Source: Picochlorum sp. 'celeri' (Eukaryota > Chlorophyta > Trebouxiophyceae). From it: a stretch of DNA of 64,000 nt. The stretch covers positions 930,001-994,000 of the forward strand of contig JAACMV010000005.1 in assembly GCA_010909725.1 (NCBI GenBank). The letters are read 5' to 3'. Both the position numbers and the translations under genes were made by a program. The notes beneath the pieces were generated by a model, which did not search any database, was not told the origin of the DNA, and worked only from the letters and a program-made list of their open reading frames with translations. Below are positions 1-64,000 of the stretch, in pieces. The stretch's first letter is position 1, and each line of letters opens with the position of its first letter.

Positions 1-270
1 GACTGGAATCTTGGCGTGAGGACATGCCCGCGCCGACACAGCAAATTCATATACTGCTGCATGGGATTTGGGTGCAGAGCCAGCGTGAACCTTCCACTGC
101 TGCTCCACGCCCCCACCATGATACTCTGGCACAATAAACAGCTCCCAATCGCATCCTTTCCAGAATCTCTCGTACATGGTCAGCATCCCTGGCTCTGTAA
201 ACCCTTCTCGTGCCACTGGTAGGTCGTCGTACAGGCACAGCTGGGTCGCCGCTACCCCACAGCATGCCAT
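1..270 (-). CDS. Unidentified protein, 5' part only (runs off the left edge)
   Basis: A minus-strand frame is open from an ATG at 270 to the window edge, giving 90 codons without a stop. The 3' end lies outside the window. The residues include MACCGVAATQLCLYDD near the start and WELFIVPEYHGGGVEQQW in the middle. The composition is protein-like, with no obvious signal peptide or transmembrane segment. I do not recognise the family. Other frames over the same stretch are also open for 60-80 codons, so the frame choice rests on its running uninterrupted to the edge and on its start. Divergent from the pyroglutamyl peptidase gene that starts at 524. Confidence 0.4.
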   Translation of the reverse strand, partial: MACCGVAATQLCLYDDLPVAREGFTEPGMLTMYERFWKGCDWELFIVPEYHGGGVEQQWKVHAGSAPKSHAAVYEFAVSARACPHAKIPV

Positions 271-523
271 CTCGGACAAAGTAAAACCGATTAGACAATC
301 ACAGGCGTGAAATCGATAATAATAAATATAAATATCTATTTTATAACTGGTGATGGTGGTATCATAGCTTGATACATCGACACAGATACTGGCTATTCAA
401 AAGTGTCCACTTTTCAAAAACAGGTACAATCCTCTTATACTTGCATGGTACCATACATACATGTAATTTTACCAATACACTACTTAAAAAGAGAGTACCT
501 ATCTCTTCGCTGTGAGGATCATC

Positions 524-1120
524 ATGGGGGAGAAGAAGAAAACACCCCTTATAGTAGTGACTGGCTTTGGCCCATTTGGGTCGGTAACCAAGAATCCCAC
601 CCAGGCACTCGTGGAGAAACTATCCCTGGAGGATCACAGTGTCTTTACATCAGTCATACCAGTCTCAGCCCAGGATGTAGACGAGTGGTTGAGCCATACT
701 GCATGGGATGATGCTGTATTTCTCCATCTGGGTGTCTGTGAAACCAGTGATTGCTACAAGATTGAGTCATGCGCATATAACGAAGCTACATTTAGGATTC
801 CAGATGCAAGAGGATATCAACCAGTCCATGAGCGCATTTCGAACGATGCTCCATTGGGTGCATGTGTGCAGACAACACTTTGTGTGGAGAGACTGATTGA
901 AAGGCTGCAGGATTTTCCTGTGCAGCCATCTACAGATCCAGGTAGATATGTGTGCAATTACCTATACTACAAGTCCCTTTGTTCTGCTGCGTTACAGGGT
1001 AAAGGAGCAGTATCGGTTTTCGTCCATGTGCCACTTGTATTTTCCTTGGAAGATCACTTTTGTTTCCTTCGCTGTCTCATTCGTCACTTACCTCAATGCA
1101 TGACTGTAATTAATTGTTGA
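524..1120 (+). CDS. Pyroglutamyl-peptidase I (peptidase family C15)
   Basis: Removes N-terminal pyroglutamate from peptides; a cytosolic cysteine peptidase. The 198-residue protein has the family opening VVTGFGPFG. Its catalytic triad falls at the classical numbering: Glu81 in KIESCAYNE, Cys144 in DPGRYVCN and His168 in VFVHVP. The RIPD and QP motifs lie between them. The length is slightly shorter than the usual 210-220, with the C-terminus reduced. The ATG at 524 follows an in-frame GTG at 512 and is taken as the start because nuclear genes use ATG. No intron is needed. Confidence 0.93.
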   Translation: MGEKKKTPLIVVTGFGPFGSVTKNPTQALVEKLSLEDHSVFTSVIPVSAQDVDEWLSHTAWDDAVFLHLGVCETSDCYKIESCAYNEATFRIPDARGYQPVHERISNDAPLGACVQTTLCVERLIERLQDFPVQPSTDPGRYVCNYLYYKSLCSAALQGKGAVSVFVHVPLVFSLEDHFCFLRCLIRHLPQCMTVINC

Positions 1121-1542
1121 CTTCAAAGTGATATGTTTTACAAACAAAAATAATATCTATAGTATATATGAATGCGTCCCAAAGTCCTGCTTTTTGTCAT
1201 TTGTTTGGTGTATGTGGCATATTCGATTTGGATTCTCGGGACGGTGCGTGGGAGTTCTGGGCATTCGTCAATACAGAGAGGGATGTCTTGTATTTTAAAA
1301 TAGGAAAGACTATACATGAGGGAATCGCGGGATGAACCTGAGTTTGTGTCCACGTGTGTATTGCTGAATGCAGCCATTTATAGTTGATACCATAGAGACA
1401 GGAAAGTATTGGGCTACAGATACGGTTCCTGATGTATTGTATGGGATAGGGATTCCTCTATTGGTTGGGTGGTGTGGTGGGAGTCTTGTTGCCATAGGAT
1501 TGGGTATTCAGTTGATTCGGTGCTCACTGTAATTCCACCAGG
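1121..1542. other. Intergenic stretch, about 420 bp
   Basis: Lies between the pyroglutamyl peptidase stop and the RBR ligase start, both on the plus strand. Short open frames here lack protein-like character. I see no tRNA, repeat or strong promoter motif. It presumably holds the 3' UTR of the first gene and the promoter of the second. Confidence 0.4.
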
Positions 1543-3060
1543 ATGTCGGGTTGGTGGGATCAGCTTGATGAGGTGGAGGCATTGCAATCTATTTACGGAG
1601 AGGACAGGTTCAGTTTCCATGTCGATGGTGTGCTGGGAGAAGAAGAGGTGGAAGCCGGTCTGGTTGAGAGGTTGAGGGGTTTGGAACCAGTGCCGGATGC
1701 ATGGGGCATCACCTGCCAGATCGATGTAGAGGTGGAGGTTCCCTGTGGAGGGATAGGAATATCTAGAGGTGATAAGCGTGTGGCTGGCAATGCTGTGGTG
1801 GCTACTATTCAGCATCTGCCACCTGTGAGGGTTGAGGCTAGCATGCAGCCTGGGTACCCTGACCAGGGAGGCCCCAGGTTTCGGGTGTCCTCTTGCTGGT
1901 TGGGCGATGCGATGACTTCTAGGATTGAAGAGGATCTGAACGCATGGGAGTTGGATGGATCGCCGATTCTTTTTGCATGCTGTGAGCATGTACGGTGCAT
2001 GTTGGTCGAATCAGGGAGGGATCTGCAGAGTATTCAAGTGCCATCTGACGACGTCGTTCGACTTTTATTACAATATACAAGTGCAAGGGAGAATGATTTA
2101 TTTAATGATGGCATGCACACATGCAGTATTTGTTATGAAGAGTTGCCAGGGTCTCGGTGTACAACTCTCCACTGTGGGCATTATTTTTGTACATCATGCC
2201 TGCAGTCTCAGCTGCAGGTTAGTATCACAGAGGGAGATGTAGAATCAATACGATGCGCTAATGTCGACTGCAGAGACATGCTGGAACCCCATGAAGTTCA
2301 AATACTTGTTGATACCGACATGTTTGAGCGTTGGCAAGATATCACCCTGAACAAGTTTCTGTCTGCCATGCCAGATGCAGCTTACTGTCCTCGATGCTCC
2401 TCAGTGTCCATCGAAGACACTGAAGATAATTCAGCGGATTGTCCTAAATGTTTTTTTGTATTTTGTACACTGTGTGAGGAGGGTCGGCACCCAGGGATAG
2501 AGTGTGTTGGTCCTGAAACCAAGTTGGAGATTCTTCGGAAGAAGGCTGCTGGGGGAGGGAGGTCAGCGGTCGCAGATCTTCGACGGAAAGAGCAAGAGTA
2601 CCAAAACTTGATTGAAATTCGAAAGACAAGCAAATCATGCCCGGCGTGCGGCATGGCGATCCACAAGGTCCAGGGCTGCAACAAGATGATTTGTGCAAAC
2701 TGTGGATGCTTTTTCTGCTACAAATGTGGCGCAGACATCTCAGACGTGGGATATGACCACTACAAAGATGGCAAGAATTGTGTGCTATTTGACCATCAGG
2801 AGATTCTGCGATGGGAAAGGCAATGGGAACTCATGGGTGGCCAGGAACAGCCTGCAGAGGCTGCACTCCCTCCACCACTGCAGCACCATACCAGGACATA
2901 CTGCCCCAATTGCGGCCAATGCAATTTCCGGATTGCAGAAAACAATCACATTCATTGCTGGAGTTGTGCGCAGTATTACTGCTCCAGGTGTCGACAAATA
3001 CTTCCTCGAAGAAGGAGTGGAGCCCATTTTGGCAAGGGTGGATGTCCCCAGCATGGCTGA
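1543..3060 (+). CDS. RWD-RBR E3 ubiquitin-protein ligase, RNF14-like
   Basis: RBR ligases accept ubiquitin from an E2 onto a RING2 cysteine and then pass it to the substrate. The 505-residue protein begins with an RWD domain (WDQLDEVEALQSIYGED, residues about 4-160). RING1 follows at about 199-250 (CSICYEELPG, then HCGHYFCTSC). The IBR is next (YCPRCSSV, CPKCFFVFCTLCEEG), then RING2 at about 367-400 (CPACGMAIHKVQGCNKMIC), whose ANCGCFFCYKCG part carries the expected active-site cysteine. A further Cys/His cluster at the C-terminus (CPNCGQCNFRI, HCWSCAQYYCSRC) looks like an extra zinc-binding module. This order matches RNF14/ARA54. Single exon with a clean ATG. Confidence 0.9.
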   Translation: MSGWWDQLDEVEALQSIYGEDRFSFHVDGVLGEEEVEAGLVERLRGLEPVPDAWGITCQIDVEVEVPCGGIGISRGDKRVAGNAVVATIQHLPPVRVEASMQPGYPDQGGPRFRVSSCWLGDAMTSRIEEDLNAWELDGSPILFACCEHVRCMLVESGRDLQSIQVPSDDVVRLLLQYTSARENDLFNDGMHTCSICYEELPGSRCTTLHCGHYFCTSCLQSQLQVSITEGDVESIRCANVDCRDMLEPHEVQILVDTDMFERWQDITLNKFLSAMPDAAYCPRCSSVSIEDTEDNSADCPKCFFVFCTLCEEGRHPGIECVGPETKLEILRKKAAGGGRSAVADLRRKEQEYQNLIEIRKTSKSCPACGMAIHKVQGCNKMICANCGCFFCYKCGADISDVGYDHYKDGKNCVLFDHQEILRWERQWELMGGQEQPAEAALPPPLQHHTRTYCPNCGQCNFRIAENNHIHCWSCAQYYCSRCRQILPRRRSGAHFGKGGCPQHG

Positions 3061-3180
3061 TGCGTTGATGTTCTACAATGCTGGCACAGAATTTGACATC
3101 GAGCTGATTTCGTCATCGTTATTAATGTAATTTAGATGTTAGAGTAGGTCACCCTTTCAATCGTAGAACAGTGTGCCGCC

Positions 3181-5107
3181 ATGTCAAACATCTACAGACT
3201 TGGCACTGCTTGTGCTTCTGCCCTGGTGGGGAGTTCAGGACTTATCGGGGGGTCCAGTAGTCTCATACATTGCGCATCTGACAAGGATAAATATTTTGAC
3301 CCGGATGCTCTTGAACGTGGAGCAAAGGTATGGCATGGGTTATTTTTGTCATGGGCACTGATTTGCTTCAACCAGTGATTCCGAGACACGCCGATGCGTG
3401 TGTGATTATGTTTATGGATTCGAATTCTTCGTATATTGTAAGGATGGGTTTGTGACGATGACATTGCGGGTGCTTTTGCAGGCTCTGAGGGAAATACAGA
3501 ACTCTCCTTATGCCAAGCGAGTTTTCGACCAGATCAAAACGCAGGAGCAGACCAAGCAGCAGGAGCTCAAGGTGAAAGAGGCAGAGTTCAAGGCTGCCAC
3601 TGAGAAGGCTGCCATAGAGCATGAGAGAATCAAGTGGGAGGAGCAAAGAAAGGCTATGCAGCAGGATGCACAGACAAAAGCACAGCTGGCACAGTATAAT
3701 GATGAGTTGGCGAGAAAGAGGGCTGAAGCGGAGCATGAGAAGCAAAGACAAAGGAATATGGAAATGGTTCGCTTCCAAGAGGAGAGTGCACGGCGTCAGG
3801 AGGAGCAGAAGGCTGCTGTTGCAGCACAGATAGAGGCAGAGAGGCGTGCTACTGAGAAGTATAGAGCAGATATGGAGAAGACGGTCCAAAGAGAGAGAGC
3901 TTTGGCAGAGGCAGAAGGGAGAGCGAAAGAAAGGAGAGCCAATGAGGACATTTATCGGAGAGAGCTGTCCTTGAAGTTGGAGGAAGACAGGAAAAGGGCC
4001 ATTGAGACAATCAATGCGATCTTCACGAACATGGGCGCTGGTGCAAAGGATCTCCTAACAGATAGCACCAAGTTAGTCTCTCTGGTGGGAGGATTGTCCC
4101 TTCTTGCACTGGGGGTATACTCATCTCGGGAAGCAACTCGTGTCGCAGGCAAAGCCTTTGAGAAATGGTTTGGAACGCCAAAACTAGTCCGGGAAACCTC
4201 AAGGAAGCCGTTGATAGGGAAAGGGTCTGTTTCTGTTGGTAAATCTCTGGGAGAAGTAAAGAAAGACTTCGGTGATATTGTTCTGCAGCCTAAATTGCAG
4301 GATCATGTCCGAGCATTGGCAGCTGTCACCTCAAACACAAAAAGACACGGTGCACCATTCAGGCACATGTTGTTTTACGGCCCTCCTGGTACAGGAAAGA
4401 CCATGGCAGCAAAAAGACTGGCGCGAACTTCAGGTTTAGATTACGCTATTCTGAGTGGAGGCGATGTTGCCCCTTTACAGGGCGGTGCTGTGACTCAATT
4501 GCACGAAACATTTGATTGGGCAGAGAAATCAAGAAAAGGCTTGTTGCTGTTCATTGATGAAGCTGATGCATTTTTGGGAAGGAGAAGTGGGAATATGAGT
4601 GAAGGCCTTCGAGGTGCACTCAATGCAATGCTTTTCAGGACAGGAGACCAGTCGAAGGACTTTTGCGTAGTCCTTGCAACAAATCGACCATCAGACCTCG
4701 ACCCTGCAGTCATTGATAGAATGGATGAGGCTTTGGAATTCGGCCTTCCTTCTTTGGAAGAAAGAAAAAAGATCATTGACATATACTTTGACAAGTACAT
4801 CACACATGCAACTGCAGGACCAGCAGTTTCATTCTCTGAGAGAGTTAAGAATTTCATCCTGAGAAGAAAATCAAAGGCAGATGAGATTCGCGTCAACGGT
4901 GTAACGGAACAGATGCTGTGGGATGCCGCTGAAAAAACGAGCGGTTTCTCTGGGAGAGAATTGGCAAAATTCATGGCATCAGTACAAGCTGCAGTGTATG
5001 GTTCACATGAGTCTGTGCTCACCCCATCTATATTTGAGAATGTCTTGGAGATGAAACTCAAGGAGCATAAACAGAGAACAATCTTTTCTTCTGGACCGAC
5101 AGATTGA
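3181..5107 (+). CDS. ATAD3-like mitochondrial AAA+ ATPase
   Basis: ATAD3 proteins sit in the mitochondrial inner membrane and are tied to nucleoid and cristae organisation. Two exons fit: 3181-3327 and 3482-5107, with a 154-nt intron (donor GTATGG, acceptor TTTTGCAG). The product is about 590 residues. The N-terminal half has KYFDPDALERGAK, then LREIQNSPYAK, then a long coiled coil rich in E, K, R and Q, as in the ATAD3 N-terminal domain. A hydrophobic segment follows (LLTDSTKLVSLVGGLSLLAL). The AAA domain shows Walker A ([10 protein letters not shown]), Walker B (LLLFIDEADAF) and sensor-like VLATNRPSDLDPA. The next plus-strand stop is 175 bp from the convergent secreted protein gene. Confidence 0.92.
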
Positions 5108-5281
5108 TCGAATATGCACTTAGGACAAACCATAAATGTTGATATTTACATTGACAGTATGCATTTAAAGAGAAATATGTTGACATGCGCACATGGCCTT
5201 ACTAGGCTCCTACAAAGAAAATTTGTGCTTTATTATTAACTTTAATACCTGCTTGAGATCGTGTTAATGCTGTGCGTTGCA

Positions 5282-6913
5282 TTATTTCAAAGCAAGACGT
5301 TTTCGTCTCTTTTTTATTTGAGCCACAAACAAATCCTTGGGGTATGTTTCTTCATCCTTTCTCAAAGTGTGCCCTTGGCACCTCTTTCCCTCAAAATTCC
5401 CAACAAAATTCAGATATGGGCCATATGAGCACCCAGGCAATTCAATGGGCTCCCCACCTTCCTTTCTTATGTTCCAGAAAGTTGTGTATCCAGCGCTTGG
5501 CATTCCCGTGCCACTCTTTCCTCCAGTAGTGAAAGCCCTGGTTCCCTTGCCGAGATAGATATCCGTGTACAATATCATGTACGGTGCTGATCTATGAAGA
5601 TCCATGTTGATATTTGCTCCCTTGCCGTTTCTGAACACAGAAAGCATCGAAGCCCTTACTGAAAGATCATGCCACCATGTGTCTTGCACATCAAATTCGG
5701 ATACATAAATGTCACAACTGTCGTGAATTCCAATGGCAATATGCCCTTGTTTTCCTTTAGATTTTTTATTACTCCTATCTTTCGTGACACGGGCCTCCAC
5801 TTCAGTGACCGATACAAAATTGGAATATCTGACGACAAAATTCAAATCAGCGTTCACCACTGCAACATCTCGAATCCAGGAGAAAGCTGTCTCTTCAAGC
5901 ACAATCGCATTATGACCAGCCTCATCCAGATGCTCTTTGGACCTAATCCAGCGGAAATCTACCGTGAAGCCTTGAATGCCACAATTCTGGGGAACATCAT
6001 ACTTGTCCACGATATGGATTCTTGGTTTCCAGTTTGTCCTAACATCCACTGGGAGTTCTCTCTCCAAGACAATCTCGTTGTAACGAACTTCTGATATTTT
6101 TGACATGAATCGAACCATGTCTTTATGACCTTGCAGCCTCCACAGGCAGTCTTCGCCGCAGTCGTGCCTCCTGTTTGGGTTGTAGTACATGTTCCCCAGC
6201 AGCGAGCTCTTGACCGGCCCACTTTTTGGGTCGCTCATATACAGCCTGACCCACTGCCCGATGTAAAATTTTGAAGTGTCTCTGACTTGCAGCGCTCGGT
6301 AGCCAGCTTCGGCATTGCTCACGACGTCTGTAGCATAGGTACTCCCACGGCCACTCCTGATCCTCCGTCCTTTGATTTGAATGAAACCCTTGGATCTGGA
6401 ATAGGTGTCATCATCTGTGCCGGCTTGGAGGTCATAGTACTTCAAGGAATGTGGAATTTTAATGATAGTTTCATTTTTTCCAGCACCCATTAATATGATA
6501 TTGGATGACCTTATGGTGATTTGGTCCTCCAGCAGTATGGTCCCTGCAGGTAATTCCACAACCCCACCTCCGGAAAATTCGCAGTTGTCAATTGCATCCT
6601 GAATTGCGCGCGAATCATCCGTAACACCATCAATTCTGGCACCAAAATCCCTGATGTCAACCCGTTTTGATGGGATGTATGCATAGTCATCCGATCCAGC
6701 ACCACGCCCTGCGTAACTCCAGTCTAGGCTCATGACCCCAGGAGAGCGTAGATCCATGGCTGCTGACAGGTTCACCTGAGCTAGACCTGAATATATAAAT
6801 AAATTCTATATTTATCAAAACACCACGAATCCGCGACTGCAATCCTCCGTCCGAGGTGGGCACGTACCTAGAAGAGTCACCAGAAGGGCACAGATGGAAC
6901 AGTGCTTTCTCAT
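5282..6913 (-). CDS. Secreted pectate-lyase-like beta-helix protein, copy 1
   Basis: Two exons: 6868-6913 encodes the signal peptide start and 5282-6786 the rest. The intron donor is GTACGT and the acceptor TTCAG. The product is about 516 residues. The leader MRKHCSICALLVTLLGLAQ is a typical secretion signal. The mature part begins with DWSYAG and VDIRDFGARIDGVTDDS, followed by SGGGVVELPAG, the hallmark of the pectate lyase 3 / right-handed beta-helix fold. The substrate cannot be told; a cell-wall or matrix polysaccharide is likely. The neighbour at 7364-9251 is a same-strand paralog. Many surrounding frames are open but lack these motifs. Confidence 0.85.
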
Positions 6914-7363
6914 CGCAAATTCCTCAATACTTACAGCGAATATCATTCAATCAATTTTTTTGCCTACGGCAAGAAGCACAATAGTCCAACCAACGCGTGG
7001 TTCTAGTAGAACTCGGTAGATCCCCTTTGTGCCAACTCCTCGTGGGCACAACGCCGAACACTCTGATGAACCAAGACTCAATCTTTATGGACTATTTGTA
7101 TATTTGTACGAATATAAATGCAATAATTGTAATTAATATCGTGCAAGTAAGAATGCGCATTGTTGATGGAGGCCGTCTGCCGAGATGAATGCATTGTAGC
7201 CGAGAACCATCCCCTCCCCGTGAACCGCGTGCACCGGCCGCATGTCATGCGCAGTCAGCAGCGGTCGCGGGTCGTGGTCGGTTTGGAGCAGACCTGTGGG
7301 TACTTGAGTCTGTCCCCTCGGTGGGACAGCTGGCATATCGAAGAAGTCCAGTCTATGAATGTC
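6914..7363. other. Intergenic stretch between the two beta-helix genes
   Basis: About 450 bp separate the start of copy 1 from the stop of copy 2, both on the minus strand. The A+T-rich part near 7080-7145 contains runs resembling promoter or terminator DNA. I see no tRNA, repeat or credible reading frame. Confidence 0.4.
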
Positions 7364-9251
7364 TTAATATGTTTCAGGATAGTGTACAACAGGATAGGAT
7401 CCATCACCAGCGGGGAATATTTTCGGAGGTTGATCGGTGTTGCTGGTGGTCTTTGCCAGTCGAGACTGCAGGGCAGGGATGACTCCTGTTGGAAAGTCAT
7501 TTCGAGTCTCCACTTTTCTTCGCAACATTGCGCTATATAGATCCTTTGGGTGAACCTGGCTATCTGTAATGAATTCTACGTGATATCCTGGGCACTCGTT
7601 TCCTGTCCATTTTCCAATGTAGTTGACTTGTTTACCCCAAGTGCAGGGACCGGCGACTGTGGAAGCAGGCAGCTCAATGGGTTTGTGCTTTTTATTCCTG
7701 ATATTGTAGTACGTTGTATATTTTGCAACTGGGAGGCCTCGTGATAGAAATCCACCAGTCCCAAATGTCCTCGTGCCTTCCCCAACATAAATGTCTGAGA
7801 AAAGAATGGCATAGGGAGCAGACCTATGCGTGTCTATGCGCAGGTTGTCTCCTCTTCCTGAATGAAATGCAGACATGAGACAACCCCGTACCGATATATC
7901 ATGCAACCACTCACCACGGATATCAAATTCTGCAACCTCGACATCCGAGCTGTCGTAGAGTCCAATGCCAATGTGGCCATCCCATGGCATGCTCTTGGAC
8001 CTCCTTGATCTTGTGCGACCCACTTTGACAGAATCTAAGGATACCATTTGGGAATTTTTCACAAGGAATCCTTGATGGGCGTTGATGGTGTGCACATTGT
8101 AGACAAATGCATTCACAGCATTTTGAATCAGAATTCCATTGTACCCCTGATCATGATGATGCTTCCCAGCAGATGCCCAGGCAAACTCAATCGTCAAGTC
8201 TCGTACACCACTCTCTTTTGGCATCGAATCCGGCATCGGAAGAAGCCTCGCTTTCCATTTTGGTGATACATCCATTGGAAGGGCACGTTGCAAGACGACC
8301 ACATTGCCATTCTGGATTTCTAAAATTCTGGAGACCCATTTGACTAAATCTTGTTCGTTTGATATATCAGACGCGCATTGGGGCTCGCAGTCATCCGCTG
8401 TTGTTTTCATTAGACTAATTTTATCAAAATCTGTCCCATAGAGGTGGGATGCCAGGGATCCTCCAACATCTGATTGCATCAGCCTGACCCATTGCCCTGG
8501 GACAAGCCCATCCACAGAATCGAGAATTAGATGCCTTTGTCCAATCTTTGACGGCTCAACCACCCAACCATGTGGCATTTTACTGGTATCTTTGCTACCG
8601 CGATCATGCCCAACAATCTGGATTACGCCATCACGCCACGAGTATGGGCTTTGCAGAAAGCCTTTTGTAAGATGTCTTTCAACATCAAAATCATCATACG
8701 AGGACAGCGGATGCTCGTAATACAAAGTCGTCTTCTCGTTTCCCTCGCCTTTGAGAACAATGTTGTTCCCTGACAGGACAAGTCTTCCTTTCAGGAGGTA
8801 CCTTCCAGCTGGAATCAGAATGGTGCCACCTCCATGCTTTGACACTGTGTCTATCGCAGCCAGGAAAGGCCCCGTGCAGTCGACTATTCCGTCACCGACT
8901 GCGCCAAAATCTAGAACATTCGCACCAAAAGGTGGCTCAGGATACCCTCGCTCTTTGCCCGCATATCCACTGTACGACCAGTCCAGCAGCAGGTCCCTAT
9001 TCCAGGACTCGCCGTGGAGGCCCCATACCTTGGGGCCTTTATTGGATTCTACATGGGAAATTTTTATTTTTGAGCCATAATGAATTGAATTTACATCGTA
9101 ACCATGGAAATTCCGATGGATCCTTGAGGTGATAGATTAACGGTTGATTGACAGTTGTCAGTCAACTCCCCCGACATACGAAAATGGACGCACCTACTCG
9201 AGGTAATACGAGTGAAATTACCAAAATAAATACTAATGTATACATATCCAT
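7364..9251 (-). CDS. Secreted pectate-lyase-like beta-helix protein, copy 2
   Basis: A paralog of the gene at 5282-6913. The main frame reads up from 7364 with VLDFGAVGDGIVD, HGGGTILIPAGRYLL and LSGNNIVLKGEG, and the DWSYSGYAG element matches the other copy. No ATG lies in frame upstream of it. A separate ATG at 9251 opens a hydrophobic leader (MDMYTLVFILVISLVLP), and donor GTGCGT at 9193 joins in phase to an acceptor ending CATGTAG (exon 2 from 9048). This gives 9194-9251 plus 7364-9048, about 580 residues. The acceptor is the least certain part. Role as for copy 1: a probable secreted polysaccharide-binding or polysaccharide-cleaving protein. Confidence 0.78.
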
Positions 9252-9595
9252 TCCTCTAGTACCCAAGAAGGGCAAACTCAATAGGTCGAGCTAAGAATGT
9301 CTTGGTGGTCGATCTGTTCCTCCGTGCACCAAGAAATCGCTTCAACGTGGAGTATCAATTGTGATCACTGCAAATAATATACAATATATTAAAAGATATG
9401 CTCTTGTTGGTAGGAATCGATGAGCTTTTCATGGCACCGTTGCGTATGCATATGCCAGCGTAGATGGCGCGTCATCTGGGCGAGGTGCGCCCTTGCAACG
9501 TCGCGCGGTAACGCGCGTTTCACGAGAAAGTGTGGTCTTCACGCTCTAGTTACAGTACATTATTCTTATCAGTTTCGCATACATTTCATTTTGTA
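9252..9595. other. Intergenic stretch, about 340 bp
   Basis: Between the start of beta-helix copy 2 and the 3' end of the CHAT-like gene, both on the minus strand. Part is GC-rich with CGCG motifs near 9470-9520. I found no gene, tRNA or repeat in it. Confidence 0.4.
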
Positions 9596-11206
9596 TTAGT
9601 GTGATCCTACAGTCGGAGAAGGGCCATTGGGTTCCTTCGAGTCTGTCGGTTCCGCAATGTTTGGTACAGCTGCAGGAGTTGGAATCATTCGGTTTCCGTG
9701 AGAAGTCATGGTGGCCAATGCAGCCGCTTCCATAGGCGCCCCCACAAGCATATCGGATGTTACTAAGCCAGTGGCAGGTCTAACCCTGGACAAGAGTCCA
9801 TTAGTGACTATACTTGTCTGCCGCAAAGCATCTCGTTTTGAAAAGGCACTGTTCACAGTTGAGCTCACTGCTCCAATCCCAGCGATCACAAATGCTCGAT
9901 AGATTGGATTTTCACAGATTCTCTTCATAAGATAGACTACCCAGGAAGAGGTTGATGCTAAAACCTCGACGACAGGAGCACCTGATGCAACAGTCTGACT
10001 GCTATGGTAGGGTGGCAGTGGAGCCCCGAGAGGAGGCAGCTTCAGTTGGATGGAATGAGCCTCAGCAGTCAGAGTATCACGCAGCGCATACTCCAAAATA
10101 TCGTCCCGTTTCATGATCCCAAAAGGACCGCCAGCAACAACATCAAAAGCAATACCACTGGAGGATTTCATTGTACACCTATACGCACAAGAACCTTCTG
10201 GCAAATATGGAGGAGGTATTAATACCTGTGTTTTGTTCAAAAGACTTGCTGATGATATTTCAGCTGCTACGATTCCCCGTATGCCTTGGCACAGGGACCC
10301 CAATCTGGCAGACGACATTATATGAGGCAAACATGCCACAAGGAGTCGGACCTCGGCACTTGGCGAACACAGTCTCATGTCCCTATACCCTGGATACTCC
10401 TTCGCAGGATCCACACAAGATCCATCCCGTTCACTCAAGTTCTCACGGTCCTCCATCCCGGGCAACATTGGCACTTTATCACTGAATAGATGTGGCAAGC
10501 TCGGCGGAAGCTCTGGTCCATTAGTTGTCTGTTTTGAGAGACAGAATGCACAGCTCAACTCTGAAGCCAGTGCAAACGCATTCGCAGATGTCGTAGACCC
10601 AATATCTAGAGCGCCAAAAAAGCCAAACAGAAAGTTGTAGGCATGGAACACACGAGGTGGTTCTCCACACATCCACGCCACAATGTCTGCTTTCGTCTCC
10701 TGCCTCACACGATGCGCTAATTGGTCACAATTGGTAGCATCCAAGTATAAGATATCTACGCCGACATCATTCAAAGCCTCGATCAATTGGTCTTGTATCC
10801 TCAGGATTGGGGTCGGAATCGAATCAAGAACTTCTGCACCAGCATCACATCCCTGTCTCGGCTTGAGCCCAGCGTGAATGATCACACAAGTCGGTCTAAA
10901 ACTCCTAATGTCTTCTACAATCTCGCTCGCAATCGGGTCCTTCAGAACTTTGTGAGCCACCCGGGTATCCACCGGAACATATGGCACAGCCAAAGCCAGC
11001 ATACGAGGTATCGCCCTCGCTGCCCCACCGCTTCCACCCGGCCCGTCATACGGCTGTCCAGCACCTCCTTGCTTTGATCTCATATCCTGACCATAGAGTA
11101 ATATATCCCTCAGGATGCCGTCCCTTTTGCTGAGCATATCAATGACATCTTCCACAGTCTTTCCGTACTGGACACAGAGTATCCGCTTCTCCCCCGTGAT
11201 AGTCAT
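9596..11206 (-). CDS. Uncharacterised protein with CHAT/caspase-fold-like N-terminal region
   Basis: A single-exon frame of 536 residues starting at a good ATG (MTITGEKRILCVQYG). Residues about 70-230 follow the pattern of a caspase-fold CHAT domain. A buried strand ends in a histidine (CVIIHAGLK, His111). The next core strand ends in a cysteine (DILYLDATNC, Cys160). Then comes a strand-helix stretch (ADIVAWMCGEPPRVFHAYNF) of the kind that follows the CHAT cysteine. The His-Cys order and spacing suit a cysteine peptidase, but the match was made by eye. The C-terminal part has an acidic/Pro segment and a hydrophobic stretch (SSWVVYLMKRI, YRAFVIAGIGAVSS) that may be a membrane segment. No substrate can be named. 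Confidence 0.6.
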   Translation of the reverse strand: MTITGEKRILCVQYGKTVEDVIDMLSKRDGILRDILLYGQDMRSKQGGAGQPYDGPGGSGGAARAIPRMLALAVPYVPVDTRVAHKVLKDPIASEIVEDIRSFRPTCVIIHAGLKPRQGCDAGAEVLDSIPTPILRIQDQLIEALNDVGVDILYLDATNCDQLAHRVRQETKADIVAWMCGEPPRVFHAYNFLFGFFGALDIGSTTSANAFALASELSCAFCLSKQTTNGPELPPSLPHLFSDKVPMLPGMEDRENLSERDGSCVDPAKEYPGYRDMRLCSPSAEVRLLVACLPHIMSSARLGSLCQGIRGIVAAEISSASLLNKTQVLIPPPYLPEGSCAYRCTMKSSSGIAFDVVAGGPFGIMKRDDILEYALRDTLTAEAHSIQLKLPPLGAPLPPYHSSQTVASGAPVVEVLASTSSWVVYLMKRICENPIYRAFVIAGIGAVSSTVNSAFSKRDALRQTSIVTNGLLSRVRPATGLVTSDMLVGAPMEAAALATMTSHGNRMIPTPAAVPNIAEPTDSKEPNGPSPTVGSH

Positions 11207-11879
11207 TATATGTTTATAAAAAGCTTCCTATGAATTCAATTGCCCCACTCGAACGATGCAGTCCTGTAGAGGGTCCTGTAGAGAAACCACGCGGGCGAGG
11301 TGATGAGTACAAACTCGCTTCAAAGCACCCTGGATAAGGAAACAAGACGGCATATATGCCTGTAGTGTACCTATTTTTTAATATTTTTTACCCGGTGTAT
11401 CGACGGATACGTGTTCTTGCATCACGCAGAAGGAAACAAGTTTGGAAAATCCCAAATTTTTCATGAACAAACCCCGGCTCAGTAGGGAGAGGTCATAGGT
11501 CGCCCACCCTTCGAGACTGGCATTATCTATGCTCTATGGAGAATGGTTGAGCGACTTCTTCAAGAGATGAGGCATGCGCATGAGGCCTGTCAGAGATGAC
11601 AGGACTGTGTGCATGGATGGATTGTCATGCTCATGCATGAATGAGATGCAAAGATATACAAACATGTTCGCCTGTGGCACATCCTTGCAGATATGAGACA
11701 TCCTCTGAGGCATATTGGAGCGTTGTATAGAGTAGTCTCGATGTGATTGGTCTCCAGATATACTGGAGGACTCGGGCCACGTGGCCATGGCCTTGGCGGT
11801 GAGATGACACCCGAGAATCCAAGCACTTGGATGGCACATCAGCAGGTGCCGTAATTTCAAAAAGTATATTCCACTAATA
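11207..11879. other. Divergent intergenic region, about 670 bp
   Basis: Separates the divergent CHAT-like gene (minus) and eIF2B delta (plus). Minus-strand frames at 11534-11956 overlap the start of eIF2B delta and look like shadows. An A/T run lies near 11372-11391. I see no RNA gene or repeat. Confidence 0.4.
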
Positions 11880-13866
11880 ATGTCAAAATTGCCGGATTTG
11901 TCACGGACATCCACGACCGGCCAGTCGTCGCAAGGCATTGACGCCCCCACTCGCAAGGTGGTTGGGTTCCATGTCGAAGGTGCAACGCCATCTCCTCAGA
12001 ATGATGAGCTCATGAAACAAAATATCAAAAGTGGCTCATTGTCGCCGGTGATCATCCCTCCCTCATTTCAGGTGCGTACGATGTGTGCAGTCACCTACAG
12101 CGTGGACACGTACTGCGCGTTGTGATTCATCTTCCATACCATTGATTGGATTGAAAAATGTACAGGGACAAAGGACTCCTGAGACGTCGCCCCGTCAGCT
12201 TCCGGGGAGCAAGCGGACGAGCATAGACGAGCCTGGACGAGCGGCCGGGTCGAGGTATTCTCCCACGCACCGGCCACCGAGTGGAAGGAGCAGTTTAGAC
12301 AATCCAGCGGGCACATCCTCATTTACACGTGGAAAGGATCAGGAGCCGTTGCCGTTGACTCCCATTGAGTCGAACAGCATTTTGGGGACTGTAGAGCAGC
12401 ATGATGATGTGTCGGTCACAGTGTTCAAGGAGGAGGACAAGCCTCTCCAGCAACAGTCGTTGACGAGGAAAGATTCTCTGGCGACACCCTCGACAGCAGA
12501 CGAAGACAAAGCGGTGAAAGAAGAAGGTACGACAGAAAAAAAGACGAAGGAGCAAGGGCATAGGGATATTCCACCTAAAAAGCAGATGACCAAAGCAGAG
12601 AGGAGGGCTCTTCAGGAGGCACAGAGGGCTGCAAAGGCTGCTGCAAAGGCACAGAACCAGCAGCAACCAGATGGAAAGAAACGACATGTGGATGAAGAAC
12701 ATATTAGTAATAAGAAGGACGTTCAAAAGGATGTCGTGACGAGAAAGGAGGGTTCCAGCAGGCATCCTGCCAGTGTGCCCCGTCCTGCAGCATTTTTTGA
12801 TCATTTACCAAAACAACAGTCTATTTCGATGGAAGAACTGGCATCTTCTGCGTTAGAAAAGTTCATTCCAGTCTCCTGTGTGGCTCTGGGTAAAAAAATG
12901 CTGGATGGATCCCTCAGAGGGACAAACAAGAGGAGCCTGGCCCTCCTGCAGATGATTGATGGAGTGATTTCGTCATTCGAGTTGTCCGAGGGGCAATCTT
13001 TCACCAGAGAATTCACTGTGGCAGTGAAGAATATGGTATCATTTTTAGTTCGATGCCGGCCGCTATCCCCAGCTGTGGGGAACGTGGTCAAGTCGATCAA
13101 GGCAGAACTTGGGCATGTAGCAGCGGACACAGAGTTGTCAAATGAGGAGGCAAAGAATGAACTGAGACGATTTGTGTCGACGTTTGCCCAAGACAAGATA
13201 ACAATTGCTCAAAAAGCTCTGTCTGGAACGGCGGCAAGTAAAATAAGCGATGGTGACATAATTCTGACATATGCGTGCTCATCAACTGTTGAGCAGACCC
13301 TGAAAGCTGCTGTGGCAGCGGGTAAAGAGTTTAGCGTGGTCATAGCAGATGCAGGGCCCTTGTATGAGGGCAAGGAATTACTGACGGAATTATTGCGCGT
13401 TGGTATTCCATGCGAGTATTTACTTCTAAACAGCTTGGAAACTGGTATGAATCAGGCTAACAAAGTGATGCTAGGGGCAGCAGCGGTCATGTCAAATGGT
13501 GCAGTCTTGTCAAGAGTCGGGACGGCAGCAGTGGCCATGTCAGCATCGCTGGCCAACGTCCCCGTTATCGTCTGTTCGGAAACGTACAAATTCCATGAGA
13601 GAGTCCAATTAGACAGCATCACCAACAATGAATTGGCAAATCCCGCAGCACTGTTGCAGAAGGCTGGTCCTCTTGCCGAGTCGCTCCAGCAGGAAGACGG
13701 ACAGTCGAACCTGTCGCTGCTCAACTTGGTGTATGATACAACTCCCGCGGAATTTGTCACGGTGATAATCACCGAGGTCGGTGCGCTGCCACCAACAAGT
13801 GTGCCAGTTGTCCTAAGGGAGTACAGATCTGAGAGTGAACTCATGATGCAAGCCTCAGCTGCCTGA
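11880..13866 (+). CDS. Translation initiation factor eIF2B subunit delta
   Basis: Delta is a regulatory subunit of eIF2B, the guanine-nucleotide exchange factor for eIF2. Exons are 11880-12071 and 12166-13866; the 94-nt intron has donor GTGCGT and acceptor TACAG, in phase 0. The product is about 630 residues. The N-terminal part is low complexity, with KAERRALQEAQRAAKAAAK, the charged helix seen in delta subunits of other eukaryotes. The C-terminal Rossmann-like part has ILTYACSSTVEQTL, FSVVIADAGPLYEGKE and GAAAVMSNGAVLSRVGTAA, the conserved core of the alpha/beta/delta family. Downstream lies the permuted tRNA, on the opposite strand. Confidence 0.92.
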
Positions 13867-13923
13867 TGGAAAAATCTACTAAAATCATTGTAATCCGTTA
13901 TTCATATCACTGTCAAAAACAAT

Positions 13924-13928
13924 AAAAA
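13924..13928 (-). terminator. Pol III T-run downstream of the permuted tRNA
   Basis: On the minus strand the sequence after the tRNA 5' half reaches a run of five T at 13924-13928, and a second run of five T at 13915-13919. They lie 34 and 43 nt past the end of the 5' half at 13962. Such runs end RNA polymerase III transcripts. Both lie beyond the eIF2B delta stop on the other strand. Confidence 0.6.
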
Positions 13929-13980
13929 TTTTGCTCGCAGAGGACGTTATGCCCTCCTAGATACAAGGCTGGTGCTCTAA

Positions 13981-13993
13981 ACCAACTGAGCTA
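13981..13993 (-). promoter_or_regulatory. Internal A box of the permuted tRNA
   Basis: The D-arm segment TAGCTCAGTTGG fits the Pol III A-box consensus. Because of the permutation it lies downstream of the B box instead of upstream. Transcription by Pol III would have to tolerate this order, as in the known permuted tRNA genes. Confidence 0.55.
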
Positions 13994-14042
13994 TAGAAGC
14001 ATATCCCTACGTGAGGGGCATCATGTGTCTGCTTCTACCGTG

Positions 14043-14053
14043 GTTCGAACACG
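14043..14053 (-). promoter_or_regulatory. Internal B box of the permuted tRNA
   Basis: The T-arm segment GTGTTCGAACC (minus strand) resembles the B-box consensus GGTTCGANNCC, differing at the second base. It lies upstream of the A box, the reverse of the normal tRNA-gene order. Confidence 0.5.
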
Positions 14054-14112
14054 GGACCCCCAGCTGTCTGGCTGGATGCGATGATCCAATCACAAGAGAG
14101 ATTTTTTTACAC

Positions 14113-14123
14113 TTTATAAATAC
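14113..14123 (-). promoter_or_regulatory. TATA-like element upstream of the permuted tRNA
   Basis: The minus-strand motif TATTTATAAAG lies about 48 nt before the first base of the tRNA 3' half. Its position would suit an upstream TATA element that sets the start of a Pol III transcript. A motif this short can occur by chance. Confidence 0.3.
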
Positions 14124-14332
14124 GTGGATACTGGCGCCGGCCTTCTCCAGTCCTTTTGGCATCCACCCGCGCTCGCCATCACATCAGTTTCTGTTTCATC
14201 CGATGCCTATGATTATTTATCACTGCTCAAAGCCTTGTTCGTGACGTTTCAGTCGATTCATGGGCATTTCATTCCTGCTAACAGGAATTTCATTCCTGAG
14301 GTACCGTCTTCCTGCATTGACAGCGTCGCTGT

Positions 14333-15322
14333 TCAATATATAATCAAGGGTTTTTCATGAGGTATTCCACGAGAATTCAGTCCGAAACGATGGACGTGTC
14401 TCAATTTGTCGATAAAAGCACCAAGCATCTCCTCGACACGTGCATCATCTAATTGAATGTCTGGTATTCTCGGCATTTTGATTGGTCTACCGATCACGAT
14501 CGTAAGTTGATTTCTGTATGGCACAGGGGTTCCATATTGGCCCCAGGCCAGCATCGGGGCGAAGCCAAGACTCCTGGACAGCCTCGTAAACATGTGTCTG
14601 GCAAATGAACGTGTTGGGGGATCATACAGTGGCCTCCAGTATTTGTAGAGATCACTTTGACCTATCCCAAAACAAGGAACGATAGATGCTCCTTTCTGCA
14701 TGGCCAAGTGAATAAAACCTCTCCTTCGTTTCAAATATACACATTCCATACCATGCTCCATGAGCAAACATTCATGAACTCCTCCTGGGCATAAAGCCAC
14801 GGAGCTGCCTCCGTCCAGTAGACACTCCATGGACGAACGCGATACTGGCCTACAACCCAGCCACCAAAACAAATGTCGCAAGAGCGGGATGTAGAAAATC
14901 CCATCTGAGACAAGAATTGCCGCACCGTCCAAGGTATAGGGTATTTTCATTCCTGCTGGCTTCTCAACGTGACAAAATATGCACATTCCTTGTGGCAGCA
15001 CGCCATGAGGCTCATATGCAATCATGTAAGGCCCATCATCACCGAAACTCCCGTCATCTTCACATAAAACCTTCACTGGCAGGAACTCCTCAAATGCCTT
15101 TATGCTGTAGGCCATGAACCAAGAAATCACGAGAGGACACGGTACATCCAAAGGTATGAGTAGGGATACAATAATTATAACAAGGTTTGGAAACCCCAAG
15201 AATGGGAAAATGATCGCCAGGACCAATGTCGCCAGCACCCAAACGACCACCAGGATCAGCAGTGTGAACCATATTGAGACGGCAGCAATCACCTTGATTT
15301 CCCGCAACACGTCTTGATTCAT
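14333..15322 (-). CDS. Diacylglycerol O-acyltransferase 2 (DGAT2)-like
   Basis: DGAT2 enzymes make triacylglycerol from diacylglycerol and acyl-CoA at the endoplasmic reticulum. The 329-residue protein has an N-terminal pair of hydrophobic segments (AAVSIWFTLLILVVVWVLAT and LVIIIVSLLIPLDVP). The active motif is YEPHG, the plant/algal form of HPHG. Other family blocks follow: RPVSRSSMECLLDGGSSVAL with PGGVHECLL, then RRRGFIHLAMQKGASIVPCF and FGIGQSDLY, then VIGRPIKMP. The ATG at 15322 is chosen over an in-frame GTG at 15343. Divergent from CPSF30, 176 bp away. Confidence 0.93.
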   Translation of the reverse strand: MNQDVLREIKVIAAVSIWFTLLILVVVWVLATLVLAIIFPFLGFPNLVIIIVSLLIPLDVPCPLVISWFMAYSIKAFEEFLPVKVLCEDDGSFGDDGPYMIAYEPHGVLPQGMCIFCHVEKPAGMKIPYTLDGAAILVSDGIFYIPLLRHLFWWLGCRPVSRSSMECLLDGGSSVALCPGGVHECLLMEHGMECVYLKRRRGFIHLAMQKGASIVPCFGIGQSDLYKYWRPLYDPPTRSFARHMFTRLSRSLGFAPMLAWGQYGTPVPYRNQLTIVIGRPIKMPRIPDIQLDDARVEEMLGAFIDKLRHVHRFGLNSRGIPHEKPLIIY

Positions 15323-15498
15323 ATCATACCATCGACATAGCACTGGGGCCTTTCAGAAGAATATCGAAAGTTTTTCATCCTTGAAGATTCTCAAATCACA
15401 AGTGCTGTTGAGCATTGTTCCTTCATTCGTTCGTGGTGGGAGCAGCACCGCGGCATTATTATCAAATAAACTATAGTATTTAATTTAGGTATAGAAAT

Positions 15499-16131
15499 AT
15501 GGATGACGAAGAAGATATAACGTTTGATTTTGAGCAGACGCTGCAAGACCACGCAAGTGCCCCACAGCATGAGCAGGCTGCTCAGAAAGACGAGGGTGCA
15601 GCACCGGCTGTCGCTGTTGGCAAGCCACGCAATTATAGACAGACAGTTTGTACATATTGGCTGCGTGGTTTGTGTATGAAGGGCGATACGTGCGGTTTTC
15701 TGCACGAGTTCGACCCGAACAAAATGCCTGTGTGTCGAAATTTGCTAAAGTATGGGACATGCAAGGAGCCTGACTGCCCGTATAAGCATTCAACGGAAGA
15801 GATAAAGGAGTGTAATATGTATAAGCTAGGTTTTTGCATTTATGGGCCGGCGTGCAGGTTTAAGCACACACGCTTGCCTGGGCCCCCTCCTGACCCAGAG
15901 TTACTAGAAGCGGCAAAGCCAAAAGAGTACAGAAATATTAATATTGTGGCGAACCAGGCAAATGAAGGTATTCTTCCAGAAGATAATATGCGGCTGAAGA
16001 GGTTGACGGACGCGTCGGGCAATGCCTTGGCCTTGCCAGGCGAGGCAGTGCAAGCCCCTGGTGCTCCTTCATTTGTGGATCCCTCTCTTTTAGCATCCGT
16101 AGGACAGAAAGATCTACGATATGGGTTTTAA
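15499..16131 (+). CDS. CPSF30-like CCCH zinc-finger protein (mRNA 3'-end processing)
   Basis: CPSF30 is a subunit of the cleavage and polyadenylation specificity factor and binds the AAUAAA signal. The 210-residue protein has an acidic start and then three CCCH fingers: CTYWLRGLCMKGDTCGFLH, CRNLLKYGTCKEPDCPYKH and CNMYKLGFCIYGPACRFKH. That is fewer than the five of animal CPSF30; plant and algal forms also have three. The C-terminus lacks the YTH domain of the long plant isoform. Its stop at 16131 overlaps the stop of the convergent LPA1-like gene by 4 bp. Confidence 0.9.
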   Translation: MDDEEDITFDFEQTLQDHASAPQHEQAAQKDEGAAPAVAVGKPRNYRQTVCTYWLRGLCMKGDTCGFLHEFDPNKMPVCRNLLKYGTCKEPDCPYKHSTEEIKECNMYKLGFCIYGPACRFKHTRLPGPPPDPELLEAAKPKEYRNINIVANQANEGILPEDNMRLKRLTDASGNALALPGEAVQAPGAPSFVDPSLLASVGQKDLRYGF

Positions 16132-17423
16132 TTTTTTGCCTGATTTGCAATGCCTCGTCCATCGGTGAGTCGCGTCTGAAGTGAGTCAAGCTCTGGAGTG
16201 TCTGCAATGAGTTTGTCGAATGGAGGGGCGCCAATACCACTTGACTTGATCACGCCATCCATTTGAACCTGGGCGTATATTTGGGTCATTGCGCCACTAT
16301 CATCCACGCCGAGGCTTCTCACCCAGTTTTTCCATTCATCAATGTCATGTGGAAACAGTTTCCACTTGGAACGCTTTGGCTGTTGTTCTGCTTCATTTTT
16401 TGCCTGTACTGTAAATCCTTTGGATTGTTTCTGATCATCTTTCAACTGCTGTAACTTCTCGTCAATATCCTCGTCATTCAGTATAACAGGGATGACAACG
16501 ATACCCCGAGTCACAAAAAGACTGGCATATTCCGCAGCTTTTGCCATGGACTTTCGCACCTGACCTCTACTTCCTGCGATGATGATGGGCCGGTACACCC
16601 CTCTGAACGCTGCGATAGGGACAGTTCGATCCCCATCTTTTGAGACAGAGACTTGCAGCATCGACAGGTTTTCTTCCTTCTCGGCCATTTTGACGTTCTT
16701 TTGTCGAGAATTCAATTCTCTCACAAAGAGGAACCCAAATGCAACTACGCAGGCTACGTTGATACCAAACGTTTTAGCCGTTTCTTCGAGCTCATAGACT
16801 CCATTGAAAGCTGCCACCAGCCTTGCCGAGCTTACGAGAAAGCCAAGGGAGGCTCCAGCTGATAGTCCTCCAAACACAAACAGCCTGAAGAGCTGAAAGG
16901 GAGAGGATGCTTCAGCTCTCAGCTTTGCATACCCTTCGTTGCCTATTCCACCCGCGACTTTTCCTAAAAGATCGTTCCATTCCTTGCGATCTCGTAGTTG
17001 AGACAAGTCGTCATCCTTCAGCGCCACTGACAATTTAACATCATAGTCGTTGATTGCCCTCTGCAACGCCTCTGAGGCATCCTGCCATCGTTTCAGCTTT
17101 ACATACGCACACGCCGAATTGTATACAGCCGCTCGCATTTCATCCTCGGTAGGATTCAGCGTCTGAGCCCGTAAAAACTCCTGCAGGGCCTTGTCAGCTT
17201 GTCCTTCTCCGAACAGTTCCAGGCCCTTTTCTACCACAAGTTCTGCCTGAGATTTAGAAGAGGCATTCACATTCTGCCTACTCGCGCATGTCACATAGAT
17301 ACTACTTTCAAATCTGCGTCTATTGAGGGCGCTGTCACCAACTCGTGTCTGCGGAGAAACCGAGTGTCTAGGTAGCGACGGACAAGGCAGACGATGCCCT
17401 CGATGCAGGTTCATTATCAACAT
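16128..17423 (-). CDS. LPA1-like TPR protein, probable plastid membrane protein
   Basis: LPA1 assists photosystem II assembly in the thylakoid. The 431-residue protein starts with a basic, Ser/Arg-rich stretch that fits a plastid transit peptide. TPR-like helices follow: VVEKGLELFGEGQADKALQE, FLRAQTLNPTEDEMRAA, then AVYNSACAYVKLKRWQDAS. Two hydrophobic segments come next (LFRLFVFGGLSAGASLGFLV, NVACVVAFGFLF). The C-terminal domain has VSKDGDRTVPIAAFRGVYRP and ends with an acidic WKNWVRSLGVDDSG block. The order TPR, two membrane helices, C-terminal domain is that of LPA1. Identity is by overall pattern and remains moderate. Confidence 0.72.
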   Translation of the reverse strand: MLIMNLHRGHRLPCPSLPRHSVSPQTRVGDSALNRRRFESSIYVTCASRQNVNASSKSQAELVVEKGLELFGEGQADKALQEFLRAQTLNPTEDEMRAAVYNSACAYVKLKRWQDASEALQRAINDYDVKLSVALKDDDLSQLRDRKEWNDLLGKVAGGIGNEGYAKLRAEASSPFQLFRLFVFGGLSAGASLGFLVSSARLVAAFNGVYELEETAKTFGINVACVVAFGFLFVRELNSRQKNVKMAEKEENLSMLQVSVSKDGDRTVPIAAFRGVYRPIIIAGSRGQVRKSMAKAAEYASLFVTRGIVVIPVILNDEDIDEKLQQLKDDQKQSKGFTVQAKNEAEQQPKRSKWKLFPHDIDEWKNWVRSLGVDDSGAMTQIYAQVQMDGVIKSSGIGAPPFDKLIADTPELDSLQTRLTDGRGIANQAKN

Positions 17424-17716
17424 GCTGGCGATAATTTATACTATATTGTCTAATTTCAACAGCGAATTGGCCCATGATCGTGTTGAAGACCCGCTGTGTT
17501 TCTGTCTGATCTAGATTTGAGGGACACCACATGGCGCCATGCCCGTATGCGTTTGGACAGCAGCAGCAGGCCATGTGTTCCCCATATGGGGCATCTCCAG
17601 CAAAGATCTATGGAGGTTGACCAAGCCAGATCGCTCATGCCTTTTGTACACTCGCCAATCTTGGCTCTCCGTAGTTTATTTCGGTGTACAAAGAAATTTT
17701 TGATAGTGTCTCAACC

Positions 17717-19338
17717 ATGGTACTGGACCAGGCATTAGAACTCAAAGAGTGGGTCTCAAAACTCTCTCTTTTGGGGCAGGTAAGACATGTGACACACTGC
17801 CATGTAATCTAAAGGATTCATTATAGTATTTTAATGCCTTGTAGCGGGCAAAGGAGATGGACGACGAAGAGAGGGTCTCGATCATGGATATCAGAGACAA
17901 GAGTGGGAACCCAGACTATAAGGGCCCCTTGTACCCAACCAGCCCTTGCTCCATTGAAGCGTATCAGGCGCTGGGTACTGATCCTTTGTTGCTCAAATAC
18001 CAACCGATGTCATTCTACCTGAAGAAATACAATGGAAGGCCAGATCTGGCTAAAATTGAACATGATCATTGCTACAAGAGGAGGCAGGATGCTTTTGCCA
18101 TGCTAATGGCTGAGAGAGAAAAGATCAAAGAGAGGAAGCAACGAGAAACAGAAACAAGTATTCGAGCATGCAAGCAAGCATCTGATTTGAACGAAATGAT
18201 GAAAGGCATGGCGCTGAGGGAACAGCAGAGGCTTGAGCATGCAAAGAGGCAGCAAGAAAAAGAGATTCAAAGGATACGGAGCATGGAAAAATTACGAAAA
18301 CAGACTGAGGAGAAGATGGCTTTAAATCAGAGAGCGATTGAGGAGCGTCAAATGTTAAAAGAGGCCGAGAGAAGAGCCATGGAGAGGAAGAGAATGCAGG
18401 AAAAAAGACAAAAGATGCAACAGCACATTCAGGTACGTTGGCAAGACGTTAGATGAGGAAATATCAAGCAGTCTATTGACGAACTGGTTGCATTTTTACA
18501 GAGGGAGAAAGAGAGAGAAAAGGAAAGACAAGATGCTCTACAAAAGAGGAATCAACAAGAGGCCATGAAAAAGAAGCGCGAGGAGGAAGAAGAGAGACAG
18601 AGAAGACAATCACAGCAACGCCGAGAAGCTGCGCGGCAAGAAAAGATTCGTAATGTCAAACGAAAGGCCGAGTTGTTCAGAAAGAGACAGCTGGAGATGC
18701 AGTTAGCAAAGGAGGCTGAACTGAACGAGAGAGAGAAGAGGCTGGAGTCCAACAGGATGAAAAAGAAACTCTTGTTGGAAAAGGACAGGAGATGTAGACA
18801 GAGGGCCGCGAGGAAGCGCCTAGAAGCGGTAAAACTGAACATGAACCGCTGCAGATCTATGAAGGAGAGGCTCTTTCAAGAACGGGAGGAGCGCAGTGCC
18901 AAGAGACGAATGGAAAGAGCTAAAGAGGTTGAGGTAGAGTACCGCAAGAGAAAAGTACGCGAACGTGAGAGGCGCCTTGAGAAATTAAAAGAGCAACAGG
19001 CTGTGAGACGGCAAGAGGAAGAGAAAAAAAAACTTTTGGATCAAAAACAGGATGAAAAACGGTCGCAAATGACGAAGAAACTTGAGCTTCATGGTCTTGA
19101 GAGAGAACGGTTGGCACTCATGCAAAAGTTGAATATGCAAGACAAGCATTTACGGGTGGCAGCGGCCAGGAGAAAAGAAGCTTTTGAGAACGAAAAGAAA
19201 TCTCAAAAGCTGGAGGAAGAGAGTAAAAGGGCCCAGGCGATCGTCGAGAAGAGGCAGGCACTTCAAAATGCTAGAAGGCTTGCTCATGAGCAAGCCTGCA
19301 TCCAAAGAGCACGATTGAAGGCAGCCCTCTCGGCATAG
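17717..19338 (+). CDS. Long coiled-coil protein of unknown function
   Basis: Three exons: 17717-17779, 17845-18432 and 18502-19338, about 495 residues, all joining in phase 0. The first intron has donor GTAAGA, the second GTACGT. The short N-terminal part has IMDIRDKSGNPDYKGPLYPT and QALGTDPLLLKYQPMSFYLK, which may be a small domain. Beyond about residue 100 nearly everything is a charged coiled coil rich in K, R, E and Q (for example RREAARQEKIRNVKRKAEL). Such composition is common in ciliary and cytoskeletal proteins, but I do not recognise the family. Divergent from the LPA1-like gene. Confidence 0.8.
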
Positions 19339-19364
19339 GTTCAGAGAACAGTTCATACCTTACC

Positions 19365-22300
19365 CTAAAATGATTCATAGTCGTTATTTTTTCTACCAGG
19401 AAATGCACTATACAACCCCCTTCCTGGGGCTGGCATTGTGTCTGTAAAGTCAGGGGATGCAGTGTCAACGTGTTCCATATCTAGCCCTCGATTAGGCAAA
19501 AGAGTGTACCGCACGCCTACAAGAGATTGCTTCAGGTTGACCAACCAGTCTTCGATCTCTGGGAATTTCTCAAGTATCGCATGTCGCTGGACAAAGGCAG
19601 CAGCTCCCGCCCCGACCACTGCAATGGTTACAAGGATGGGCACCACAATCCCAACAATGCCCGACTTGTTGTCCTCTTTCTCCCCAGATTCGTCGTCTTT
19701 CTTCACATCTGACTTTTTCTTCTCTTGATGGTCTCCTCCTGTCTTGCTATCGCCTCCATTTTTCCAGCAAACTGACGGACTAGTTGCCGTGCATTCCCAA
19801 CCATCCATCACTTGGCAGGCATCAGAGCACCCTGTCTTGGGACCGACATTACCGGTGTCACATTCCTCAAGCCCTTCCAGAACCCCATTACCACAGACTG
19901 AGAAATATTCTACGACCTCCCACACCGGAGGTTGAGTAACAATGAGGTCATGGCCATGTCCAGTCAAATCTCGCACCAAATAACCAGATCCTTCATCAAA
20001 GTTGTAGTATGCAACCAAATCCTTGTCTTTCGGATTGATTGCGTGGGGTTTTCCAGAATCATGTGGTGTACCCCTCTTACTCAGATGATATCTCATACTG
20101 CCTCGAATTTCATCTGCTGTTCTCACCCTTCTCCATATTCTCAGCTCATCAATGAGACCAAAAAAGTCTTGAGATCCATATTCTTGTGCTCCTGAGTCAG
20201 ATATATCACCAACTGCCCCACTGGCACTGTCAAAGCATCCTCCCACACAGTCCTGCTCTCTACCTATGATTAATGAACCTCCAGAAGGTATGGTTCTGCC
20301 ATTTGCTCGAGTTACTTGCCAAACTTCTCTCCCATTATCGTAGAGACGTGTTTCTCCTGTTTTGGACTCCCATGTGACTGCAATATGATGCCATTTGCCA
20401 TCCGTGGTAGATATACCGCTGGTGTGGTCACTGTACACGCCCTCATCTTCCATGACTGAAATCACCCAATTGTTGTAGTCTCCGATCATGAGCGAATTGT
20501 CGCCTTTTTCGTACCCTCCCACAGCATAGCTGAACGGCACCCCAGTATTACAAGAATCTGATGAGAGCATCCAAAATTCTACTGTGAAGGCCTCGTCGGG
20601 GAAGTTATCAAAGTTTCTGTTGATGAGAACCTGCTGGTCGCTGAGCCTCATCGCGTGCCCGGCTTCGCCAGGTGTTGGAGGTGCCAGAGGACTGCCATTT
20701 CCATTTGCGAGGGGGGCACTTGAGTACACCCAAAGAGGTGCATCAGACCCAAAATACAGATCATTGGAATGCTTGTCCTTGAATGTATCTTCAATATAGC
20801 CTGTCAAAGAATCTTTATCGTCATGGAAACTTTGTGGCGAAAATGTGTACTCCTGAACCAAGTTGGCCATCTGAGGTCCTAGGTTGCTCTTGAACATGTT
20901 ATTCTTAACCTCCTGCTCCGTTATCACCTTATCCCATATTCTAACTTGCGCCATATCACCACGAAGAGAGTATTGAGGACTGAAGTTGCCTCCGTAGGCT
21001 TGCTGGCGGGCCCCAAGCACAAACGACCCTGTGTCTGATCTAGAAGATCCTGCAGTTCGGAGCAAAAGATGGTCAACAAAAGACAACCGCACAGGATATC
21101 AAGTTCCGTTAATGACCTTCAATTTATTGAAGGCATTCGTACCTGCCGCAATAGAAGAATCGACACCTTCACCCGGAGATTTCTCAATCTCATCCTGACC
21201 ACTTCTAGAGACCCAAAATGGAGTTGCCTCCTCGCCATCAAAGTACAGGGTCACCTTTCCTGTGAACCAGTTCCATGTGACTGCCACATGATGCCACTCG
21301 CCGTCAACCCATCCAACGTTGAAATCGACCCAATTTTCGTACATGTCGCCCATCCCATTCCTGTTAGAATTGATTGACACGGATATAGAACCTGCAGTCT
21401 TGATATTCTTGTGGTCCAACTCTTTGGAATTTGCCATCTCCTTTGAATACTTTTGAATCAAGATAGCCTCGTCCAAAGATACATAGTCTCCGTATGTTTT
21501 ACTTTTATCCCCTGCAAATGCTGCATACGATATGAAATCAGCCCACGTATCAGATTGGTCTTCACCGTAGGCGGGAGTACGGGCCCAAAATTCTATAGAA
21601 ATGTCTTGCGTCGGCATCCCTCTGAAATTTTGATTCATGGCAAAATTGCTTTTGAAAGACACGACTCCAGCTCCACTCAAAGCCTGGGAGAATTGTTTCG
21701 ATTCAATCGTTTGCACGGAGGCTTTTGGCAACGATGCGAGCACCAAATCATTCCCTCTTCCCGATGAGTCCTTTGCATACCGTGTTGCCTTGCTGGATCC
21801 TTGAGACTGTGGATCATTCATCTTCCAGTAGGCAGCAAGGTCTGGATGCTGATCGAGTCCCTCACTATCTCTCATATGCCTCAAAATGTCTTCCTGTGAC
21901 CGAGCGACCCGCCAGATACGGACTTCGTCCATCTCGCCATTGAACCCTTGGCCCTTATCCAGGCAGCCACCATAACAGTCCTGCTCTGCCCCGAGCATCA
22001 ACGCCCCCCCTTTCTTCAGAGGCGCCGTCTTTCCTGTCCTAGAACTAATGATACGCATGCCGTCCACGTAGATTTCTGTCAACCCGTCGTGAGCGGCAGT
22101 CCATGTCACTGCAACATGATGCCACTGCCCATTCCGTGACACCAAACTTGGCAGCGACGCACTGTGATTATACGCGTAATAACACGACTCTCCCTTAGGG
22201 TCAGGAAGCAGATCAATATATTCAAAGTCATGGCACGCGACCAGTCTGTTTTGATTGTATATGATGAAGTGATTAGCTTCCAGATCCGTTGATCCCTTGT

Positions 22301-22544
22301 CTGGAAACTCTGGCTTTGCTGCATAACTAAACAGTGCCGTATTGTGGCAACTATCCGAGGTCCGAACCCAAGCTTCAAACGTCAACTCGCTCTCTCCAAG
22401 GTCCATAAAGTTCTCGATGACCACGCCATTGTCTCGAAACAGCAACGCGTGCCCAGCACCCCCTGGTTGGGAAAGGTCACTTCGAACCTGACCCAGTGTC
22501 CCCAAGAACAAGGCCAAAAGCGATATGAATATCGTGAATCCCAT
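19365..22544 (-). CDS. Secreted type I membrane protein with LamG-like and DUF4215-like domains
   Basis: Two exons, 21143-22544 and 19365-21049, with a 93-nt intron (donor GTACGA, acceptor CTGCAG), give about 1028 residues. The start at 22544 opens a signal peptide (MGFTIFISLLALFLGTLG). Three LamG/concanavalin-like repeats follow. The first has FEAWVRTSDSCHNTALFSYA, the second spans the intron (GEWHHVAVTWNWFTGKVTLY) and the third has FTVEFWMLSSDSC and GKWHHIAVTWESKTGETRLY. A cysteine cluster resembling DUF4215 comes next (CGNGVLEGLEECDTGNVG). A single transmembrane helix (VPILVTIAVVGAGAAAFV) precedes a short cytoplasmic tail. Likely a carbohydrate-binding or adhesive surface protein. Confidence 0.85.
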
Positions 22545-22813
22545 TTCTATTACAGTGGTAGTCACATATGCTGTATTATTCGGTCGAGCACGTCAGCTCA
22601 CAACCAGTGAAATTTGATTGATCCCTCGGCCAACGCCATGAACTAAATTTGCCTTTCGAAACTCTCAATTCTGTTAATAAACAACCAAATCACTATTAAC
22701 ACTGTATTTGCAATGCCCTCCTACCGCCATTTATGCCGTAGATTTATCGGTCATCGTTGGTACGACCATTGCCATGGTCCCAACAGTACTACTACGTGAT
22801 GCATCTACTGCTC

Positions 22814-24028
22814 CTACCAAGACCCACCCCGTTCGAACGTGTAGACATCGGAGGTGGGCCTACGGCCTTGATCGAGAACCTCTTGGATCTGTCCCAGGTC
22901 ATCGTCTGTCAGAGCAAATTGGAACAACTTCAGGTGATCATCAATGTGTTCAGTATTCCTTGCGCCGACAATGATGCTACCAACTCCATTTTTCTGCAGC
23001 ACCCAACGAGAGGCCACGTCCGCGATGCTGACCCCACGAACATTGGCGACATTGTGCAATGTTTGGAGTAGTCTCTGAAACCAGTCCCATCCTCCTCGTT
23101 GCCTGATGATGCTGGCATACTTTTGCAACGAGTATGTATTCATTCGCACTCTACACACACAAACAGTAAAATTCAGTAGACCACAGATATCTACCAGGGA
23201 TAACGGCATGATAACGCACTCTTCTACAGGCTTGCCCAGGTACCTCGAGGACAGAAACCCTCCAGCCACAGTTCCATAGGGCAGGATGACAATCCCGTTA
23301 GAGGCGCAGAACTCTGTCATTCCATTCTCTGGACGCGTATCCAATAAACTGTATTGAATCTGGTTGGTCGCCACACGAACACCTGCCTTGACGAGCTCAT
23401 CCAATCGCTGGACGTCAAAATTGGTGACGCCAACAGTCCTTGTAACCCCTCTTGCTTCTAATTCCGAAAGTGACAATGCAGCACTGACATACTTCTTCAC
23501 TCCATAATCTGCCCAGAAAAATTGTACACAGTCGAGGCATTCCACTCCGATATTTTCCCTGCTTCGATTCAAAGAAGCGGACACAAAGTCCAGGTGTCCA
23601 GCCCTTTCCATCGCATCATTAAAGCAGCAGAACTTGGTCAAAACCTGGCAGTGTCTGCTCTCGGACGGAAACTCTTTCCTGTACGATCCGATAATCTTCT
23701 CCGATGGACCATATATATCCGCAGTATCCAAGGTCGTGATCCCATTTTGAATGAACGTATGAATATCCTCCACTGCAGCATGCCCAGAAGTTCTGTCGCT
23801 CCTCCCTCCCCGATGGCCCCCACCCAGCTGCCAACAACCTTTGATCACTTTCGATATCTCCAAATCCTCTGAAATTCGCGTCCTTGGTACCCGCCTCTCC
23901 TCCAAGGGGGGAGCACCCTGAACTGTTGGTGGTCTCGAGTATGACAGCAGGCTCGAAGTCACTCCAGCTACGACAACATCTCGCCTGGATGCTGGGACTC
24001 CTGATTCTGCTCGTACAACCACCACCAT
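22814..24028 (-). CDS. Aldo/keto reductase with twin-arginine-like leader
   Basis: Aldo/keto reductases reduce carbonyls with NADPH. Exons 23220-24028 and 22814-23150 flank a 69-nt intron (donor GTGCGT, acceptor TGTGTAG) that keeps the frame even unspliced. Family blocks are GCWQLGGGHRG, the catalytic-type DTADIYGPSEKIIGSY, the conserved GVTNFDVQRLDEL, and near the end KNGVGSIIVGARNTEHIDDH. The N-terminal leader contains SRRDVVVAGVTSSLL, which fits a twin-arginine (Tat) thylakoid-lumen signal after a plastid transit part. The leader as seen is short (the ATG at 24028 follows an in-frame GTG at 24040), so an upstream exon may be missing. Confidence 0.85.
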   Translation of the reverse strand: MVVVVRAESGVPASRRDVVVAGVTSSLLSYSRPPTVQGAPPLEERRVPRTRISEDLEISKVIKGCWQLGGGHRGGRSDRTSGHAAVEDIHTFIQNGITTLDTADIYGPSEKIIGSYRKEFPSESRHCQVLTKFCCFNDAMERAGHLDFVSASLNRSRENIGVECLDCVQFFWADYGVKKYVSAALSLSELEARGVTRTVGVTNFDVQRLDELVKAGVRVATNQIQYSLLDTRPENGMTEFCASNGIVILPYGTVAGGFLSSRYLGKPVEECVIMPLSLVDICGLLNFTVCVCRVRMNTYSLQKYASIIRQRGGWDWFQRLLQTLHNVANVRGVSIADVASRWVLQKNGVGSIIVGARNTEHIDDHLKLFQFALTDDDLGQIQEVLDQGRRPTSDVYTFERGGSW

Positions 24029-24271
24029 TTGTTGAAACACCCACTTTCAAAATGTACCAGCAGAGTACAAACACCTTGATTAATTACATACAGGAGCGCT
24101 CTCCATCTGTAATCATGAAGAAGGCGCGGTGTCGTTTTTCGAATTCGCACCTCTTGGGATGAAATCCACAATCATCCCATAACCTGGGGATGGTTTGGTC
24201 AAATCCTATTTGTGAAGAACTGTACATTGTTTTCGATAATTGTGCAATAATTTCCTGTACCAGAGTTTGCC

Positions 24272-25106
24272 ATGGAGTATGTCAGTCCAGAGGGACTGCG
24301 GTTGGATGGACGCAGAGATAAGGAATTAAGAAGACTTAACGCTACCATTGGGGTTCTACAGTCAGCAGATGGGTCTGCGACGTTTGAAATGGGCAACACA
24401 AAGGTGCGTATGCATGTAGAGCATGCTCGATGCCGCACATGTATCACTGTCGGGTGGAAAGGGGGCATGAGATCTCATTTTTAATATCTTTATGTTTGTA
24501 TGGTAGGTGATGGCTGCCGTATTTGGCCCCAAGGAGGTGGAGCAACGGTCCCTCTTGGACGCAGACAAGGCCATAGTTCGCTGCGAGTATTCGATGGCAA
24601 CATTTAGCACCGGGGAGAGGCGACGAAGGGGGAAGTCAGACAGGAGAGCGACAGAGATATCCAATGTCATTAAGAACACGCTGGAGCAGACAATCATGTT
24701 GGAGTTGATGCCTCGGACGCAGATAGATGTGTATGTACAGGTACTGCAGGCAGATGGTGGAACACGGTGTGCGAGTATCAATGCGGCCTTTTTAGCTTTG
24801 GCGGATGCTGGAATCCCGATGAGGGATATTGTATGCGCTTGTTCTGGGGGATACTTGGATAATACTGTGCTGCTGGACATGAACTATGCTGAGGATTCAG
24901 GCGGGGGGCCTGATGTAGTTGTGGGGCTGCATCCATCTCTCGATAGGATGGTGCTGCTTCAATGTGATAATAGAATATCGATAGAGACATTCCAAGAGGT
25001 GGTAGATCTGGTCTCGGAAGGGTGTCGAGCCGTGGCTGCGTTCATGAGGGAAGCCCTGGTGGAGCACATCAGGCTCATGGCCGCAAGCCAGCAGCCTCGT
25101 GGCTGA
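24272..25106 (+). CDS. Exosome complex subunit RRP41 (EXOSC4)-like
   Basis: RRP41 is one of six RNase PH-like ring subunits of the RNA exosome, which degrades and trims RNA 3'-5'. Exons are 24272-24403 and 24507-25106, joined in phase 0, with donor GTGCGT and acceptor GGTAG. The 243-residue product begins MEYVSPEGLRLDGRR, then ATFEMGNTK, VMAAVFGPKEV, IDVYVQVLQADGGTRCASIN and DMNYAEDSGGGPDVVV, all typical of RRP41. The end (REALVEHI) matches the family. Divergent from the aldo/keto reductase; the stop lies 32 bp from the convergent IF-2 gene. Confidence 0.93.
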
Positions 25107-25138
25107 TGGTGCACGTATTGTTTACATCGTTCAACATG

Positions 25139-27798
25139 TTATTCTATTTGTGACGTTGATATTGTAGGGGCGTGAGCCTCTTCCAACTTCAATTTCTTTT
25201 CGACGAGGTCATACGCCTCGATGACATCCCCTTCTGCCCAGTCCTTGAAGCTCTCCATGGCAACTCCGCATTCAGTCCCTGAGGCAACTTCTTTCACATC
25301 GTCCTTCACTCGACGGAGCGACGACAGATTTCCTTCGTGCACAGTTTTCTTTCCTCTTTTCACTACGATGAATGCATTCTTTGTAAGCAATCCGTCAGTG
25401 ACGAGACATCCTGCAGCTTTCCTGCTACCAGATCCAAATACAGCCTTCACCTCTGCCTCGCCTATCTTCACCTTTTCTTCTACTGATTTCAAGCGCCCTT
25501 CCATGGCAGCCCTAACATCATCAACCAAGTCATAGATTACGGAATATGTTCGAAGAGTAACATTGTTCTTTTTCGCCTCAGATGTCACAGAATCTGAGGG
25601 TTGCACATTGAAACCAAGCACCATGCCGCCAGAGGCAACTGCCAAATCAATATCTGAGGCTGTTATATCTCCTGGAGCGGAGAGCAAATATCTCAACATA
25701 ACTGTGTCTTGTGGAAGGGCAGCCAATGCAGCCTTGACTGCTTCGCACGATCCTGATGCATCAGCCTTCAGGATGATGTTCATGCGTTGGAGAACTTGTT
25801 CTTCGTTCTCGTCATCCATACTAGCAAGAGACGATAAAGTTACCATATTACCTCCCCCGGCCATTTCGGACAGCCTCTCCAGCCTTCTTGCATCCTCGAC
25901 AGATTCTGCTGCCTGTCGAGCCCTGGTCTCGCTGTCGAATACTTCAAACACGTCACCTGCCTGGGGAACAGAATTGAGACCAAGTACCTGGGCAGCCATG
26001 GAGGGACCAATTTCTTCTACATCCCCCGCAGACGTTTTCATCGATCTCACCTTACCATAGGAACCACCTGCAGCAATGCAGTCCCCTACCTTCAAGTGTC
26101 CATTCTGCACTAACAGCGTTGTCATAGGTCCCGACTTGCGATCCAGGCATGCCTCAAGAACCGTTCCTGTGGCTGATCGCTCGGGATTTGCAACCAGTTC
26201 CTCAAGTTCAGCTACGAGCAGGACTGTTTCAAGAAGATCATCCACCCCCATTCCTTTCTTTGCAGATATGTTCACCATGGGAGTTTTTCCTCCCCATTCC
26301 TCTGGAATCAGTTCTACTTCTGTGAGTTCTTGTTTCACTTTCTCAGGGTTGGCTCCTTCCTTGTCTATCTTGTTTATAGCCACAACAATTGGGACACCTG
26401 CAGCTTTGGCGTGACTGATTGCCTCCAGTGTCTGTGGACGGACGCCATCATCAGCTGCAACAATGATGATGGCAATATCTGTCACCCTCGCACCTCGGGC
26501 CCTCATCGCACTAAATGCCTGTACGAGAAAAAGACGATTGAAATTAGGAATGGCGAAAATAGAGACTCGTGTGTTGACCAAAGTTTTGAAGGCATGCCTC
26601 AGAATTAAAAAGCTCGTTTTGTTGTTTCAACAAGACTAATTCAGCGTTGGATTTTGGTTTCGCATCATTGGCAAGCACAATTTACTGACCAAGTTCACCT
26701 TGTGAAAAAACGTACCTCATGCCCTGGTGTGTCCAGAAACGTGACAGCCTTCCTCTCATCATTGTAGTCCACTTTGCATGTGTAGGCTCCGATCGATTGA
26801 GTGATCCCTCCAGCCTCATCCGCTGCGACCTTGGCTTTTCTCACAAAGTCCAAAAGTGAGGTTTTCCCGTGATCAACATGACCCATTACAGTTACAACGG
26901 GCGGCCTTGTCTGCAGGTTGTCGATGTCATCCTCACTAATAAAATCTCTAGACTTTTTGGCACTGTCTTCCACCTTCTCATCAATATCGAGCACGTCCAC
27001 CCCGTACTCCTCGCCTACAAGTTTCACAGTATCAGGATCTAACGTAGAATTTACTTGTACCGCGAGCCCTTTCATGAAGAGCTTCTTGACAATATCCACT
27101 GGTGGTACGGCAAGCATCTCTGCCAGGTCTGGCACGGACATGCCATCTGGGCCCACCTCGAATATTTCTTCTCGCACTGGAGCAGAGGCCAAGGCCTCCT
27201 GCTTTCTCTCTGCCTTTCTGTTTTGTCGGGCTTTACGCCTATTCGCCAGGTTTATCTTTTGCTGCGCCCTTCTGTTGCCAGGCTGTCCTCTACCTCCTCG
27301 ACTGGGACCGTCATCATATCCGCCCTTTCCTTTGTTCCCGCCCTTGGCATTATTCCCATGTGGACCTCTTCGACTATTTCTTCCACCCTGACTGTTCCCC
27401 TCGGTATTCATTGGAACGTCAGGGAAACTGGCTGGCGATGTGGCCTGGGCTCCTGGGCTCTGTCGCTCCCTATTTCCATGATCACCCTTTTTCGTACCAC
27501 CTCCACGTCGACCACCTGGGGCAGGCGCCCTAGTCATCCGTGGGGGAGGACGCTTTGGTCTCTCTAATAGCTCTGGCTCATCGCCTTCTGCTGACGCAGA
27601 AGTGGCAAAGATACCGCGAGTGCCCGCCATACTATCCCTCACAAATACTGGGGCGATACGTGCCTTATTCGCCCACATTTCACCCAAAAGGTGATATTTC
27701 CTTGTCAAAATGTCTCGTCTTACACCAGAACCTCGAACTTGTCCCGCAGCATGTCCTGGCTGCACTCCGCCACGTGGTCTGGACAGTCTGCCGCTCAT
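25139..27798 (-). CDS. Organellar (probably plastid) translation initiation factor IF-2
   Basis: IF-2 brings initiator tRNA to the small ribosomal subunit. Exons 26716-27798 and 25139-26518 give about 820 residues; the intron (donor GTACGT) interrupts just after the G3 motif DTPGHE. The N-terminal 100 residues are basic and Ser/Ala-rich, fitting an organelle transit peptide, followed by a Gly/Arg/Lys-rich linker. The IF2_N domain has [10 protein letters not shown] and [11 protein letters not shown]. The G domain shows [12 protein letters not shown] (G1), [16 protein letters not shown] and AINKIDKEG. Domains II-IV follow. Plastid rather than mitochondrial targeting is inferred, not shown. Confidence 0.9.
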
Positions 27799-28256
27799 TT
27801 TGCCCCCAACGTCCGACTTGTGAATATTCTATATAGCACTTTTGAGATCTCAAAGTACAACACAAGACGACACCGCGACGATGTTGCTGCAGCGTGCCCA
27901 GTTATCGGGGCAGTCAGTCTTTTGTTGGAAGTCTCCCAAAGTCTACAATCAGGAAAAAACTCTCGCACTTGTCATTCAAGAATTGGACTCTTTTCGCAAT
28001 GCGACACGCTTCCGCCCCTGTTCCTATCACATGCAGCAATCGCTGCAATCGTAAGGTGCTTGGGCGACGGTAGATAGATTGACGTCGACAGCCCTTTGAA
28101 GACTTTACTAGACCGATCCATCTAGCATATGGCCAATCACGGCCCACACCACCGCTCAGATTTCCAAGGGCCATCCACCTCCACCGGTCGGCAAACATTA
28201 TACATTAGTTTCACACTGTCAGTACACTCCTTTGTTCCGATTCAGTAGACGTATAG
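27799..28256. other. Divergent intergenic region between IF-2 and ClpR
   Basis: About 460 bp. A minus-strand frame at 27914-28198 (start MFADRWRWMALGNLSG) is open and has some protein-like character, with a possible donor inside. I cannot place it in a family, and it may simply be a chance frame in a promoter region. No RNA gene or repeat seen. Confidence 0.35.
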
Positions 28257-29142
28257 ATGATGGCATCCGCTCTTCACTGCGGAGGATATGTGGGGCTCGC
28301 AAAGACTCGTACGTCACTCTTGTAGCTACGAGTACCTTTACATACTAATGATACTATATTTAACATGATCTGATGCAGGTGGCAAGCCCTCTGGAATGGT
28401 AGCCCAGTCAAAGACCCACTCTGAGGGATTCTGGAGGTCAGTTGACAAGTCCTTGTCTGCAGGTGGGCAGCACCATGCAGCCTGCGTGAGCAATGGTAGT
28501 AATATGGTGGCTTATAGGAAAAAAGTTACGAAAATGATGCCGATCGGTGTCCCCAGGGTCCCTTACCGCACCCCCAAGGAGAGCTCCTGGCAGTGGGTGG
28601 ACATCTGGAACTGCTTGTATAGGGAACGCATCATTTTCCTCTCCAAGCCTGTAGACGAAGAGCTTGGAAATCAATTGGTAGCGACAATGTTATATCTTGA
28701 TTCAGAGAGCCAGAAGCCGCTCAACTTGTACATCAATTGCTCTGGAGGGGAAGTGGTGCCATGTCTGGCAATCCATGACACCATGAAGCATATTCGCAGT
28801 GATGTCGGCACTGTAGGATTCGGTGGATGCATGGGTATGAGTGGCTTCCTTTTGGCTGTGGGAGCCAAAGGAAGGCGCAACGTACTGCAGAACACCCACA
28901 TCATGATTCACCACCCATCAGGTGCTGCACGCGGCCAGGCATCAGATATGAATAGAGAGGCCAAGGAGCTCCTCCGCATCAGAGATTACATGGACATGAT
29001 TTTAGCGAGTGCCACCGGCCAACCATTCGACAAAGTCGCGTACGACTTTTCGAGGAACAAATACTTTGATGCCAAAGAAGCGCTAGATTACGGAGTGATA
29101 GATAACATTGTCAAACCTGCAAGAGCTCAGGCCGTGTTGTAA
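28257..29142 (+). CDS. Plastid Clp protease non-catalytic subunit, ClpR-type
   Basis: ClpR subunits join ClpP in the plastid Clp core but lack catalysis. Exons are 28257-28308 and 28379-29142, with donor GTACGT and acceptor GATGCAG, giving 271 residues. The leader (MMASALHCGGYVGLAK and beyond) fits a plastid transit peptide. Family blocks include WVDIWNCLYRERIIFL, NQLVATMLYLDSE and LYINCSGGEV. Where ClpP has the active-site Ser (AASMG), this protein has CMGMSG, so the serine aligns to Gly. The histidine block remains (IMIHHPSGAARGQASDM). Length and blocks suit ClpR2 best, but the subtype is a guess. Confidence 0.88.
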
Positions 29143-29556
29143 AAACAAAATCTTGTAAAACAAAAATACGAGAAAATAAGGAGAGAATATCTGAATAGTA
29201 ACCTCGAAGGACCAACGCTGTTTGAATCAATCAGGTTCCGTAGGGCTTGGTCGGTGTTCTCTCTCCAACGTGGATAAGGGAATCGAGAGATTTTCTCAGC
29301 CCAGTTTGTACGTCAGAATACATGTGATTTGCGCGTTTTGACGGGTATAGGGAACGGAGTTTGATAGATGTCTCTGTTGGACTTCCCGGTGAGGGAGGTA
29401 CTTCTTGGATTCATATTGAGTCTGCCTATGCACTTCAAAACCCATTTTTGATATGTTTTCATGGTAGATAAAAATATAACGGTCTCCTATGCTGTGTAGG
29501 AATATCACCTGTGTGATCCTGTACACCTCGTGAGTGGGTGAACGAACGAGAGTGTC
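29143..29556. other. Intergenic stretch, about 410 bp
   Basis: Between ClpR and cullin-3, both on the plus strand. It contains A-rich DNA just after the ClpR stop and no frame with protein-like character. No tRNA or repeat seen. Confidence 0.4.
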
Positions 29557-31820
29557 ATGTCTGGCCGATTGACCAAGGTTTGTATCTTTTATGATTGGAA
29601 AAAGCATCTTCTGTCTCTGACATTCGCGGATATCATGTGCAGTTCAAGATTGAGCCATTCAGGCACCCTCTCAAGCTCGATCCGGAGTATCCTGAGAAGA
29701 CGTGGCAGCTTTTAGAGAATGCCATACACGAGATAAACAATGACAATTCTAGTGGGCTGAGCTTTGAAGAGCTACATCGAAATGCATACAATATGGTGGT
29801 GAATAAGTACGGCCCGAGACTGTACAGCGGCCTGCAGAAGACGACCGAGGAGCACCTCAATACAATAGCAGAAAAGATTGAGCAACTGAATGGCGAGGCG
29901 ATGCTTAAATCTTTGCAGCATGAGTATGAGAGGCACAAGAAGAGTTTCTCAATCATCCGTGAAATCTTCATGCACCTGGACAAGTCAAATGCAAAACAGC
30001 GGCAGTTTAAAAGTGTGCATGAGCTTGGGCTGGAAATGTGGAGGACGTGTGTCATCAATAGACCTCTGATTCTGTCTCGAATGATAGATACAATACTAGC
30101 GATGATTGAGAGCGAGAGGAATGGAGAAATATCGGATACCATGCTGACCAGATCAGTCATTGTCATGTTGATTGACCTTGGGGCTGAAGTGTATATTAAG
30201 GACTTTGAGATGCCATTCCTCGATGCAACAAATAATTACTATGAACGTGAAGCATCGGAATCGATCGATTCCATGTCTTGCCCGGAGTATTTGTGCCACG
30301 CAGAAAGGAGATTGAAAGAAGAGATGGACCGAGTGGTCACATATCTTCATCCAACGTCAGGGCCAAAGCTATCAAAAGTTGTCGAGGATCGAATTGTAGC
30401 GTGCCATTCAGAAACCTTGATAAATAGTCCTACTGGAGCGATAACAATTTTAGAGCAGAAGGATTACGAGACGCTGAGCCGCATGTACAAGTTGTTCGTT
30501 CGCGTCAAATGCCAGAATGTGTTAAAGAATGCAATCGCAGAGTATGTGAGAGGGTTGGGCACGCAGATTGTGGAGGATGCGCAAAAGACAAGTGATGCAA
30601 CACTGTTTGTGTCATCACTGCTGGAGCTGAGGAAAGATTGTGATGAGATGTTGACATTGGGCCTGCATTCAGACAAAAGTTTTGTCAATGCAGTCAATGC
30701 TTCTTTTGAGTACTTTGTGAATAAAAACTCGAGATCCCCAGAGTATATCTCACTCTTCATGGATGCCAAGCTTCGCAAAGGAACCCGAGGATCCACAGAG
30801 GAAGAGACAGAGGAGGCATTGGAAAATGCAATTATTCTCTTTAGATACATTGCAGAAAAGGATATGTTTGAGAAATACTTCAAGCAACATTTGGCAAAGA
30901 GACTCTTGACTGGAAAATCTTCCTCGGATGACGCAGAGAGATCCTTGTTGGGCAAATTAAAGGTTGAATGTGGATACCAGTTCACAGCCAAGTTGGAAAG
31001 CATGTTCAATGATATTAGAACGAGCACAGAGACAATGAGTGAGTTCAAAAACTGGATGGAAGAACACGACAGCACACCTCTGGGTGTCGATTTATCGGTT
31101 CAAGTCCTGACGACTGGAGCTTGGCCAGCGAACGGACAACAGGGTGCCTGCAACTTGCCCAGGGAGCTTGATGCTTGTTGCGAGTTGTTCAAGGAGTACT
31201 ATGATAGTGCTCATTCTGGTAGAAAACTCAGCTGGCAGACTGCAATGGGGACTGCCGAAATAAGAGCAAAGTTTGGTAAGAAGAAGCACGAGATATCATG
31301 CAGTACCCATCAGATGGTTGTCCTGATGTTGCTGAATGACTCGGAGAGTCTGTCATACAAGGACATTCTCGAGTCCACGGGCATCCCAGACCCTGAGCTG
31401 ACACGAGTCATGCAAAGCATGACATTTGTCAAGGGAAAGAATATCCTCAAGAAATCTCCAGATAGTAAAGACATACAGCCCAGTGACGTTTTCTCTGTGA
31501 ATGACAAATTCACTTCAAAGCTGTACAAGATTAAGATTGGAACGAGTACATCAACGAGAGAAAATGACTCTGAGCGTATTGAAACCAGGGAAAAGGTTGA
31601 AGAGGACCGGAAGCCTCAAGTCGAGGCGGCAATCGTCAGGTTGATGAAATCCAGAAAGGCTCTTCAGCACAATGACGTCATCACAGAGGTCACTCGCCAA
31701 CTCTCCCACAGGTTCAATCCCTCTCCAGTCCTCATCAAGAGACGTATCGAGAGCCTGATTGAGCGAGAGTACATTGAAAGAGATGGAAACGATAGGAATC
31801 TGTACAGATATATTGCATAG
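29557..31820 (+). CDS. Cullin-3-like ubiquitin ligase scaffold
   Basis: CUL3 scaffolds BTB-type ubiquitin ligases with RBX1. A 21-nt first exon (29557-29577, MSGRLTK) joins 29643-31820 in phase 0; the donor is GTTTGT and the acceptor GTGCAG. About 732 residues result. The N-terminus has WQLLENAIHEINNDNSSGLS then FEELHRNAYNMVV, a close match to CUL3. The cullin homology part includes FEKYFKQHLAKRLLTGKSSS and LKVECGYQFTAKLESMFND. The C-terminal neddylation block is IVRLMKSRKALQHNDVITEV, with the acceptor lysine in the MKSRK stretch. Confidence 0.93.
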
Positions 31821-32009
31821 CGCTATTGGTATGTAAACCAGATCTTGAGATCAATTTCGAAATTGCTACTGGAGGGCACATGATCTCTCAGATCAGATGA
31901 CGCGGGCATGATGATCTGAAATCTAAACCCGTACCTCCACTCTACTTTCTAGTATTAAATTTATTCATATTCTTACTTGAGGAATTCGCGCGTGAGGAGA
32001 GGCTTCAAT

Positions 32010-33297
32010 ATGACATTTTTGCCTTCGGGTTTGTACTCGCCAACAGCACTGGCTGCCACGTTCACAGCCAAACAGGAACGGCAATCTGCTGACTCGCAGA
32101 TCCAAATTAATGCTGGTAAATCAGGACCAATGGCGTTTGCTCCTACTGAGCAAAAGATCCAGTTATACACAGGGGTACGTGCTGATTCGCGGCTGGTCTA
32201 TTCTGTCTTCCTCCAATAATGAGATCGGCTGTAGCCATCGCCTGTAATTTGATATTGAAGAGTCATGTGCTAAATCTAAGAGTAATTGAAGCACTGGCCG
32301 AGGGCTTTAGGTCAGCCATTGCTTGTGATCTTGCCCACGACAGCTCCGCCTGACACTGCGAGGTTATGTGGGTTGATCGCCGAATATTCAACGGTGTCAC
32401 GTCATGCTGATGCAGGAATACTACAAAGCCTGCGTTGTTGGAGGAATTTTGGCATGCGGTTTGACCCATACTGCTGTGACCCCGCTGGATGTGGTCAAGT
32501 GCAACATGCAGATTGATCCCAAAAACTTCCCTGGCATTGGGGCAGGGTTTTCAAGACTGGCTTCCACGCAGGGCTTGGGGGGACTTTTCAAGGGATGGGT
32601 GCCGACATTGTTGGGATACTCTGCCCAGGGGGCTGGTAAGTTTGGCCTCTATGAGTACTTCAAGAAGACATACAGCGATCTGGCTGGAGAGGAGGTGGCA
32701 GCGAGGTACCAAAACCTCATCTACCTCGCAGGTTCTGCATCTGCCGAGTTCTTTGCTGACATTGCTCTCTGTCCATTTGAAGCTGTCAAGGTCAAGGTAC
32801 AAACCGTGCCAGGATATGCCAAGGGATTCACCGACGGTTTCCCCAAGTTTGTGTCCCAGGAAGGTGTTGGAGGTCTGTTCAAGGGATTGACTCCATTGTG
32901 GGGACGCCAGATTCCGTACACCATGATGAAGTTTGGCGCGTTTGAAAATGTTGTACAGGCATTGTACAAATATGTCGTGCCAAAGCCAAAGGCTGAGTGC
33001 TCAAAGACAGAGCAGCTCGGGGTTTCTTTTGCTGCCGGTTATATTGCTGGTGTATTCTGTGCTGTTGTCTCGCATCCTGCTGATAATCTTGTTTCCAAAC
33101 TTAACGCCACCAAGGGTGTGTCTGCTGGACAAATCATCAATGAAATGGGATGGTTTGCTCTCTTCACCAGAGGTTTGCCTCTTCGTATTGTGATGATTGG
33201 TACTCTCACTGGACTCCAGTGGGGTATCTATGACGCCTACAAAGTGTATGTTGGACTCCCAACAACAGGAGCAGCCCCACCTGCAGAAAAGAAGTAA
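32010..33297 (+). CDS. Mitochondrial phosphate carrier (SLC25A3-like)
   Basis: Imports phosphate across the mitochondrial inner membrane. Exons 32010-32174 and 32416-33297 (donor GTACGT, acceptor GATGCAG) give about 348 residues. The first exon encodes an N-terminal extension. Three carrier repeats follow, with signatures PLDVVKCNMQID, CPFEAVKVKVQT and HPADNLVSKLN. The blocks CGLTHTAVTPLDVVK and GWVPTLLGYSAQGAGKFGLY are diagnostic of the phosphate carrier. The end is short and polar. Confidence 0.92.
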
Positions 33298-34510
<1,213 letters not shown>

Positions 34511-34551
34511 AGTTTATTGCAAAGGAATATATGTACTCATCATTGTTGAAC

Positions 34552-35210
34552 TTACTCATCCTCTTTGAACGGATATTGTTCGGTCCGGGACTCGATCAAC
34601 ACCAGTCGAAGCTCTGTGGATGGATCCCCCTGCAGTGCATCCTTTGAGCACTCACATTCCACCTGAATATTAATCATGTCCAAAGCGCCTTCGATAACAC
34701 CACAGATGATATTGTTGTACTGAAGTGACTGCAAATCATCGGGAAGCTGCACGAAATCCGTCAATGGATTTCCTTGAATCACAATAGTGCAAGCTGTCCC
34801 TTCCGCATTCCAATCAGAGACAGAAGCTGTTGCATTCAGAAACATTTTCATTCCAACTGTAGCTATCTTATCGGCTGTCTCCTGAAAGTTAGAACACGAA
34901 GTCGTCTTCGTCGCGGCCAAGTACTCATCAATCAGACGAGTCCCAATGTTTCTCCCCCTGCACAGCAAGTACGTGGAGGGTCAAGGTTTACGTGCGATGA
35001 ACCCCAGGACCATGCATCAATCGTACATTTTTTTCAACTGTGTGTTAACTTCACCGACATTTTCGTGGTCTGCAACGAGTTGCCTGACGATGCCACCGTA
35101 CGTGAGAGTCAAGATTTCAGAATTCTGTACGCAACCGCATCATTAGATCTGACACGTGGCAATCACACTTACAAAAGTATCAATTTAAAACGGCGTACAA
35201 TGGACTCCAT
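34552..35210 (-). CDS. TRAPP complex subunit TRAPPC3/BET3-like
   Basis: BET3 is a core subunit of the TRAPP tethering complex of the early secretory pathway. Exons proposed: 35199-35210 (only 12 nt), 35027-35124 and 34552-34957, together 171 residues. The middle exon encodes ILTLTYGGIVRQLVADHENV and EVNTQLKK, and its last two bases complete a Met codon before GRNIGTRLIDEYLA, exactly as in BET3. The 3' exon also holds FNIQVECECSKDALQGDPST-type family sequence near its end. The tiny first exon is inferred from phase and an ATG and is the weakest part. Like Rab6 next door, it serves Golgi traffic. Confidence 0.85.
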
Positions 35211-35504
35211 ATCTATGCTCTGTAGCTACAGGGACAGCTGTCTTACACACGTGTTGTCGTTTCCCTTCCCTAGACTCTCATGAGCAGTTACAATTCATTC
35301 AATCTTGCAAAAAAATTCTTTATAGTTATTATTTCTACTACACCGATGCGACCATTCGTTGTTGGTATGAGCGTAAGTCAGCTTTTCCATTCATTTATTC
35401 ATTCAGACATCCATGGCCATTCATGGATGAAGAATCGGTCATCAACCACCTGTGCCTTATGCAGTTAAGCATGTGTACATTCATTGTCCGACAATTAATG
35501 CGCT

Positions 35505-36770
35505 TTAATCTTCCGTATCCTGATTAAGTAGCTGAGATGCTAGACAGCTGGCCACGATGATGCCAGATCCAACCCAACCCATTGGCCCCCATCGCTCGTG
35601 CAGAAAGATGAAGGCGAACGCAGCACCAATCACCGGCTCCAACGTGTATATGATGGCAGCTTCTACCGACGACACATCGTTGAGCGCCACCACTTCCATG
35701 AGAAGCACGACATCAGTGGTCAGAAACCCTGTATATAGGACCTCTTTCCAGGGAATGTCCATGGACTCTGTGCTGTTGGCAAGGAGTGTTTCCAGCAGAT
35801 GAAGTGATTCCCCTGGATGCGTTACAGCTGCCGCGAGTGTACTGAGAAAAGCTGTCGTTGTCAAAACGACAGACATTAGCGCAAAAGCATTGTCTTTTCC
35901 GAGAACCCTTGACCAATGCTCGGTCCGATACATTTGAACACCGAAAGCGACAGCACTCAACCCACTCCAAATATCACCCAGGCAAGGTGGAGAAGACCCA
36001 TTCTGTTCAAGCAATGAGACTCCAACGAGGGCGGCCAAAGATGAGGCCCAAGTAACCGGTCCAACTCCTCTGCCAGACAACCCTGCCAAGAAAGGGACAA
36101 CGAGCACTGTGAACGTGGACAGGAAGGATGCCCGGGATGCATCCGTGGTGAGGAGCCCCTCGGACTGAAGCAGATACCCCATGGCGGTGTAAATTCCAAC
36201 CTCGACTCCTCCTTTAAGTACCGTCTCATTCCTGACAGCTGACAACAGGCCAGGGGCGAAGACAAGTGACGCCACCAAAAACCGCAGAGAGGCAAACAAA
36301 TACGGGTCAAAGGTTGCTCCTGCGTCTTTCACGACTACCCAGTTTGTTCCACATAAAAGCACTAGCAAATTCAGCATAACAAGACCTCTCACTCGGGAAG
36401 ACGCAACCCGTTCCCACCATTTGGGCGCCGCTGTTTGTTGTGCCACTAGAGACTGTTTGGTGTCCTGCAAGACTTTCATATCCTGTGCTGCCGAGTCTAT
36501 CAGGCCAGAAAATTCCTTTGCTATATCTTTCACAGTCTCCCGCGCCGATGAAAGGGCGAGCACGGGGGCAAACTGTCGAGCACGTCCTTGGCCGATCGCC
36601 GAACGCCGAACGAAGCCATCAGACCCATACTGGTGCTTTCCAAGCAATTTTATGTCTCCTCCAACCAAAACAACTCCCTCAGTACCCCCGGGCTTTGAGG
36701 GTTTGGTCAGACAACCCAGAGATTGTAGGGTTGCACGCGGCCTGCAGGCTGCACAGCTGTGCAGCGTCAT
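35505..36770 (-). CDS. EamA/DMT-family transporter, probably plastid envelope
   Basis: A 421-residue drug/metabolite-type transporter; the substrate is unknown. The N-terminal 120 residues lack membrane segments and are basic and Ser/Ala-rich, fitting a plastid transit region. About ten hydrophobic helices follow, beginning GLVMLNLLVLLCGTNWVVVK with the EamA block ASLRFLVASLVFAPGLLS. The second repeat has SLAALVGVSLLEQNGS, EAAIIYTLEPVIGAAFAFIF and LHERWGPMGWVGSGIIVASC, where the LEP motif is typical. Divergent from the PNPOX-like gene by 214 bp. Confidence 0.88.
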   Translation of the reverse strand: MTLHSCAACRPRATLQSLGCLTKPSKPGGTEGVVLVGGDIKLLGKHQYGSDGFVRRSAIGQGRARQFAPVLALSSARETVKDIAKEFSGLIDSAAQDMKVLQDTKQSLVAQQTAAPKWWERVASSRVRGLVMLNLLVLLCGTNWVVVKDAGATFDPYLFASLRFLVASLVFAPGLLSAVRNETVLKGGVEVGIYTAMGYLLQSEGLLTTDASRASFLSTFTVLVVPFLAGLSGRGVGPVTWASSLAALVGVSLLEQNGSSPPCLGDIWSGLSAVAFGVQMYRTEHWSRVLGKDNAFALMSVVLTTTAFLSTLAAAVTHPGESLHLLETLLANSTESMDIPWKEVLYTGFLTTDVVLLMEVVALNDVSSVEAAIIYTLEPVIGAAFAFIFLHERWGPMGWVGSGIIVASCLASQLLNQDTED

Positions 36771-36984
36771 TTCTGCCTATATCTACTCCACGTGAGACGA
36801 CTTGCTTGTAATATTTTAACACCAGTATGTAGGAATCGAGGCATCCCTTTGTAACGCATTTCTTGGTATCTCGAGATCTCAAGATGCATCGCCGTGCCTG
36901 CATGTAGAGGATCTCTTCCTGTATCTCTCTCTGGTATTCAGCAAGTGTATTCCGAATTGTTAGTATACATGTACGTACAGTAGT

Positions 36985-37767
36985 ATGTATAGATTGTGTC
37001 AAGGTGCTCGATATCTGCCATCACCGCCGCATTGCCCTACATCTGTTGGACGCACATTCCGCTTTGCTGCCATGAGTCACTCAGCGCCAACTTCCTCAAG
37101 GGAGAACAGCAATCCGCCATCGGCATCAGCATCGTGGTATACAGATCTTAAAATCTCCCTGAAAAAGAACGAAAAGTCCAGGGAGTCCAGGTATTTTCAA
37201 ATTGCGACCGTGGACTCGAGTGGTAAACCCTGTAATAGAACAGTCGTGTATAGGGGCTTTTTTCCCCAGGGAGGGGCTGTCAATGACAGTATCCTCACAT
37301 TCGTCACAGATCGACGGAGTGATAAAGTTGAACAGGTGGCACATTGCCCATTCGTAGAGATTGCATGGTACTTTCCAGCCACACGAGAGCAGTATCGGTT
37401 GAAAGGAGTTATCCAGGTGGTGGGAGAGGAGAGCGATCCGGACCTCGTGAAAGCGAGAGAAATATCCTGGAAGAATATGAGTGATCCGGGAAGGCAGCAA
37501 TTTTTGTGGCCCACGCCAGGTATCCCAAGGACTGGGCAGGATGAGAGCCAGTACGACACCGAGGACCACCCGCAGAAGGATGCCCCTGTGTCTCCACACT
37601 TCTGCCTGTGCTGTGTGTATGTCACGCACGTGGATCATTTGAACTTGAAAACCAACGAGAGGCGGGTGCATGCTCGCGCTGACGGTCTGGCAAACCCCAG
37701 TGACATAATAGAGAGCAGGCATGGAACAGCAGTGGCCTGGAAGCCTGCTCTCCGAGTAAATCCATAA
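36985..37767 (+). CDS. Pyridoxamine 5'-phosphate oxidase-like FMN-binding protein (Alr4036 type)
   Basis: Flavoenzymes of this fold oxidise pyridoxamine/pyridoxine phosphate in vitamin B6 salvage. The 260-residue protein has a possible short targeting region, then WYTDLKISLKKNEKSRESRY, FQIATVDSSGKPCNRTVVYR, a FMN-binding loop (VTDRRSDKVEQVAHCPFVEI), AWYFPATREQYRLKGVIQVV and a C-terminal NERRVHA. The Alr4036-type family also occurs in plants. Activity is inferred. The stop is 15 bp from that of the convergent ferredoxin-like gene. Confidence 0.85.
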   Translation: MYRLCQGARYLPSPPHCPTSVGRTFRFAAMSHSAPTSSRENSNPPSASASWYTDLKISLKKNEKSRESRYFQIATVDSSGKPCNRTVVYRGFFPQGGAVNDSILTFVTDRRSDKVEQVAHCPFVEIAWYFPATREQYRLKGVIQVVGEESDPDLVKAREISWKNMSDPGRQQFLWPTPGIPRTGQDESQYDTEDHPQKDAPVSPHFCLCCVYVTHVDHLNLKTNERRVHARADGLANPSDIIESRHGTAVAWKPALRVNP

Positions 37768-37782
37768 ATTTACATTCTCTTG

Positions 37783-38229
37783 TCATCCGTTGTATCCCCA
37801 TATAACATCTACAAATTCTGACACTTCCAGCCGCTTGTAGTCTGTGCACTTCGGCACTGGTGTGATGCAAGTCCTGACAACAACCCCGACAGAATCCTCC
37901 TTGTCATCTGTGCTGTATTTCTTGACCTCCATCTCGCACATACCGCACTGACCACTTCCACACCCAAGACTCACGCTCACCCCAGCATCTTCGGCAACTT
38001 CGCACAACAAAGAGCCAGGTTTTGCATGTGTCAGAATGTCTGATTCAACAAAATATATTTCCATCTTGTCATCATCTTCGTTTGAGGTTGCCCTGCACCG
38101 CCTTGATGGTGTTTGACCACCTATTCTCTCAGCTGGGACTTTCGCCTGAGAATGTATATCTCTATACCCTACCCATATCTTGCCGCTTCTGAACAGCCCC
38201 CTGGGGACCACGCTGCCTAGTCTGGTCAT
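37783..38229 (-). CDS. 2Fe-2S ferredoxin-like protein, probable plastid
   Basis: A 148-residue protein with a ferredoxin-type iron-sulphur loop (GCGSGQCGMCEMEV, then CITPVP), giving the four cysteines of a plant-type cluster. The start MTRLGSVVPRGLFRSGK fits a plastid transit peptide. The frame stays open upstream to 38388 through another ATG at 38379, but that longer form has a low-quality leader; 38229 is preferred. The arrangement resembles PnsB3 of the chloroplast NDH complex, but the identity is not secure. Divergent from the SR-protein gene. Confidence 0.75.
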   Translation of the reverse strand: MTRLGSVVPRGLFRSGKIWVGYRDIHSQAKVPAERIGGQTPSRRCRATSNEDDDKMEIYFVESDILTHAKPGSLLCEVAEDAGVSVSLGCGSGQCGMCEMEVKKYSTDDKEDSVGVVVRTCITPVPKCTDYKRLEVSEFVDVIWGYNG

Positions 38230-38495
38230 GGCATCCCCTTTGGCAGGTGCAGGAGAACGCTGCCTATATCTCACACTTTCTCTTGTCAAAATTTTTAAAG
38301 AACAACATAATCTAATCCAATCCAATGCTGACCAATTGTCATGAATGATTTTGGTGGAATCCTCTGCGGCAGGACCCATCCGATGCACTCCGAGTCCAGT
38401 TCATTGACGAGTACCCCCTTGATGGCGACCTGATACGGCAGGCTGGGTATCTATTAATATTTTTTAATCATAAGAATTTAGAATCTGACATCAAC

Positions 38496-39346
38496 ATGAG
38501 TGAAGGATCAGGTCCACATAGGAGTCGGTACGACACCGTGGATGGTTTTTGAATTTATTTCCTTGCCCTCCTGCTTCGATTGAATCTTTCGATGCTACCA
38601 TTGTCATTACGTATTTATGTAGGAGTAGATCGCCGCGCGAGTCTCCAAAGGCTGAGAGACTGGGGGATACGGAGCTTCGTATTCGAGGACTGACTCGAAA
38701 TGTTACAGCAGAGCACGTCAGAGAAATCATGGGTACATTTGGCCCTTTGGAGAGAGTTGACTTTGCTGTTGATGACAAGGTTCATCTTCCGCGTGGGTTT
38801 GCGGACATTTCCTACAAGAGTGAGGAGCATGGAAGGTTGGCCAAGGAGTACATGCACGAGGGACAGATAGATGGGGCTCAAGTCTCTGTGATTTACAGAA
38901 GGAATGCGGGACGAGCCAATACCAAGAAGTTGAGGTCTCGGTCTCCGATGACTAGGCGGAGAAAGAGTCCATCCCCAGTTGGCAGGAGACGGAGAATGAG
39001 TCCATCCCCAGTTGGTAGGAGACGGACAAGTTACAGTCCATCCCCAGTTGGCAGGAGACGGACAAGTTACAGTCCATCCGTATACCGCAGCGATCGGGGA
39101 CGTAAAAAGAGGTATTCGACGAGATCACCAGTTTCTAGAGGACGGAGCAGGAGTCCCAGGAGATCACGGTCATATTCTCGCTCTCCATATAGCAGCAGGA
39201 GCAGGAGTTACAGTAGCAGAAGCCCAAGGAGATCAAGGTCGTATTCTCGCTCTCCATACAGTAGCAGAAGTTATAGTAGCTACAGTAGTAGAAGTTACAG
39301 CAGCAGGAGTACGAGTAGGGGGCGAAGTCCGCCAAGGCGGCGATGA
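38496..39346 (+). CDS. RNPS1/SR45-like splicing factor (RRM plus RS domain)
   Basis: RNPS1-type proteins act in splicing and the exon-junction-associated ASAP complex. Exons 38496-38527 and 38623-39346 (donor GTACGA, acceptor TATGTAG) give 251 residues. A short N-terminal RS stretch precedes one RRM: ELRIRGLTRNVTAEHVREIM (RNP2), then RGFADISYKS (RNP1). The C-terminal 130 residues are an Arg/Ser domain, including a repeated SPSPVGRRR motif. The RRM pattern is that of RNPS1/SR45 rather than of canonical SR proteins. Stop 12 bp from the next convergent gene. Confidence 0.9.
38965..39078 (+). repeat. In-frame minisatellite in the RS domain
   Basis: A unit of 33-36 bp starting AGTCCATCCCCAGTTGG is repeated three times with few changes, plus a partial unit. 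It encodes tandem SPSPVGRRR-type blocks and keeps the reading frame, so it likely expands and contracts by slippage. Confidence 0.85.
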
Positions 39347-39358
39347 TTGATGCGTCTC

Positions 39359-40419
39359 TTAAACAAGTTTCTTAAAGAATTTCTTCATGCTGAATATATT
39401 TTCTTCCTCAACGCTTTCACTCTTCTCATCTAGATTGCTCGATCCCTCGAGCACATCGCGCTTCCACATTGTCTTGGGTATGCTCAAGTTCCTCGGCCAT
39501 ACAGCGAGTTCCACTCTTGATATTTCTGCATGGGCATATCCCAGGGAGGCGTTCATGTCGTTCACTGTATCAACATCGTTCGATCTAAAATGGCCTGAAA
39601 GCTCTGGCAAATCGTAGTTTATACTCCAGTGCACCCTCCCCTCGATACCATCCGTCACCTTGAGTTTCTTCTTGTTCTGATACCTGCCTCCAGTCACATC
39701 CCACGCTGTGGCCACCCGAAATGATACATCCTTTGCTCTCGTGATGGGGTTCACTTCTCCTTGCAGATCGAGTGCAAAGACCCACCAAGTCAACTTTCTA
39801 GATCGCAACGAAATATTCCCTGTATGGGTGACCCTCACCCGCCTCCACCATTTCTCTGCGCTGGCAGGCTTGACCTGCACAGATAATAGCAACAACGGTC
39901 ATCAAGGACATTACCAGCAGCCAATGGGACCCACACACGGACCACAAACGAAAGTACTCTGTCATTCCCTCTAGAGTTGCAACTAAAGTCCACGCCAGTG
40001 ATCAGCGAACCCTTCCTGTACAAACAGAACGTAAGCGGTCAGTCTCTGTGTAAGCCCCATACTCTCAGCACACATCTCGCCCACCTGTCCCTCAATTTCA
40101 GTGAATACTCAGGTACATAGTCCAGAGTAAAACGCTTCAGCAATTCATCCACAGTGTCGTAACTTTCGGTGTAACTGTATTCGCTCAGATGACCATCGCT
40201 GTAGGCGTCAATGTGGATGGGCATGGCTATCTTCCTCTTCAAATGAAATGAGTATTTATTCTGATTACGGTTGCCGCAACTTGATCGGATGCATGTTTCA
40301 GCCGGTCCATCATGATGATCATCATGCCATATGGAATGGCAATGGATCCATTCCTCCGGAGGAATCCACAATTTAAGATACAATTTACGCTTTTTCTTTC
40401 CGGATGATATCGCAGCCAT
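39359..40419 (-). CDS. Unidentified beta-rich protein, three exons
   Basis: Exons proposed: 40085-40419, 39937-40015 and 39359-39874, giving about 309 residues with consistent phases. The middle exon reads KGSLITGVDFSCNSRGNDRV then LSFVVR, and the next begins VKPASAEKWWRRVRVTHTG. Alternating hydrophobic strands run through the protein (VHWSINYDLPEL, AEISRVELAVWPRN), suggesting a beta sandwich. The end is acidic then basic (EEENIFSMKKFFKKLV). I do not recognise the family. The donors (GTGGGC, GTGTGG) are not of the usual type here, and the first 65 residues could include unspliced DNA, so the start is uncertain. Confidence 0.6.
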
Positions 40420-40445
40420 GGGCCAGGGTATACTTTATTTTTGAA

Positions 40446-41525
40446 ATGAAAAAAGATAGACTCCTGAGGCAGGGTAGTCGCACCAGTCCGGCAGTGTTAC
40501 GTGCCAGTATTATTTTGGCCTTGGTCGGCTTGGTGTGGACTGGGTACAGGTCCATCGAGCACGTCGCCCCAGGGTTCCTCACGATATTAAGATATCGTTC
40601 TTGTGAGCTCGAGGAGCATGCTGAATACGATGGACAGGTGGTGCGGGACGGTTCCTCTTTCAAAACCAACTCTGCACAGCAGTGCCAAGACGCGTGCAAC
40701 AAGGAGGAAGCGTGCAATGTATGGGTATGGTGCGGAGGGGCTACGGCAGATGGATGTGGCTGGGGCAGAGAATATCAAGAGTGCTGGCTGAAACACGCCT
40801 CGAGGTTGAATGCTGTCCAACCAGGTGTTCGGCAGCGCGGAGAACACGTTCCTTGGGTGTCTGGCACCTGTGTTGCTCCAGAACAGAGGGCCGCCGCAGA
40901 GAGAGAACGAACTGCAAAGCTTGATGCCGAAAAGAAGAGATTGAGCAAATTGAAAAATGACAAGCGGCTCCCTCTCGTGTGGTTCGACATTGAAATCAAG
41001 AAGAAAAGGGTAGGACGCATTGAGATGGTGTTGTTCACTGACGTTAGTCCCAGAAGCGCAGAAAACTTTAGACAGCTCGTTACCGGAGAAGCTGGAGTGG
41101 TTCCTAAGGGAAAGGAGGGCGAAGGCAAGCCTCTCCATTTTCGAGGGGCAAAATTTTATAGGATCATACACAAGTTCATTGACCAGGCCGGCATTGACGT
41201 CCCTTCTGTCTATGGTGGGGAATTCAAAGACGATGCTGGAGGTCTCAAACTCAAGCACGTACATAAGGGACTCCTGTCGATGGCAAATATGGGCCCGAAT
41301 ACGAACACTGCGCACTTTTCCATCATGATGGGGCCATCTCCCCACCTTGATGGACATTACACAATATTCGGCCAAGTCGTGCAAGGGTTCGATGTTATCG
41401 ACGCCATTAACAACCTTTCCATCGGAAAACCTGACAACACAGCTACTGCAGAAGAAGAAGTCGTCATTGTGAACTGTGGCCAGGACAGGCAAGGAACTAT
41501 CATCCCAGATTTGAATGCTCCTTGA
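40446..41525 (+). CDS. Membrane-anchored PAN-like plus cyclophilin peptidyl-prolyl isomerase
   Basis: A single-exon protein of about 359 residues. It begins with a basic stretch and one transmembrane helix (LRASIILALVGLVWTGY), suggesting a type II protein with the rest in the secretory lumen. A cysteine-rich PAN/apple-like segment follows (SAQQCQDACNKEEACNVWVW and CGWGREYQECWLKHAS), then a coiled linker. The C-terminal half is a cyclophilin: FDIEIKKKRVGRIEMVLF, the SAENFRQLVTGEAG block, FHRIIHKFIDQAG-like FYRIIHKFIDQAG, the SMANMGPNTNTAHFSIMM core and HYTIFGQVVQGFDVID. An in-frame ATG at 40404 overlaps the divergent gene, so 40446 is preferred. Confidence 0.9.
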   Translation: MKKDRLLRQGSRTSPAVLRASIILALVGLVWTGYRSIEHVAPGFLTILRYRSCELEEHAEYDGQVVRDGSSFKTNSAQQCQDACNKEEACNVWVWCGGATADGCGWGREYQECWLKHASRLNAVQPGVRQRGEHVPWVSGTCVAPEQRAAAERERTAKLDAEKKRLSKLKNDKRLPLVWFDIEIKKKRVGRIEMVLFTDVSPRSAENFRQLVTGEAGVVPKGKEGEGKPLHFRGAKFYRIIHKFIDQAGIDVPSVYGGEFKDDAGGLKLKHVHKGLLSMANMGPNTNTAHFSIMMGPSPHLDGHYTIFGQVVQGFDVIDAINNLSIGKPDNTATAEEEVVIVNCGQDRQGTIIPDLNAP

Positions 41526-41622
41526 TTATGGTGCTTGTGAATGTGAGCATCAAACAAAATAAATACAAACGTAAAATTGAAAATGAATTCGATCGTTTTA
41601 ATCAGCAGCAACATCTATGAGT

Positions 41623-42696
41623 TTATCCAGAATGCCTGGCGACCCATTTTTCGATCAGTGGATTCACCAGTTCGGGGCTTTCATCCTGGGGACAATGCCC
41701 CACTCCAGGGAGCGCCACAAATTCCTCTACGCACTCATATGTCTCAAAACTTTTGCCCCATTCAATTTTTTCCCATGGATCTGCTTCGCCCCAAAGAATA
41801 CTGACAGGAACTGGACACTGTTGAAGTTGCAGCTCTGGCAACGGGCCACTCGAGTATGATATGAAGTCGAGAAAAACATGGACTGCCCCATCCTCCAGGC
41901 CAGGCTTCAGGATAAAGTTCACTAACTCATCTGTAACAGACAATTCATCTCCATAACACTGCCGTAAGACACTTCGAACGCCTTGCTCCGTGGCAATCTG
42001 CTTGAAGAAGAGCGGGCCCAGCAACGAGGTGCGGAGTGTTTTCTGCAGCAGCTGAATGAACGGCCGGGCCAATACAGCTTGCTTTTCTGAATGCAGCATT
42101 CTCAAGCTCACATTAATCACCTGCACCGATGTCACCTTCTCAGGAGCTTTGATGGCAGTCTCCAGAGCAACAATGCCTCCTACAGAGTTGCTCGTGATGA
42201 AGACCTTTTCCTGTCCTCCAATGACTTGATCCATAAAATCGATCACCTGATCAGACCAGACGTCAAAATTATATATGCTATTGACCGGAGAATCTCGTGG
42301 ATCCGGTTTGCTGCTGAATCCATACCCGAGCAAGTCCAGAGTGAAAACTCTGTGTCTCTTGCCAAGTTCGTCAATGTTTCGTCTCCAGTGATCGCAATTT
42401 CCCCCGAAGCCGTGCACAGCTACAATCGCAGGTCCACTTGTTCCACTTTTCTGGTATCGTATGTCATATTCTCGCCACTTCCACACTCCCTCCGTGACTC
42501 CTGGGCGAATTTCTTTCTCTACCGTTGTTTCTGCCTTGCTCACAGCCTCAGGCGTTGCGGAGCCTCTAACAATGCATTTCACTTTTTTCGATGTAGAGAG
42601 TACTTTGCGAGGAAAGCTGCGACCCGCCGTTGGGCCAAGGGCGCTGCAAGCTCCAACAGAAGCGCAACCGTGCTTCTTCACCACAAGATCAAACAT
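41623..42696 (-). CDS. Plastid-type alpha/beta hydrolase
   Basis: A 357-residue hydrolase with a Ser/Arg/Lys-rich N-terminal part that looks like a transit peptide. The fold shows the oxyanion block AVHGFGGNCDHWRRNIDEL, LDLLGYGFSSKPDPRD, the nucleophile elbow SNSVGG, the acid residue in ILWGEADPWE and the histidine in PGVGHCPQDESPE. Plant relatives include the pheophytinase-like and epoxide-hydrolase-like groups, so the substrate cannot be named. It lies 83 bp from SMC6, on the same strand, and is convergent with the cyclophilin. Confidence 0.87.
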   Translation of the reverse strand: MFDLVVKKHGCASVGACSALGPTAGRSFPRKVLSTSKKVKCIVRGSATPEAVSKAETTVEKEIRPGVTEGVWKWREYDIRYQKSGTSGPAIVAVHGFGGNCDHWRRNIDELGKRHRVFTLDLLGYGFSSKPDPRDSPVNSIYNFDVWSDQVIDFMDQVIGGQEKVFITSNSVGGIVALETAIKAPEKVTSVQVINVSLRMLHSEKQAVLARPFIQLLQKTLRTSLLGPLFFKQIATEQGVRSVLRQCYGDELSVTDELVNFILKPGLEDGAVHVFLDFISYSSGPLPELQLQQCPVPVSILWGEADPWEKIEWGKSFETYECVEEFVALPGVGHCPQDESPELVNPLIEKWVARHSG

Positions 42697-42779
42697 GCAG
42701 GCTTGCTTTCAACCGAACTGCACTTCTTTCTCGAAAAGGGCCAATACGTCTGTTACAGAATTGTAATTTAAAGACATCT

Positions 42780-45700
42780 TTAAGCACGAGGGCGCGGTGG
42801 CTTCATGGAAACCACTTGGAAGAATGAGTCCGGAATCTCCAGCCCCTGCTTCCTAACCTGATCTCTGGCTGCGTACAAAGATGTAATGTCCTGGGGTGTC
42901 AGGAAAATAAATTGAAGATTGCTGTTTTCTTTGGCGAAAGAGAGCAGATTTTCCATCGCAATTCTCCTGTTGACTGAATCCATGAACACATCGAACTCAT
43001 CCATGGCCCTGAAGGGCATATCAGTTTCACCACCCAACGCCAGGGCAAATGCCACTGTGGCAAAAGATCTCTCCCCTCCAGAAAGTTGTTTCAAATCCTT
43101 GATGACTCCACCAGCTTGGCCCTTCTCTCCAATTCGAACCCCGATTTCGAGCTTCCTCTCCTTGCGATGCACTCTGATTCTACCAAAGTGGCCCTTCTTG
43201 TTCATGTAATACCTGAACTTGCTGGACACAATCTTCTCCACGTTGTCATCGACTTCCTGAAGTTTCTTTTCCCTTTTTTCGTACGATGCTCTGATATCCT
43301 TATACATGTCCAGGATATTTTTCATACTGCGGCCATCCTTCTGGAGCTTTTCCTCCGCCTCCAGGAGCTCCCTCTCAACAACATCCAAGCTGCCTCCTGC
43401 CTCCTGATGGGCCTCTTCAATAATGTTGGTCACTCTTTGAAGTTTCTTCTCCAGCATCGTTCGAGTGAACGATTTTCTTATCTGCTCGTCTGTCAACCCA
43501 TTAGCTTTGTATTGCTCAGTCAAGGCTTTCTTCCTTTCCTCGGCATTCTCCCTGCTCCCAGCAATTTCGAGTGCCTCTGGCAAGTATTGGGCGATATTCC
43601 CCTCGATATTCTCCAGCTGATCCTCCCATTCCTTCTTCTTACTTTCTAGAGTTTCTTTGTGCTTTCTGACATTCTCAATATGCTTTTTGAGACTGGATAT
43701 TTGATTTTTCAGGGCAGAAAACGAATCGACCAAAGCAGCGTTTGTCTCTGCCAGAGACTTTACCTCGGCTTCTTCTGCTTTAATCTGCTCCTCGATTTCA
43801 GCCTTTTTCTTTTGTTGATCAGCGAGCCTCTCATTGGCATCTTCGATCTTTGCTTCGGCTTGCAGTATATTTCTCTCGGCTGTGGCAATGTCGTTTCTGC
43901 ATTCTTCAGTTGGGTCATCCGCCAGAGCAGGCTGAGATTGTGGAATCGTCTGCGTATTTTCCAAAATCTCAAAGTTTGACACTGCCTCATCTGCTCGAGT
44001 TTTGGCCTGATCCAGTTGTCTATCATACTCGGCGCGGTCACCCTCTGCCTGCTGCAACTTTTGTCTCAGTCGAGCCACTTCACCCTCTGCCTGCTGCAAA
44101 TCATGGTCCAGGCTCCTAATTGATGCCTCCGTCTCTTTCACCTTGTCCTCACGAGAAACGCCCAAACGAGGAACCTTGTTCCGAAATTTCTTACTCTGTC
44201 CTTCCACTGCCAGCGTGGATCCACGGTACGTATACCGCGTGCCATGCGCATCAAACACTTTGTTGACTCTACTGTCTTTTGCCAGCCTGGAGCACACGGT
44301 GGCGTCGTCATTTAGCGACAACGCAGTCTGGTCCACTTTTCCCATATCAATCAGATAGTTCATAACCGGACCCTTGACGTCCTCCTTGCACGTGATGACT
44401 CCTAGAGCTGTGGTGCAGTTTGGCATCTTCTCTGCAGGAATGGAGTACAACCGACGCTTCAGATTTGTGATGGAAATGTTTGGCATGTCAAAGGCCGAAA
44501 ATCCAGAAGATCTCAGAATGCTGCGAAGAGCGTGCAAGTCCTTCTCGCTCCCTACCAGAAACGAGTTCAAATACATTCCAATTGCGCATTCAATGGCCCT
44601 TGCATACTTTACATCAGTGATCCCGAGGTATTGACCTATTGGACCAATAGGCTTTTGCGCAAATGAGCCTCTTTTGCATGCTTCTTCGATTTTTCTCATT
44701 GCTTGAATGACCTTCTCTCCTCCAAATTCGTACAAGGAATTTGTGGAAGACTTCTTGAGTGACATGAGCTGTTGCATGCACTCTTTTTTGTTCTTTTCGA
44801 TTGTTGTTTTCCTCAAGCTCTCGTTTGTAATCTGCTTGTTGATGACATTGATACTCTCGCTCACATTGGCGATGCGTTTGTCCAATTCCCTGACCTTTTC
44901 ATTGCATGCGCTCCTCTTCTCCTTTGCCACCCTTAGCTGCTCCAGATGCTCATTCACCAGATCATTTGCACGCTCCTCGTGGTCAGCTTGATCTTTCCTC
45001 AAATCCTCCAACGCTTCTTGGGCATCCTTCTTGCGGCTCTGCTCTGTGGAAAGTATAGTTTGGTTCCTGTCAATTACTTTCAAGCTATGCTGAAGCGCCT
45101 TCACAACCTCCCTCCTCTGAGCTTTTAATGCATCAATCTTGGCCCTCATGGACTCGGCATTTGCCTCGAAGTTGTTGATGAATTCATTCTGCTTCTTGAT
45201 GCTCTCTTGCTTTTCTTCCAGATCCGTTTGCTTCTCAGCAATTTCCTCTGTTGCCTTGGTCATTTGTGCAATGACATCACCTTCAAGTTTGCCCTTCAGC
45301 TCATCGCGCATTCTCTCTTGCTCGTGCACGATTTCCATGGCGAACACGGTTTCCAAGTCCTGCAACTCCTGATTCAAGTGCTCGAGGCGCTGCAGCTTTT
45401 CCTTACGAGACCTCACCTCACCCACCTTTGACTTGAGCTTGTCGTATTCATCCCCAATCTGCAACATAGCAATGTCGTCAAAAAATTCCGCAACGCACGG
45501 CTGTGAGACCCCCTCAAGGGTTTCAAACTATCCATATTTGTATACCTACCTTTTCGACATGCTCGGACATTTGAGTCAGGCAGTGCTTTGTCACTGCAAT
45601 ATTCTCAGCAATCGTTCCCAGCTGGGTTGCATCCATGTACAAATCATACTTTTCATGGTCTGCTTTGGATGTGGTCGACCCCAAAAGCCCTCGAGCAGTA

Positions 45701-46488
45701 TTTTGCGTCATCACAGTCACCGGGTTCGATGCGTTCAAGCCAAGCGTGTGCAGAATGTGCTCCAACTCCTCTTTTTTCCTCGAAATTATTCTGTTGTTCG
45801 CTGCTCTGAAAACCCATGAGTGCGTCCTCGTCGTGATACGCCGCTCAATAGTGATAGAATCTCCATACACGTCGTGCCGATACGCTTCATAATCTGCTGT
45901 GGGCTTGTTCCAAATAGTAACTTTGATGAGTGCTTCATCTGCCCCAGTGCGAATCAGCTTTGAGAGGGAAGCATTCTTCCCATGCTTGGTTGCATTCACA
46001 CCGAGACTGCATTGGAGCGCTTGAAGCGAAGCAGATTTTCCAGACCCATTCTTTCCGGAAATAAATGTCACGTGGGGGGCAAATTCCATAGTCATGTGCT
46101 CGTGACACATAAAGTCAACCACCTCGATTTTCTTCACATGACCGGGGAGCCCGCGAGTTCTGGTCCCATCATCTTGCCACACGCCATCATCTTGAAATTC
46201 TAAGGTCATTGGCTCGGGTGTATCTCCGTTCGATCGTGCCTGACCCACTCCCCCGGATGCCATGTTGCTTGAAGAGTTTTCCTTCTTGTCCGTCAGAGTC
46301 CGCGGCTTTTTCCCGACGACACGTGCGTCCACTCTTGACTTCCTCTTGCCATGCACTTTGACGGTTTGATCGCCAGTCTTCTCGCGAAGATTCGGATCCG
46401 TGAGGTCGATGACTGTACCGTCCTCAATGGACGCTTCACCCAACGGAGTCGTAAGCTCTTTCTTCACACCGACAACCTCACCGGCCAT
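42780..46488 (-). CDS. SMC6, structural maintenance of chromosomes protein 6
   Basis: SMC6 pairs with SMC5 in DNA repair and rDNA maintenance. Exons 45550-46488 and 42780-45458 (donor GTAGGT, acceptor GTTGCAG) give about 1205 residues. The start 46488 is the first ATG after an in-frame TTG. Walker A is FISGKNGSGKSASLQAL, near residue 150 after a polar leader. Long coiled coils flank a hinge near GPIGQYLGITDVKYARAIE. The C-terminal half has LKQLSGGERSFATVAF (signature) and FRAMDEFDVFMDSVNRRI (Walker B). The HVTFISGKNGSGKS region and the signature distinguish SMC6 from SMC5. Confidence 0.94.
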
Positions 46489-46931
46489 TGATGCTCCAAA
46501 ATACAAACAAACAATAACTTTCTTTAATGTTTATCCCAGGAAAGCCCAAGAGGACATCGGACGGGCTAGGTACACTGCAAACGTTGTTCGTTCGAGCCGG
46601 GGTAATAATTCAAACCGGACAGGACCCGAACGTGAAGATTGCGACACCGCTTTGGGACAATCTCCGTTCACAAATGTTTATATTTAGATAGATATTCACG
46701 CAGTACAGCCCGTGGACGCTCATACGATGAGAAACCACCGAATTGAATTCCGTTGTTGTTGTTTTTAGAAGAGGGAGATCTCTAGAGATCTGCACGCACG
46801 ATCCAAAGGTTCTTCCTATCAAGGTAACGAAGCCACCGGATAGATGTGAGCGAGCACCGGTCACTACCACCGGCGCAAGATGTCACTCTGCGAGCGTCAC
46901 AAGTGAGCACATTCGCAATTTATAACAAACA
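46489..46931. other. Divergent promoter region between SMC6 and the Rieske gene
   Basis: About 440 bp between divergent starts. It contains A/T-rich DNA (46680-46760) and a purine-rich, AGATCT-containing stretch. A TTCGAGCC motif at 46590 resembles a T loop but has no pairing stem. No gene or repeat seen. Confidence 0.4.
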
Positions 46932-47396
46932 ATGATCTCTGCTGCTCGTGTGAACAAGGCTGGTTTTGTGTCTGCCCCATCTGCGGGGAACAGATCACTC
47001 AGTGCTTCTAGGATCGCTGCGTGGCAGTCCACTGGTGTGACCAAGCAAGACATCGTATCCGCTGATGGTGGCAGGATGGTCGTCCAAGTCGACAGCCAAA
47101 AAGTGCTGCTGACCGTCGTCGACGATGCTGTGTACGCCGTCTCCAATAAATGCACCCACCTCAACTTGCCTCTTGTCGGGAAGACCGCCATGATGCAGGG
47201 GGAGATTCGGGACGGATGTATCGTATGCCCGGCCCATGGCACGGCATTTGATGTCAAGGATGGCTCCGTCAAGGGCACCTGGTGCCCAAACTTCCCAGAC
47301 CTGCCGCTGGTTGGTAAGTTGAACAACAGTGAGAAGAGCCTTCCAACATTTGCCAGCAGGCTCGCAGATTCTGGCATTGTCGAAGTTGATGTGTGA
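46932..47396 (+). CDS. Rieske-type [2Fe-2S] ferredoxin-like protein, probable plastid
   Basis: A 154-residue protein. Residues 1-40 (MISAARVNKAGFVSAPSAGN and on) look like a transit peptide. The Rieske cluster is CTHLNLPLV, then CPAHGTAFD, the two CXH and CPAHG elements that bind 2Fe-2S with two Cys and two His. The context VQVDSQKVLLTVVDDAVYAV matches bacterial and plastid Rieske ferredoxins rather than the b6f Rieske protein, which is longer and membrane-anchored. Confidence 0.9.
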   Translation: MISAARVNKAGFVSAPSAGNRSLSASRIAAWQSTGVTKQDIVSADGGRMVVQVDSQKVLLTVVDDAVYAVSNKCTHLNLPLVGKTAMMQGEIRDGCIVCPAHGTAFDVKDGSVKGTWCPNFPDLPLVGKLNNSEKSLPTFASRLADSGIVEVDV

Positions 47397-47493
47397 TGTC
47401 GGTGGGTCCCCTTTGATAAAATAAAACGATTTTTATCATACGTATGTAATAAGGAAAAACCAAGAAAAGTATCATCCGCATTTTCGTACAGCA

Positions 47494-47844
47494 ATGACAT
47501 CGACGGTGTCGGACATGTTTTGTCGACACGGGGCAGCAGGAGGATTGGCTCAAGAGACCGTGCAAAAGAAAAAGGACAAGATGGAACAAGCTAAGAGGCG
47601 AGAGCGTGAAATAAAAGAAGCGAGGAAGATGGAATTGAAGTGGCAGAAAGAAGAGAAGGAGAGGGAACGACGAAACACCTTGGTGACGGTGCGGGAGGAG
47701 AGACAGCTCCATCATGATACGAAGAGGGCGCACAAGGAAAAACGCATCCAAGATCGCCGTGAAGAAAGGAGGGACAACGGAATGACGTGCGAGCACGGCA
47801 TCTGGAAGTGCAAAATCTGCTTTCCGAGAGGAGTCCAGGCCTAG
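47494..47844 (+). CDS. Small coiled-coil protein with C-terminal Cys/His cluster
   Basis: A 116-residue frame beginning MTSTVSDMFCRHGAAGGLAQ, then a charged coiled coil (KRREREIKEARKMELKWQKE). The end has MTCEHGIWKCKICFPRG, a CxHx(4)CxxC motif that could bind zinc. I do not recognise it. The start is the first ATG in frame. Same-strand neighbours are the Rieske gene (98 bp before) and the isochorismatase (120 bp after). Confidence 0.7.
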   Translation: MTSTVSDMFCRHGAAGGLAQETVQKKKDKMEQAKRREREIKEARKMELKWQKEEKERERRNTLVTVREERQLHHDTKRAHKEKRIQDRREERRDNGMTCEHGIWKCKICFPRGVQA

Positions 47845-47963
47845 GCGAAGCCTTCTGATTGATCGGGCAGCAAAATAAAAGTTCGAAAGTCTGCCGACTT
47901 TCATGTAGTTTAACGCCATACTCACACTCTGTATATTATCATATAGACATGTAAACCTCTCTA

Positions 47964-48695
47964 ATGTCTGCGTACGAACCGCAAATCCACCTTCGAGAGA
48001 GACCCATTGACAAAGGTCGCCCTGACTCCGTTGCCATATGTTTCATCGATATTCAGCACTACACATGTAGTAGAAGTAGTGTGTTGTATGCCTCTCAACC
48101 AGATGAGAATTTCGAGTACTTTTTTGATCGGTTGGAGAGGGTGTGTCGGAAGAATTGGCGACTGCTTGTGACGAAAGCCCGTGAGGCTCACATTCATGTT
48201 TTCACGTGCGTCATTCAGAGCCTGCGTAAGGATGGCAAGGACAGGGGGCTCGACTACCGGCTTTCAGGCTTTCAGGTTCAACCAGGTTCAGTTGATGCCA
48301 GGCCCTTCATACCTGAGCTGGCCCCGCGGGAGAATGAAATCTGCTTGCCAAAAACAAGTGAGTCACGCATGGTTCTCTTTTTGGTATGTATCACTCATTC
48401 TTATGCCGTGATTTCTATGTATGTAGGCTCGAGTGTGTTCAACAGCACAAATTTGAACTACCTGCTTCGGAACTTGGGTGTCGAGCAGCTCATAGTGTGT
48501 GGATGCCTGACGGACCAGTGCATCGATCACGCAGTTAGAGACGCTTGCGATCTCGGATACTTGGTCACTTGCGTGGAAGATGCCTGTGCCACGTTCTCGG
48601 AGGAACGACACGAGAATGCTCTCAGATCTTTTGGTGGATATTGTCGAATACGGACCACAGCCGAGTGTATACAAGAACTGCAAGAAGAAGAATAA
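47964..48695 (+). CDS. Isochorismatase-family hydrolase
   Basis: Cysteine hydrolases of this family act on small amides and ureides. Exons 47964-48357 and 48427-48695 (donor GTGAGT, acceptor TATGTAG) give 220 residues. The catalytic set is visible: an acidic residue in AICFIDIQH, the lysine of LPKTSSSVFNST (built across the splice junction) and the nucleophile cysteine in IVCGCLTDQCIDHAVRDA. Substrate not predictable. The stop is 25 bp from that of DSS1 on the other strand. Confidence 0.9.
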   Translation: MSAYEPQIHLRERPIDKGRPDSVAICFIDIQHYTCSRSSVLYASQPDENFEYFFDRLERVCRKNWRLLVTKAREAHIHVFTCVIQSLRKDGKDRGLDYRLSGFQVQPGSVDARPFIPELAPRENEICLPKTSESRMVLFLVCITHSYAVISMYVGSSVFNSTNLNYLLRNLGVEQLIVCGCLTDQCIDHAVRDACDLGYLVTCVEDACATFSEERHENALRSFGGYCRIRTTAECIQELQEEE

Positions 48696-48720
48696 TTACA
48701 ATGCATGTATCTGTTTACGT

Positions 48721-49010
48721 TCAGGATGTCTGCATCCCATTCAGCTCGGCCTTGAGTCTCCTAGAGAAAGCATCATCAATCGCTCCGACATCATCATCCC
48801 AGTCCTGCTCCCACAGCTCCTCATCCACCTCCTGTTGACTGCTGGTCCACTCTGCAAACAAAACTAGATGCCGTCATGATGATATTCGCACCACAGATGG
48901 CCATTTCGCGACGCACCATCAACCTCGAACTCTTCGAATTCGTCCTCGTTCTCCAACAGCAAGGCTCCGTTCTCCGCGCGCTTGTCTTCAGCACGTTCTT
49001 CGGTACCCAT
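48721..49010 (-). CDS. DSS1/SEM1, 26S proteasome and TREX-2-associated small acidic protein
   Basis: A tiny acidic subunit of the proteasome lid, also linked to TREX-2 and BRCA2. Exons 48917-49010 and 48721-48851 (donor GTGCGT, acceptor TTTGCAG) give 74 residues. The first exon ends in ENEDEFEEFEVD. The second, which lacks an ATG, reads WTSSQQEVDEELWEQDWDDD, then VGAIDDAFSRRLKAEL. This acidic-Trp pattern is unmistakable. The frame extends upstream of 49010 to 49154 but without DSS1 likeness. Confidence 0.93.
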
Positions 49011-49729
49011 ATCTATTTGATGTATATCTAAGTGTTTTCCAGCCCGGGCTACTTTCCAACCAAGGAGTCCCGGGGAGTGACGCAGTGATCGTCGAACCCT
49101 TTTTCCGCTCCAGTATAGCCAACGCTGGTCCGCACGCTGCTGTACAGTAAACAAAAACTAAATTTATAATGCTATAATTCCTCAGCTGTCCACCCTGTTG
49201 GTATTACATGCCAAATGCCACGCGCAAGGGCTCGACAGTGCCTTGACCTTATTTAAGGAACTGGCAACACCATTTCTTCGCACTCTTGCAGCAGACGCGC
49301 CTACCAGAGCTGCTTCTGAAAACAAATCATATTGTAGAAAAATTCTCCGGACAGCAGGATAGCACGAGTACGGTCGACGGTGTTGTTATCCTTGTATCCT
49401 TGTCGCTGGGATCGGTACTGTTCGGGCGAGTCACACGCAATATTCTGCAGTCATTTTAGGCATTATACGTACAATAATACTGGAAGCAAGCTTGTTGTTG
49501 GGGAGTTTTCTCAGGTAGAAATCCTTTCTGCGAGGCAACGTGATCCTGAGTCCGACTGTGCGGGAAGGCGACGAGGCGCGAGTTTCGACGGTATCGTAGG
49601 TCAGAAACCCGTTTATAAACTTTTCTCGTACACATTAGATCGCATCTTACATCAGAGAAGGCCAAAGGCCAGACAGCGTGAGTTCAAGTCCACCCACCTT
49701 GTCTGTCCAACTGTCCTCCAGGCACCGAG
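49011..49729. other. Divergent intergenic region between DSS1 and GSK3, about 720 bp
   Basis: The longest promoter gap of the middle section. Plus-strand and minus-strand frames at 49380-49757 and 49456-50070 are shadows or leader DNA. A TATA-like element TTATTTAAGG lies near 49250. It may hold a long 5' leader for the kinase gene. No RNA gene or repeat seen. Confidence 0.4.
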
Positions 49730-51037
49730 ATGGATGCAAATGCTGCCGATACGATGATGCAGGAGAGGAGAACCTCCTCTTCGCAGACAACGAGCCAAAC
49801 AGTGGACGACACTCTTCCGTACAAGATGGGCAAGTTGACATTGTCTATGGCACAGAGGGAGGGGAAAGAGGCTGTCTGGGAAGGAAAGGTGACATCTGGG
49901 GATCCTGCTGGTCCTGAATGTACCATAACGACATACAGTACAGATAAAGCGTTCCATGGAGATGGTATGAAGATTATTCGATACCAGACATTGAAAGTGG
50001 TTGGCAATGGGTCTTTTGGCGTCGTGTTCCAAGCGAAATGTTTGGAGACTGGCGAAATCGTCGCAATCAAAAAGGTTTTTCAGGACAGGAGATTCAAGAA
50101 CAGGGAATTGCAGATAATTCGAAAGCTACAGCATCCCAATATCGTGCAGCTCAAGCACTGCTTCTACTCGTCTGGTGGCCCTCCTCCAGTGGCAAATTCC
50201 AGGTCCCCGAAAGCTTCATCTTCTCAAGGAAACCCTGACGATTTGTACCTGAATTTGGTGTTAGAATATGTGCCAGATACAGTATATAAGATAAACAAGC
50301 ATTACATACGCGCGGACGAGAGGATGCCGATGTTCCTCATAAAGATCTATGTGTATCAGATGCTGCGATCCCTGGCTCATATCCATGCCCAGGGGATCTG
50401 TCATAGAGATATAAAGCCACAGAATTTATTGGTGGATGTCAAGACGCATACTTTGAAGCTGTGCGATTTTGGATCAGCAAAGATTTTGAGGCCAGAGGAA
50501 TCAAACATCTCGTACATATGTTCCCGCTACTATAGGGCTCCTGAGTTGATATTTGGTGCGGCAAATTACACCCCTTCTATCGACGTGTGGAGTGTAGGGT
50601 GCGTTTTTGCGGAGCTGATCCTGGGAAAGCCACTGTTCCCTGGCTCCTCTGGCATCGATCAGTTGGTAGAGATAATAAAGATCTTGGGGACGCCGAGCAG
50701 GGAGGAGATTTTTGCCATGAATCCCCACTATACAGACTTCAAATTCCCTTTCATCAATGCTTCTCCTTGGAGCAAAGTGTTTTCCAACAAAAAAGCTTGC
50801 AATGATGCAATTGACTTGCTCTCAAGGATGCTGGTGTACGATCCTGCAAAGAGAATCACAGCAGCTGAAGGAATGGCCCACTCTTTTTTCGACGATTTAC
50901 GAGTTCCGGGTGCCACACTGCCGAGTGGGAATCCAATGCCTCCACTGTTCAATTGGACTGACAAGGAACTAGAGTCATTCCCACTGGAGGCAAGAGAGGT
51001 GTTGGAGAAGGCAGGAAAGGCAGTTGCAACAAGCTGA
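49730..51037 (+). CDS. GSK3/shaggy-like protein kinase
   Basis: GSK3 kinases phosphorylate primed substrates in signalling and development. The 435-residue, single-exon protein has a P-loop ([14 protein letters not shown]), [17 protein letters not shown] with the catalytic lysine, the catalytic loop [17 protein letters not shown], and the activation loop [17 protein letters not shown] containing the autophosphorylated tyrosine. The [17 protein letters not shown] [12 protein letters not shown] and the C-terminal lobe are typical. The N-terminal 80 residues are not conserved. Confidence 0.95.
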
Positions 51038-51111
51038 TGTGGGGCAGTCACGTGCATGTGTTCAATTAAAAAAGCTTGTACGATACCCTAGACCATGTAT
51101 TACATGTAATT

Positions 51112-52551
51112 TTAGATATTATTACCCTTGTCACCGTTGCCAAAGCCAATCTGGGTGTCCTCGCCGCCGCCCCCCATAATGTCTTCTGCGGATCGTTTCT
51201 TCTTGTTGGTGTTCGCATCGACTCCAGAGCCAGGAGCTGCTTGGACGGCGGGTTCTTTGCCCTTGTCCGTCGTAGATGGGGCGAGGTTGATCCGCTTCGT
51301 CCCCCTTCCCACAACCCCAAGGTCCTTCACTGGGGATGCAATGTTGGATTTGTTCGAACCACCTCCCATGTCCACCCCTTGGGATTTCATCTCCCCTTGA
51401 TTTCCTGCAGCTGACTTTTGAAAATGCGAGAGAGCTCCCCGGACTGCATCTGCCATGGCAGACTTTTCCTTTGCTTGTGCCTCCAATTCAACCCTCTTGT
51501 CTTTAAGATCATCCAATATTCCAGAGACATCCTGAATCTCGGAAGTGTGATCATCCCCACTGGCCTGCAGATTCTGTAACTTTTTGAAGAGAATATCTCG
51601 TGCGGATTCCACCTCCACAAGCGCATCCTCTGGCCTCTCGAGAAATTGGAGAGCCATGACCCTCTTGAAGTAAACCTCTGCAGTTCTCCTGTCATCCTCG
51701 GGGAAGTTTGCCATCTTTTGATACTTTAACGCGTGTTGATAGTCCGTCAGTGCGTTGTCAAAAGCTTCGTTTTCTAAAGCGACATCCCCGAGGAGCACAT
51801 GAACACTGGCCAAGTCATCACAGTTTTGTTGAGGATCCTTTTCCCAGATTGCTCGGGCAGTATCCAAATTCTCCCATGCGATCTCAAGGTCCGTCGCCTC
51901 CACTTCAGCGTCATTAGATGGAGCCGCTTCCTCTGGTTGGTGCTCGTGCTGAGCACTCTCAGTCTCCGGCAGAGCCTCCTTGCCCTTGGCATCACCAACA
52001 GAGGTTTGAACATCCTCCCCACCCGCCCCTGCACTGCCTCCAGCTTCCATTGTATCCCCAATTGACGTGTGATTCTCTTTGTCTTCTACATCTTGATGAA
52101 CATCGGTGTCCAGTTGGGCACCGAAGACGTCTGCATTGTCCTGAGCCTGATACAGCAGCACTGCACCATAGCGATAGTACGAGGAAGCACACTCCGTTGC
52201 AAGATCTGCAGACCAAATTCAACACACATCGGTCATACTATGTTCATTCAAAGAGCCATATTGCCTTGCCTCGATGGCTTTCCATGCGTTCTCGTTCGTT
52301 CCAACACACCTCCATACCGAGCAGTCCGTGCTCGCAGCACTTGGGCAAAGATGTCTGCTGCCATTTCGAGCGCATTTGCCTGCAAAACCAAAATCCCGGG
52401 ATCAATTTCAAAAGCAGTTCAAGTGTTCCGCCATGCTATCGACCGCTACCTTGATGCACGCAACACCGGTGTTGAATAAAAACTGGGTCTCCTCCACCGT
52501 CTTCCCCACAGCGGCGTTTCCCGCTCCGCTAGGACCAGCCTGATCAGCCAT
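51112..52551 (-). CDS. NASP/Hif1-like histone chaperone with SHNi-TPR
   Basis: NASP-type chaperones bind histones H3-H4 or H1. Exons 52450-52551, 52310-52379 and 51112-52205 give 421 residues with consistent phases; donors are GTAGCG and GTGTGT. The assembled TPR part reads FLFNTGVACIK, ALEMAADIFAQVLRARTARY, then ECASSYYRYGAVLLYQAQDN. An acidic insert follows, and two more TPR repeats (VHVLLGDVALENEAFDNALT). The C-terminus has a basic nuclear localisation block (NTNKKKRSAEDIMGGG). The combination is diagnostic for NASP. Confidence 0.88.
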
Positions 52552-52779
52552 AATTTCGGATATTATCTGGAACAGGCTCCTGCTTCTAGAAGCAGGATCG
52601 ACTATACGAAGATTCGTTAGATTTGTTGCCCTGCGCGTTAACAACTTTGTTGCCCTGCGCACTTGCCTCTCGTCAATCTTCGAACTAGAAAAATGATATT
52701 AAATAAACATCTATAGGTACACAATTAATTGCCTATACACCTGTGCACCTAAGATAAGACCCGTCAAATTTCAAATTTT

Positions 52780-53966
52780 TCAGGAAAAGTTTCCAAAGAA
52801 ATCTTCGTCCACCTCCTCGGCCGCTGCCACGTGAGCATTGTACGTGTCCATTTCCTCCACAGACACTCTTCTTTGGCTTGCTCTGAATAGTCTGGGAGAG
52901 CTCTCCCGCCCCATGTACTCCGAGAGCCCGTGCAGCCACCATGAACCGCTGCCATCTGCTGTTGATTGGTGAACCGGCCCATACTCTTTTGCTACTAGCT
53001 CCAGCGGGCTGTCTGATCCCAGGAAACCAAACGATGCCAGAAAATTTTCTAGGTCTTCAACCGTCATGCTTGGCATTTCCCCCAGAATGAGAGATTCAAA
53101 CGCAGCAGCATTTGCCATCTCTGCAAACAAACAGTCCAAAGCTCTCCTCGACAACCCCATAGACCGTATTCCTTGAAGCCCCCAAACCGATAATCGATCG
53201 CCCCTAAATCCTTTCGAGATCAGCGAATCGTGCAATGATGTCTCGCTCGACTCGAAGTCATGGTCAATCCTTCTCAACAAACAGCCTGGAGGGACTTTTG
53301 CACCCTGCGCTCTGAGGATGGCTTCCGCCCTTTCATGTACGTGCCCTAAAAACAGAGATTGGATATATGGCAAATCAGTATTCGACCCCGCTCATTCCAG
53401 AAAAAACAAACATGACGCACCAGGAGCAACCAGATAAATTACTGTTCCCAAGGGCCAGGGAATCCTCGCAAACCTCGTGCACATCCCATCCCCGACAAGG
53501 ACAACCTGCTTGTATTCTTGATCTCGATTTACATTTACCATGTTGGCTATGTTGTACACAGATGTGTCCACAAACTTGCTGGCCAAAATATCAAAAGAAT
53601 CACTTGCAGTCATGGACCCCTGATCCTCATCAGCAACATGCACCTGCAGCAGACAAGCTCAGTTGAGTACAAAGCCACGATGTTAGTCTGTTGGAGCAGC
53701 ACATCACGCACGCTAGCGGCCAGCTCCTGAGCATACGCATCTGAGAAGAGGGAGTCTTGGGGAGACGTGGTCAAGGTTCGCAGCCACGCCAGTCTGCCAG
53801 CCTTTTGAAGATAGGTGCCATCTGAATTATCTGAAGATTTAACTAAGACTCTAGAATTCTTGATTTTGTTGGAGAGTGCGTGGAGCGCAACAGGGCGACC
53901 TCCCAGTTCTGAACACCGTGGGACCCCCTGTCGATGCAGAAATGTGCATTCGAGCATTGCCATGGC
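52780..53966 (-). CDS. LCMT-type SAM-dependent methyltransferase, putative
   Basis: The leucine carboxyl methyltransferase fold covers LCMT1 and a plant/algal group of unknown substrate. Exons proposed: 53712-53966, 53421-53643 and 52780-53345, about 347 residues; both donors are GTGCGT. SAM-binding elements are ILASKFVDTSVYNIANMVN and VVLVGDGMCTRFARIPWPLG, in the order of LCMT proteins. The start is uncertain: the frame also reads up to 54134 with an ATG at 54038. The 53966 start yields a Ser/Arg-rich leader that could be a transit peptide. Confidence 0.75.
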
Positions 53967-54223
53967 GCGAGAATACCTCGTATAGAAATATCCAAAAAGA
54001 TATTCTCGTGTGTCCGGCACCGCCTCGCGGTTTGGCATTCCATGATGAATGGAGCGGGCACGCACCCAACTTGTTGGGCCACCATGCGCCAATCGTGACG
54101 AGTCGCCCCTAATTTGGCAGTCATAGTGCGCCACATTCAGACTGGTGACGTCACAAGAAAGCTTTCATGATATTGGCAATGTGCAGAGACAAAATTGGCG
54201 TCAGACACTCTGTGTGAACAGCA

Positions 54224-55969
54224 ATGGACGGTCGCATTCAACAGGCCCTCTGCTGCTGCCGAGCGCCTGCTGTCGTTGGGTGCGCCCCACGCCTGGGCAA
54301 GGTCGCAAGATTGCGTCACAGAGGAACAAGGAGTTTCACTGACAGAGTGACATTTGTGAATCCCAGCAGGCACATGAGCAGGTTTTCGACTCGCACAGTC
54401 CAGGCCTCCGTGGACGAGCGACCAGAGAGCTCGTCGGACGGAGACAGCGACATTGAAATGAGGGAGTTGCCTGAGGAAGAGAGTCACAAAGATAGAAATG
54501 GCCTTTTCCGCCGCCTAGCCAATGCGCTCGCCTCCAGATTGCCTTTGAGCCTCCCCAGCAGGGCTGTGTATGCCCTGGGGAAATTCCTCTCTCTCAGAGT
54601 CGTGAAACTCGGCATATTCTTCACGCTAGGACTAGGTATATCTTTCATGGGCCACGTAAGGGCTCGTCAACCCGGTGGATCGTCCCGCAAGCTTCCTCAG
54701 GAAGTGATTTACAGCGACTTCCTGAACCTGGTCAACTCTGGCAATGTCAGAGCAGTCCGTTTCGAAGAAGGCAGCGGACGGCTTTTATTCGACATCATCA
54801 GCTCGACAGAGGATTCTACCACATCGGATATCGCCGCTGGAAGGAAGTCAATGAGAAGGGTTCCAAGGCAGTTTTTCACCAGACACCTGCCCGACCCGCA
54901 GCTGATCACCACACTCCGGGACAACAACGTAGAGTTTGGGACAGTGAAAGCTGCATTGAGCACTGCAATAAGTAAGATTATATTGACAGCCTTGGCACTT
55001 TGGGTCCCGCTGGTTCCCATGTTCATCATAATGCGCAGATTTCTGGAGGGCCGTAATGGTGGCTCTCAGAGGAAGAAAAAGAAGGGAGTCCAGCGAGCAC
55101 CTCGTGTACGATTCTCGGACGTGGCTGGCGTGGATGTAGCAAAACAGGAGTTACAAGAGGTGGTTGCCTGTCTCAAGGATTCGAGCAAATTCACAAGGGT
55201 GGGTGCCAAGCTGCCCTCTGGTGTGCTGCTGTGTGGGCCTCCTGGCACAGGAAAGACCTTGTTGGCAAAAGCTGTTGCTGGCGAAGCCAACGTTCCGTTT
55301 TTGGCAGTGTCTGCATCCGAGTTTGTGGAGCTTTTTGTCGGTCGAGGTGCAGCAAGAGTCAGGGAGCTGTTTGCAGAAGCCAGGAAACAGTCTCCATGCG
55401 TGATTTTTATCGACGAATTGGATGCAATCGGTGGGAAACGAGGCGCTGGGCTTAACGAAGAAAGGGATCAGACTTTGAATCAGTTGCTCACGGAACTGGA
55501 TGGATTTGAAGGCCGCCCAGGTATTGTCCTACTCGCTGCTACCAACAGGGCAGAGGTGTTGGACCCAGCGCTCCTGAGGCCAGGAAGACTCTCCAGAAAG
55601 GTGAACGTAGACTTGCCAGACTTACAGGGTAGAGCCAGTATCATGATGGTCCACTTACGAGGAATTCCCATAGAGGGTGGCTCGGAAGGCATGGTGCGAG
55701 CAGCGGAACTCGTCGCTCGGCTGGGTGCAGGATTTTCTGGGGCAGACCTAGCAAATGTGTGTAATGAAGCTGCATTCTTGGCCGCCAGGAGGGGAGCCGA
55801 ATCGGTTTCCCTGGATGAATTAAGCGAGGCAGTGCTTAGAACCCGGTTTGGGGTGAATGGAACTCAATCGCAGGTACCGTCGTGGAGCAAAAACCTGCAG
55901 CGATGGTTTGTGGACAGCTTGTTGGGTGAAAAGCAAAACACCGTGAGGTCACAGCCTCTGGGATCCTAA
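54224..55969 (+). CDS. FtsH-like AAA protein lacking the protease domain
   Basis: FtsH proteins are membrane ATP-dependent metalloproteases; plastids also keep inactive FtsHi forms. The 581-residue, single-exon protein has a transit-like start, a first hydrophobic segment ([17 protein letters not shown]), a second ([19 protein letters not shown]) and then the AAA domain. It shows Walker A ([11 protein letters not shown]), the pore loop [17 protein letters not shown], Walker B ([10 protein letters not shown]) and the SRH with [15 protein letters not shown]. The FtsH HEXXH peptidase domain (about 200 residues) is absent; the protein ends about 30 residues beyond the AAA lid. Truncation looks natural since the stop is clean. 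Confidence 0.88.
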
Positions 55970-56002
55970 CGACTCACTTTAGGTTACTGTATTTTATTTA
56001 CA

Positions 56003-56025
56003 AATTCATTCATTCATTCATTCAT
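56003..56025 (+). repeat. ATTC tetranucleotide microsatellite
   Basis: The tetranucleotide ATTC is repeated about five times in the 3' region of the FtsH-like gene, between it and the histone deacetylase. Confidence 0.75.
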
Positions 56026-56072
56026 GTGTGTATTCGTTCGATTTAAAAATGATATGATACCTTGATGGATGT

Positions 56073-57008
56073 CTACAATGAGAAAAATTTCCACATTTCT
56101 AGACACGCATGATGCAGATGTATGTGGCGTTTTGCGAGGACCGAGAGATCTTTCGCATATCCACCCCCAACATAGCCCGCCACTGGAATATCGTGTCCCA
56201 GGCACGTATCTATGACAGTCATCTCGCGGCGCATCAGGCCGTCATCGGTTAATCCAAGCTTGCCAAGTTCATCATCGCAATGTGTGTCTACTCCGGCATC
56301 AAAGAGGACGATGTCAGGCTTCTCCCTCTGCAGCAAGCGCGGCAACGTGGCGCTCAAAATTTGCAAGTACTCTTCATCGCCGCAACCATCGCGGAGGGCG
56401 ATGTCTAGATCCGATCGTTGCTTCCTTGCAGGAAAATTGTTCACCGCATGCATTGAGAATGTGAATATTCGATCGTCCCCCTGGCATAAACTGGCTGTGC
56501 CGTCCCCCTGGTGAACATCCAAGTCGACTATCAAGACTTTCTTTACCCGTTGACAAGCCAGCAGATACTTTGAGGTGACTACCAAATCATTCAGGATGCA
56601 GAAGCCTGACCCAAAGTCTTTGAAGCCGTGATGGGTTCCACCAGCGACGTTGCACGCTAGGCCATGGGCCAGAGCGAGCTCAGCTGTGAGCATGGTGCCA
56701 CTAATTTCGGCACAAGTCCTGTCTATCAGCATCTGCGTGTTGGTTTGGTCCCCAAAGCCAATGCGCCGAGTTCTCTGGGCATCCAGCGAGCCGTTCAAAA
56801 AGTGCCCCACATATTCTGGACAATGCGCCAGCTCCAAGATATCCTTATCGACGAGTTTATCTGGAATATGCACCTGATCCATGGTAATGAGCCCATCAGA
56901 TAGCAGCGTATTAAAAATCTCTCGAAACACCCCCATGGGAAACCGGTGGCCAGGACGGAGTTGAGGAGCCGAGTACAGCCGATGATACACAATGGGCAGC
57001 AGCATCAT
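56073..57008 (-). CDS. Histone deacetylase, class IV-like (HDAC11/HDA2)
   Basis: Removes acetyl groups from histones or other proteins. From the ATG at 57008 the protein has 311 residues. It opens PIVYHRLYSAPQLRPGHRFP and contains NVAGGTHHGFKDFGSGFCI with the paired histidines, the zinc-binding VDLDVHQGDGTA (Asp and His), FSMHAVNNFPARK and a final GVDTHCDDELGKLGLTDDGL plus AGYVGGGY. These match the class IV pattern. The frame remains open to 57113 via a GTG but without homologous sequence. Confidence 0.92.
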   Translation of the reverse strand: MMLLPIVYHRLYSAPQLRPGHRFPMGVFREIFNTLLSDGLITMDQVHIPDKLVDKDILELAHCPEYVGHFLNGSLDAQRTRRIGFGDQTNTQMLIDRTCAEISGTMLTAELALAHGLACNVAGGTHHGFKDFGSGFCILNDLVVTSKYLLACQRVKKVLIVDLDVHQGDGTASLCQGDDRIFTFSMHAVNNFPARKQRSDLDIALRDGCGDEEYLQILSATLPRLLQREKPDIVLFDAGVDTHCDDELGKLGLTDDGLMRREMTVIDTCLGHDIPVAGYVGGGYAKDLSVLAKRHIHLHHACLEMWKFFSL

Positions 57009-57403
57009 TGATCCTACATCTTCATCAGCAGACTGAATCTCGCAAGAGAGCTTGCAAACTCTGTTTATCGTATAAGAACAACGCCCTGGCCAGGGCCATG
57101 AACAACGACACACTGTGATGTGTGAACCCTACCCTGTACGGTCATTGGCCACCGTCGACTGGGAAAACGCGTAGGCAAGTGTTTCCATCTTAAATGTGTT
57201 TCAATACTGCTCAAGTCGCCAGCAGTATTGAGTAGTTGTTCAAGTCGCATTTGATTCATTCATGTGAAGCCCCTGGTTATTCAAGGAAGATTCAACCTCG
57301 AGTCTGGACCTCTTGAATTTGAGTCGTAGACCCATGTCTCTTCGGTGAGATGAAGCGACGTTGTTCGCGTGGATAGGGGATTTTTTGTCGGGTTTCATAT
57401 AGC
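57009..57403. other. Divergent promoter region, about 395 bp
   Basis: Between the divergent histone deacetylase (minus) and the cysteine-rich membrane protein (plus). Some CTTCGGTGAGATG-like purine/pyrimidine mix, but no gene, RNA or repeat recognised. Confidence 0.4.
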
Positions 57404-60236
57404 ATGTTCTGCTCGTTCAAGGGCGAACGAGTCTTCGTGACGTGGCTGGTCCTACTGGTGACAACCACTCCACATGACTGGGCTGTTTGCAAAGTACGCC
57501 ACCTGGTGCTCTCTTTGTCGATATTTAACTGCCACTGAGACATTTCAATCTTGCCTTGCAGAGTACCGACATGGATGGGTCAGGCAGCCTGCTTGTCCAG
57601 GTGACTAGGAACTATCTGCAAGCAGATTTGGAAGCAGGCCAGACCACGTTGGGCCTCCTGTTGAATGGATACCATCCACAAGAGGACCCAGTCAGAGTGA
57701 CAGTGAAGTGGTCTAAATTCGGTCACAAAGGTCCTTCCAATATAGAGACAGTCGAATGGGACAGTGGCTCGCTCTCAGCAACCAAGAATCTGACCCTCCG
57801 CTACGATGTGTCTTTGTTGGAGAACCCTCTAGAGGACTTTATACGAGCGGAGATTGTACATGCGTCACGTGGCCGCATTGATGAATCACGCGGATCGACT
57901 ATGGTGGGCCTTGCGAAGGAGGAGGACCTTCCAGAGTTTGCGGTGGCATCTGGAGAGGTCATTGCTGCTGGAGAGTCTGCCAACCTTTCAGTTCACTTGG
58001 TGTCAGGGAGGGTGTTTGGTGACAAACCCGCACTGATCGCCTATGCATTTAAAGCCCTGAGAGATCCCAATATGGAGAAGTACTTTCCGGATATCGTGCC
58101 GACGAATGGCATCCTCAGTTTCGCGCCTGGAGAAACTGTGAAGTACATTCCCTTGCCTGTAGAGTGGGAGAGTGTAGCTCCCGAGGCTCGGTACCATATC
58201 GCGATGGGGATCTATCCTGTATTCAAGGCAAAGGTATCGAATCGAGACCCAGTGGTAGCAGTCCACCTCCTCGGGACAACCAGAGGTGCTTGTCCACCAG
58301 GATCATCCTTGGGGAAGACAAATGAAGAAGCAAAGGAGTTGGTGGTGAAGAGCCTGATCCATGTGCACTCTGAGCAAGACAACTCGGGAGAAAACTCGAA
58401 CGTGGCAATCGCCCTGTATGATAGGGATGGTTCCTCGATTCCACTGTTCAAGGAGGAATCTGCGAGCTCGAGCAGGCTTGGCGCGTTGGTAGAGAACGGG
58501 ATGGATGCTGTTTGGGTGTGCATTGCCTCTGGGATGAAGCGGCAGTTGCAATATAGAGCATATACATCAGTTAAAGATATGACGTCTTCAACCTGCCCCA
58601 AGAGTATGGCCAAGTTTTCCAGAAGTCAGGTTGCAGGATACAGAGTGGAACTACCAGTGGGCCTAACTCTGACCGAGTTTCGCATTCACAGCGAGGACAG
58701 GCTGGCAATCAGCATACTGCGACAGGGAGACGTTCGTCACACCCTCCTAAGGGCGTTGAAAATTCATCCTTCTCATGGCGAGCCTTTCTTGGCGTGTGAT
58801 TTAAAGCAGGATGGCGGTGCAACAAAGCTTTTGTACCATCTGAAAAGTCAGTACCGAACAACTCCGGAGTGTGTTCCAGGTAAGGAATTTGCCAGATAGA
58901 CGACCTTTGCCCAGCCTTTTCGTCTCGCCACTTATTTTGTTATTCTTTTTTGATCATCGCAGGTGAAGCCATGAACGTCGTATTGCATCACGGAGCCGAG
59001 AATGTTCGGATAGAGCCAGAACTTTTGGTGCCAAACGTGCCCAGCATCAGGATTGAGATGAATGGCCAGGTTGTGACACAACATCACGCCAGAACAGAGG
59101 ATAGAATATCATCCCATGCATATCCTGAAGAGGATGAACAGCACATGAATAGTGAGTCTGTGTCAACAGAGGCCTACATCATGACTCTACCAGCTGGATA
59201 TGAGATACCAGTGGATGTGGTGGTGTTTGGTGAAGACGGCACAACGTCATCCAAATACACACTCGTCCTCAAGAGGGAGCCTCAGAGCGATAGTAGCTTG
59301 ATTCCCTATTCGTCCAGCATCCCCACGCATCCAAACCTGTCAAGCATCATTGCTGGGGTGGATGGCTTCGCCCAGTGCCAAGGGTGTGCTCCTGGGTGGT
59401 ACAGTTTTGAAGTGGATGCTCAGACGTGCAAGCTGTGTCCTCCTGGCACATTTGCAGAGGAAAATGGATTCGAATGCGTTCCCTGCGCCAAGGGAACGTA
59501 TTCTGTATCTTGGGGATCAAACAGGTGCAAGCACTGCATTGAGGGCACAGTTGCAGCCACAGTGAGGTCCACCACGTGTTCCCTGTGCCCTGAGAGCGTG
59601 ACGACGAATGGAGATGGCCAGTCAGCATGTGATGTTGCGGTAGGGTCGATGGACATGTCGTCTCGATATGCTGTCATGATTTACGTCACCGTACACGTCA
59701 GCGGCATTGACGAAGATGCCATCATTTTGAAGGCTGGAGTGGATGCTTCGCCGCACAGAGTGCTTTCGAATTTGATCAAGAGTGACATGGTGAAGGCTTT
59801 CAACACGTCCAAGTCGGCAGTGAACATCATGAGCGTTCGGAGAATGCCTAATAGCCATTTTGAGGCCAATGTGTCGACCTCCTTGCCAGTGTACATTCCA
59901 CCATCGGCGACAGAGGAAGACATATCCGCAGCGCTCGAGATTGAAAAACTGTCGGCAGACAGCCCCCTCGAGCTTCTGGAAAGGGATCCGGATGCATTCT
60001 TCGGAAGGACGACAGAAATACTGAATGTTCACGTGGAGTCCACTGACGTGCGAACGGAGGACCATTTCCCTGAAGCCAGAAACAGTGGGTTGATGATTGG
60101 TCTTCTGCTTACTGGTATAGTGTGCCTACTGGGTGGTATATCGCTTCTCTTCGGCGCCATAAGGCGGCACCGCCGTGGCAAGGCCATCGAGAGAAGCGCT
60201 TTGCTGGGGTTGAACTTCCAGCACAGCTCTGCATGA
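57404..60236 (+). CDS. Secreted type I membrane protein with GCC2/GCC3-like cysteine domain
   Basis: Exons 57404-57493, 57562-58879 and 58963-60236 give about 893 residues; donors are GTACGC and GTAAGG. The first exon holds a signal peptide (RVFVTWLVLLVTTTPHDW). The next 560 residues are a likely beta-rich ectodomain. Cysteine repeats of ephrin-receptor-like GCC2/GCC3 type follow (CQGCAPGWYSFEVDAQTCKL, CPPGTFAEENGFECVPCAKG). After about 120 more residues comes one transmembrane helix (GLMIGLLLTGIVCLLGGISL) and a short basic tail. A surface receptor or adhesion protein is likely; its ligand is unknown. The ATG at 57404 is chosen for the signal. Confidence 0.85.
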
Positions 60237-60641
60237 AAGTAGCATCGTTATTATTGGACAGGGGTCTTGTTGTAATAAAAGTTAAAGCTAAAGTGGCCAT
60301 CTCCTGCTTTCCTTCTTCCCCGACGACACAAGGTGAGCATGGCCGAGGTGGACAGTTTGGAGAAAGTCGCGCGAAGACACGCGGTTCTTCTTCGTCTTCT
60401 TCTGTGTTGCTTTACTGTACATGATTTCAGCAAAGAAACAAGAACCTATTTGCACATTATGTGTTCACGATGAATGGATCAGCACCGTTTGTCGTTTTCC
60501 ACGGGTAGAGCAAGTCTTCTTCTGTGTCGTATTCTTCGGTCCAGAGGATCAATGGATCGAAGCATTGTGCGTCTCCTCTGGTTGGGGTCAGAAGGGCTTT
60601 TTCGACGCTCGTGTCCAAAAACTGTCCACTTTTATCCTGTG
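60237..60641. other. Non-coding stretch, about 400 bp
   Basis: After the membrane protein gene; contains a CTTCTTC-rich stretch near 60390 and copies of shorter motifs shared with the repeat region. Frames here are short. It leads into the repeat block. Confidence 0.4.
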
Positions 60642-62380
60642 GTCGTCTTTTTTTATCGTGTCTTTTTACGGACGAAAACACGACGAGCGTTGTTGAAATT
60701 GTGTCTCCGGTCGAATGGATGACAGGAGCGGACACTATTTTCAGTCAGAGAGCCACAGGGTTGAACAAGCTAGCGTGCTCTTGGCGCAACACACTCACTG
60801 CCACCCGCCCGCTTGAGCTTGGTTTTGTTCTTCTGCCGTCTCATTGATTTGATTCAACAGTATTGCAATGTCAATCAACGATTCGTGCAGAAACCCATCA
60901 GGAGAAAGAGAGGTCCTGGACGTCGTGGCTCTGTCCACTGTGATTGCCAAGGCATTGCCGTGGAACGGTGCGGGACCCCTCTCTGTGGACGTGGCCATAC
61001 GTGGGTCGTATGATGGACTTGTTATGAATCTATGAATCATATGAATGGCTCTTCCTGCCAAAGGGTGACAGCTCTGCAGGCCCCTCCTCCTCCTCGTCCC
61101 AACCAATGTGACGCGAACGGAATTGACGACGACCAGCTGTGTTTTTAATGGGGACTTTCATTCGTCACGGTGTCGATGGGACGTTTTTTGCAGGTACAAT
61201 GGCATGTTCAATGCAAGTGGACATTCTAGTAGTAGACTGATCGACACACATTCATTCCCAAGTACCCAAGTGTCTTTTCCTGCTGTAATTGAACACAATA
61301 AAAAATCGTGACCCATGGCCGGTGTGCCGGTGTGCCGGTGTGCCCGCCTGTTTTTATTGTGTTTGTTTACGGACGGAGAAAGAGAGAGAGAAGACGACGA
61401 CGAGAAGTACTACTATGCGTGATATGTCTCCGGTCGAGTGGATGCCAGGAGCGGACACTGTCAGAGAGACCAACACAGACTCTCTGCTCCGCTCCCATCA
61501 AGTACTCCTCCTCCTCTTGAGAGTAATAAACACCAGGATTAACCTGTTACATGGTTTATGTGTCCACAATTTTGCAAGCCAACCACAGATACAGATACTC
61601 CTCTCAACAAGCAGCGTGGCATTAGTAGTTGTTGGCATTCGTGCCAACACACACACACGACCATTCGCTTCCTTGAGCTTTGGAGTAGTCTGCCGTCTCC
61701 TTGATTTGATTCAGAGGGGTTGGAATGACAATCAACGAGGGATTCGTACAGAAACCCACCAAAAGCAGGTCCTGGACGTCGGGGCATGTTGCCAAGGCAG
61801 TGCCGTGGAACGAACAAGGACACCACTCTCTCGCTCTCGCTCGCTCTCTGGAAGTAGCCATACATGGGTGGTATAATTGGTTTAGTATGAATCATATTAA
61901 TGGCTCTTCCTGCCCATGGGTGACAGCTCTGCAGGCCCCTCCTCCTCCTCGTCCCAACCAATGTGACGCGAACGGAATTGACGACGACCAGCTGTGTTTT
62001 TAATGGGGACTTTCATTCGTCGCGGTGGTCGGCAGGACGTTGTTCCAAGTATAATAATGGCATGTTCAATGCAAGTGGACACTCTAGACTGATCGACACA
62101 CTCCCCAAGTACCCAAGTGCTTTTTGCTGTAATTGAACACAATAAAAAATTGTGACCTTTAAAGGCAAAATTTTGCCAAACTTGTCGCTTGGTCGTCTTT
62201 TTTTATTGTGTCTTTTTACGGACTAATATCACGTTGAAATTGTGTCTCCGGTCGAGTGGATGACAAGAGCGGACCCTACGTTCGGTGAGACCAAGACAGA
62301 CTCTCCACTCCCATCAAGCACTCCTACGACTCTCAAGAAGTAATAAACATCATTATTAATCTGTTACATGGTTTACTAGT
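60642..62380. repeat. Degenerate tandem repeat, units of about 0.7-0.85 kb
   Basis: Units begin with a T-rich motif (TTTTTATTGTGTCT, then TTTACGGAC) at about 60642, 61349 and 62192. Each has a shared GTCTCCGGTCGA block, a GATTTGATTCA block, a very similar stretch of about 115 bp (61042-61160 and 61899-62023) containing CAACCAATGTGACGCGAACG, and an AATTGAACACAATAAAAAA end. Unit 3 is truncated near 62380. Frames are not conserved between units, so this looks non-coding. Unit 2 has an extra segment also seen in unit 3. Confidence 0.85.
61318..61348 (+). repeat. Short CCGGTGTG microsatellite
   Basis: The octamer CCGGTGTG is repeated about three times at the start of repeat unit 2, next to the T-rich unit start. 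Likely slippage. Confidence 0.7.
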
Positions 62381-64000
62381 GGTATGTATGCAATCATCGT
62401 GTGTCATCGTGGTGGTTTGGCAATGTACGCATACATTCTAAGGCTATGGATGGACGGTCCATCTGAGGGTCCATCCGAGGCAGATGGACCAGCACATGTG
62501 TAGCATGTGGACATCCATCCATTTTCATGTGGACTCTCATGTGGACCGACCGTGAGTCCCACCATTTCTCTGCGCAGTATTGATTGTGAGATTAAATCAA
62601 ATGTTACACGTGTCAATCCAACATTTAAAACTAGTATCGAATCAAGTCAAGGAGACGACAGACGAAAGAAAACCAAGCCAGGTGGTTGTGGGATGCAACC
62701 TCTGGGCCTCTTGTGGTGAACCTACCCCATTGTTTGTCGTCGAACGTTGCACCTTTTGCTCTGTGCCTTCCGCCCTTTGTTTTTCTTTTTCGAACAGATG
62801 GATCGATTTGTCCTGCGAGCCTGGCGCGTGGCTAGTTTTGTTTTACTTGCCTTGGTTTGGGGCTGTACCTGCTCTTGCAATCATCTTCTCAACTCCTTTT
62901 CTTGGTTCTTGTTACTTGGCGGTCTTTTGAATCCCGACTATTCGGCACGGTGTCAAATACTAGTAGATCCCCATTCAACAGCCAACCTATTGAGGGTGAG
63001 CTCACCTCCATTTTTTTGTCACAGGCTCGTTTTGTATTGTTGTTCCAATCAATGTTGTTGACTGGTATATACAAACGCATGATAATAAATTGTCTTTGTT
63101 CTCGATGTTTTACTTTTGAATGTTGATTGTTGTGTAGCAGAGAAGCCTTTCTTTTTTTTCTTCTGTAGTTGTAGCTCCTACATTCATTGATCCAGGTCAG
63201 AGCAGCTCCTGTGGTGGCCACATTCCCTGATCTTTTGGTGGACAGACAACACCTATCATTTCAATCAAAACCAGATTGATTCTGCTATACATCTTTTGTT
63301 CTTGTATTGTTGTAAGTGGATACGACAGACTACTAGAAATACTGCTCAGAAAGCAGTCGCGTGTCAGGACAGCAGCAGGGTGTGTTGCACGATTCCCAAC
63401 AAATCTCTGTGTGTGTGAGTGTCCGCATCCATCCTCATACCCATCCTATTTACCATACGAAAGAATAGATCGATTAGAACACATTTTTTGATTATTCGTG
63501 TTATTGTTGTGTTTTCTGAATCCACGAATCAGCATACGGAGGTATAGGTATGTATGGAGGTGTTTTGCTGTTTTGTTTGTTTAGGGTCTGTGGACGGTGG
63601 GTGAGCACACATTGTGTGCTATTGCTATTACTCCTCTCTTTGTTTTTTCTACCTCTCGAGCAGCAACAGCAGTAATTATTGTTGTTTGTTTTTAGTAGTA
63701 GTAAACCAACTGTAATAGTTGTAGAGAAGAAGAAGAACAAAACGTGTAGCTCTTCTTATCAAGGTCTTTCACTCTCCACAGGGAGGGTAGATAGTAGGTT
63801 GAAGGCATCGGTCCGACGGGGTATTGGACCGATCGGCGAGGTCGGCCTCCTTTTTCTTTCTTTTTCGGGCGTGTCCGTCCGTAAATGAGGGCAATAAAAA
63901 AGGATGACCATGGGCCAGAGAGCCCACACGCCTTAGCCGCTCGGCCACACTCAGCGTGCTTTTTCATCTCCTATCACAAGGGAGGTTTGACCGAGGATAT
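62381..64000. other. Non-coding tail of the window, about 1.6 kb
   Basis: No firm gene. A plus-strand frame from an ATG at 62801 to 63061 (87 codons) starts with a hydrophobic stretch (RAWRVASFVLLALVWGCT) like a signal peptide, but has no relatives I recognise and reads poorly after residue 65. The rest is T-rich on the plus strand with short AGCAGCAA/GTAGTAGT repeats. The last 120 bp hold an inverted repeat-unit fragment and a tRNA-like segment. Confidence 0.35.
63865..63955 (-). other. tRNA-like 5' portion fused to an inverted repeat-unit fragment
   Basis: On the minus strand GTGGCCGAGCGGCTAAGGCG matches the A-box/D-arm region of serine/leucine tRNAs. The expected anticodon loop and T arm do not follow; instead a TTTTTT run, then the TTTACGGACGGAC motif of the tandem repeat in inverse orientation. 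It could be a tRNA-derived short interspersed element or a decayed tRNA. The window ends 45 bp beyond, so a missing partner half upstream cannot be excluded. Confidence 0.35.

Follow-up and report, generated by a model that had tools for sequence, protein, structure and literature searches.

The nuclear genome of the trebouxiophyte alga Picochlorum celeri very probably contains a working, circularly permuted tRNA-Thr(UGU) gene of type II, in which the 3' half of the tRNA precedes the 5' half and the two are joined at the 37/38 junction. The gene lies in a 64-kb window (the whole stretch of DNA that was analysed, 64,000 nucleotides) and had been proposed in a first-pass annotation made from the sequence alone; that interpretation is supported because the structure, the 37/38 junction, the pairing at the splice site, the conservation between haplotypes and the failure of our searches to find an ordinary copy all fit a working permuted gene. 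Since at least 16 more tRNA genes share this back-to-front layout, many tRNAs of the alga are probably produced through a circle, which forms when the ends of a precursor are joined and is reopened elsewhere. The elements of the Thr(UGU) locus, in the order in which they would be transcribed, are:

14122-14113, minus strand: TATA-like TATTTATAAA, lying 48-57 nt before the 3' half, read from the sequence; putative function
14100..14106, minus strand: AAAAATC, one mismatch from the upstream element GAAAWTC, which for the Thr(UGU) gene alone is at chance level
14066..14071, minus strand: last six bases of the leader, in the bulge-helix part of the splice site
14065-14030, minus strand: 3' half of tRNA-Thr(UGU), 36 nt, tRNA positions 38-73 (sequence, ARAGORN on the joined halves, model R2)
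14029-14001, minus strand: spacer, 29 nt, the loop closing the acceptor stem (sequence)
14000-13962, minus strand: 5' half of tRNA-Thr(UGU), 39 nt, tRNA positions 1-37 (sequence, ARAGORN on the joined halves, model R2)
13963..13965, minus strand: anticodon TGT (UGU) (ARAGORN, sequence)
13928-13924, minus strand: first T-run, TTTTT, starting 34 nt past the 5' half; presumed RNA polymerase III terminator
13919-13915, minus strand: second T-run, TTTTT; possible back-up terminator

The order on the minus strand is 3' half, spacer and 5' half, so that the acceptor ends face the short spacer. The 3' half (14030..14065) opens with A38 and continues through the 3' strand of the anticodon stem, the variable loop, the T arm and the 3' acceptor strand to the discriminator A, while the 5' half (13962..14000) comprises the 5' acceptor strand, the D arm, the 5' strand of the anticodon stem and the anticodon loop as far as A37, which closes it. 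CCA is not encoded, the discriminator A at 14030 being followed by GAC. The joined 75-mer is called by ARAGORN as tRNA-Thr(tgt), with stems of 7 bp (acceptor), 4 bp (D), 5 bp (anticodon) and 5 bp (T), and shows the canonical features of eukaryotic tRNAs, namely U8, G18G19, U33, TTC and full stems. Direct reading of the sequence bears out the first-pass arrangement of a 3' half, a 29-nt spacer and a 5' half on the minus strand, ARAGORN on the joined 75-mer agrees with the full cloverleaf with anticodon TGT claimed there, and the T-runs downstream and the TATA-like motif upstream are both present. Taken on their own, T-runs and TATTTATAAA in an A+T-rich intergenic stretch are weak evidence, and the latter, at -57 to -48, is a candidate element. 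The reversed order of the halves rules out an ordinary intron-containing tRNA gene. A split, trans-spliced tRNA is likewise ruled out by halves that lie 29 nt apart on one strand with no T-run of four or more between them; such runs are absent from the halves and spacer of the gene. Archaeal split tRNAs, for example those of Nanoarchaeum equitans (mentioned in PMC3978253), resemble the Picochlorum gene in that their halves are joined by the tRNA-splicing machinery, but the Picochlorum halves are 29 nt apart, on one strand and in one presumed transcript.

Run unpermuted on the 64-kb window, ARAGORN found no tRNA, a sign that some tRNA genes of this Picochlorum genome escape the standard tRNA finders; the Rfam tRNA model gave a weak match to the 5' half and the sequence downstream of it (13932-14000), at 18.8 bits against a gathering score of 29 bits. 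Model R2 is a covariance model made solely from 10 ordinary tRNAs of the same genome that had been permuted in silico. The Thr(UGU) gene was excluded from it, so its match is measured without circularity. In the window R2 recovers the Thr(UGU) locus (14065-13962) at 66.9 bits, with an E-value of about 7e-20 on a rough calibration, and this is its only match at E<=10 in 64 kb. Among 18 ordinary tRNA loci used as a control, in which half-matches are expected, the highest score was 29.7 bits.

The splicing step is supported by pairing at the splice site, shown statistically across the permuted genes. In green algae the junction of permuted genes is described as an hBH motif at 37/38 that is devoid of an outer helix, and the yeast enzyme as reading the anticodon-intron pair (PMC3978253, in the part concerned with splicing). 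In the Thr(UGU) gene, the leader bases G 14068 (-3), A 14069 (-4) and C 14071 (-6) pair with C32 (13967), U33 (13966) and G35, respectively, which provides three of the four pairs of the central helix. A pair between leader base -3 and base 32 forms in 14 of 16 distinct permuted genes (the second Arg(UCG) copy was omitted from the pairing tests as a near-duplicate), a count reached by 13 of 50,000 leader swaps, and the type of pair differs by gene: C-G in five, U-A in eight and G-U in one, the position being unpaired in Ser(GCU) and Val(CAC). Of the 64 possible pairs of the 4-bp central helix in the same genes, 49 are present, a value reached by 0 of 50,000 swaps, and ten other offsets give 17-30 pairs of 64. 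When one gene per amino acid is used, the -3/32 and central-helix tests weaken to P 0.018 and 0.024. The -3/32 pair is the anticodon-intron pair of tRNA-splicing endonuclease substrates and, as judged from its sequence, the Thr(UGU) gene has a reduced BHB-type (hBH) splice motif. Pairing of leader with trailer past the central helix, as an outer helix, was not enriched in 14 genes (22/56, P 0.29), nor did the folding energies of whole leader and trailer flanks in 14 genes exceed those of shuffles or swapped partners (P 0.51). The predicted free energy of the Thr(UGU) precursor is no better than that of shuffles (z -0.20), and its minimum-energy fold is not the tRNA. As none of these comparisons shows added stability, folding is not used as support. 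The tRNA-splicing endonuclease domain (PF01974) occurs in two distinct genes of the genome, which, from their motifs, look like Sen34 and Sen2. One of them is seen as seven matches of the same score and frame length on contigs C10, C16, C9, C12, C21, C25 and C26, three of which occupy the identical place 1564-1779 of their contigs, as if the locus had been copied.

The published phased diploid assembly of P. celeri has 27.43 Mb in two sets of 15 scaffolds and a G+C content of 46% (PMC7225527); the assembly analysed here has 27.41 Mb in 30 contigs, many of them in evident homologous pairs. The window has a G+C content of 48.4%, and six of eight of its open reading frames scanned against Pfam match families, including IF-2B, cullin, protein kinase and bacterial-type IF-2, a content that appears to suit an algal nuclear genome. 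The other haplotype (contig C20) carries the same permuted Thr(UGU) gene as C5, with 97% identity over 221 bp. Over 350 bp there are seven differences, none of them among the 75 positions of the halves; the spacer and 150-nt flanks differ at 7/329 positions, and the spacer alone at 2/29. Pooling 14 gene pairs gives 1/1067 differences in the halves versus 49/4729 in the spacers together with the 150-nt flanks (Fisher P 7e-4), and the sole difference in the halves is one inserted nucleotide in a copy of Arg(UCG); this test left out two Ala pairs with diverged alleles, and the Ala(AGC) pair was not in the comparison. In the two diverged Ala pairs the alleles differ at 15/141 aligned positions of the halves and 20/52 spacer positions, and the alleles on the second contig are again permuted (model R1, 63.5 and 51.8 bits).

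A BLAST search of the genome with the joined 75-mer matches only these two halves, on C5 and C20, and Thr is absent among the 18 ordinary tRNAs obtained from the RF00005 search, for which 63 of 866 candidates were scored. The search for an ordinary tRNA-Thr(UGU) gene, suggested in the first-pass annotation as a check, thus came back empty within these limits, and with that share of candidates scored the absence of an ordinary, diverged or intron-split copy elsewhere is not strict. The product would read ACA, which is the commonest Thr codon in 12 open reading frames of the window (125/317).

The alternative that survives best, and still an unlikely one, is that the locus is a pseudogene, an unused relic of a tandem tRNA duplication whose outer halves were lost. 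Such a gene could plausibly arise by tandem duplication, CCAGCC of the 5' half recurs in the leader, and the precursor folds poorly in silico. The stems are nevertheless perfect, both haplotypes have intact halves whereas the spacer and flanks differ between them, the splice-site pairing is kept with matching changes across 16 genes, the 75-mer reveals no ordinary copy, and 16 other genes have the same anatomy. Less probable again is that the locus makes a stable small RNA, circular or tRNA-derived, with its own role, and that the supply of tRNA is secondary: the published pathway does go through a circular RNA (PMC3978253, as outlined there) and the spacer loop would be free to carry other sequence, but it is the spacer that varies between haplotypes and not the halves, and spacer length varies between 11 and 128 nt among the 17 permuted genes. 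A mis-join or local rearrangement that swapped the halves of an ordinary gene, named as a possible refutation in the first-pass annotation and conceivable in a long-read assembly polished without short reads (PMC7225527), has a negligible probability given the identical order on the phased contigs C5 and C20 and the 16 other loci built in the same way, every one of which has its permuted counterpart on another contig. A working permuted gene is therefore the reading that we retain.

Across the genome, at least 17 permuted tRNA genes were found, Thr(UGU) among them, and at least 20 ordinary ones; the permuted share of the genes found is 17/37, and the true ratio may differ because the census is incomplete and both counts are lower bounds. 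The permuted genes are:

Thr: Thr(UGU)
Arg: Arg(UCU), Arg(UCG) twice, Arg(CCU)
Ala: Ala(CGC), Ala(UGC), Ala(AGC)
Cys and Gly: Cys(GCA), Gly(GCC)
Leu: Leu(UAA), Leu(CAG), Leu(AAG)
Ser: Ser(GCU), Ser(AGA)
Val: Val(AAC), Val(CAC)

All 17 have the junction at 37/38, are called by ARAGORN as tRNAs with these anticodons in their joined forms, and have a permuted counterpart on a second contig, that of Ala(AGC) (L172) being in a shifted place on the other strand. Candidate loci were gathered over both haplotypes with two T-arm patterns, which hit 88 and 99 places compared with 83 and 74 for the reversed controls, so that most of these places are chance; 39 and 45 were taken for analysis, the rest being assigned by position to second alleles or known ordinary genes, and two of the T-arm places are inside the window. 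Five D-arm patterns added 13 analysed places, the remaining D-arm places lying mostly near contig ends. Applied to 96 loci, R2 found 16 permuted tRNAs in 15 loci at 68.2-29.2 bits, the next score being 16.8 bits. Ser(AGA) in L104, at 29.2 bits, falls within the half-match range of ordinary genes (up to 29.7) and was kept because all its stems and four of four central pairs are complete and ARAGORN calls it. In four class II genes the model match shortened the 3' half, which was extended by eye to the anticodon stem. The ordinary genes comprise 18 distinct ones, from 34 RF00005 matches paired by position, together with Arg(ACG) and Ser(UGA) read by eye; for some intron-containing genes the anticodon called by ARAGORN was re-read by eye. 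T arms without G52-C62 could be reached only through the D-arm patterns or the original Thr(UGU) locus, and no His, Tyr or Gln gene, ordinary or permuted, was found in this incomplete census; for these two reasons both counts are lower bounds.

Several candidates were set aside. R2 matches of 9.9-13.9 bits near contig ends (L062, L079, L087, L088 and L093) are not counted; ARAGORN finds no tRNA in the joined forms of L079, L087, L088 and L093, and L062 contained nothing that could be dissected. L073 (16.8 and 11.1 bits) was rejected as a permuted gene and reads by eye as the ordinary intron-containing Arg(ACG). ARAGORN also calls Cys(aca) in L060 and, with an intron, Ser(aga) in L129; both were judged spurious or doubtful and are not counted.

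Some of the permuted genes occur in arrangements of their own. Two nearly identical permuted Arg(UCG) genes with a 128-nt spacer lie on one contig (L070 and L072, C8), a pair which suggests that permuted genes may be duplicated whole; the insertion in one Arg(UCG) copy is in the 3' half on C17, in one haplotype. At C5:52586-53017 (L169), permuted Val(CAC) and Val(AAC) genes form a tail-to-tail pair on opposite strands, separated by about 250 bp, and show no haplotype difference, 150-nt flanks included. The alleles of the permuted Ala genes (L061/L140, L075/L136 and L092/L172) are strongly diverged in D arms and spacers, while the anticodon loop and most of the cloverleaf persist, with one Ala(AGC) counterpart on the opposite strand, a pattern that resembles exchange or conversion among Ala genes.

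All 17 permuted genes have a T-run of at least four starting 4-37 nt past the 5' half, and among 15 genes checked only Leu(UAA) has such a run inside the halves or spacer, at the anticodon. Upstream, an exact GAAAWTC was found in 6/14 permuted and 5/18 ordinary genes, compared with 0.019 per random 100-mer drawn from the window, the motif having been chosen from the same data used for counting; with up to one mismatch it occurs in 28% of random window 100-mers. We keep it as a lead to a possible upstream element of permuted and ordinary tRNA genes alike. It often appears as CAGGAAATTC, upstream of genes of both kinds (for example in L012, L014, L017, L060, L066, L085, L086 and L148), and the upstream distance is 24-58 nt for nine of the 11 exact sites and 97-98 nt for the other two. 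Two of 18 ordinary genes checked, Asn(GUU) and Phe(GAA), have an 18-nt T-arm-like stretch, AGAGGTCCCGGGTTCAAA, immediately upstream (L013:183-200, and matching in L021), and their upstream 200 nt share a 40-nt string ending in poly-A. The stretch could be a dispersed repeat or be left over from a tandem duplication, or it could act as an upstream B box.

In the pathway that we propose for the Thr(UGU) gene, RNA polymerase III would make one RNA with leader, 3' half, spacer, 5' half and trailer, which would fold into the tRNA body with the spacer closing the acceptor stem and the leader and trailer leaving at the anticodon loop. The tRNA-splicing endonuclease would cut after A37 and before A38, and a ligase would join the ends into a circle. 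By analogy with the published pathway, the spacer would presumably then be removed by RNase P and tRNase Z, followed by CCA addition. We lean, by a narrow margin of belief, towards permutation being mainstream in this alga, such that about half of its nuclear tRNA set, including every Thr, Ala and Cys gene found, would pass through a circular precursor and have the B box upstream of the A box. If so, translation would depend on anticodon-loop splicing beyond the extent described in the literature compared, and RNA polymerase III would routinely start on genes with a B box upstream of the A box, using the GAAAWTC upstream element common to ordinary genes.

Permuted tRNA genes are known from Cyanidioschyzon merolae, four prasinophytes, a nucleomorph and the archaeon Thermofilum pendens, as reviewed in part of PMC3978253, and have been reported from the trebouxiophyte Auxenochlorella (PMC12636532 and its preprint, in the passages on tRNA genes). 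The groups named in the first-pass annotation were correctly listed as known, but its list lacked T. pendens and Auxenochlorella, and with these cases already described the novelty of the Thr(UGU) gene is lower than was thought there. The type II genes of prasinophytes resemble it closely, as they also have the 3' half first, the 37/38 junction, a reduced hBH motif and a short spacer. For Ostreococcus and Micromonas, a table in PMC3978253 based on Maruyama et al. 2010 lists 19 permuted genes from four species, with 3-6 per species, largely Ser, Leu, Cys and iMet, whereas Picochlorum, which belongs to another class, Trebouxiophyceae, has at least 17, including Thr, three Ala, two Val, four Arg and Gly; Thr(UGU) is absent from that table. 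C. merolae shares with the Picochlorum gene the gene order, the presumed circular intermediate, the putative TATA-like motif upstream, the T-stretch downstream and the lack of an encoded CCA, and its permuted set includes type II Thr genes (CGU and AGU); its joins fall at 20/21, 37/38, 50/51 or 59/60, in contrast to 37/38 in 17/17 Picochlorum genes (PMC3978253). Auxenochlorella UTEX 250-A, of a different genus, is like Picochlorum a diploid trebouxiophyte with permuted tRNA genes, which came to light there through an incomplete tRNAscan-SE set (PMC12636532, same passages).

Among the papers listed on permuted tRNA genes in general, in green algae, in Trebouxiophyceae and in Picochlorum, we found none whose title or abstract describes such genes in Picochlorum; the Picochlorum SENEW3 genome paper used tRNAscan-SE, and the word 'permuted' is absent from its text (PMC11092101). 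The kind of gene is known already, and what is new, relative to the review table in PMC3978253, is the extent: at least 17 genes, compared with 11 in C. merolae and at most 6 per prasinophyte species, and an Arg(UCG) spacer of 128 nt, compared with the longest given there, 74. Transformation and CRISPR editing are reported in the genus (PMC12633428), and this number of genes in an editable genus makes testable the need for circularisation, the action of RNA polymerase III on reversed boxes, and the origin and spread of permuted genes.

Two further features of the window were recorded. A SNORD36 box C/D snoRNA (26594-26673, minus strand, 49.6 bits) lies between the open reading frames 25139-26581 and 26695-27798; because these carry complementary parts of one bacterial-type IF-2, the snoRNA is probably intron-hosted. 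At 63929-63947 (minus strand) a class II tRNA-like D arm, TGGCCGAGCGGCTAAGGCG, is followed by a T-run, and many contigs have similar copies of this D arm near their ends, at a distance of about 2 kb.
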